From an uncultured Bacilli bacterium (GTDB lineage Bacteria > Bacillota_I > Bacilli_A > RF39 > UBA660): a stretch of DNA of 33,783 nt. Made by a program: the position numbers and the translations under genes. The notes under the pieces are model-generated. The model was not told where the DNA came from and searched no databases. It saw nothing but the letters and a program-made list of their open reading frames with translations. Numbering within the stretch: position 1 is the stretch's first letter; each line of letters begins with the position of its first letter. This document shows, piece after piece, positions 1 to 33,783 of this stretch. Location of the stretch: positions 1 through 33,783 of the forward strand of contig CANPXO010000008.1 of NCBI GenBank assembly GCA_947586205.1, in the 5' to 3' direction.

Positions 1-216
1 GGTATCGGAGAAGACGTCATTTCCAAGAAGACTTATTGCATGCACACGGCCAAATAAACAGCTACGAGTAGCATACCAAGTATATTTTCCAACATAAGAA
101 CCTCCTAAAAGGATAGCAAAATCTGTTATTTTACAACGAGTTCCCATTTTTTGTAAAACTTGATTTTCAACTAAGTCTGGTTCAAGCAACATGACTTCTT
201 TATTTTTAAAACTCAT
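1..216 (-). CDS. Partial DUF6273-like protein, cut by window edge
   Basis: An open frame of 72 codons runs from an ATG at 216 off the start of the window, so it is missing from the stop-closed ORF track. The ATG follows a good ribosome binding site (GAGGAG, about 7 bases upstream). The visible protein begins MSFKNKEVMLLEPDLV and later reads LLGGSYVGKYTWYATRS followed by GRVHAISLLGNDVFSDT. The W-x(3)-RS then V-x(4)-LGN-x-V pattern resembles the C-terminal part of DUF6273-type domains (W-L-R-S-P, then a strand, then G and GVRPA), but the diagnostic end lies outside the window. No signal peptide is visible. The family link is inference from a motif remembered, not a search result; that it is a real coding region is much surer. 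Confidence 0.55.
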   Translation of the reverse strand, partial: MSFKNKEVMLLEPDLVENQVLQKMGTRCKITDFAILLGGSYVGKYTWYATRSCLFGRVHAISLLGNDVFSDT

Positions 217-359
217 AATATATCACTCCTCACACACAATATAACACATAAATTTTGATAATGAACACATTTCATAATTAAATTTCTAAATATATTACCA
301 CTTTTTAATCACAAATTTTCGTCATCTACCACGCACTGAAAGTATGTGACCTAGCCTTT

Positions 360-366
360 TTCGACA
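360..366 (-). promoter_or_regulatory. Possible single Spo0A box
   Basis: The minus strand reads TGTCGAA, an exact match to the Spo0A box core, in the 203-bp gap between the edge gene and the zinc-motif gene. A single heptamer can occur by chance; the interest comes only from the exact arrays elsewhere in the window. Confidence 0.25.
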
Positions 367-419
367 CAATCAAAAAGTTCTTTTGTTTAAAATATTTGCA
401 TACTTTATTTTTATAACTT

Positions 420-1196
420 TCATTTATTTCTATACTCTTGAAAAGAAGGTAACGATAAGACAAGCTCTTCTGGTGAAGAAATTACATAATCAATTTCTGG
501 AGTTTTATCATAATAAAATGGAACTATTTTTTTACATTTAGCGGCATAGTAAGAATTAATATATTCTTGATAATACAATCTTTTACCACAACAATTGCAT
601 GTAAATTTTCCATCATAATCTATCATTTTAGCATCATGTCCAAATAAACGACATAATTCAGTTTTTAAAGAATTTAAATATGCAATATAATTATTTAATT
701 CATCAATTTTTTCTTGAATAGTTTGACAAGTCTTGCCATTTATTAATAATGAATTATCTTGATAAATATCCGTAGGAATCTCAGCTGTATATTTTTTTAC
801 TTTAGGATATCTATAAGTGATTTGAGTATTGTGAGTTACGCTTCCACAAATAGTACATTTATATGTAAAATTACCATTTTGAGCAAAACCATATTCAAAA
901 GAATGACCATCAATTTTATGTAATTCTTTATAATCGATTAAAACGTAGTGATGACCTTTTTTTTGACAATATAAAACCAAAAGTGATTCTAAATCTTTTT
1001 TTAAATTATCTAATTCTTCATTATTTTTTTTAATTTCTGTATTAATTTCATTAATTTTATTAAGTCTTATTTCTTTAATGACTTCAATTTTCTTTTTATT
1101 TTTTTCTAGTAACTCTCTTATAGATTTTTCATTAGCTCCAATAGCTACAATTTCACTTTTGAAATTTTCATCTAATAAATTTATATCATTTTTCAT
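420..1196 (-). CDS. Hypothetical protein with duplicated C-x4-H / C-x2-C-G zinc motif
   Basis: 258 residues; the ATG follows a GGAGG site. Residues about 10-75 are Lys/Glu/Asn/Leu-rich and look like a coiled coil. The rest contains two copies of the same metal-site pattern: CQKKGHH followed by YKCTICGS, and CRLFGHD followed by FTCNCCGK. Each copy therefore has a Cys-x4-His pair and a CxxCG knuckle, which would make two four-ligand zinc sites, and implies an internal duplication. There is no signal peptide or membrane segment, so it is probably cytosolic. I do not recognise the family. It stands alone, with a repeat-rich gap upstream and 203 bp to the next gene downstream. Confidence 0.8.
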   Translation of the reverse strand: MKNDINLLDENFKSEIVAIGANEKSIRELLEKNKKKIEVIKEIRLNKINEINTEIKKNNEELDNLKKDLESLLVLYCQKKGHHYVLIDYKELHKIDGHSFEYGFAQNGNFTYKCTICGSVTHNTQITYRYPKVKKYTAEIPTDIYQDNSLLINGKTCQTIQEKIDELNNYIAYLNSLKTELCRLFGHDAKMIDYDGKFTCNCCGKRLYYQEYINSYYAAKCKKIVPFYYDKTPEIDYVISSPEELVLSLPSFQEYRNK

Positions 1197-1288
1197 TGAT
1201 AATAGACCTCCAATCGGATACGAAAATATATTATATAATACATAAATAAATAATTCAACTTATTTTTCACAGAAATTGCAAGCACTTG

Positions 1289-1541
1289 GTTACTATTCAC
1301 AGCTAAAATGTCCAAAAATTAATTTTTACCACTTTTGGTATTAAAAATACTGTAAAATTGGGAATTGCCATATAAAAAGCATTGATTTTTTATATAAATC
1401 TCCCACTTTTTGTACATTTTATTATTGACTTTTACACACTTTGGAAAAAATGGCATTTTTAACAATTTTTTTTGAAATAACTGCAAACCCTTATATTATC
1501 TAGGTTTACGAGATTTTCTAAAATCGGCTGTGAATAGTAAC
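1289..1541. mobile_element. MITE-like element with 8-bp target duplication
   Basis: The left end reads GTTACTATTCACAGC and the right end is its inverse, giving about 15 bp of perfect terminal inverted repeat. The element is flanked on both sides by the same octamer, AGCACTTG (1281-1288 and 1542-1549), as expected for a target site duplication. The 253-bp interior is AT-rich and has no coding frame of any length, so it would need a transposase in trans. An 8-bp duplication is typical of IS66-type transposition among other families; I cannot assign the family from the repeat alone. Confidence 0.6.
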
Positions 1542-1564
1542 AGCACTTGTTACTATTCACAGCC
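1526..1564. repeat. 17-bp perfect inverted repeat at element right end
   Basis: GGCTGTGAATAGTAACA (1526-1542) is followed after 5 bases by its exact reverse complement (1548-1564). The right arm is a second copy of the element's end sequence, immediately outside the target duplication, and a further AGTAAATAGTAAC lies at 1571-1583. This looks like a second, collapsed copy of the element (about 33 bp) abutting the first. As the gene at 1620 ends just downstream on the minus strand, the hairpin could also stop its transcription. Confidence 0.6.
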
Positions 1565-1619
1565 CAGGAAAGTAAATAGTAACCAAATTTCATAATTAAA
1601 TTCTTAAAACTATTATCGC

Positions 1620-2804
1620 TCATCGAATTTTTATATACCCATTCTTTTGCATCTTATAATTTCTTTGAAACATAAAATGAACAGTTATATATTGATATAT
1701 AGAAGACACCACTTGTCCTAAAGCAGTACAAAAAGGTGTATTTAAGAAGGAACAAAGCACTCTTAAAACATTGGATATAATTTTATTTGTTGTTGCTTTT
1801 ACCGGAGAATATTCTATTTGTAAATAACAATTCTTTATTTTATATAATGGAGACAAAAGAAAGCAAAAAATATCAAGTCCCAAATAAACGAAAAAGATAG
1901 ATAATGAAACCTTATAAAAAGGATTTAATAAAGCAAAAGACAGAAAAATAATACCAAATAAAATTCCTAACAATTTATAAGCATTTTTTAAATGTTCCTT
2001 ATAATTAAAATGATTTTTACTAATATCAATTTTAGCCACAGTAGCAATAGATCCAAAAGCATCCCACTCACTATCAGTAAGTAACGTAGCAAAATTTAAA
2101 GCTAAAACATAAGCACTTCCATATTCTATTGAACGACTTAATCCAAAAAGATAAATCAAAAAAAGCATAATATATTCAAAAATATCCATGGAATCATATC
2201 TGATATATTTAAAAAGTTGAAACTTCAATTTAAATTTATGATATTGTTTTATTGTTACATAAAAAGTATACACAAAAATTGAAATAAGGGTAATCACAAT
2301 TATAAGCCATTTATCTTTAAATAAAATCGATGATGAAATAAGAATAATAAAATTTAAAGCATTAAAAGTAATACAATAACGATTGGCAAGTTTTTCTTTC
2401 CCATCATAATATAATTTTTCAAGCACATAAGAAAATACAACAGATATATATAATTGAATAATAGAATATAAACCAAACTCTTTATAAATAGAAACATCTA
2501 AATTCATAAATTGAATATAAGAATCAATATGGATAGCCAAAAATAAAAAAACAAAAAAGCTAATAATAATTCCCCATGTCATACCACTTAAAACAGCATT
2601 TTCATCTTTCTCTTTTTCTTGACAAATATTAGGCCCGACTCCAAAAACAGAGTGAAATACAGACCAAATAAATTGAATAGGATAAGTTAACGTAAAAACA
2701 TTTGCTAAATTTTTATCTACCAAAATTCCAAGTAAAAACCATTGTAATACAGGAATAAAGGAAAAAATAGCATTATTAAAACTAATTCTTGTTAACCTTT
2801 TCAT
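1620..2804 (-). CDS. Polytopic membrane protein, MATE/MOP-flippase-like
   Basis: 394 residues from the ATG at 2804; the track's GTG three codons earlier is possible but neither start has a strong ribosome binding site. The sequence is a run of about ten hydrophobic segments separated by short basic loops, beginning RISFNNAIFSFIPVLQWF. The first loops (a helix pair, then a polar QEKEKDEN stretch before LSGMTWGIIISF) recall MATE-type transporters and related flippases, but no signature motif is decisive. It is the last gene of the operon that starts near 3842, so it may act with the small anchored proteins made there. Membrane protein is certain; the transporter assignment is tentative. Confidence 0.6.
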   Translation of the reverse strand: MKRLTRISFNNAIFSFIPVLQWFLLGILVDKNLANVFTLTYPIQFIWSVFHSVFGVGPNICQEKEKDENAVLSGMTWGIIISFFVFLFLAIHIDSYIQFMNLDVSIYKEFGLYSIIQLYISVVFSYVLEKLYYDGKEKLANRYCITFNALNFIILISSSILFKDKWLIIVITLISIFVYTFYVTIKQYHKFKLKFQLFKYIRYDSMDIFEYIMLFLIYLFGLSRSIEYGSAYVLALNFATLLTDSEWDAFGSIATVAKIDISKNHFNYKEHLKNAYKLLGILFGIIFLSFALLNPFYKVSLSIFFVYLGLDIFCFLLSPLYKIKNCYLQIEYSPVKATTNKIISNVLRVLCSFLNTPFCTALGQVVSSIYQYITVHFMFQRNYKMQKNGYIKIR

Positions 2805-2832
2805 ATATATCACTACATTTCAAAAATTTCTT

Positions 2833-3201
2833 TTATTTACGATACCCTTTTGTTTTATACATTCCACATTGAAGATACGTTTTATAATCATAGCTTTCAT
2901 TATTATAAGTAACGGTAACATATCCATCACAATCTTTTTCATTGACTTTTTTATTTTCTAAAACTCCAAATTCTATTAACTCATCAAAAGAATAATCTAT
3001 ATCTTCTTGATAAAGCATCGAATTTTCCATAATGTATTCTTTTGTTTTAGAAGCAAGCTCACTTTCAAATTCTTTATAGACTTTCGTAGTATGTTTAAAA
3101 TAAAAACCAAACACGGTCAAAGCTGTAAAAATAAGAACTAAAATAGCACCCCATACATAACTAATCAACCGCATTTTTTTTAAATTAACACTGCTATTCA
3201 T
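2833..3201 (-). CDS. Small membrane-anchored protein, relative of the upstream pilin-like gene
   Basis: 122 residues: a short basic N-terminus, one hydrophobic helix (about residues 12-34), then an outside domain with helix-forming sequence and a conserved ending CDGYVTV ... LQC. The neighbouring gene product ends in the same layout (CEGYVMM ... SC, then Y-x-T-x-GY), so the two are distant paralogues, probably with a disulfide between the two Cys residues. It lacks the Gly-then-Glu5 prepilin signature seen in the neighbour. Six bases separate it from the gene upstream, so it is co-transcribed with it. Function unknown; a minor pilin-like or envelope-assembly subunit is a reasonable guess. Confidence 0.7.
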   Translation of the reverse strand: MNSSVNLKKMRLISYVWGAILVLIFTALTVFGFYFKHTTKVYKEFESELASKTKEYIMENSMLYQEDIDYSFDELIEFGVLENKKVNEKDCDGYVTVTYNNESYDYKTYLQCGMYKTKGYRK

Positions 3202-3207
3202 AACAAT

Positions 3208-3561
3208 CTAATATCCTTCTGTTTCGTAATGATTGCAAGAAATATAGGCATCGAAGTTCTTTTCACTCATCATAACATAACCCTCACAAATATCATCATC
3301 AACGGTTAAATCTTTTAAAGATAAATAATCTTCAAGAACTAATTCATCACTCGTTACATAATCGCTTTTATTATCCTTATAGTAACGCTTCGCAGCTCTA
3401 AGTAGATTTTGTTCTACTTTTTGATAAGCACTTTTTGTTTCATTACCAACAGCTCCATAAAGTTGTCCCACTAAAACAGCAATAAGTAATACAAAAAAAA
3501 GAAGTATGGCAGATAGGAATAACATTTCTTTTAACCCCCAGCCATGGTTATTCCTAAGCAT
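3208..3561 (-). CDS. Prepilin-like small protein
   Basis: The track start is a TTG that is itself part of the ribosome binding site; GGGAGG lies 8 bases before an ATG at 3561, so the protein is 117 residues and begins MLRNNHGWGLKEM. This matches a type IV prepilin leader: short basic leader, Gly at 7, and Glu at mature position 5, followed by about 20 hydrophobic residues. Next comes a helix with YQKVEQNLLRAAKRYY, like the exposed half of a pilin helix, and a small domain with two Cys near the end. No prepilin peptidase or assembly ATPase is in the window. It sits two bases after its upstream neighbour. A pseudopilin or pilin-like role is inference from the N-terminus. Confidence 0.65.
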   Translation of the reverse strand: MLRNNHGWGLKEMLFLSAILLFFVLLIAVLVGQLYGAVGNETKSAYQKVEQNLLRAAKRYYKDNKSDYVTSDELVLEDYLSLKDLTVDDDICEGYVMMSEKNFDAYISCNHYETEGY

Positions 3562-3563
3562 AA

Positions 3564-3842
3564 TTATTCCTCCCAATTCTTTTCTATTTCAGTTTTAATA
3601 AATGCTGCCCCAAAACCATATCCAGGCGTCGCAGCAGTCCCATCATATTCAAAATACTTATAACCAAAACTAACACATTGATAATAAGTTCCTTTACTAT
3701 TTGTTTTAGTCGTTTCACTTAAACAAACTAAAGGTTTATTTCCTCCACGTGCTCTGAAGTAATCAACAACAAAAAGAACCATCCAAGCAACAATAATAAC
3801 AAGTACACAAATCTTAAGAATTGTTATAATTTTTGATTTCAC
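3564..3842 (-). CDS. Small single-pass membrane protein
   Basis: 92 residues, first gene of a four-gene operon. The start is GTG, with GAGGG about 8 bases upstream. A hydrophobic segment (about residues 7-28) is followed by a small Tyr/Gly-rich external part with two Cys (PLVCLSETT and YYQCVSFGY), possibly a disulfide. No family recognised. Its position before the pilin-like gene suggests a shared envelope role. Confidence 0.65.
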   Translation of the reverse strand: MKSKIITILKICVLVIIVAWMVLFVVDYFRARGGNKPLVCLSETTKTNSKGTYYQCVSFGYKYFEYDGTAATPGYGFGAAFIKTEIEKNWEE

Positions 3843-3871
3843 AAATATCCCTCATTTCCTAAACTACTAAT

Positions 3872-3900
3872 ATCATATCAAATTTCTTTCATTTCCACAA
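3872..3900 (-). promoter_or_regulatory. Likely sigma-A promoter of the 3842-1620 operon
   Basis: On the minus strand TTGTGG (3895-3900) and TATGAT (3872-3877) are separated by 17 bases, about 30 bases upstream of the GTG start. Confidence 0.5.
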
Positions 3901-3908
3901 TACGATAA

Positions 3909-3937
3909 CAAAAAAACTCGTAAAATTTTTACGAAGT
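3909..3937 (-). terminator. Terminator after spo0A
   Basis: The minus strand forms a hairpin around CGTAAAAATTTTACG, extended by ACT/AGT, followed by seven T residues. It lies 9 bases past the spo0A stop and separates spo0A from the next operon. Confidence 0.65.
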
Positions 3938-3945
3938 CTTTTCAT

Positions 3946-4716
3946 TCAAGCATATATATAAAGTTTATTATTTTCTAATTTCAGTACATCTGACAAAGTC
4001 ACCATAAATTCTGAATTTGTCGGTTTTGCCTTATCATAATCAATACTATGTCCAAATACTTTATCCATCATGTCATAATCAGCTCTACTCCAACTCACTT
4101 CAATGGCATGACGAATAGCTCTTTCGACTCTAGATGGTGTAGTATTATATCGACTTGCAATTTCTGGATATATTTCTTTGGTAATTCCACCCACTAATTC
4201 AGTTGCTTGATAAAGCATTAAAATTCCTTCTCTTAAATATTGATAACCTCTTATCTGTGATGGAACACCTAAATCATGAAGTAACTCCGTAACTTTTAAT
4301 TGTACTTCATAGTTCACATCTCTTTTATAATACTTGCTATTACCAAGATGAAAAATTTCATAAATTCTTTTTTCTAAAGCATCTAAATGACATGGCTTTA
4401 ACATATAATAATCAACATTATACTTATTGGTCATTTGAACCACATATTCTTTTCGATAACTTGTAAGAATAATCACATGCTTCTTGATGTTTTTAGCAGC
4501 CATTTCTTCTAGTATTTCAATTCCATCTTTCCCAGGCATAATGATATCCATAAGTAAAATGTCGACCTCTGGATGTTTCTCCAAAAAATCCATTACTAAA
4601 CTGCCATCATTTAATACTTCTACGACTCTGATATTTGTGTTGCCTTCAAAATACTTTTTAACACTACTCGTAAACTCCAAACTATCGTCTACTACTAATG
4701 CATTAATTTTTTTCAT
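3946..4716 (-). CDS. spo0A: Sporulation master regulator Spo0A
   Basis: 256 residues, about the usual length. The N-terminal receiver domain has the acidic pair D10/D11, phospho-acceptor D57 in LLMDIIMPGKDG, T85 and K107 (YYMLKPC). The C-terminal effector domain carries the highly conserved Spo0A block: LGVPSQIRGYQYLREGI, then the recognition region TTPSRVERAIRHAIEVSWSR. Phosphorylated Spo0A binds TGTCGAA boxes and switches cells into sporulation and other stationary-phase programmes. The ATG follows GGCGAGGAGAAG. Upstream lies an unusual phased array of such boxes, pointing to autoregulation. It is single and has its own terminator. Confidence 0.97.
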   Translation of the reverse strand: MKKINALVVDDSLEFTSSVKKYFEGNTNIRVVEVLNDGSLVMDFLEKHPEVDILLMDIIMPGKDGIEILEEMAAKNIKKHVIILTSYRKEYVVQMTNKYNVDYYMLKPCHLDALEKRIYEIFHLGNSKYYKRDVNYEVQLKVTELLHDLGVPSQIRGYQYLREGILMLYQATELVGGITKEIYPEIASRYNTTPSRVERAIRHAIEVSWSRADYDMMDKVFGHSIDYDKAKPTNSEFMVTLSDVLKLENNKLYIYA

Positions 4717-4800
4717 TTTTCTTCTCCTCGCCTAAAGTACCTCTACCTCCAACACGCACATTAATCGTACCATTCATTTTACACTTTGAAAAGGGTATAT

Positions 4801-4850
4801 TTTGTCTAACTATGTCTACTTGTGTCTAGTTTTGTCGAAAAATGTCGAAC
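4801..4850. promoter_or_regulatory. Five 10-bp-phased Spo0A-box-like repeats upstream of spo0A
   Basis: Fifty bases read as five consecutive decamers, each with TGTC at positions 3-7: TGTCTAA, TGTCTAC, TGTCTAG, TGTCGAA, TGTCGAA (starts 4803, 4813, 4823, 4833, 4843). The last two are exact Spo0A boxes; the first three differ at the G (and last base). The period is exactly one helical turn, so all sites face the same side of the DNA. The array ends 85 bases before the spo0A start codon. In known Spo0A promoters paired boxes at 10-bp spacing bind tandem dimers; five in a row is unusual in my knowledge. Confidence 0.75.
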
Positions 4851-4875
4851 GGTATCACAAATACACACAAAAGTG

Positions 4876-4905
4876 AAAAAATATGATGAATTTTATCACC
4901 ATATT
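4876..4905 (-). terminator. AT-rich hairpin terminator after surface gene 1
   Basis: The minus-strand transcript reads AATATGGTGA, six bases, TCATCATATT and then a U run: a 10-bp stem with one G-U pair. It starts at the stop codon of the 4904-6385 gene. Its core, GATGAATTTTATCACC plus flanks, is repeated exactly at 7956-7976. Confidence 0.55.
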
Positions 4906-6385
4906 ACAAAGAAAGACGAAACATATTGTCGAAACTACCATCACCAGTAACTAGTAAAACAGAGGTTGATAAGTAAACAGAAGGATAAATATTATATACA
5001 CCCCAAAGCCAATCGCTATGTAATTGTCCTTTAAGTATAGAAAAGCTGCATGGGGAATTTATAAAATCACTAGGTGTCATAGTCCATAAGTTATTATTAT
5101 AAAACATCCAATTGTTGATATTACAATTTAAATTTTCCTCAAGATTCCACTCACCCATTTTAATATTCTGACATTTTGTTTGATTTAATTCAGTTGCATT
5201 TCCTATAGTTGCAAAACCATAATCACTTGGATAAATAAGGCCCACTTTCCCTTTCCAACTTGTAGTTTTTTCTACATTATCATTACAATCCGAAACACTA
5301 TACTGTTTACAACTATCGCCTGTAGTATTACTTCTTTCGATATTATAGGCTTGTATCACATTGATATCAGCATTAGATTGTCCTTGAAAACTACTACCCA
5401 TATTCCATGTTACTTCTTCTAACATCTTTTTTAAGTTTTCAGGTATTCCACTTTCTACAAAATCACAAGATACTCTTGACCCATTCGCATACTTATAGCA
5501 GCTACCTTTTTCACGATTCCAATATAAGCTATTATTGATATATTCATTTTTTTGTATTACCCCTTCATTGTTTTCCAATTCATTTCTATCATACCCATTA
5601 TTTAATAATTTCATAATATCACTATTACTCCACTCATTAACACCATGTCCATTATTTATATTTGATGCAGAAATATCCCACGCAAACTCTCCAATAGAAT
5701 CTTGTTTTACTAATTTTATTCTTTGTCCTTCTGGAGTATTGACAAGCCCTATGACTCTCCAAATTTGTCCATCAATATTAACATAGTTATGAACATAGTC
5801 AGTCGGATTACTAATGGCATCATAATTTTTTCCAGCATATCTTCGTTCTTCCTGTTTTAAATTATCTACTTGTTCTTTTGTTCCTTCCCAAGTAATATCT
5901 GCACTACTATGGTCTATTAAATAAAGTCCTGATACTCCACTATTTTCTTCTTGAATAGATAATTTTTGAATGTATTCCACAAAATTTTCTCCCTTTTTAA
6001 AATACAAATTACACTTAGTTCTAGATGTTGTCATTCCCTTTACTTGAACAATACAATCATTTGTCATAGAAACTGTAATATTTGGATCTTTCTCACCATT
6101 CACTCCACAGTAACTGTTTTTTGTATCTAATCGGTATCCCGCATCTTTACTGGGCATTTCTTTTTGTATTTTATATTCATGATTATCATTCATTTGATAA
6201 TAAGCAAAATAAAGATTTCCTGGGTCTTGGACAGTCCCTTTGATAACATTCTGATTTGTTTTCACCTCAAATACGGCAAATGTTCGATAAAAAACTACGC
6301 CTGCAACCAATAAAATACATGTTATGGTAAATACAATAATTCCAAATTGTTTATGATTTCTTTCTTTAAACTTTTTTAGTTTCAT
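4904..6385 (-). CDS. Surface protein 1: shared anchor module plus DUF6273-like ectodomain
   Basis: 493 residues. It begins MKLKKFKERNHKQFG with a hydrophobic helix (about 14-36), then YRTFAVFEVKTNQNVIKGTVQDPGN. This first ~130-residue module, including CNLYFKKG, is shared with the genes at 14697 and 31818. The layout (basic tail, one helix, then A-x-F-E and N-x-I-x-G) recalls TasA/camelysin-like secreted proteins, but weakly. The rest has IWRVIGLVN, MLEEVTWNMGSS, YPSDYGFAT and an ending VYLSTSVLLVTGDGSFDN, all matched in the 14697 product, and this ending resembles DUF6273-type domains. It should be an extracellular, membrane-anchored or cleaved protein; ligand unknown. It diverges from an XRE regulator 116 bases away. 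Site AGTAGGAAAGAG precedes the ATG. Confidence 0.8.
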   Translation of the reverse strand: MKLKKFKERNHKQFGIIVFTITCILLVAGVVFYRTFAVFEVKTNQNVIKGTVQDPGNLYFAYYQMNDNHEYKIQKEMPSKDAGYRLDTKNSYCGVNGEKDPNITVSMTNDCIVQVKGMTTSRTKCNLYFKKGENFVEYIQKLSIQEENSGVSGLYLIDHSSADITWEGTKEQVDNLKQEERRYAGKNYDAISNPTDYVHNYVNIDGQIWRVIGLVNTPEGQRIKLVKQDSIGEFAWDISASNINNGHGVNEWSNSDIMKLLNNGYDRNELENNEGVIQKNEYINNSLYWNREKGSCYKYANGSRVSCDFVESGIPENLKKMLEEVTWNMGSSFQGQSNADINVIQAYNIERSNTTGDSCKQYSVSDCNDNVEKTTSWKGKVGLIYPSDYGFATIGNATELNQTKCQNIKMGEWNLEENLNCNINNWMFYNNNLWTMTPSDFINSPCSFSILKGQLHSDWLWGVYNIYPSVYLSTSVLLVTGDGSFDNMFRLSL

Positions 6386-6409
6386 ACTCTTTCCTACTTT
6401 CTAAAACAA

Positions 6410-6451
6410 TTGTAACACAAAATCACATTTTTTTTGTAACTGATAATCACA
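6410..6451. promoter_or_regulatory. Direct repeats between surface gene 1 and its XRE neighbour (operator candidate)
   Basis: TTGTAACACAAAATCACA (6410-6427) and TTGTAACTGATAATCACA (6434-6451) match at about 14 of 18 positions, spaced 24 bp. They lie in the divergent intergenic region, over the likely promoter of the surface gene (minus-strand TACAAT as a possible -10). They are plausible sites for the adjacent XRE protein; binding is inference. Confidence 0.45.
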
Positions 6452-6501
6452 ATTTTTAACATAAATATATCTTTTTTGAAAAAATAGAATTGGTGAAAGT
6501 C

Positions 6502-6942
6502 ATGATTAATTTAAGAAATATGCAAGAAATCAGACAAGATAACGACATTAGTCAAGAAAAGATGGCTTCTATTTTAGGAGTCACTCGAGATGCTTTAGCA
6601 AAATGGGAAACATGTGCAACCTTACCAAATCTAAAAAATGTTTTTTATTTTGCTAAATATTTTTCTTTTTCTATAGATTACGTTTTAGGTCTTAGTCGTG
6701 ATAGAACCAAAGTAGAATATAAAGAATATAATCCTCATCTACTTGCTAATAATCTAAAATTTCTTAGAACTCATTCTGACTATACTCTAATGAAATTAGC
6801 AAAAAAATTAGAGGTCAGTCATGCAGCCATTGTCCGTTATGAACAAGGAAAAAGTAATCCAAGCCTTAATGTCCTATATCGATATTCCAAAGCTTTTCAA
6901 GTATCTTTTCATGAATTATGTACAACTACTTTCTACAGATAA
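6502..6942 (+). CDS. XRE-family regulator with two HTH domains
   Basis: 146 residues from the ATG at 6502; the track start (TTG 6490) lies on the GGTGA site that serves this ATG. Two HTH_3 units are visible: residues about 4-60 (IRQDNDISQEKMASILGVTRDALAKWETCATLPNL, then SIDYVLGLS) and about 75-140 (LAKKLEVSHAAIVRYEQGKSNPSL, then SFHELC). A tandem pair in one chain could bind DNA as a monomer. It is divergent from surface gene 1, the same arrangement as the 14372/14697 pair, so control of the neighbour is the natural hypothesis. It faces the 6958 gene tail to tail with a 15-bp gap. Confidence 0.88.
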   Translation: MINLRNMQEIRQDNDISQEKMASILGVTRDALAKWETCATLPNLKNVFYFAKYFSFSIDYVLGLSRDRTKVEYKEYNPHLLANNLKFLRTHSDYTLMKLAKKLEVSHAAIVRYEQGKSNPSLNVLYRYSKAFQVSFHELCTTTFYR

Positions 6943-6957
6943 AAAAAGAAATAGAGT

Positions 6958-7824
6958 TTAATTTCTATTTTCTTCTTTTAACTTTTCAATTTCTGTTATT
7001 GATAATCCTGTAAGATCCATAATTTCCTGAATATCATATTTTTTTTCTAGCATTGATTTTGCAATTTCAATGTTCCTGTTATTCGTAGCTTCTTCAGCCG
7101 CTTCTTCCTTAGCAAGAGAGATTCTCGTATTCGTAAGACGTTCTTTGTCTTCTTCTTCAGAAACTGTCCTTATAAATGTTCCATCACTATTTAATATATA
7201 CATTTTCTGATCAAACTCCTTTACTAATTCATCTTTCTTGGATAATTCTACAAGTTCTTCTTCACTTGCTCCTAACATCACTAGATGAATATTCTCTTTG
7301 TCTCCTTGTATGTTCTTATCATACCATTCTTTTTTTACATTTTCAATATTGATTGTAATCATTTTAAAATGGTCAACATATGGAGTTAAAGTTTCTTCAT
7401 CTAAGAGTCTATAAATTTTCTTCTTTCCTTCACTTTCATTCTTATTGAAATCGAAGTCTATATGAATGAAGTCGCTTTTGGTGTCGTATTCTTCTCCTCT
7501 TTGAACTTTTTGAGAGTAAAAAGAAGTAAAGTAAGCTAGGTTTCGTACTCTTGTTGCAAGGTCAAAACTCGTATTCACCTCACAATTGAGAAAATTGCCA
7601 TCTTTAGTTTGTAATAAAACATCTAAGACTTTGACTCTTTCTTTTTTATTACGAACAGCAAGTTCAGTGGGAAAGAATTCTAACACCTCGACGGGTTCTC
7701 CTAAAGCTTCAGATAAAACGGCATTCATAAGCCTCGTATCATCAGGATTTGCAAAAACAGTTTTGAAAAGTCGATCGGTACGTACACTTAAATATACGTT
7801 AGAATCAGTTGTTGTATCTGTCAT
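6958..7824 (-). CDS. PD-(D/E)XK nuclease family transposase-like (Rpn/PDDEXK_2) protein
   Basis: 288 residues. The start SVRTDRLFKTVFANPDDTRLMNAVLSEAL is characteristic of the Rpn/YhgA-like and PDDEXK_2 families, followed by KVLDVLLQTKDGNFLNCEVN, where the D and the E of the expected D-x(n)-E-x-K/Q catalytic strand pair are visible; the usual final Gln of ExQ appears as Asn here. Then come LAYFTSFYSQKVQRGEEY and the long helical C-terminal part ending in a small HTH-like EIMDLTGLSITEIEKLKEE. Family members are recombination-promoting nucleases. The ATG follows AAAGGGGG. Unusually, three exact TGTCGAA boxes at 10-bp phase lie 47 bases upstream, so it may be under Spo0A control. Confidence 0.88.
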   Translation of the reverse strand: MTDTTTDSNVYLSVRTDRLFKTVFANPDDTRLMNAVLSEALGEPVEVLEFFPTELAVRNKKERVKVLDVLLQTKDGNFLNCEVNTSFDLATRVRNLAYFTSFYSQKVQRGEEYDTKSDFIHIDFDFNKNESEGKKKIYRLLDEETLTPYVDHFKMITINIENVKKEWYDKNIQGDKENIHLVMLGASEEELVELSKKDELVKEFDQKMYILNSDGTFIRTVSEEEDKERLTNTRISLAKEEAAEEATNNRNIEIAKSMLEKKYDIQEIMDLTGLSITEIEKLKEENRN

Positions 7825-7870
7825 AAAAATTCCCCCTTTGAAAGATACAAATCGTATTCTACAACAGAGG

Positions 7871-7900
7871 GTATGTCGAAACTTGTCGAACGATGTCGAA
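7871..7900. promoter_or_regulatory. Three exact Spo0A boxes at 10-bp phase
   Basis: TGTCGAA occurs at 7874, 7884 and 7894 in three consecutive decamers. Orientation relative to the downstream minus-strand gene is the same as in the spo0A array. In both loci the array is followed, toward the gene, by an ATACCCT sequence. Confidence 0.75.
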
Positions 7901-7946
7901 ATTCAATCATATTACTCCACTTTTCATGAAATATCATATAACATTC

Positions 7947-7976
7947 AAAAAATAGGATGAATTTTATCACCATATT
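7947..7976 (-). terminator. Hairpin terminator after 8003-8989 gene
   Basis: On the minus strand AATATGGTGA pairs with TCATCCTATT (one mismatch, one G-U) followed by six T residues. 21 bases of it are identical to the hairpin at 4885-4905. Confidence 0.5.
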
Positions 7977-8002
7977 TTTTGTTTAACCCTCTAAAACTAT
8001 CT

Positions 8003-8989
8003 TTATCTTCGCATCAATTTATAATCTAATTCTTTTTGAGAAAGTTCTAAAGTATTTAAGTCATAACTATATAATGTCGCGAATTCTTCAGTATTCACAT
8101 TATCAATAGTAATGTTTAAACGTCCATCCTTCACTATACACTGAATAGATTTGCTTTCATTCCATTCCATAATTTCTTTTAAAGGTTTTTCTTGATAATC
8201 AAATATTTTTAAAATGTTATCGTCATCCACTGCTATTACGTAGGACTCTGTTAGATAAACAAGAGCTTTAAATGTCCTACTTGTATAAATTTTTTCTCCT
8301 TTTTGATTATAGATTTCATAGTTCTTATCACTCCCTGGATAACCATAATAAACAGGCTCATTACTAATCTTGGATGTCACAAGCTCATCATTATTTTTAT
8401 TTGTGATAAAGCTGAAAGTGGAAGCATCTAAAATACGTTCAAAATTTTTGTTATAGACATTTACATAATTGGCTCCTGATCCTGGAAGCGAACTCATATA
8501 GTAATCACCTAAAACATGTAAAGCTGAGTATTTGACATCATCGCATCCAAAGCGGTCCTCTGTGATTTCTTGTAATCGTTTTCCAGTTGTTTTATCTAAA
8601 ATAAAGAAATGAGCAAGTTTACAAGAACCATTATCTTCTAAAAAAGTGATAGTCTTTTCACCAGCTTGAGACATTTTATATTTTTTATTAAGATCCAATG
8701 CCAAGTTCACTTTCTTTTTATTTAAAAAGTCATAATAAACATAGGTATTATCTAGCAAAAAAACATCAGCATCATGAACTAAGATATACTCTTGTTCACT
8801 ACAATTGTCATTTCGACAACGGTAAGTTCCAACAAGTTCATAATCGTTATGTTTTGTCATACTTGAAAAATAAAATTGATTGTTTTTATAAAAATAAATA
8901 ATCTTAGATGGTTTCATATATAGGAATACTCCTATCGAAAATAAAAGAATGACAATTAGTGATACACCAATGATAATTTTTGCTTTCAT
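8003..8989 (-). CDS. Membrane-anchored extracytoplasmic protein, unknown function
   Basis: 328 residues, ATG preceded by AAGGAG. One N-terminal hydrophobic helix (about residues 4-25, no lipobox Cys) is followed by a Tyr/Asp/Lys-rich domain of repeating short beta-strand patterns such as NKKKVNLALDLNKKYKM, DKTTGKRLQEI, YNQKGEKIY and FDYQEKPLKEI. The spacing of these blade-like units would suit a beta-propeller, but I cannot identify a family. Two Cys pairs (CRNDNC; CKL ... CDD) could form disulfides. It is followed by a terminator and lies 51 bases after the YjbR-like gene, possibly in the same transcript. Confidence 0.75.
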   Translation of the reverse strand: MKAKIIIGVSLIVILLFSIGVFLYMKPSKIIYFYKNNQFYFSSMTKHNDYELVGTYRCRNDNCSEQEYILVHDADVFLLDNTYVYYDFLNKKKVNLALDLNKKYKMSQAGEKTITFLEDNGSCKLAHFFILDKTTGKRLQEITEDRFGCDDVKYSALHVLGDYYMSSLPGSGANYVNVYNKNFERILDASTFSFITNKNNDELVTSKISNEPVYYGYPGSDKNYEIYNQKGEKIYTSRTFKALVYLTESYVIAVDDDNILKIFDYQEKPLKEIMEWNESKSIQCIVKDGRLNITIDNVNTEEFATLYSYDLNTLELSQKELDYKLMRR

Positions 8990-9040
8990 TTTATACTCCT
9001 TTTCATTATATATATGCTTTTATTATAACATGCAAAATAC

Positions 9041-9709
9041 TCATTTCGTATAAGAATAACTTTCTTCTATCAAATTCATAATTTCTTGATCTGATATGGT
9101 GTCATCTAATAGAATGGTAATCCAACTTTTTTTATTCATGTGATAGGCTGGATAAAAACCTTTTTGTTTTTGTAAAGTTTCAACTTTTTTAGGGTCTAAT
9201 TTTATATCAATGATTTCCACTTCTTTAGAAGTTGTATTATCTAGTTTCTTTTTATCAATATTCATGATGATACCGTACCATTTATGACTCTTTGCATTTT
9301 TAAACACAGCATAACTAGGAAACTTCGGCCATTCAAATTCGGGTTCATTGTTATATTTTTTATGTATTTCTTCGGCAATACGATTTGTTTGTTCATAAAG
9401 GAAAGGTTTTATTATACAACAATGATTTCTTATATCCATTAGAATATTTTGAAATGCTTCTTTTACTTGTGCGGTATAGGAAGCATGACTCTTTTTGATT
9501 CGAAAATTAGTATATTCTTCTTCCATAGCTAAATCATAAATCTTACCTTGAACATATCCATCGTTCTTGATTTCAATATCAACTCTGAAAGAATTGTCTA
9601 GAATATTTTGGGAATACACATACTTATCTTTTTCTTTTTTAAAGCCATAGGAAAGAAGTTTATCAAAATGAATATTTGCTTTTTTAAAAATTTCTTCTTC
9701 GATTGTCAC
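9041..9709 (-). CDS. MmcQ/YjbR family protein
   Basis: 222 residues. The start is GTG (MTIEEEIF) with GAGGAA about 4 bases upstream. The C-terminal half carries the YjbR/MmcQ (CyaY-like fold) pattern: FEWPKFPSYAVFKNAKSHKWYGIIMNI, then VEIIDIKLDP and GFYPAYHMNKKSWITILLDD. The N-terminal half (about 1-100) is an extra domain present in longer members. The family is described as DNA-binding-like with unknown role. Cytosolic, no signal sequence. It follows asnB by 82 bases. Confidence 0.85.
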   Translation of the reverse strand: MTIEEEIFKKANIHFDKLLSYGFKKEKDKYVYSQNILDNSFRVDIEIKNDGYVQGKIYDLAMEEEYTNFRIKKSHASYTAQVKEAFQNILMDIRNHCCIIKPFLYEQTNRIAEEIHKKYNNEPEFEWPKFPSYAVFKNAKSHKWYGIIMNIDKKKLDNTTSKEVEIIDIKLDPKKVETLQKQKGFYPAYHMNKKSWITILLDDTISDQEIMNLIEESYSYTK

Positions 9710-9791
9710 TTTTCCTCACCACACTCTTACATTCATTATAGCAACTTGATAGAAAAAAGAAAATACTTCGTCTTTATTATTCTATAAAACG

Positions 9792-11627
9792 TTATTCTAT
9801 AAAATAAACTTGATACCAAATGAGGAAACAGTAAATATTAAAAATCTTCCTTCCATTATTTTCTTTCTTTTGATAATGATTGTCTAATAAATTTAAAATA
9901 TATTCTTGATTCAGAAATTCTTTAACAAAAGGTTTTTCAAACATATCTTTTACTTTTTGATAATATTTTTCTTCTTGAATCCATTTCGAAAACGGGACAG
10001 GAAAACCACATTTCTTTCGTTTTGCACATTCTTTTGGGAGAACGTTTTTGGAAAGAGTTCGAAATATTCTTTTGGTAGTATGTCCTTTTACTAAAAATCT
10101 TGTTGGTAACTCTCTTGCAATTTCAAAAACGTATTTATCTACAAAAGGTGTTCGAAGTTCTATGGAGTGAGCCATACTCATTTTATCAGCTTTGAGTAGA
10201 ATATCTTGAGGAAACCAAAAATGAAAATCAATATAGAGTTTTTTATAAAGTTCACTTTTTCCTTTTACTTTGTCATAGTATGGTTTTAAAATATCACTAA
10301 TTTTTTCTTCATTTCGAAGATGCTCAGATAAAATTAAATTTGCTTCTTCACTTTCCATATAGGTGCCTCTGCCAATATATCTTTCTTCCATCGGAAGCCC
10401 GTAACGAAGAAGAGTGTTTTTGCCTTTGAAGTTTGGAAGAGGTTTACAAAAATTACGAATTTGCTTACGTATACACAAAGGAATCTTCACATAAAGATTG
10501 AGAGGGAAAGGATTCACATTTTCGTTATAGCCTGCGAACATCTCGTCAGAGCCTTCCCCAGATAACACAACTTTGACTTTTTGAGATGCGAGTTCACTTA
10601 AGTAAAATAACGGGACAGTCGTTAGGTTTGCATAAGGTTCATCAGCATGCCATTCGATTTTTGGCAATACTTCAAAAAAATCATCAGCATCTATTATTTT
10701 TCTTTCATTTTTTATATCCTCAATTTCACTTAATCTCCTCGCATACTCTGTTTCGTTAAAACCTTTTACTGGAAAACCAATCGAAAATGTTTGTTTTGGT
10801 TTAGCAACGGCTACAACATAGGAAGAATCAATCCCTCCACTTAAGTAAGACCCTACTTCGACATCACTGGTTGTTTGGTGATAGTAGATAGAATTGTTGA
10901 TAGCATCTTTTAATCTCTTCTTCTCTTTTGCAAAACTTGCCCATTTTTTTCTCTCAAATGTAATCTCAAAATAGGAAGAAATTTTTAACTTGCCATTCTT
11001 ATAATGAAAGTAATGTCCTGGTTTTAATTTATACACATTTTTAAAGAACGTTTCTTCTTTCACAGAATATTGAAAAATTAAATACATCTTCAGAGCATCC
11101 GTATTGATTTCTTTTTGAAATTCTGGATGAACTAGCATGGACTTAATTTCAGATGCAAACATAAATTCATTCTCCGCTTGATAATAGTAAAAAGGTTTCA
11201 TACCAAAATGGTCTCTAGCTCCAACAATCTCTCCATTCTTCTTATCATAGATTACAAATGCAAACATTCCACGAAGTCTTTTAAATAACTCATCTTTCCA
11301 TGCTTCATAACCAAGTAGAATGACTTCGGTATCAGATTTTGTTTGAAAAGTATATCCTAATTTAATGAGTTCTTGTTTCAATTCTTCATAATTATAAATC
11401 TCTCCATTAAAAACAATCGCCATGTTTTTTTTCTTATTATACATGGGTTGAGATCCACCTTGAATATCAATAATCGATAATCTTCGATGTCCTAATGCTA
11501 CAAGTTCATCCGCATAGTATCCTTCGCCATCAGGTCCTCGGTGAATGATTTTATCCGCCATTTCTTTAACAATTTGTAATTTTTCTTTCTTTGATTTTTG
11601 ATCTACAAAGCCAACAATTCCACACAT
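9792..11627 (-). CDS. asnB: Asparagine synthetase, glutamine-hydrolysing
   Basis: The track start adds nine residues; the true start is the ATG at 11627 (MCGIVGF), because Cys2 must become the N-terminal nucleophile after Met removal, and GGAGGAG sits 6 bases upstream. 611 residues. The N-terminal Ntn amidotransferase domain shows RGPDGEG, GHRRLSIID, NGEIYNY and the SDTEV loop; the synthetase domain has the PP-loop YLSGGIDSS and VVLSGEGSDEMFAGYNE. It converts aspartate, glutamine and ATP to asparagine and glutamate. Lone gene with a hairpin upstream that ends the two-component operon; a TATACTT in the hairpin loop could be part of its own promoter. Confidence 0.95.
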   Translation of the reverse strand: MCGIVGFVDQKSKKEKLQIVKEMADKIIHRGPDGEGYYADELVALGHRRLSIIDIQGGSQPMYNKKKNMAIVFNGEIYNYEELKQELIKLGYTFQTKSDTEVILLGYEAWKDELFKRLRGMFAFVIYDKKNGEIVGARDHFGMKPFYYYQAENEFMFASEIKSMLVHPEFQKEINTDALKMYLIFQYSVKEETFFKNVYKLKPGHYFHYKNGKLKISSYFEITFERKKWASFAKEKKRLKDAINNSIYYHQTTSDVEVGSYLSGGIDSSYVVAVAKPKQTFSIGFPVKGFNETEYARRLSEIEDIKNERKIIDADDFFEVLPKIEWHADEPYANLTTVPLFYLSELASQKVKVVLSGEGSDEMFAGYNENVNPFPLNLYVKIPLCIRKQIRNFCKPLPNFKGKNTLLRYGLPMEERYIGRGTYMESEEANLILSEHLRNEEKISDILKPYYDKVKGKSELYKKLYIDFHFWFPQDILLKADKMSMAHSIELRTPFVDKYVFEIARELPTRFLVKGHTTKRIFRTLSKNVLPKECAKRKKCGFPVPFSKWIQEEKYYQKVKDMFEKPFVKEFLNQEYILNLLDNHYQKKENNGRKIFNIYCFLIWYQVYFIE

Positions 11628-11656
11628 ACGACTCCTCCAAAGTTGTTTCATCAAAA

Positions 11657-11701
11657 AACAACGTATCTTTATCCTAAGTATAGCAATAGAAATACGTTGT
11701 T
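11657..11701 (-). terminator. Terminator between the two-component operon and asnB
   Basis: AACAACGTAT (11657-11666) pairs perfectly with ATACGTTGTT (11692-11701). On the minus strand the stem is followed by six T residues. The 25-base loop holds GCTATACTT, a possible -10 for asnB, so it could also act as an attenuating leader. Confidence 0.6.
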
Positions 11702-11732
11702 CCTTTAATTTTTTCTTAACAAAATCTTAATT

Positions 11733-12857
11733 TTATCTTAATTTGTTTTCCTTTGGAAGCTCGACAATAAACTTCGTCCATTCTTCATCACTAGTTGCCC
11801 AAATTCTACCATTATGAAGTTCCACGATTTCTTTCGCAATCGCAAGGCCTAGTCCACTTCCGCCTGTCCTTGAAGTTCTTGAAGAATCTAAGCGATAGAA
11901 TTTTTCAAATATTTTATCTAATTTTTCTTTTGAAATTTCTTTTCCTTTATTACTCGTGATAACATAAACTTTATCATCCTTTTCTAAAGTTTGTAAAAAA
12001 ATGGTTTTATCAGCGCTATAATGAATTGCATTTTTTAAAATGTTTCCAAAGACTCGTGCGAGTTTATCAGAGTCTCCATAGAGTAGACATTTGACATCGG
12101 ATGTAAATTTTACTTCTTTCTCTGTTTCTTCCAAAAGAGGATAAAAATCATCAATGATTTGTTCTAACATTAAGTTTAGATCTAACCATTCTTTTTCTAA
12201 AATAATTTTTTCAGAATTAAATCTAGCTATTTCAAATAGTTCATTAATTAAATCTTCCAATCGATAAGATTTTTCTAAAGCAACATGGATATATTTTTCT
12301 TGTTTTTCTAAAGGCATATCTTTGATATCTTCAAGTAAAGATAAGTATCCAATAATGCTTGTTAAAGGGGTTTTAATGTCGTGGGCAAGATATACAATTA
12401 AATCATTTTTTCTTTGTTCACTTTCTTTTGCTTCCTGCATTTTCTTATCCATTTGTCTTTTTGCTTCATTTAATGATGCGGTGATGTCTTCAAGTTCAAT
12501 GGGAAGTTCTATGTCTTCTGGACTTTCTTCTGCAAGGGACTCTATTCCCTTTTTTAATGCTTTCATGTTTTTCGTGATTTTTAATATGAGACGAATTAAA
12601 AAGATAAGAGTGATACCAAGCCATACAAAGCCTATAACAGTTACCCAGCCTCCATTAAAGAAGAAGACATAAAAATCACTCATGTAAAGATAATATAGTT
12701 CTGGACTTTTATCATAAAGCCATTGGAAATCTAGTTCTCTTATAAGAAAATAAATTCCTACAAAGATAAGTAGAACCGAAACTAAACAAATAATATACTT
12801 CCAAATAGATGCTTGAATTATTTTTTGAATCATTAATTTTTCATTCTTATTTTTCAA
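11733..12857 (-). CDS. VanS-like sensor histidine kinase
   Basis: 374 residues. Two membrane helices (about 18-39 and 66-93) enclose a short external loop, followed by a HAMP-like linker, the phospho-acceptor H159 in YLAHDIKTPLTSIIGYL, the N box (LKNAIHYS), and G boxes (SRTGGSGLGLAIAKEI). It autophosphorylates and passes the phosphate to the regulator encoded just upstream. The track start is a TTG overlapping the regulator's end by 11 bases; an ATG at 12833 (MIQKI) is the alternative, with neither having a strong ribosome binding site. The type is close to VanS/cell-envelope kinases; the signal is unknown. Confidence 0.9.
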   Translation of the reverse strand: MKNKNEKLMIQKIIQASIWKYIICLVSVLLIFVGIYFLIRELDFQWLYDKSPELYYLYMSDFYVFFFNGGWVTVIGFVWLGITLIFLIRLILKITKNMKALKKGIESLAEESPEDIELPIELEDITASLNEAKRQMDKKMQEAKESEQRKNDLIVYLAHDIKTPLTSIIGYLSLLEDIKDMPLEKQEKYIHVALEKSYRLEDLINELFEIARFNSEKIILEKEWLDLNLMLEQIIDDFYPLLEETEKEVKFTSDVKCLLYGDSDKLARVFGNILKNAIHYSADKTIFLQTLEKDDKVYVITSNKGKEISKEKLDKIFEKFYRLDSSRTSRTGGSGLGLAIAKEIVELHNGRIWATSDEEWTKFIVELPKENKLR

Positions 12858-13533
12858 TTTTATAACCTACTCCCCAAATTGTTTGAATGTATTTTGGATT
12901 TCTTCCTGTATCTTTCATTTTTTCTCTTAGGTGTCTGATATGAACCATAATGGTGTTGTTATCCACTTCATAATACTTTTCTTTCCAAACAGCTTTAAAT
13001 AAATCTTCGGTTTGAACCACATTACCGCGATTTAAACATAAGTACCAAAGAATTTCAAATTCGATTGGTGTAAGTTCTACTTTTTGTTCATTTAGAAAAA
13101 ACTCATGAGTATCATAGTTAATTCGAATGTTTCGAAAATCAATATCGTTTTTAGAAAAATTTTCTTGATTATATTCCTTGTATCTTCTTAACTGAGCATT
13201 TACTCTTGCGAGTAATTCTAAAGTTTGAAAAGGCTTGGTAATGTAGTCATCTCCCCCAATCATAAGACCATTTACTTTATCTAAATCTTCCACTTTTGCA
13301 GTGACAAAGATTATGGGAAAATTATATTTCTCTCTTAGTTTTTTACACAAAGTAAAACCATCTACTTCAGGCATCATTACATCGAGTATAGCTAAATCTA
13401 TAGAAAGGTTCTCAATATTTTTTAAAACTTCTTCACTATCATAATACTTATCCACATGGTAACTTGCATTTTTTAAAACAATTTCGATTAAATCAGCGAT
13501 TTCTTTCTCATCATCTACTACTAAAATGTTCAT
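12847..13533 (-). CDS. OmpR/VanR-type response regulator
   Basis: 228 residues from the ATG at 13533 (MNILVVDDEKEI); the track's GTG five codons earlier is less likely. The receiver domain has the DDE acidic cluster, phospho-acceptor D51 in LAILDVMMPEVDG, the Thr in FVTAK and Lys in YITKPF. The winged-helix domain shows VELTPIEFEILWYLCLNRGNVV and NTIMVHIRHLREKM ... IQTIWGVGYKI. It forms an operon with the kinase that overlaps its 3' end. Targets are not evident; asnB and the YjbR-like gene lie downstream on the same strand but behind a terminator. Confidence 0.93.
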   Translation of the reverse strand: MNILVVDDEKEIADLIEIVLKNASYHVDKYYDSEEVLKNIENLSIDLAILDVMMPEVDGFTLCKKLREKYNFPIIFVTAKVEDLDKVNGLMIGGDDYITKPFQTLELLARVNAQLRRYKEYNQENFSKNDIDFRNIRINYDTHEFFLNEQKVELTPIEFEILWYLCLNRGNVVQTEDLFKAVWKEKYYEVDNNTIMVHIRHLREKMKDTGRNPKYIQTIWGVGYKIEK

Positions 13534-13755
13534 AACATCACTACTCACTTATAACTTGATTATACATTATTTTTAGAAAAAGAAAAAGTATCAATCACAG
13601 AATGCTTTTAATACATTTGGTTACTACTATTCAGTTTATATTTACTGTTCATTTAATTCATTATACTATATGTCTCTATACTTGCCACAAAACTTTTTAA
13701 AAACTTAGTTAAAATAATAACTCAGCTTTATATCATAATACACTTTTATGTTTTT

Positions 13756-14241
13756 TTATTTTTTTATCTTTTTGGAAACTGTCATCATTCTTGTATGATA
13801 TCCATTTTTGAAATAAAAGTTTTTGCCAATCTCATTATAACCAAATACATCAATATTAATCGTATAACAATTTTGACTTTTAAAATATTCTTCCATTTTA
13901 TTTAAAAGTTCGGAGCCAATTCCTTTGCTTCTTGTTTTTTGAGTTACAATGAGTTCTAATACCTCACCCATGTTCTGTAATCGTTCATAATCAAAGTCTA
14001 CTTCAGGCATTCTAATGACACCCATAATAAGACCAACTACATCGTTTTGGTCTTGAGCTAAATAGATTTTGCCTTGATTTTTTCTTACTTCTTCCATATC
14101 TTTTATAAAGACTTTTTCTTTATAATCACCTTTTAATATATTGAAGTGATAAGGGTCAATGGAAATGATATAGTTTTGTAATTCTTCGAGTAAATCTTTG
14201 ACATCTTCTGCATACTTTTCTTCATATTCAATTATTTTCAT
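13756..14241 (-). CDS. GNAT-family N-acetyltransferase
   Basis: 161 residues from an ATG at 14241 (MKIIEYEEKYA); the track's GTG is inside the GGAGGA site that serves it. The fold's key strand-loop is VLELIVTQKTRSKGIGSELLNKMEEYF, with R-S-K-G-I-G-S as the acetyl-CoA pyrophosphate loop, followed by INIDVFGYNEIGKNFYFKNGY, the classic motif B end. The acceptor is not predictable. Single gene, flanked by non-coding gaps of about 210 and 130 bases. Confidence 0.9.
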   Translation of the reverse strand: MKIIEYEEKYAEDVKDLLEELQNYIISIDPYHFNILKGDYKEKVFIKDMEEVRKNQGKIYLAQDQNDVVGLIMGVIRMPEVDFDYERLQNMGEVLELIVTQKTRSKGIGSELLNKMEEYFKSQNCYTINIDVFGYNEIGKNFYFKNGYHTRMMTVSKKIKK

Positions 14242-14371
14242 ATATTCCTCCACTTCTATTATATCGTTTTCCTTCTTAAAATGAAATAAGATGTCTGCTG
14301 ATGATTGTCCTACCCATTTTATATAAGTTTTTGAGTGCCCTTAAAAATTAAAATATTAAAGATTATAGACA

Positions 14372-14599
14372 TTACAGAATGCTTTTAGGATATGGCTTTT
14401 TTTCATCTGTGCGGCAAACTAAATAATCCATGCTTGTTTGATAGTAATCAGCTAAAATGTTTAGTTTATCTAAAGGAATAATACGCGTGCCAAGTTCATA
14501 TTTTGAGTATTGTTGTTGGGTTGTTTTTAATAATTTAGCTATATCTTTTTGTAGTAAATCTTTGTCTTCTCTTATCTCTTTTAAGCGATTGATATTCAT
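14372..14599 (-). CDS. Small XRE-family regulator
   Basis: 75 residues from the ATG at 14599 (MNINRLKEI), with GAGGTGA 6 bases upstream; the track's GTG is part of that site. A single HTH_3 domain spans almost the whole protein: LKEIREDKDLLQKDIAKLLKTTQQQYSKYELG, then LNILADYYQTSMDYLV. It is divergent from surface gene 2, with 97 bases between starts holding a strong promoter and an inverted repeat, so it is the likely controller of that promoter. Confidence 0.9.
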   Translation of the reverse strand: MNINRLKEIREDKDLLQKDIAKLLKTTQQQYSKYELGTRIIPLDKLNILADYYQTSMDYLVCRTDEKKPYPKSIL

Positions 14600-14643
14600 T
14601 TGAATCACCTCTATTTATAATCTCATACATCTAAACAAGTGTA

Positions 14644-14672
14644 TTGACTGTACGTTCAAACGGGCGTATAAT
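14644..14672 (+). promoter_or_regulatory. Strong promoter of surface gene 2 with operator-like repeat
   Basis: TTGACT (14644-14649), 17 bases, TATAAT (14667-14672): near-consensus sigma-A promoter 25 bases before the ATG at 14697. The spacer holds TACG (14651-14654) and CGTA (14665-14668) as an inverted repeat in GC-rich sequence unlike its surroundings, a likely binding site for the divergent XRE protein. Confidence 0.75.
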
Positions 14673-14696
14673 AACCAATATAGAAAGAGGTTACAT

Positions 14697-15962
14697 ATGA
14701 AACTAAAAAGATTTAAAGAAAAAGATAACAAAAGAATAGGAATTCTTATATTTACAATAGTTTGTATTTCTCTTGTATCAGGTGCAATTTTGTATCGAAC
14801 ATTTGCTATATTCGAAGTAAAAACAAGCCAAAATGTTATTAAAGGAACTGTACAAGACCCTGGTAATATTTATTTTGCTTTTTATGTAAATGATGGAACA
14901 GAAGATAAAATTCAAAAAGAAATGCCTACTAAGAATTATGTTTTAGATGAGGATAAAAGTTACTGTGGAGTAAATGGAGAAAGAGATAATAAAATTAAAG
15001 TCACTTTAACAGATGAATATGGAATTTATGTCACTGGAGTCACAACTTCAAGAACAAAGTGTAATTTATATTTTGTAAGTGGAGCATTTATTTTAGGAAA
15101 ACCAATCAAAGCAATTACTAGTGGAGAAGGTCTTTATGAAGTGACTCATGAAGATACAAGTGGAACCATAAATGATACTGGTTTTAAAGAAACAGAATTT
15201 CGATATGCAGGTAATAATCCAAACAATTATGTAACATTTAATGATGAGAAATGGAGAATTATTGGACTGGTAAATGTCATGACAAGTGATAATACAGTAG
15301 AACAAAGAGTCAAGATTACTAGAAGTGAAAGTATAGGGAATATTGCTTGGAATACAAATAATATTAATGATTGGACCCAAGCAAGTCTACAACAATTATT
15401 AAATACTGGAAATTACTATACTAAAACAGGTGATTATTCTGAAAATGGTTTAACTGAAAGTGCCAAACAAATGATAGAAGAAGTGACTTGGAACATAGGT
15501 AGTAGTAAACTTGAAAATACACTTTCCAACAATTATTATACTAACGAAAGAGGAAATAACACGCCTTATAGTCACCCTTATACATGGATTGGAAAAATAG
15601 CTCTTTTTTATCCAAGTGATTACGCATATGCAACAAGTGGAAGTGAAACTTATGCTAGACAAAATTGTTTAAACAGTTTAGTATATAACTGGGAAAAAGA
15701 AAGAGATCCAACATCTTACGAAAACTGTGTATTAAATGACTGGCTTTGGGATTCACAATCTTATCAACATTCACTTACATCGGCTTGGGACGGAGAAAGC
15801 GATTTAATTCGTATTACTTCATATGGAGATACTCGACGAAATACAACTAGTAATACATCAGCTATTAAACCAACTCTCTATCTAAAACAAAATGTTAAAA
15901 TTGTGAATGATGATCAAGACGGAAGTTATGATAAACCTTATAATTTAAAACTTGTTGAATAA
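14697..15962 (+). CDS. Surface protein 2: shared anchor module plus DUF6273-like ectodomain
   Basis: 421 residues. The N-terminus (MKLKRFKEKDNKRIG, a helix at about 14-36, then YRTFAIFEVKTSQNVIKGTVQDPGN) is near-identical to surface proteins 1 and 3, including SYCGVNGE and TTSRTKCNLYF. The ectodomain follows surface protein 1: FRYAGNNPNNYVTF, WRIIGLVN, MIEEVTWNIGSS, ALFYPSDYAYATSGS, and an end AIKPTLYLKQNVKIVNDDQDGSYDKPY, a DUF6273-like finish. The C-terminal 50 residues show normal AT-rich codon use, unlike surface protein 3. AGAGG lies upstream of the ATG. A membrane-anchored exported protein with unknown ligand, probably repressed by the divergent XRE protein. Confidence 0.82.
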   Translation: MKLKRFKEKDNKRIGILIFTIVCISLVSGAILYRTFAIFEVKTSQNVIKGTVQDPGNIYFAFYVNDGTEDKIQKEMPTKNYVLDEDKSYCGVNGERDNKIKVTLTDEYGIYVTGVTTSRTKCNLYFVSGAFILGKPIKAITSGEGLYEVTHEDTSGTINDTGFKETEFRYAGNNPNNYVTFNDEKWRIIGLVNVMTSDNTVEQRVKITRSESIGNIAWNTNNINDWTQASLQQLLNTGNYYTKTGDYSENGLTESAKQMIEEVTWNIGSSKLENTLSNNYYTNERGNNTPYSHPYTWIGKIALFYPSDYAYATSGSETYARQNCLNSLVYNWEKERDPTSYENCVLNDWLWDSQSYQHSLTSAWDGESDLIRITSYGDTRRNTTSNTSAIKPTLYLKQNVKIVNDDQDGSYDKPYNLKLVE

Positions 15963-15976
15963 ATATTTATCCATTT

Positions 15977-16008
15977 AAAAAATGAGATTTTGATTTGTCT
16001 CATTTTTT
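15977..16008. terminator. Bidirectional terminator between convergent genes
   Basis: AAAAAATGAGA (15977-15987) and TCTCATTTTTT (15998-16008) form a perfect 11-bp stem with A and T tracts on both sides, between surface gene 2 and the convergent beta-sandwich gene, whose stop codon it overlaps. Confidence 0.85.
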
Positions 16009-17586
16009 CTTTTTCTTCTTGCCATCGCCTAAAATATCAAACATTGTTTCATCATCCGCCACTTGTTCAGCAATACTTTTTAATTCTTTCTTGCTAAGCT
16101 CTCTTGTTTTTTCAAATTCTTCAATGATTTGAGCCGCATTATTTACTTGTTCTAAAGCATCTTCTTTGGTTTTGTCTTTTTTCTTTTTAGATTCCTCTTT
16201 AGGAGCTTCTTTAGGTTCCTCTTGCTTTAATGGTTCTTTTTGTTCTTTCTTTTGTTTTTTATCTTTCTTATTTTTAGTATCTACTACTTCTTCTCTTTTC
16301 TCTTCAAGTTTCTTTTCTATTTTTATTTCTTCTTTTGGACGTCTTTCTTTTTTCTTAGTTTTCTTAAATAATAAGATAATAATGATTAAGAAGAATAGAA
16401 TTAAAACTCCTCCAAAAATTAAGATGACATTTTTATACTTTTCAAGTTCTTGTTCTAAATTTTGAGTAATCGCGTCATTATATTTTAAATAAGTACCATC
16501 TAATTTGTCATAATAGTAATAAGAATCTTCACCATCGACAATGTTCATGGCATATACAAGTATAATATTTTTATCCATTGTAGATACAAGACATTCTCTT
16601 TTTTCTTCATTAATTGTAATATTATCTTTTTCAAATCCATTTATTACTTCAGGAATCGATTTAATATATAAAAGCATTTGATTACTTTTGTTTTCATTAT
16701 ATAAAGTAAATTCATTTTGATCTTTATCATAAATGGCAAAATGAATCTCACCTTTGGAGTCTTTCACACCAATTAATGTGTACTTACTTGTTTCAGAATA
16801 GAAAGCAGGAATATCAAAATCTTTTATTTTTACACTCGTTGGTAAATAAGTAGCTGGTGCTTCAACATTTTTGACATTTTTCATGATGGTATATTTGCTA
16901 TTATTTTCTGTTACATTAATTTCAATGGGATTTTCATCTTCTACATTCACTTTGACTGTATATATTCTTTCAGTTCCCGTTTCACTCATGACTTTGACTT
17001 CAAAAGTATTCATTCCTTCATTGACTTCAAATTCACCAGGTCCTTCTAAAGTTGCATAGTTAGACTCTTTCTCAGCTTCAATGGTTATTTTATTCACTGT
17101 GTTTGGGACGGTTATCGAATATTCTAAAGTTTCTTTGTTAAATTCAGGAGTTAAAGTATAATCTTTTACACTTAATGATTTTAAATAATTGTTTGAATCT
17201 TTTTCTCTTGGGGCTTGAACCACGACAGCTTTACTACTACTAATGTTTACAGTAGAACCATCAGCACTTGTTGCATTTCCTGAAACTGTAAAACCTATCT
17301 GACCTACATTAGTAGCTTTACAAGTAACAGATAAATACTGAGTGGAGTTCTTCGCATCACCCGTTGCATCAGCATAAGATTTTGTACATCCTCCTGTTGC
17401 ACCATTACCTGTGATTGTAATTTGCCAAGAAGCCACATTGTTTAATCGAAGGGTTGCTGTGACATTAGAACCTGTTGTTACATAATTTGAACTCGCATAA
17501 AAACTATAGGTAGGCGCGGCATGAGCCATAAGTGGTAATAGTAGAAATGAAAGGAATGTAATTCCTAAATATTTGATTTTCTTCAT
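16000..17586 (-). CDS. Membrane-anchored protein with cohesin/Ig-like and cadherin-like beta-sandwich domains
   Basis: 528 residues with AAAGGA before the ATG. Order: signal peptide (about 1-23, ending MAHAAP); a Thr/Ser/Asn-rich beta domain (about 24-130) starting YSFYASSNYVTTGSNVTATLRLNNV, of the Ig/cohesin-like kind often seen before the next domain; a cadherin-like beta-sandwich repeat (PF12733 type, about 134-215: YLKSLSVKDYTLTPEFNK ... YTVKV); a further region to about 385; a transmembrane helix (about 387-409); and a long Lys/Glu-rich cytoplasmic tail ending DGKKKKKK. It lies 11 bases after a dockerin-bearing glucosaminidase and is surely co-transcribed, so it could be a scaffold or receptor for it. 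The cohesin idea is inference. Confidence 0.8.
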   Translation of the reverse strand: MKKIKYLGITFLSFLLLPLMAHAAPTYSFYASSNYVTTGSNVTATLRLNNVASWQITITGNGATGGCTKSYADATGDAKNSTQYLSVTCKATNVGQIGFTVSGNATSADGSTVNISSSKAVVVQAPREKDSNNYLKSLSVKDYTLTPEFNKETLEYSITVPNTVNKITIEAEKESNYATLEGPGEFEVNEGMNTFEVKVMSETGTERIYTVKVNVEDENPIEINVTENNSKYTIMKNVKNVEAPATYLPTSVKIKDFDIPAFYSETSKYTLIGVKDSKGEIHFAIYDKDQNEFTLYNENKSNQMLLYIKSIPEVINGFEKDNITINEEKRECLVSTMDKNIILVYAMNIVDGEDSYYYYDKLDGTYLKYNDAITQNLEQELEKYKNVILIFGGVLILFFLIIIILLFKKTKKKERRPKEEIKIEKKLEEKREEVVDTKNKKDKKQKKEQKEPLKQEEPKEAPKEESKKKKDKTKEDALEQVNNAAQIIEEFEKTRELSKKELKSIAEQVADDETMFDILGDGKKKKKK

Positions 17587-17597
17587 ATATATCCTTT

Positions 17598-19421
17598 CTA
17601 TGCTTGACTAATTCCTTTTTGACCAAGCAAATGTTGTCTTAATCTTAATAGGTCAGCGGAATTTACTGTGGTATTATTTGCAAGTCTTGCTGACTCTAAG
17701 TAAGCTCCATCTAATGAAATTTGCCCAAGTAAATATTGACGCATTTTTAAAAGGTCGGCTGAATTAATAATTCCATCAGAGGTCAAATCGCCATAAATGA
17801 CTATGGAATATGTTTCACCTGATGCAAATGTAACTGTCGTTCCTGTTGTAATCTTTTCAGTATCTCCCATGACAGAACCATTTGCTTTTTTAAATGTTAA
17901 TTCACTTCCTGTTGTCTTGGCTTTTAAAGTTCCAACTGTCGTATCTAAAGCTAAATTCGTGATAAAATTCCCTTTTTTATTTAATCCCATGTTACTTAAA
18001 TGTGTAGCTACCGTAAGAGTTTTTGGAATTTCTTCTGGGGCTGTTCCAGGAGTAGATACTTGAGGTGTTGCTGGAGGATTTGTTGGTGTACTTTGTGTAT
18101 TTCCTGTCCCTCCTACATAAATACCATCACTGTTTTTTATAGAACCAGCTGAAGCATAAACCAAACCTGCTAATGCTGGATTCGATTCATTAGAATTTGC
18201 TCCAATATTAAAGAAATTATAAAATCCTTCATAAGTTTGTCCTTTATAAGTAAATTTAGCTCCATTTGTTGTATTACTTATTTTACTTCCACTTTCTTGT
18301 CTTGCTAAAGCAGCTAAATAAATAGGACTTACATTAAATGTTTTTCCTGCTTCCATAAATATACTAGAATAAGGAACATTATCAACCGCATCATTCCCAT
18401 TCATAAATGTTGGCTCTAATATGCTTTTGACTCCACTTTCTGTCTGTATTTCATTATAACTTATATTTTCAAACATAAATATACGACTTTCTTCCAAAAA
18501 GTTTCTTGGATCTAAATAATAGGCTACTGTTTCTAATGTAGCAATATACCAACTTCCTTCTGTATTAATTCTTTCTGGATCTACACAAGATGGGCAACTT
18601 GTTTCTTGAATCGAACCGACTGTTCTTTGAGTTATAGCAGTTGCATTAAAGTCTAAACCTGTTTTTAAAGAGACAAATGTCCAATTTGGATGAATTTCAT
18701 GTAAACTTCTTAAATACTTTTTATAACTTTCAGGAAATCCTTGTTCATCTAATTTTTTTTCAAATTCTTGATCTTTTACTTCACTTGTTCCCCCAGTCTT
18801 TACTCCCCTTGTCGGGTGTTTTGTAGTCTCTGGCATATTTTCAAATATTGGAATAGTGAAATTAAATGGAGAATTTAATAATTCTGATTTTTTATAACTT
18901 TGATAAGTTGTATATGCTTCACTGTAAGGGGCTTCTATATTCGCCATATATTGATGATTATTCACAGAATAACTAGAATTTGGATTTACATTAAACTTTT
19001 TTAAATAACCAGTGAACTGTCCTGCCGATACATAACCAGAAGAAATAAATTCTGCCCCACCCATGATGGCTTTTTTAGGACTTGTCCAAGGTCTACCATA
19101 AGACACTGGAATTGTATTTGTTAAACTAATGTATTGTCCACAGATATAGCCTGTGTCTTTAGAATATTCTACTTTATACCAACCTTGTGTACAACCTTCA
19201 CCACTTACTAAATTTGTATCTAATACAGTTACATAGTCCCCTTTCGATAAATAATCTAAAATATCTGCCTCTATTGTGGCCTCTTTTCTTAAGCGAACAC
19301 CTTCTCCTGTTATTTGACCGAACATGCTTGCATTTGTATATGGAATATAACTAAACACTGATATAAAAAGAAAGCAAAAAACTAGAGTAATAGAACAGAT
19401 TTTTCTAAAAATTTTTTTCAT
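17598..19421 (-). CDS. SH3-glucosaminidase cell-wall hydrolase with C-terminal dockerin
   Basis: 607 residues from the ATG at 19421, which has AAGGAGGC upstream; the track start adds 21 implausible residues. A signal peptide (KKIFRKICSITLVFCFLFISVFS) is followed by a bacterial SH3 domain (about 34-100: GQITGEGVRLRKEA ... GYICGQYISL), a GH73-like N-acetylglucosaminidase region (about 205-440; WYIATLETVAYYLDPRNFL, YLAALARQESG, FYNFFNIGA), a Pro/Thr linker, and at the C-terminus a type I dockerin: GDLTSDGIINSADLLKMRQYLLGQ and a second repeat VNSADLLRLRQHLLGQ whose calcium loop is degenerate (R at position 1). It should cleave peptidoglycan glycan strands outside the cell. The adjacent beta-sandwich protein is its likely partner. 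Confidence 0.88.
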   Translation of the reverse strand: MKKIFRKICSITLVFCFLFISVFSYIPYTNASMFGQITGEGVRLRKEATIEADILDYLSKGDYVTVLDTNLVSGEGCTQGWYKVEYSKDTGYICGQYISLTNTIPVSYGRPWTSPKKAIMGGAEFISSGYVSAGQFTGYLKKFNVNPNSSYSVNNHQYMANIEAPYSEAYTTYQSYKKSELLNSPFNFTIPIFENMPETTKHPTRGVKTGGTSEVKDQEFEKKLDEQGFPESYKKYLRSLHEIHPNWTFVSLKTGLDFNATAITQRTVGSIQETSCPSCVDPERINTEGSWYIATLETVAYYLDPRNFLEESRIFMFENISYNEIQTESGVKSILEPTFMNGNDAVDNVPYSSIFMEAGKTFNVSPIYLAALARQESGSKISNTTNGAKFTYKGQTYEGFYNFFNIGANSNESNPALAGLVYASAGSIKNSDGIYVGGTGNTQSTPTNPPATPQVSTPGTAPEEIPKTLTVATHLSNMGLNKKGNFITNLALDTTVGTLKAKTTGSELTFKKANGSVMGDTEKITTGTTVTFASGETYSIVIYGDLTSDGIINSADLLKMRQYLLGQISLDGAYLESARLANNTTVNSADLLRLRQHLLGQKGISQA

Positions 19422-19437
19422 TTTTTGCCTCCTTTTA

Positions 19438-19469
19438 TTCGACAATATTATACCATTTTTTATATGGTA
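19438..19469 (-). promoter_or_regulatory. Promoter region of the hydrolase operon with Spo0A box and palindrome
   Basis: Minus-strand TATAAT (19447-19452) is followed a few bases later by an exact TGTCGAA (19438-19444), just upstream of the ribosome binding site. On the other side lies the palindrome TACCAT-7-ATGGTA (19451-19469), overlapping the -10. A Spo0A box over the start of transcription would suit repression. On the far side of the gap, TGTCGAG occurs at 19505-19511. Confidence 0.45.
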
Positions 19470-19550
19470 ATTAAATAGTATCACAAACCCTCATGTAAAT
19501 AAAGTGTCGAGTGTTTTTTCCTTTTCAAAAAATTGCACTTCTGAAATGGG

Positions 19551-19579
19551 TTGAGATTTTTATACATTTATTATATAAT
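19551..19579 (+). promoter_or_regulatory. Sigma-A promoter of the LCP gene
   Basis: TTGAGA (19551-19556), 17 bases, TATAAT (19574-19579), 37 bases before the ATG at 19616. Confidence 0.7.
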
Positions 19580-19615
19580 TATGGACAGAATAAATGATTA
19601 GAAAGGGAAGTTGCT

Positions 19616-21703
19616 ATGAAGATATTTTTTAAGAAGTTAAAAAACACTTCCTTAAGTTATAAATTACCGTTTTTATTTACTATAATCCTTTATTTTGGAA
19701 GTTATGGATATCTTACTTATTTGTTGTTACAATTAACGGGAGTTGAAACTTTAATTAGATATATCTTAATTGGTTCATTTGCCTTTTATGGACTTATATA
19801 TATTTTAGTTAGTTTTATAAAAATGTTTCAAAATCGAAAAGGACTGTTTACTTTTCTTACGATTCTTACTTTAATTTTCAGTGGTATTTTTGGAGTTGCT
19901 TCTTTTGCGATTCGAAGAATTTATTCCAAAATAGATCAATTTACCACAAGTGATACAAGTACTTATACAAGTGTGATTTTAACACTTAAAGATATGGAAT
20001 TCACAAGTGATAGTAAAATCGGTATGGTGACTGATGAAGAAGACCGAACCGGTTATATTCTTCCTCAAGAGTGGATTAAAAAAGAAAATATTACGAATGA
20101 GATTGAATATAAAGATTCTACAATAGAGTTACTTGATGCTTTGTATAATCATGAACTAGATGCTATTTTTATTACAAAAGATTATGATGTATTATACTCA
20201 GGAGAAGAAAAATATCAAAATATTGTGAATGAAACTCAAATTGTCAAAGAGTATTCGAAAACAATGAAAACAGAAGAAAGTGAGCTTCTTGCTACGACAA
20301 AGAGTTTAACCGAACCATTTACCGTTCTTATCATGGGAGTTGATTCTGAGTCTACGAGTGGCTTAGATGCCAACGCCGCTTTTAATGGAGACACTTTAAT
20401 GCTTATTACATTTAATCCAAAAACATTAACTGCAACAATGCTTAGTATTCCAAGAGATGTCTATGTTCCAATTATCAGTGCAAGCGGGAATACAAAAGGA
20501 TATTTCAAAATCAATTCATCGGCTGCTGGAGGAACAGCAAGTACGATTAATACCATTGAAAATATTACAGATGTTGAGATTGATTATTTTGTGAAAGTAA
20601 ATTTCCATGGAGTTGTTGATTTAGTGAATGAACTAGGTGGTATTGATGTTGATGTCGAAGCACCTGATTATCAGTATTATATTCAAAGTTATGGAAAAGG
20701 AAGACTTTGTGAACAAGATTCGAATCGAAATTTTCAAAATATGATTTGTATGAATACAGGTTGGCAGCACTTAGATGGAGAACAAGCACTTGCTTATGCA
20801 AGAAATCGCCATGGTTATTTGGAAAGTGATTTTGCAAGAAATCGTCATCAACAACAAATTATTGAAGCTGTGGCAAAGAAGTTAATTCAAAATGCGAATC
20901 TAAAAGAATTTGAAAATTTATTAGATACAATTAGTCATAATATTGCAACAAATATGAAAACTTCCCAAATTTTATCTTTCTATCAATCGATTAAAGGAAT
21001 GCTTATGAATGCTTTACGAGGTGAAGAATTCATATCTATTCAAAAGACTGCTTTAACAGTGTATGACTTAGATATCCCAGGTATTTCAACGATTGGTTAT
21101 TATCAGGGTAGTATGGATGCCATTACCAAAGCTATGAAAGAAAATCTTGGTTTATTAGAAGTAGATGATGTTAAAACTTTCTATTATGATTATTCTGAAG
21201 ATTATGACCGTAATTCTAAAGTCATTGGACAAGGAATTTATTCTGGAAGAACTCTTTATCCAATTCCTGACTTTAAAGGACAAGCAGTCAGTGAAGCGAA
21301 GAACTTTGCAAGTACCCATAACTTAAATCTATCTATCGAATATGAGAGCAATCCAAATGAAATACCAGGTATTATTTTAGGTCAAAGTGTAACTCCTGGA
21401 ACACTCACTCTACAATTTAATGATTTTACGATTTATGTTAATGATCCTAACTTAGAAGAACCAACTGAAGACCCTGAAGAGGAAGATCCTCATGAACCAT
21501 CCGAAGAAGATCCTAATACAGGAAGTGAAACAGAAGATCCAGAACAAAATCAAGGTGAAGAAGAAAATACTGAACACCCAGAAGAAGAACCCATTCCTGG
21601 AACACCAACTATACCTCAAGAACCTTCAACTCCAGAAAAGGATACTCCTAGTGATGATCCTGTAAGTGATGAAAACGATAATAACGAAGAAAATGCCGAA
21701 TAG
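19616..21703 (+). CDS. LytR-CpsA-Psr (LCP) family protein with PASTA-like domain
   Basis: 695 residues. Three membrane helices near the N-terminus (about 18-43, 45-68, 74-98), rather than the usual one, precede the LCP catalytic domain (about 235-425). Its signatures are FTVLIMGVDS, GDTLMLITFNP, MLSIPRDVYVPI, the YARNRHG segment and DFARNRHQQQ, which hold the arginines that bind the polyprenyl-pyrophosphate substrate. A PASTA-like unit (about 545-611, PDFKGQAVSEAKNFASTHNLNL) follows, then an 80-residue acidic, proline-rich tail. LCP enzymes transfer teichoic-acid-like or capsular glycopolymers from lipid carriers to peptidoglycan. The gene is divergent from the wall hydrolase operon and ends with a terminator over its stop codon. 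Confidence 0.93.
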   Translation: MKIFFKKLKNTSLSYKLPFLFTIILYFGSYGYLTYLLLQLTGVETLIRYILIGSFAFYGLIYILVSFIKMFQNRKGLFTFLTILTLIFSGIFGVASFAIRRIYSKIDQFTTSDTSTYTSVILTLKDMEFTSDSKIGMVTDEEDRTGYILPQEWIKKENITNEIEYKDSTIELLDALYNHELDAIFITKDYDVLYSGEEKYQNIVNETQIVKEYSKTMKTEESELLATTKSLTEPFTVLIMGVDSESTSGLDANAAFNGDTLMLITFNPKTLTATMLSIPRDVYVPIISASGNTKGYFKINSSAAGGTASTINTIENITDVEIDYFVKVNFHGVVDLVNELGGIDVDVEAPDYQYYIQSYGKGRLCEQDSNRNFQNMICMNTGWQHLDGEQALAYARNRHGYLESDFARNRHQQQIIEAVAKKLIQNANLKEFENLLDTISHNIATNMKTSQILSFYQSIKGMLMNALRGEEFISIQKTALTVYDLDIPGISTIGYYQGSMDAITKAMKENLGLLEVDDVKTFYYDYSEDYDRNSKVIGQGIYSGRTLYPIPDFKGQAVSEAKNFASTHNLNLSIEYESNPNEIPGIILGQSVTPGTLTLQFNDFTIYVNDPNLEEPTEDPEEEDPHEPSEEDPNTGSETEDPEQNQGEEENTEHPEEEPIPGTPTIPQEPSTPEKDTPSDDPVSDENDNNEENAE

Positions 21704-21712
21704 GCATTTTTT
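21690..21712 (+). terminator. Terminator overlapping the LCP stop codon
   Basis: AAAATGCC and GGCATTTT form an 8-bp stem with loop GAATA, followed by further T residues; the stop codon TAG ends at 21703 within it. Confidence 0.8.
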
Positions 21713-21801
21713 AAATAACCTTTTAGGGTGTGGCTTGCAAGAAGCAAGCCATCAAAAATCCACTAGCTAAGCTAGTGGAATTAAAAGACTTATAGTAATA
21801 T

Positions 21802-21866
21802 GACATCTCGCGTGCTATAATATGGTGCGTTCAAGCCCATATTAAAAGCACGAAAGGAGAGATGTC
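21802..21866 (+). promoter_or_regulatory. 5' hairpin that would sequester the tnpA ribosome binding site
   Basis: GACATCTC (21802-21809), CGTGCT (21811-21816) and AATATGG (21819-21825) pair in order with GAGATGTC (21859-21866), AGCACG (21847-21852) and CCATATT (21837-21843). The AAGGAG site and the base before the ATG fall in the stem. IS200 elements are known to limit their own translation this way. Confidence 0.65.
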
Positions 21867-22320
21867 ATGGCTAAAAGTTTAGCACATACCAAGTATATGT
21901 GCAAGTACCATATTGTATATTCCCAAATATAGGAGAAAAATCATATACAATAAATTAAGAAAGGAAATCCAAAAGTATATAAAGGATTTATGCAAATGGA
22001 AGGGAGTAGAAATCCTAGAAGGACATATGATGCCTGACCATGTGCACTTGTTAGTAGAAATCCCACCAAGAATCAGTGTATCAAGTTTCATGGGGTATTT
22101 GAAAGGAAAAAGTAGTTTGATGATCTTTGAAAAGAATCCAAATTTGAAATATAAGTTTGGGAATAGAAATTTTTGGGCAACGGGATATTATGTAAGTACA
22201 GTAGGACTCAATGAAGCAACAATAAGGAAATATATAAGAGAACAAGAAAATGAAGATATGATGGAAGACAAATTAAGTAAGAAAGAATATATTAACCCTT
22301 TTAAAGGTTTGTTAAAGTAG
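21867..22320 (+). pseudogene. tnpA: IS200 transposase tnpA, frameshifted
   Basis: The natural start is ATG 21867 (MAKSLAHTKYMCKYHIVY) with GGAG upstream. That frame meets TAG at about codon 19; the rest continues in the +1 frame (the track ORF from TTG 21913: YIPKYRRKIIYN). The expected sequence VY-IPKYRRK is restored if one TA dinucleotide is added to the run at about 21915-21920, so a 2-base deletion broke the gene (or the base calls are wrong). The downstream part is complete: HUH motif in MMPDHVHLLVEIPP, WATGYYVSTVG and the catalytic-Tyr helix ATIRKYIREQE. The element is probably immobile unless helped in trans. Confidence 0.8.
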
Positions 22321-22457
22321 TCATTACACTGGGCTTGAACTTGAGAAAGCCAGCCTCCATATGCGGGCTGGTAGATATTTTGGCCTTATAGGCCATGTGA
22401 AAACCACACCTTTTAGACGTGGTTAGTTATTACACAAAAAAACACTTTTTACAAGCA

Positions 22458-22796
22458 TTATTTTGTTAATACATCAAAACCAACTGTATTCGTATTTGCT
22501 GTAGGGTTTATGGTATCAGTAATTGTATTGTTTATATTTTGGTCTAAGTTTGGTTGAGGAAAAGTATTACTTTTTCTTGCAGCCGCGGTGACAGCTTCAT
22601 TCATTGATTTATTTTGAGCCATAGATGCAAGTTCGGAAATATCCACTTCTCTTTCTTTTGGTCGATTAATTTGAGATATACCATTCTTTGCTTCTTTTTG
22701 ATCTACAAGATATCCAATTAAAGCAAAAATTAAGAATACTGCAATGAATACAAACCAAAAATAGTTTGCAGATAACAGTTCATTTAATACTTCCAT
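22458..22796 (-). CDS. Small single-pass membrane protein
   Basis: 112 residues, with AGAGGG just before the ATG. One hydrophobic helix at about residues 12-31 (FWFVFIAVFLIFALIGYLV) precedes a polar, probably disordered C-terminal part with an Asn/Thr-rich end. I recognise no family. It is on the same strand as the genes upstream and directly follows the IS insertion point, which lies between it and the convergent LCP gene. Confidence 0.65.
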   Translation of the reverse strand: MEVLNELLSANYFWFVFIAVFLIFALIGYLVDQKEAKNGISQINRPKEREVDISELASMAQNKSMNEAVTAAARKSNTFPQPNLDQNINNTITDTINPTANTNTVGFDVLTK

Positions 22797-22867
22797 AACC
22801 CTCTTTCCTTTCCTATTTAGGAAATTATAACATAGATTCTAAAAAAAGTTAAGTATTGAAAAATATA

Positions 22868-23326
22868 TCATTGTTTCTTATTTATCAAACGTCTCATTGC
22901 CTCTTTTTGAATTATTGAGCCATCTTTTTCTTTTATGATTAAAAGCAACTTACAAAAATAATCATACATTTCATTTGGGTCTTGAGAACCTAAGACAATA
23001 TGATTTTTTTCAAATGTTTCTTGTTTATCGAAAGAAATAAAAGTACTAAAACTTGTTTCAATATCTACGTATTCTATAACACCATTAGATTTATTTTTTA
23101 AAACATAGATTTTATTACTATCTTTTTTATCCACATATGACGGGAAGATATCGTCCATTCTAAATCTTTTCTCTTTAGAAATATCTGCTTTTAATTTTAA
23201 ATATTCTTGAATTAAAGGATTTCTTTCTAATTCAGATATTCTTTGTTTCTTTTCATATAACTTTTTTCTTTTCTTTAAAAATTCTTGATATTTCTTTCTA
23301 CCTTTTATTACCTCTTCATTTTTCAA
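22868..23326 (-). CDS. Hypothetical coiled-coil protein
   Basis: The track starts at ATG 23341 (MGEFTL), but no ribosome binding site precedes that ATG. The bases it would translate, GGGGGAG, form an excellent site 6 bases before the TTG at 23326, so I take TTG as the start and 152 residues as the length. Residues 1-60 are Lys/Glu-rich, a coiled coil; the rest is a mixed alpha/beta region with no Cys pair motif or known signature. Cytosolic. No function can be assigned. Confidence 0.65.
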   Translation of the reverse strand: MKNEEVIKGRKKYQEFLKKRKKLYEKKQRISELERNPLIQEYLKLKADISKEKRFRMDDIFPSYVDKKDSNKIYVLKNKSNGVIEYVDIETSFSTFISFDKQETFEKNHIVLGSQDPNEMYDYFCKLLLIIKEKDGSIIQKEAMRRLINKKQ

Positions 23327-23384
23327 AGTAAACTCCCCCATTACTTGATTTATTATTATAAGACTTTTCTAGAAAAAAACAATA

Positions 23385-23606
23385 TCATTCTTTCACAAGA
23401 TTATCCATGGAATAATGATAAGTTTTACAAATAGCATAGGCTGTAGAAGTTGTAATCAAATGATTTCCTGTTTCATAATGACTGTAAGTTGTTTGAGAAA
23501 TTCCACATTTTTTAGCAAATTCAGTTTAAGATAATTTTAAACTTTTTCTGAGGTTTTTTAGTTTTTTGCCTATGCTTTCTTTATTCAAATTTATTTCAGT
23601 TATCAT
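23385..23606 (-). pseudogene. XRE-type regulator broken by an in-frame TAA
   Basis: This 350-bp gap in the track holds a degenerate gene. From ATG 23606 it reads MITEINLNKESIGKKLKNLRKSLKLS, then TAA at codon 27, and continues in the same frame TEFAKKCGISQTTYSHYETG ... DNLVKE to TGA at 23385. This is a 73-codon HTH_3 protein in which the usual Gln of LSQ-x-x-FA is replaced by a stop; a single CAA to TAA change explains it. No strong ribosome binding site precedes the ATG. A re-start inside the gene would lose the first helix. Confidence 0.75.
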
Positions 23607-23694
23607 CTTTTTGTTTTTATTAGATAAATTTGTTATGAAATCTAAAGAATAGTGATATAAATTACAAAATTGAACTAATAGAATAAAAAAAGAT

Positions 23695-24123
23695 TTAGTA
23701 AAGATGCTTTTGCTCTCTTTCTAAATCTCTTTTTTTAATACTTTCTCGTTTATCATAAAGCTTTTTACCTTTGGCAATCCCTATTAAAACTTTTGCATAA
23801 TTATTTTTAATATACATTTTAAGAGGAACAATACTAATCCCCTCTTTTTCTTTTTCTTCTTTTAGTCTTCTGATTTCTTCTTTATGTAATAATAACTTTC
23901 TTGTTCTTCTCTCTTCATGATTGAAACGATTTCCTTCTTCATATTTAGCTATATAGGAATTTAGGAGAAATGCTTCCCTACCTTTAATCGTTACATAAGA
24001 ATCTTTTAAATCAGCAGAGCCTTTTCGAATACTTTTAATTTCTGTTCCAACTAAGGAAATACCTGCTTCGATTTCTTTTAATATCTGATAATCATAGTAC
24101 GCTTTTCTATTTCTAATTTCCAT
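23695..24123 (-). CDS. smpB: SsrA-binding protein SmpB
   Basis: 142 residues from ATG 24123 ([14 protein letters not shown]), slightly short of the usual 150-160. AGGTGA lies 5-6 bases upstream; the track's GTG start is in that site. Family signatures: [60 protein letters not shown], and the basic tail [20 protein letters not shown]. It binds tmRNA and brings it to stalled ribosomes. The start overlaps the end of rnr by 11 bases, the classic rnr-smpB pair. The tmRNA gene itself is not in the window. Confidence 0.95.
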
Positions 24124-26218
24124 TTTCTTCACCTACCAGTTCAAAATCTATCATGCTAGTTTCTTTACTTGCTCTTACACATTTTACTTTTACGATATCA
24201 CCAATACGATATGTTTTTTTGGTGTTATTTCCAATCATAGCTAAAGACTCTGGAACATAATTAAAATAATCTCCTTTTAGGGTACTTACATGAACAAGTC
24301 CTTCTACTAAATTTGGAAGTTCGACAAAGAAACCAAAGTTCGTCACTGTATCAATCATACCTTCATAGATTTCACCAACATGACTTTCCATATATTCAGC
24401 CATTTTCATATCATCGACATCTCGTTCAGCATTTTGGGCCGCGACTTCTCTTTCACTCGAATGTTCAGCTATTTGAACTAAACTATTATTTAAGGTATCT
24501 ATGGTTGTCATTGAAAAATCTTTTTCTACTAAGTATTTCTTTAATAAACGGTGGACTGTTAAGTCTGGAAATCTTCTGATTGGACTTGTAAAATGAGTAT
24601 AAGCATTACTTGCTAAACTAAAGTGACCAATGTTTTCTTTTGAATATTCTGCTTTTCGCATACTACGAAGAAGCATGGAAGATAAAATCTTAAATTCTTT
24701 TTTATCATGAAGTTCTTCTAGTATACTTTGCATTGTTTTTGGTTTCATATCAATCACTCTTGTTTGAAGTGAATAACCAAGTATTTTTAAAAGATTGGTA
24801 AAATCATCTATTTTTTCACTGTTAGGCTCGCCATGGACACGATAGATAAAAGGTAAATCCATATTATAAATATGAGTTGCTACGGTTTCATTCGCCGCAA
24901 TCATGAAGTCTTCAATGAGTTTTTCTCCATCACCACGTTCTACAACTACAACATCGATTGCATGGCCCTCTTCATCTTGAATGATTTCTGGTTCATCCAA
25001 ATCAAAATCCATATATCCACGAGAAATTTTTTCTTTTCTTAAAATGTGAGCAAGTTCATTCATCTCTTTTAATGTGTCGGCAAAGTCTTCATAACCTTCT
25101 GGGACTGTGTCTTCCATAAGGATTTGATTGACTGCTGTATAAGTCATTTTCTTACGACTTTTAATGTATGATTCAAAGATATCATAATCAATAATTTTGC
25201 CATTTGGATTAATCGTCATCACGCAGGACATGGTTAAACGAATCTCGCCTTCATTTAATGAACAAATTCCATTGGATAGTTGATGAGGAAGCATAGGAAT
25301 GACTGTATTTGCAAGATAATTCGATGTTCCTCTTTCATAAGCAGCATCGCCAAGTGGTGTATTTTCTTTGACATAATGGGATACATCGGCAATATGGACT
25401 CCTAAAATGTAATTGTTTCCTTCTTTTTTTAAGCTAATCGCATCATCAATATCTTTGGTATGTTCTCCATCAATAGTGAAGATACAATCTTTCGTTAAAT
25501 CTCTTCTGTTCTGAAGCTCCGACTCCGCGACTTCAGATGGAATGGTTTCTAATTCTTTCTCTACTTCATTCCCAAAGTCTGGGTCAATATTGTATTTATA
25601 AGCAATACTTAAAATATCCATACCTGGATCGTCTTTATGACCAATTATTTTGATAATCTCTCCATGAAATTTTTTAGGAGCATATTCATCTTTTAATTTT
25701 ACTAAAACTTTATGACCTGCTACACAATTTTTTAAAGTATCTTTTTTTAATTTAATATCAAGATTTAATTTTTCATCATCTGGTTTAAAAATAAGGCCAT
25801 TTTTTCCATCAATTAGTTCTCCTACAATAGTATTAATTTCTCTTTTAATAACACGAATAACTCTTCCTTCTGGTTTGAGTCCTTTTTTAATGACTTCTGC
25901 TAAAACAATATCATCATCAATGGCACCGTTCACATCGGCATCATCAATGTATAAATCATCTTCTTTAGGTAACACGACAAATCCAAAACCCTTTTTGTTT
26001 CCTTCAAACTTGCCTATTTTTAAATTCACACAGTTTTTAAGAAGAATATATTTATCTTTTTTGGTTTTATATACAATGTAATCACTTACTAGTTCTTCTA
26101 AAACATCTGTAAGTTCTCTTAGTTCTTCTGCTGTTTGATATCCCATTAAATCATTGATTTGAATGAGATCTTTTGCTTCATAAACACTTTCTAGTTTTTG
26201 TAATACTTCTTCTTTCAT
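24113..26218 (-). CDS. rnr: Ribonuclease R
   Basis: 701 residues from ATG 26218 ([10 protein letters not shown]), with AGGTG nine bases upstream; the track's GTG lies in it. Order: N-terminal helical domain, cold-shock-like OB domains (NKKGFGFVV ... DDLYIDD), the RNB catalytic domain with [18 protein letters not shown] (metal-binding aspartates), [24 protein letters not shown]-type region, and [15 protein letters not shown], then a C-terminal S1 domain ([19 protein letters not shown]). The lysine-rich tail of some relatives is short. A processive 3'-5' exonuclease that degrades structured RNA and, with SmpB and tmRNA, non-stop messages. Confidence 0.96.
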
Positions 26219-26241
26219 GTGAAATTTCACCTCTTAAATTT

Positions 26242-26271
26242 ATTATACAAAGAAATGATCAAAAATTACAA
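26242..26271 (-). promoter_or_regulatory. Possible rnr-smpB promoter
   Basis: Minus-strand TTGTAA (26266-26271), 18 bases, TATAAT (26242-26247), just ahead of the rnr ribosome binding site. Confidence 0.5.
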
Positions 26272-26277
26272 ATAAAA

Positions 26278-26314
26278 AAGAAAAATCTGTCAATATAAAG
26301 TAAAGATTTTTCTT
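26278..26314 (-). terminator. Terminator between secG and rnr
   Basis: AAGAAAAATCT (26278-26288) and AGATTTTTCTT (26304-26314) form a perfect 11-bp stem; on the minus strand a T tract follows. Confidence 0.75.
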
Positions 26315-26343
26315 GTATTTACTTATAAAGATATTTTATCTCT

Positions 26344-26571
26344 TTATTTTGTTGTTAAGTATAATATTAAAGATATTACAAAGAAAGCAACACCTAAAAC
26401 TGCTGTTAGTCTTGTGATAATAAGTTCTAATCCTCTTTCTTTTACAACTCCAAAAAGTCTATCATTTCCACCTGAAAATATTTGTCCTGCATCTCCACTT
26501 GCTTTATTACTTTGTAATAATACTAAAACAATAATGAGTACAGAAAGTATTAATAAAATTGTTTCTAACAT
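26344..26571 (-). CDS. secG: Preprotein translocase subunit SecG
   Basis: 75 residues, the normal size. The hairpin of two membrane helices (LETILLILSVLIIVLVLLQ and LTAVLGVAFFVISLILYLT) is joined by the conserved Gly-rich loop SNKASGDAGQIFSGGNDRLFG. GGAGG precedes the ATG. It belongs to the SecYEG channel and aids protein export. secG next to rnr and smpB is a common order in Bacillota, here with a terminator between secG and rnr. Confidence 0.95.
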   Translation of the reverse strand: MLETILLILSVLIIVLVLLQSNKASGDAGQIFSGGNDRLFGVVKERGLELIITRLTAVLGVAFFVISLILYLTTK

Positions 26572-26619
26572 ATATATTTCCTCCAGTCCTATCTAATTTA
26601 ACATATTTTTCTTTGTTTT

Positions 26620-27204
26620 TCAAGAAATGTGTAATGTTTCTTCAATGATTTTATAGATTTCTTCTCTTCCCTTCTTCGTTGTTGCCGAAAATTTTATAAA
26701 ATCTTGATCTAAATTTAATGTTTCTTTGATAATTTTGTCTTGTTTATCTCTTAAGGAAGAACTCACTTTATCATATTTAGTTGCTACTATTGTAATAGGT
26801 ATATTGTAGTATTTTAAGAAGTTATACATTAAGACATCATCTTCGGTTGGTTTGTGTCTATAATCAATGAGCATGAATACTTGAGATAAATCTGTTCTAC
26901 TCTTTAAATACTCTTCAATCATTAAACCGATTTTATAATCACTATCTTTAGATAATTTCGTATAACCATAGCCAGGAACATCCACTAGATAAAATTGTTT
27001 GTTTATTTGATAAAAGTTTAAAGTTTGAGTTTTTCCAGGTTTACTTGAAGTTCTTGCAAAGTTCTTACGTCCAATTAAAGCATTGATAAAACTTGATTTT
27101 CCAACGTTACTTCTTCCAACAAGTAAAAATTCTTTTAGATTGTCTGTTGGATATTGACTCAGTCTCACTGCGATGTTGGTTAATTCTACAGAATCAATTT
27201 TCAT
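26620..27204 (-). CDS. engB: Ribosome biogenesis GTPase EngB/YsxC
   Basis: 194 residues. All G motifs are present: G1 VGRSNVGKSSFINAL, G2 region ARTSSKPGKTQTLNF, G3 YLVDVPGYGYTKLS, G4 ATKYDK, G5 FSATTKKG. It helps late assembly of the large ribosomal subunit. AGAGGTG precedes the ATG. It is 48 bases ahead of secG on the same strand, so the two are probably co-transcribed and stopped by the hairpin past secG. Confidence 0.96.
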   Translation of the reverse strand: MKIDSVELTNIAVRLSQYPTDNLKEFLLVGRSNVGKSSFINALIGRKNFARTSSKPGKTQTLNFYQINKQFYLVDVPGYGYTKLSKDSDYKIGLMIEEYLKSRTDLSQVFMLIDYRHKPTEDDVLMYNFLKYYNIPITIVATKYDKVSSSLRDKQDKIIKETLNLDQDFIKFSATTKKGREEIYKIIEETLHIS

Positions 27205-27338
27205 ACCTCACACCTCTTTTGGTATATCTATTATATGATACTTTCTATGTTTTTGCAAACTAATCTTCGTACTGTTGTAATTACAAAGACCAAGTTACAA
27301 GAACATAGTGAAATTCTTTTTAATCGACAAATTAAAAG

Positions 27339-27352
27339 AGGCTTAAAAGCCT
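27339..27352 (-). terminator. Weak hairpin after the 27361 gene
   Basis: AGGCTT (27339-27344) and AAGCCT (27347-27352) form a short stem; on the minus strand CTTTTAATTT follows. It sits 8 bases past the stop and divides this operon from engB. Confidence 0.45.
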
Positions 27353-27360
27353 TTTTGTTG

Positions 27361-27876
27361 TTATTCGTAAACTTTTATGGAAGTTACTATGAAATCATAG
27401 TCTTCTAATGGATAAGTTTGATGGCAAAATTCACAAACACCAGTTTTGTTGATACTCATACTTGCTCCACAGCTAGGGCATTTACGAACTCCATCAATTT
27501 CTTTTGTATCATTCTTTTTTTCTAAAGTAATATCATTTCTTTTTTCTATTCTTCTTTGGTCTGTTCCAAATATAATTTTTCCAGTAGAATTATCTAAAAT
27601 ATAGTCCATATATCTTGATATTAATTCGATGTGGATAACTGTTTTATCTTCTTGCTCTTCAACATCAACAATCCTCGAGTTTTTCACATTAATTTCATCA
27701 TAGATTTGTTTTTGATTTTTCTTTTTGTTTTCTTCTAATATTGATTCATATTTCTCATAGACTTCATCACTTAAGAAATGTTTTACATCTCGTAAATTTT
27801 CAATAGTCATTCCTGTATAAAGTTTCACAAAGATATTATCAATTTTTGTTTTGATTAAAGTTTCGTTAATTTCCAT
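27361..27876 (-). CDS. Tim44-like domain protein with zinc ribbon
   Basis: 171 residues; AAGGTG precedes the ATG. The body (about 1-115) has the layout of a Tim44/MBA1-like domain: a helix, LRDVKHFLSDEVYEKYESILEENKKK, then strands such as SRIVDVEEQEDKTVIHIELISRYMDYI. A zinc ribbon follows, KCPSCGASM ... CEFCHQTYP. The gene at 28570 encodes the same two domains after a signal and helix, so they are paralogues, this one cytosolic. It is the last gene of a three-gene cluster, 8 bases after the HdeD-like gene. Domain naming is by pattern; function unknown. Confidence 0.75.
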   Translation of the reverse strand: MEINETLIKTKIDNIFVKLYTGMTIENLRDVKHFLSDEVYEKYESILEENKKKNQKQIYDEINVKNSRIVDVEEQEDKTVIHIELISRYMDYILDNSTGKIIFGTDQRRIEKRNDITLEKKNDTKEIDGVRKCPSCGASMSINKTGVCEFCHQTYPLEDYDFIVTSIKVYE

Positions 27877-27884
27877 AGTGCACC

Positions 27885-28541
27885 TTAAAGATTTTCCAAA
27901 AACTCAATGGATCTATTTTTGGTAAGAATAGCATTGGTTGCATTTAATATTCCTGATAATACACAGTAAGCGCCCGCTAATTGAGTAAATAATATGTTTG
28001 TAAATGGATTGATAAAAATTAAGATACTCATAAATATGGATAGAAGTGCGCTTATAAATAGTGTAAGCCAACTTTTTTCACTAATTATTTTTAAACGTAA
28101 TGCTAAGTCGATTTTCATGACTGCTAGATAAATTAGCCAAAAACCAATGAATATCGTAATCATTTGAGTAAAGGTAAATGGACTCATGATGATAAGAACT
28201 CCCAAAATTAAATCTAAAATCCCGTATATAATATGAAATTTAAAGAAATAAAGATCTCTACTTTTTAAATAAGCATAGATGTTTAAACCACCAAAACATA
28301 ATACAACGATTCCAAATAAAATACCAATCACATTAAGGCTTAACATTGGATTTAATAAGAATAAAACTCCTACTAAAATAAGTAATATGGATAAACCAAT
28401 TTCAATCCACATAATATTTGTGAATAAGCGGTCAAGGTTTGTGAATAATCTTTTTGTTCTTTTATGGAACATTTTTTGAAAAAATTCTTGAAAACTTAAA
28501 GTATCTCTTACTTCTTCTTTCTTTTCATTATACATATACAT
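27885..28541 (-). CDS. HdeD/DUF308-like membrane protein
   Basis: 218 residues with AAAGGAG before the ATG. After a 45-residue polar start come six membrane helices in pairs (IGLSILLILVGVLFLLNP, GILFGIVVLCFGGLNIYAYL, IIYGILDLILGVLIIMSPF, ITIFIGFWLIYLAVMKI, LTLFISALLSIFMSILIFINP, LAGAYCVLSGILNATNAI). The repeated helix-NP-x-x-helix pattern is typical of HdeD/DUF308 proteins. The role in Bacillota is unknown. It is sandwiched between two zinc-ribbon paralogues, so they may work together at the membrane. Confidence 0.85.
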   Translation of the reverse strand: MYMYNEKKEEVRDTLSFQEFFQKMFHKRTKRLFTNLDRLFTNIMWIEIGLSILLILVGVLFLLNPMLSLNVIGILFGIVVLCFGGLNIYAYLKSRDLYFFKFHIIYGILDLILGVLIIMSPFTFTQMITIFIGFWLIYLAVMKIDLALRLKIISEKSWLTLFISALLSIFMSILIFINPFTNILFTQLAGAYCVLSGILNATNAILTKNRSIEFLENL

Positions 28542-28569
28542 GCAACTCCTTTGTGACTTTATTATACCA

Positions 28570-29421
28570 CTATTCTTTGGATTGAGAAAGGTTTGTTTTC
28601 TTACTTAGAATATATTTTGTGGATAACTTCTCAAATTTGGTATGACAGTATGGACAAGTATCTGTATTTTCTTCTATCTCTGCTCCACAGTTTGGACATT
28701 TAGTTACCTTATCTTTGATAGCTTTTACAAATGTTAAATTGTATCTTACAATGACTCGACGAGACTTATCTCCTCTTACCACATTTTTAGTTTCTTCTTC
28801 AATCACATAATCATAGAATCTTACTTGTAAATGAACTTGTACAGAAATGGTATCTTCTGTTTTAAACATATCAATAATTTTAATATCATCTAATGAGAAA
28901 TTGTCCATAATATTCTTTTGTTTTTTGGCTTTTAATATTTGTAACTGACTTTCATACATGTTATATAGTTCATCGGTTAAAAGCTTGCGAAGAATATCAA
29001 AATCAAAGTTTGTCCAAGCATTTTGGATTTGAATAAAGGTGTCATTGACATTACTCTTAAATTCTTCAATGTTCATATCTGGGTCGATGGCATGAATTTG
29101 TTCTTCACTCATTTCTTGATATTGTGGATAAACACTTGTAGAAGAACTATGTCCTTTATTGGCAGACGACGCAATGAGAATAACGATTACAATCATAAAT
29201 ATGATTAAGAATGCTACAGAAGAACTACCTGAACCCGATGAATAAGAGCCATAATCATCATCCCAGTCCCAACTACTTCCTGAGTCCCAGCTTGAACCAG
29301 AATCCCAACTAGAACCCGAGTCATAGTCAACATCCCATCCAGAGTCAGCTTTCGCAAATTGAAATACAAAACTGAAACTCAATAAAAATATTAATAAATA
29401 GCTTATCCACTTCTTTTTCAT
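28570..29421 (-). CDS. Membrane Tim44-like/zinc-ribbon protein with Ser/Trp/Asp repeat
   Basis: 283 residues, AAGGAG upstream. A signal peptide (about 1-25) leads to a low-complexity outer segment with three tandem copies of DSGSSW and a SSGSGSSS run, then a membrane helix (about 68-86), so the rest faces the cytosol. A Tim44-like domain follows (about 105-235; FDILRKLLTDELYNMYESQL ... VQVHLQVRFYDYVI), then a zinc ribbon (KCPNCGAEIEENTDTCPYCHTKF). It is the paralogue of the 27361 product. First gene of the cluster; diverges from the FemX-like gene. Function unknown. Confidence 0.78.
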   Translation of the reverse strand: MKKKWISYLLIFLLSFSFVFQFAKADSGWDVDYDSGSSWDSGSSWDSGSSWDWDDDYGSYSSGSGSSSVAFLIIFMIVIVILIASSANKGHSSSTSVYPQYQEMSEEQIHAIDPDMNIEEFKSNVNDTFIQIQNAWTNFDFDILRKLLTDELYNMYESQLQILKAKKQKNIMDNFSLDDIKIIDMFKTEDTISVQVHLQVRFYDYVIEEETKNVVRGDKSRRVIVRYNLTFVKAIKDKVTKCPNCGAEIEENTDTCPYCHTKFEKLSTKYILSKKTNLSQSKE

Positions 29422-29468
29422 AGCTTTCTCCTTAGTTTGTCCTTATTATATCATAGTCTTAGAAGAAT

Positions 29469-29497
29469 TTGCATTTTTTCTTAAAGTATGATAGTAT
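29469..29497 (+). promoter_or_regulatory. Possible promoter of the FemX-gmk operon
   Basis: TTGCAT (29469-29474), 17 bases, TAGTAT (29492-29497), just ahead of GGGGTGA and the ATG at 29526. Confidence 0.45.
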
Positions 29498-29525
29498 ATA
29501 CATCAATTAAAAAGGGGTGATACCT

Positions 29526-30794
29526 ATGATTTTAAGAGAATTATCGATTGAAGAATTTACAGACTTTGTATCCGCTAGTCCACTTTGGACTCATTATCAA
29601 ACGATTAACTATGCTCTTTTAATGGGAGAAAACGGTTATGATTATGATTTGATTGGTTTTGTGAATGAATATGGTCAGATAAAAGCGGCTTCTTTAATTC
29701 TTACAAAAACAATTAAATTTCATACCAAATATGGTTATGCACCTAAAGGATTTATTCTAGATTATTTTAATCAAGGCTTATTAAAAGAATTTGTAGAAGC
29801 CTTAAAAGCTTATTATAAAAAGAAACATGTGGTATTTATTAAAATCAATCCTGAAATTGCTATAAGTGAAATAGATACAACAAACTTTGTAAAAACTTAT
29901 AATTGGAATTATGATATAAAAGAAATTTTAGAAGATAATGGCTTTATTAAGTTAAAAGATAATTTATATTTTGAGTCTCTCCTCCCAAGATTCAGTGCAG
30001 TGATTTCTTTAAAAAATTATGATATTAAAGAAATCAGTAAAAATACTAGAAATAAAATTAATCGTTCTACTTTAAAGGGGTTACACTTAGAAAAAGCAGA
30101 GAAATCTGGAATTGATATTTTACAAAATTTTATTGCAAAAAAACGAAATACTCGTGACTTTTACTATAAAGATTATTATAATGTGTTTGAAAGAAATGAT
30201 ATGATTGATTTATTTTTAGTGAATATTCATCCTGATGAGTTTTTAGTAAATGCTCGTAAGCTTTATGAATTAGAATTAGAAAAAAATAATCATTATCAAT
30301 CTTTATTAGAAAAAGAAAGTACAAATAAAAATATTAATCAAAAGATGGATTCAGATCGAAAGTTACTTTCTTATAAACATGATGTAGAACTTGCAACAGA
30401 ATTAAATAAACAAAAGAATCGTATTTATATCGCAGGTGCTTTAGTCATTCATCAAAAGAATCGTATACAAATATTAATGAGTGGATATGATAAGAAATAT
30501 AAATCATTTGATGCCAATTATTTTTTACATCATTCCATATTAGAGTATTATAAAGAAGATTATGATTATGCGGAATTAAATGGAATGACAGGAGATTTTT
30601 CTTTAGAAAATCCATATAACGGATTAAATCAATTTAAGTTAGGTTTTCGTCCAAGAGTTTATGAATATATTGGAGAGTATGATTTGCCAATTGATTCTAA
30701 AAAATATTATAAGTTAAGAAGCAGTGGGGTTTTAGCTAAAATATTTAATAAAACAGATATAAAAAAGAATAAAAAGGAGAAGAAAAATGATTAA
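29526..30794 (+). CDS. FemABX-family aminoacyltransferase
   Basis: 422 residues from ATG 29526; the track's GTG is inside the GGGGTGA site. It shows the FemABX pattern: two GNAT-like halves (FTDFVSASPLWTHYQT, KYGYAPKGFILDY, IKINPE; and later RIYIAGALVIHQKNRIQILMSGYDKKYKSF, YAELNGMTGDF) around a helical arm (LELEKNNHYQSLLEKES) that in relatives contacts the tRNA. Such enzymes add amino acids from aminoacyl-tRNA to the peptidoglycan stem peptide, building the cross-bridge. YAPKGFILDYF and YNGLNQFKLGFRP are close to the family's usual wording. It overlaps gmk by 8 bases. Confidence 0.9.
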   Translation: MILRELSIEEFTDFVSASPLWTHYQTINYALLMGENGYDYDLIGFVNEYGQIKAASLILTKTIKFHTKYGYAPKGFILDYFNQGLLKEFVEALKAYYKKKHVVFIKINPEIAISEIDTTNFVKTYNWNYDIKEILEDNGFIKLKDNLYFESLLPRFSAVISLKNYDIKEISKNTRNKINRSTLKGLHLEKAEKSGIDILQNFIAKKRNTRDFYYKDYYNVFERNDMIDLFLVNIHPDEFLVNARKLYELELEKNNHYQSLLEKESTNKNINQKMDSDRKLLSYKHDVELATELNKQKNRIYIAGALVIHQKNRIQILMSGYDKKYKSFDANYFLHHSILEYYKEDYDYAELNGMTGDFSLENPYNGLNQFKLGFRPRVYEYIGEYDLPIDSKKYYKLRSSGVLAKIFNKTDIKKNKKEKKND

Positions 30795-31464
30795 AAAGAA
30801 AAAAAATGGGGAGTTAATTGTTATTTCAGGTACTACTTGTGCAGGTAAAGGAACAATCGTAAAAGAACTTGTAAAAAGAAATGAAAACTTAAAAGTATCA
30901 ATCTCTTACACTTCTAGAGAAAAAAGAGAAAATGAAGTGGATGGAAAAGATTACTTTTTTGTAACACCAGAAGAATTTGAGAAAAAAATTCAAAATGAAG
31001 ATTTCTTAGAATATGCTAAAGTTCAGTATGGTAAGTATTATGGTACTCCTAAAAAAGAAGTAAAAGAACTTTTAGCTAGTGGAAAAGATGTGATACTAGA
31101 AATTGATGTTCAAGGTGCTAAACAAATTAAAGAAATGTTTCCGGAAACAATTTTAATTTTTATTCTTGCTCCGAGTATGGAAGAAGTAAAAAGAAGAATT
31201 AAAGCAAGAGGAATGGAAAATAATGAACAAATTCTTAAAAGATTCCAAGTTGCTTATCAAGAAATTAATGAAATCAATAAATATAATTATGTTGTTGTGA
31301 ATGACATATTAGAAGATGCTGTACAAAAAGTAGAAGCTATTTTAATCAGTGAAAAATGTAGAGTAGATAGAATTGAAGAAATAGCTGTGGAAAATGAAGA
31401 AGAAATTATTCATGAATTCTTAATGGATAAAGATTTTGATAATACACCTTTAGATATTAATTAA
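30787..31464 (+). CDS. gmk: Guanylate kinase
   Basis: 225 residues; AAAGGAG precedes the ATG. It phosphorylates GMP to GDP. Motifs: P-loop GTTCAGKGTIV, which departs from the common GPSGVGKGT by Thr-Thr-Cys-Ala in the loop though GKGT is intact; GMP site SYTSREKRENEVDGKDYFFV and EYAKVQYGKYYGT; VILEIDVQGAKQIKEMFP; lid RIKARGMENNEQILKRF. A C-terminal acidic extension of about 30 residues (ending DNTPLDIN) exceeds the usual ~205 residue length. Translationally coupled to the FemX-like gene. Confidence 0.93.
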   Translation: MIKKKKNGELIVISGTTCAGKGTIVKELVKRNENLKVSISYTSREKRENEVDGKDYFFVTPEEFEKKIQNEDFLEYAKVQYGKYYGTPKKEVKELLASGKDVILEIDVQGAKQIKEMFPETILIFILAPSMEEVKRRIKARGMENNEQILKRFQVAYQEINEINKYNYVVVNDILEDAVQKVEAILISEKCRVDRIEEIAVENEEEIIHEFLMDKDFDNTPLDIN

Positions 31465-31702
31465 ATATTGTAAATAATCATAAACCAGTTATATTTAATG
31501 ATAAAACTTTAATGACATAGTTTAATTCATGTTTAAAGATACTTTTAAAATTGTAATCTTCAATTTCTTTGATTTTTCTTCTTTCTTATTGATTTTTTCT
31601 GTATTTAGTAATAATATCATAGAATCTTTTTGGGTAAAAGATATTTGGGTTTTTGAGATTTAAGAACATCCTTTTTTGTGTTTTATTCTATTTTCTTTAT
31701 TC

Positions 31703-31740
31703 AAAAAAGACAAGAGGTTTTTTATTTTCTCTTGTCTTTT
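31703..31740. terminator. Bidirectional terminator between gmk and surface gene 3
   Basis: AAAAAAGACAAGAG and CTCTTGTCTTTT form a 12-bp stem with A and T tracts at its two sides, suited to stop both convergent transcripts. Confidence 0.8.
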
Positions 31741-31780
31741 CTTTCTCAAATAATTTTCAATTTTCTTTCTTTTCTATATC

Positions 31781-31811
31781 ACTTATCTACAAATTTACAA
31801 TGTGGATAAGT
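31781..31811 (-). repeat. Hairpin directly after the variable-region gene
   Basis: ACTTATCTACA (31781-31791) and TGTGGATAAGT (31801-31811) pair at 10 of 11 positions with a 9-base loop, 6 bases beyond the stop codon. There is no T tract, so it is a poor terminator. DGR target genes often have a stem-loop or cruciform just past the variable region that aids retrohoming. Confidence 0.55.
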
Positions 31812-31817
31812 AAAGGG

Positions 31818-33683
31818 CTAGGGTGTACAAACGACACGAAAACTAGCATAAACATTCGCTCGACCGTAGTCATTATCGAAAGCCGCGAGACCCGCGTCCG
31901 TGCCGTCTGTAACATTACCACCACGGATGAACCACGGATTGTAGCCAGAGACAAATAAAGCAGTGGCTCCATTGTAACTTCCTATAGTTCTTGGAGTTGT
32001 GCCACTATCATAATATACTTGATAAAATGGTCCAAATTCTTTTGTTCCATCTCCTAAATGTCCTCTTTTAAAATCTTGGCTTGTTATATTATAATCATAT
32101 AAGTCATAATATTTTGAAGAAGGCCATGAAACTCCATTTATTTTGCTTTCATCATTAGAATCATTAGAATATGGTCCATTAAATCCTGAATTATTTTCAG
32201 AATCTGATCCACTTGTTGGTGATGAATTAATATTACTTCCTTGCATAACCCCCATCACATATTCCCATGCTCCACCAGCCATATCATAAACTCCTGAATA
32301 ATTGCCTGTTGTACTTGCTACTTGACTTGCTTTATTATAATAACTCAAAACTTTTGTACCATCTGTTGTTAAAGATACGTGTTCATAAGAATTACAATCT
32401 TTCATTGAATTTGTATATCCACATATTGGTGCTTCTTTTGCTGACATGCCTGTTATATAACTACCATTATTATTAATTCTTACTTCTTCACATTTTGTCT
32501 CTCCATTTTCTTCATTACATCTTCCATATTTACTGTTTGTTAAATATGCTACTGCTCCCCATTCTGTATTTTTCATCATATGACTTTCTAAGTCTCTTTT
32601 ATATTCATAACTTGTATAAAAAGCATTTGCTACTTGAATATTTCTCCAACTATAAACATTTGGTTTAATGATAACTTTTGTTGAATTTGTTTCATTATGT
32701 TGAGCTCCTGCTTTATTCCAACTATTTATAGGCATGACACTTCCATCACTATTTTGATTATATCCTGTTTCAAACTTTCCAACCCAAAAACCATTACTAT
32801 CAAATGCTTCAAAGGCCGGATGAACGATTGAGTCTCCTTTACTCAATAATGTTGTACTTATTCCTTTATCCTTTGAGCCAAATTCTATCTCAAAGGCATT
32901 ACTGGCTCCCTTATTTCCACCTTCAATGGAGTTATAAAAGCTTTGAACATCTACATGTTGTCCTTTATCTTCGGCAGTAGAATAACTATTAAATGTTTCT
33001 TCATTACCTTGTAATTTATAACTATATCTTGGGATCCATACAAAATAACTTTCAATATTTTCTTCTGGTATTTGTTCTCCAGGTCTATAATTATCTTCTA
33101 CTCCAGTCTTTAGTATCACTGCATTTGCCCATTTTTTATCTGCATATTTATACCAATCACTTGTGATATCTGCTTTATAGACATTTCCACCTTTATCTCC
33201 TGTATATAAATCAGGTCCTTTTGTTTCTGAGATAGTAACTGGTACTAATCTTCCATTTCCTAAATCTGGTATAGCACCATTTAATAATTCTTCTTTATAT
33301 ATTTTCTTAAAATGAAGATAACACTTTGTTTTAGTTGTTGATACATTTTTAATTTCTACACTCCAATTTTCATAGTTCCAATTTACATTACTTATTTTCT
33401 CATTATTTAACATATCTATACAATAACTACTACTTGTATCTAAAGAATAACCATTACTTTTTTTAGGAGCTTCTTTTACAATTTCATTATCTTGGTAAAA
33501 TGCAAATTCTATATCTCCCATACTCTGAACTTCTCCATTAATCACATTTTGATTTATTTTCACTTCAAAGATTGCAAATGTTCTATAGAGTATTACTCCA
33601 CTAACTAACAAAATACAAACAATGGTAAATACAATAATTCCTATACTTTTATTATCTTTTTCTTTGAATCTCTTTAGTTTCAT
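31818..33683 (-). CDS. Surface protein 3: anchor module plus FGE/C-type-lectin-like domain, DGR target candidate
   Basis: 621 residues, the longest of the family. The anchor module MKLKRFKEKDNKSIG, helix (about 14-36) and YRTFAIFEVKINQNVINGEVQ matches surface proteins 1 and 2. The rest is an FGE-sulfatase/SUMF-type fold: YFVWIPRYSYKL (about 217), HPAFEAF, GFWVGKFETGY, MMKNTEWGAVAYLT, GVYDMAGGAWEYVMG (about 470), and a C-terminal end PWFIRGGNVTDGTDAGLAAF ... SFRVVCTP. That ending is typical of DGR-diversified C-type-lectin-fold proteins, which bind ligands through the variable tail. The last ~45 codons are GC-rich, unlike the rest. Ribosome binding site AGTAGGAAGA precedes the ATG. No reverse transcriptase lies nearby in the window. 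Catalytic activity is not expected. Confidence 0.85.
   Translation of the reverse strand: MKLKRFKEKDNKSIGIIVFTIVCILLVSGVILYRTFAIFEVKINQNVINGEVQSMGDIEFAFYQDNEIVKEAPKKSNGYSLDTSSSYCIDMLNNEKISNVNWNYENWSVEIKNVSTTKTKCYLHFKKIYKEELLNGAIPDLGNGRLVPVTISETKGPDLYTGDKGGNVYKADITSDWYKYADKKWANAVILKTGVEDNYRPGEQIPEENIESYFVWIPRYSYKLQGNEETFNSYSTAEDKGQHVDVQSFYNSIEGGNKGASNAFEIEFGSKDKGISTTLLSKGDSIVHPAFEAFDSNGFWVGKFETGYNQNSDGSVMPINSWNKAGAQHNETNSTKVIIKPNVYSWRNIQVANAFYTSYEYKRDLESHMMKNTEWGAVAYLTNSKYGRCNEENGETKCEEVRINNNGSYITGMSAKEAPICGYTNSMKDCNSYEHVSLTTDGTKVLSYYNKASQVASTTGNYSGVYDMAGGAWEYVMGVMQGSNINSSPTSGSDSENNSGFNGPYSNDSNDESKINGVSWPSSKYYDLYDYNITSQDFKRGHLGDGTKEFGPFYQVYYDSGTTPRTIGSYNGATALFVSGYNPWFIRGGNVTDGTDAGLAAFDNDYGRANVYASFRVVCTP
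31824..31963 (-). other. Candidate DGR variable region (VR)
   Basis: Hand count: 69 of 140 bases are G or C here, against 44 of 140 in the next stretch upstream in the same gene. Rare codons for this genome (GCG, CTC, GGC, GAC, ACG) cluster here. At the exposed positions of the tail the codons are GTT, GAC, CTC, TTC, GAT, AAT, TAC, TAT, GCT, AGT: all end in C or T with changes in the first two bases, as expected if AAC/AAT codons in a template repeat had been mutated at A. The fixed frame PWF-x-RGG ... G-x-AGL-x-AF ... G-x-A ... SFRVV matches typical VR tails. Confidence 0.65.
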
Positions 33684-33706
33684 ATTCTTCCTACTTTCTG
33701 TAATCT

Positions 33707-33736
33707 ATTATAACATACCGCGGACAATGTCCGCAA
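33707..33736 (-). promoter_or_regulatory. Promoter of surface gene 3 with palindromic operator
   Basis: Minus-strand TTGCGG (33731-33736), 18 bases, TATAAT (33707-33712). The spacer and -35 are covered by a perfect palindrome GCGGACA-A-TGTCCGC (33720-33734), GC-rich in AT-rich surroundings, so a repressor bound there would block the promoter. Confidence 0.65.
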
Positions 33737-33746
33737 CCTAATTATC

Positions 33747-33779
33747 AAAAAATTCCAAGAACAAACCTTGGAATTTTTT
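33747..33779. terminator. Bidirectional terminator at the right edge
   Basis: AAAAAATTCCAAG (33747-33759) and CTTGGAATTTTTT (33767-33779) form a perfect 13-bp stem with A and T tracts. It isolates surface gene 3 from whatever lies beyond the window. Confidence 0.85.
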
Positions 33780-33783
33780 GTAC

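Follow-up and report, generated by a model that had tools for sequence, protein, structure and literature searches.

Among described DGRs, that of Treponema denticola (PMC4891356) resembles in many respects the locus with which we deal here. Both are bacterial, and both combine a core locus, made of a reverse transcriptase (RT), an accessory gene, a template and a core target, with distant targets. The differences of the variable repeats (VRs) are adenine-directed, and the targets are likely surface proteins with a C-type-lectin (C-lectin) fold. The DGR of BPP-1 (mtd, avd, brt; PMC3240598) is a second point of reference, with Avd and a DGR RT, a C-terminal VR in a C-lectin protein and, after the VR, a site and an inverted repeat. 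A site and a hairpin of this kind are required in BPP-1 for efficient retrohoming (PMC3240598). More than one template may serve a single DGR, as is also the case below: two template repeats (TRs) are known in Stenotrophomonas SKA14, for example (PMC6642488). Finally, in known genomes that carry several DGRs, as in the present one, targets are best explained by a template and an RT acting in trans. DGRs are recognized by at least 75% of TR/VR mismatches falling at template adenines (Roux et al., PMC8144416).

The window, that is, the whole stretch of DNA that was analysed (33,783 nucleotides of an uncultured Bacilli bacterium; contig CANPXO010000008.1 of assembly GCA_947586205.1), carries on its minus strand an intact open reading frame of 621 amino acids (31818..33683). 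A remote DGR target had been predicted here from the raw sequence, and an RT with its template was then located in the same genome. We hold it very probable that the product of the gene is a C-lectin protein anchored in the membrane and probably exposed at the surface, and that the gene is targeted remotely, in trans, by the DGR lying on another contig, C31, because its tail shows an adenine bias relative to TR1, the first template of C31, keeps the third bases of AAY codons, is followed by a site motif shared with C31, and belongs to a protein with a TaqVP-like predicted fold. The first-pass annotation, which saw the letters of the window only, had singled out a tail richer in G+C (about 49%) than its surroundings (about 31%). 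The recount agrees: G+C is 49.3% between 31824 and 31963, against 31.4% in the adjacent 140 bases and 31.4% in the whole gene, and only 0.24% of the 140-mers of the window are equally rich. The tail had been placed at 31824-31963; the stretch homologous to TR1 runs from 31824 to 31964. Elsewhere in the window, a short open reading frame on the plus strand (21913-22320) resembles, by eye, an IS200-type transposase (MPDHVHLLVEIPP).

The protein is ordered as an N-terminal membrane anchor, middle domains and a C-terminal C-lectin-fold domain, with the VR at the very C-terminus, ending just before the stop codon. A Lys/Arg-rich start precedes a long predicted hydrophobic helix (residues 11-38; 33570..33653, minus strand; sequence reading together with a model of low local confidence), which makes it probable that the protein is held in the membrane and, as we infer, exposed outside. 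A Pfam profile search gave FGE-sulfatase below its cut-off only (E=0.0055) and a PDB sequence search no useful match, which made structure prediction necessary. The model (pLDDT 86, pTM 0.84, from an alignment of 30 sequences) has as top matches in a PDB structure search TaqVP (E=3.6e-9, with about 15% identity to the window protein), Mtd and the formylglycine-generating enzyme (FGE), which supports the C-lectin fold claimed at the outset. Upstream of the gene, a putative promoter reads TTGCGG-N18-TATAAT (33707..33736, minus strand), with the palindrome GCGGACATTGTCCGC (33720-33734, minus strand) between its -35-like and -10-like boxes. A phage origin of the gene was considered and rejected: relatives among 2.9 million viral contigs number 0.

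The window's own genome (1.48 Mb in 104 contigs, 92% complete), when searched with RVT_1, yields three DGR-type RTs, on contigs C31, C11 and C6. Each has an Avd-like neighbour, and only that of C31 passes the curated cut-off (NF033474, 84.9 bits for a cut-off of 80; bAvd, 74.1 bits; PHROG 'Avd protein of DGR'). The combination of a DGR RT and Avd, absent from the window and anticipated elsewhere in the genome, is therefore present on C31. The RT matches a PHROG RT family (E=1.4e-104), with 8ub7 as the nearest RT in the PDB (E=3.8e-46), and contains the motif IGNYTSQ, which we take to be the DGR hallmark replacing the QGxxxSP of other RTs. The order on C31 is TR1 (L040:147-287), TR2 (L040:490-630), the cis target gene (907-2814), a small MutS-domain-I protein (L003:520-894; Pfam MutS_I, 40 bits), Avd and RT. 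A similar MutS-like gene stands ahead of Avd in relatives too, and a search of the open-access literature found no paper on a MutS-like DGR accessory protein. DGR accessory genes are reportedly the subject of a paper by Wu et al. in NAR, in 2018. TR1 and TR2, both homologous to the VR, are non-coding: they lie outside long open reading frames, with upstream open frames of just 1-3 amino acids. Each is preceded by TTGACT-N17-TAAATT, with weak support as a promoter (11 promoter-like hits for 4.7 expected).

The working state of this DGR is best seen, in sequence, at the cis target. Its VR differs from TR1 at 19 positions, 17 of which (89%) are template adenines, and both exceptions carry the base of TR2, which suggests a TR2/TR1 mosaic or descent from an older template. 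G026, a related species, has an identical TR1 (100%), and its cis VR departs from this template at 11 sites, 10 being at A, in codons partly other than those altered in the window's own genome. A block of 1.9 kb, from the end of the cis VR through the RT (L040:2809-4722 against L228:2247-4160), is 98.6% identical between the two genomes, whereas identity in segments of the cis target body is mostly 64-88%; the RT module of C31 may for this reason have been exchanged recently, or be a recent arrival. The cis target gene has, between its -35-like and -10-like boxes, a tract of 9 G in the window's own genome (L040 ~855-863) and of 10 G in G026 (L228 ~290), and this promoter is possibly phase-variable.

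How does the tail of the window gene compare with these templates? The VR (141 nt; 31824..31964, minus strand) aligns with TR1 without gaps and differs from it at 23 positions, 15 of which (65%) are template adenines. The near-copy with differences at A that had been predicted to exist elsewhere is accordingly TR1. Template adenines are changed at 15 of 36 positions (42%) and other template bases at 8 of 105 (8%; hypergeometric p=1.1e-5), the latter being 92% identical. It had also been proposed, before any template was seen, that exposed codons ending in C or T derive from AAY, and this is what the template displays: the third base of its AAY codons is kept in 11/11 cases, 7 of the 11 having a change in the first two bases. 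The codon at the 5' edge of the VR (GAT to ACT) is incompletely explained by the template. TR2 was rejected as the main template of the tail, with 20 non-A differences against 8 for TR1, and so were the DGRs of C6 and C11 as its source, since the templates and targets of these two are of a different protein family. The tail is also nearer to TR1 than to the cis VR, from which it differs at 36 positions in 165 nt, and some template adenines are intact in the tail where the cis VR is changed.

The stop codon is immediately followed by a putative target-site motif of 17 nt, an IMH-like flank, CCCTTTACTTATCCACA (31801..31817, minus strand). It occurs exactly in two places only in the genome, the window gene and the cis target of C31, which agrees well with the remote target that had been claimed. 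Allowing two mismatches adds two further places, and a control with the reversed pattern gave 0 matches. In G026 the exact motif is found only after the cis target. Beside the VR, an AT-rich inverted repeat of 10 pairs with one mismatch and a loop of 9 nt (31781..31811, minus strand) folds as DNA at -4.3 kcal/mol (z=-3.2), that of the cis target being much stronger (z=-5.3).

If the window gene is a target of C31, an RNA spanning TR1, or a sibling template, would be copied by the C31 RT with Avd, any base being inserted opposite template adenines. The cDNA would then replace the last ~140 nt of the gene, the site being chosen via CCCTTTACTTATCCACA after the stop codon together with the adjoining inverted repeat. 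What the sequences show is the RT, Avd, the templates, the adenine bias, the site motif in common and the fold; rewriting in trans would go on, and ligand binding would be its purpose. C31 and the contig of the window (C8) are tied together by three things only: binning, the common motif and the match between TR and VR. This counts against a C31 target, as do the 8 non-A differences among 23, the weak, AT-rich inverted repeat, and an RT block shared at 98.6% with another species. With 35% of its differences not at A, the window gene falls below the 75% criterion, the bias itself being significant, and because of this we keep open both a drifted tail and a different template. The tail may have been written by the C31 DGR in the past and have drifted since, rewriting having ended. 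We regard this as possible, if somewhat doubtful: the 8 non-A differences, where the cis VR has 2, are spread along the tail, one of them being synonymous, and the window's inverted repeat is weak and AT-rich, but the 17-nt site motif is unchanged, the frame and the scaffold residues are intact, and the 105 non-A template bases have kept their 92% identity.

Just as tentatively, we consider that the tail was written, now or formerly, from a third template, absent from the assembly and unlike TR1 at a few codons. Because C31 starts 146 nt before TR1, more templates could lie upstream, and template sets do vary among species, with up to 11 in G003. A change such as GGT to GTT, in a stretch rich in AAY, would be A-directed if that template had AAT at this place. 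Yet none is seen in an assembly that is 92% complete, and G026 has a gene, not a template, just upstream of TR1, the one copy nearby, at 3 kb, being degenerate.

The gene belongs to a family of about 20 members in its own genome, all with the same anchor. The frame RGG...AGLxAF...SFRVV, noticed at first in the window gene, is conserved across these paralogues, with intervening positions that vary. In most of them template-A bias with respect to TR1 is not clear. Two paralogues cut by contig ends differ from TR1 at A in 17/20 (C47) and 12/16 (end of C11, within 132 nt) cases, and by their sequence look like VRs of TR1 too. Relatives of the family are found in many uncultured Bacilli MAGs, several of them from isolates named 'Lapin' (rabbit, by name). 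At the gmk-side site, where the window gene stands, other paralogues are present in other genomes and in contig C75 of the same bin. In the latter (L246), the fem-gmk DNA is 94% identical to window 30060-31465, with a different target paralogue beside gmk; C75 is either a strain variant or a co-binned relative. That members at this site differ between genomes implies that whole family genes move or recombine, and one could imagine from this, and from the 3' flank common to the window gene and the cis target, that tail and flank are a mere DNA copy of the cis target, made by gene conversion or duplication; this is most improbable, because the tail is nearer to TR1 (23 in 141 nt) than to the cis VR, because copying an already changed cis VR could not restore template adenines, and because a copied site, if later rewritten, remains a DGR target.

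The two other DGRs of the genome are complete (L057:6378-6799 on C11 and L058:7905-8405 on C6), with 13/13 and 23/23 TR/VR differences, respectively, at template A. The target of the C11 DGR has a run of 10 G in its 5' coding region (L057 ~8530-8540). In the assembly its first ATG and the body are in different frames, and this, beside the run of G, is why the gene may be phase-variable. The window contains two further proteins with the anchor of the target gene, at 4904-6385 (minus strand) and 14697-15962 (plus strand). In their C-terminal parts they show homology to the C11 and C6 DGR targets (E down to 2e-53); a template-like DNA match for these two genes was looked for and not found.

Template arrays in relatives deserve separate mention. 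G003, a single assembly that is 66% complete, has 11 distinct in-register templates upstream of MutS-like protein, Avd and RT, in a tandem array with conserved flanks (L226, G003:C5, 483-4371) and a spacing of about 370 nt; other genomes have 1-3. The flanks are nearly identical and the cores differ. In the RNA that trails the templates, 7 of 37 predicted pairs have changes on both sides. Positions with A as consensus vary most (86 of 180 differences, A being found at 33 of 131 positions), and many codon columns combine a fixed third base with variation at the first two, where A is one of the alleles. Because the overall p is 0.035, this pattern in the sequences is suggestive, and suggestive only. 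VRs of G003 are closest to differing templates, for example C36:145 to T483 (2 non-A and 9 A differences) and C1:11996 to T2344 (7 non-A and 14 A). A search of the open-access literature for arrays of this kind found none, which is no proof of absence. A conjecture, and an unlikely one, is that the templates of this genus form an expandable library of tandem cassettes, themselves rewritten at A, that would store partly fixed, once-successful receptor tails and pass them on to the ~20 dispersed surface proteins, the window gene included. In each cassette a template core would stand between a conserved element upstream and a trailing RNA with structure, with up to 11 different templates per RT, as in G003. 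If true, templates would be a heritable, evolving memory of receptor variants.

The mechanism proposed for the window gene is already known. Less ordinary is what surrounds it in this lineage, Bacilli of the gut that are uncultured and have small genomes: a family of about 20 C-lectin proteins per genome, three DGRs in one genome and arrays of templates. This makes it possible to test whether a single RT draws on several templates to supply many dispersed targets, and whether the templates evolve in their turn. The array found in the genus is the part most worth attention.

We may now come back to the known systems. Unlike the T. denticola DGR (PMC4891356), which has an HRDC-type accessory protein and one template, the C31 locus has Avd with a MutS-domain-I protein and two templates, and the target anchors are unrelated, as far as they are named. 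BPP-1 is a phage (PMC3240598), while the gene studied here is bacterial; here the cis target is preceded by the templates, and the inverted repeat is AT-rich in the window gene and has a loop of 9 nt, where that of BPP-1 is GC-rich with a loop of 4 nt. Targets in the known genomes with several DGRs mentioned above belong to conflict systems, and here to one large family of membrane-anchored paralogues. TaqVP of Thermus aquaticus (PDB 5vf4), a DGR variable protein, has the nearest solved fold, to which the window protein adds an anchor and extra N-terminal domains. Finally, in contrast to the DGR of Stenotrophomonas SKA14 (PMC6642488), the templates come here as tandem cassettes with conserved flanks, reaching 11 in G003.
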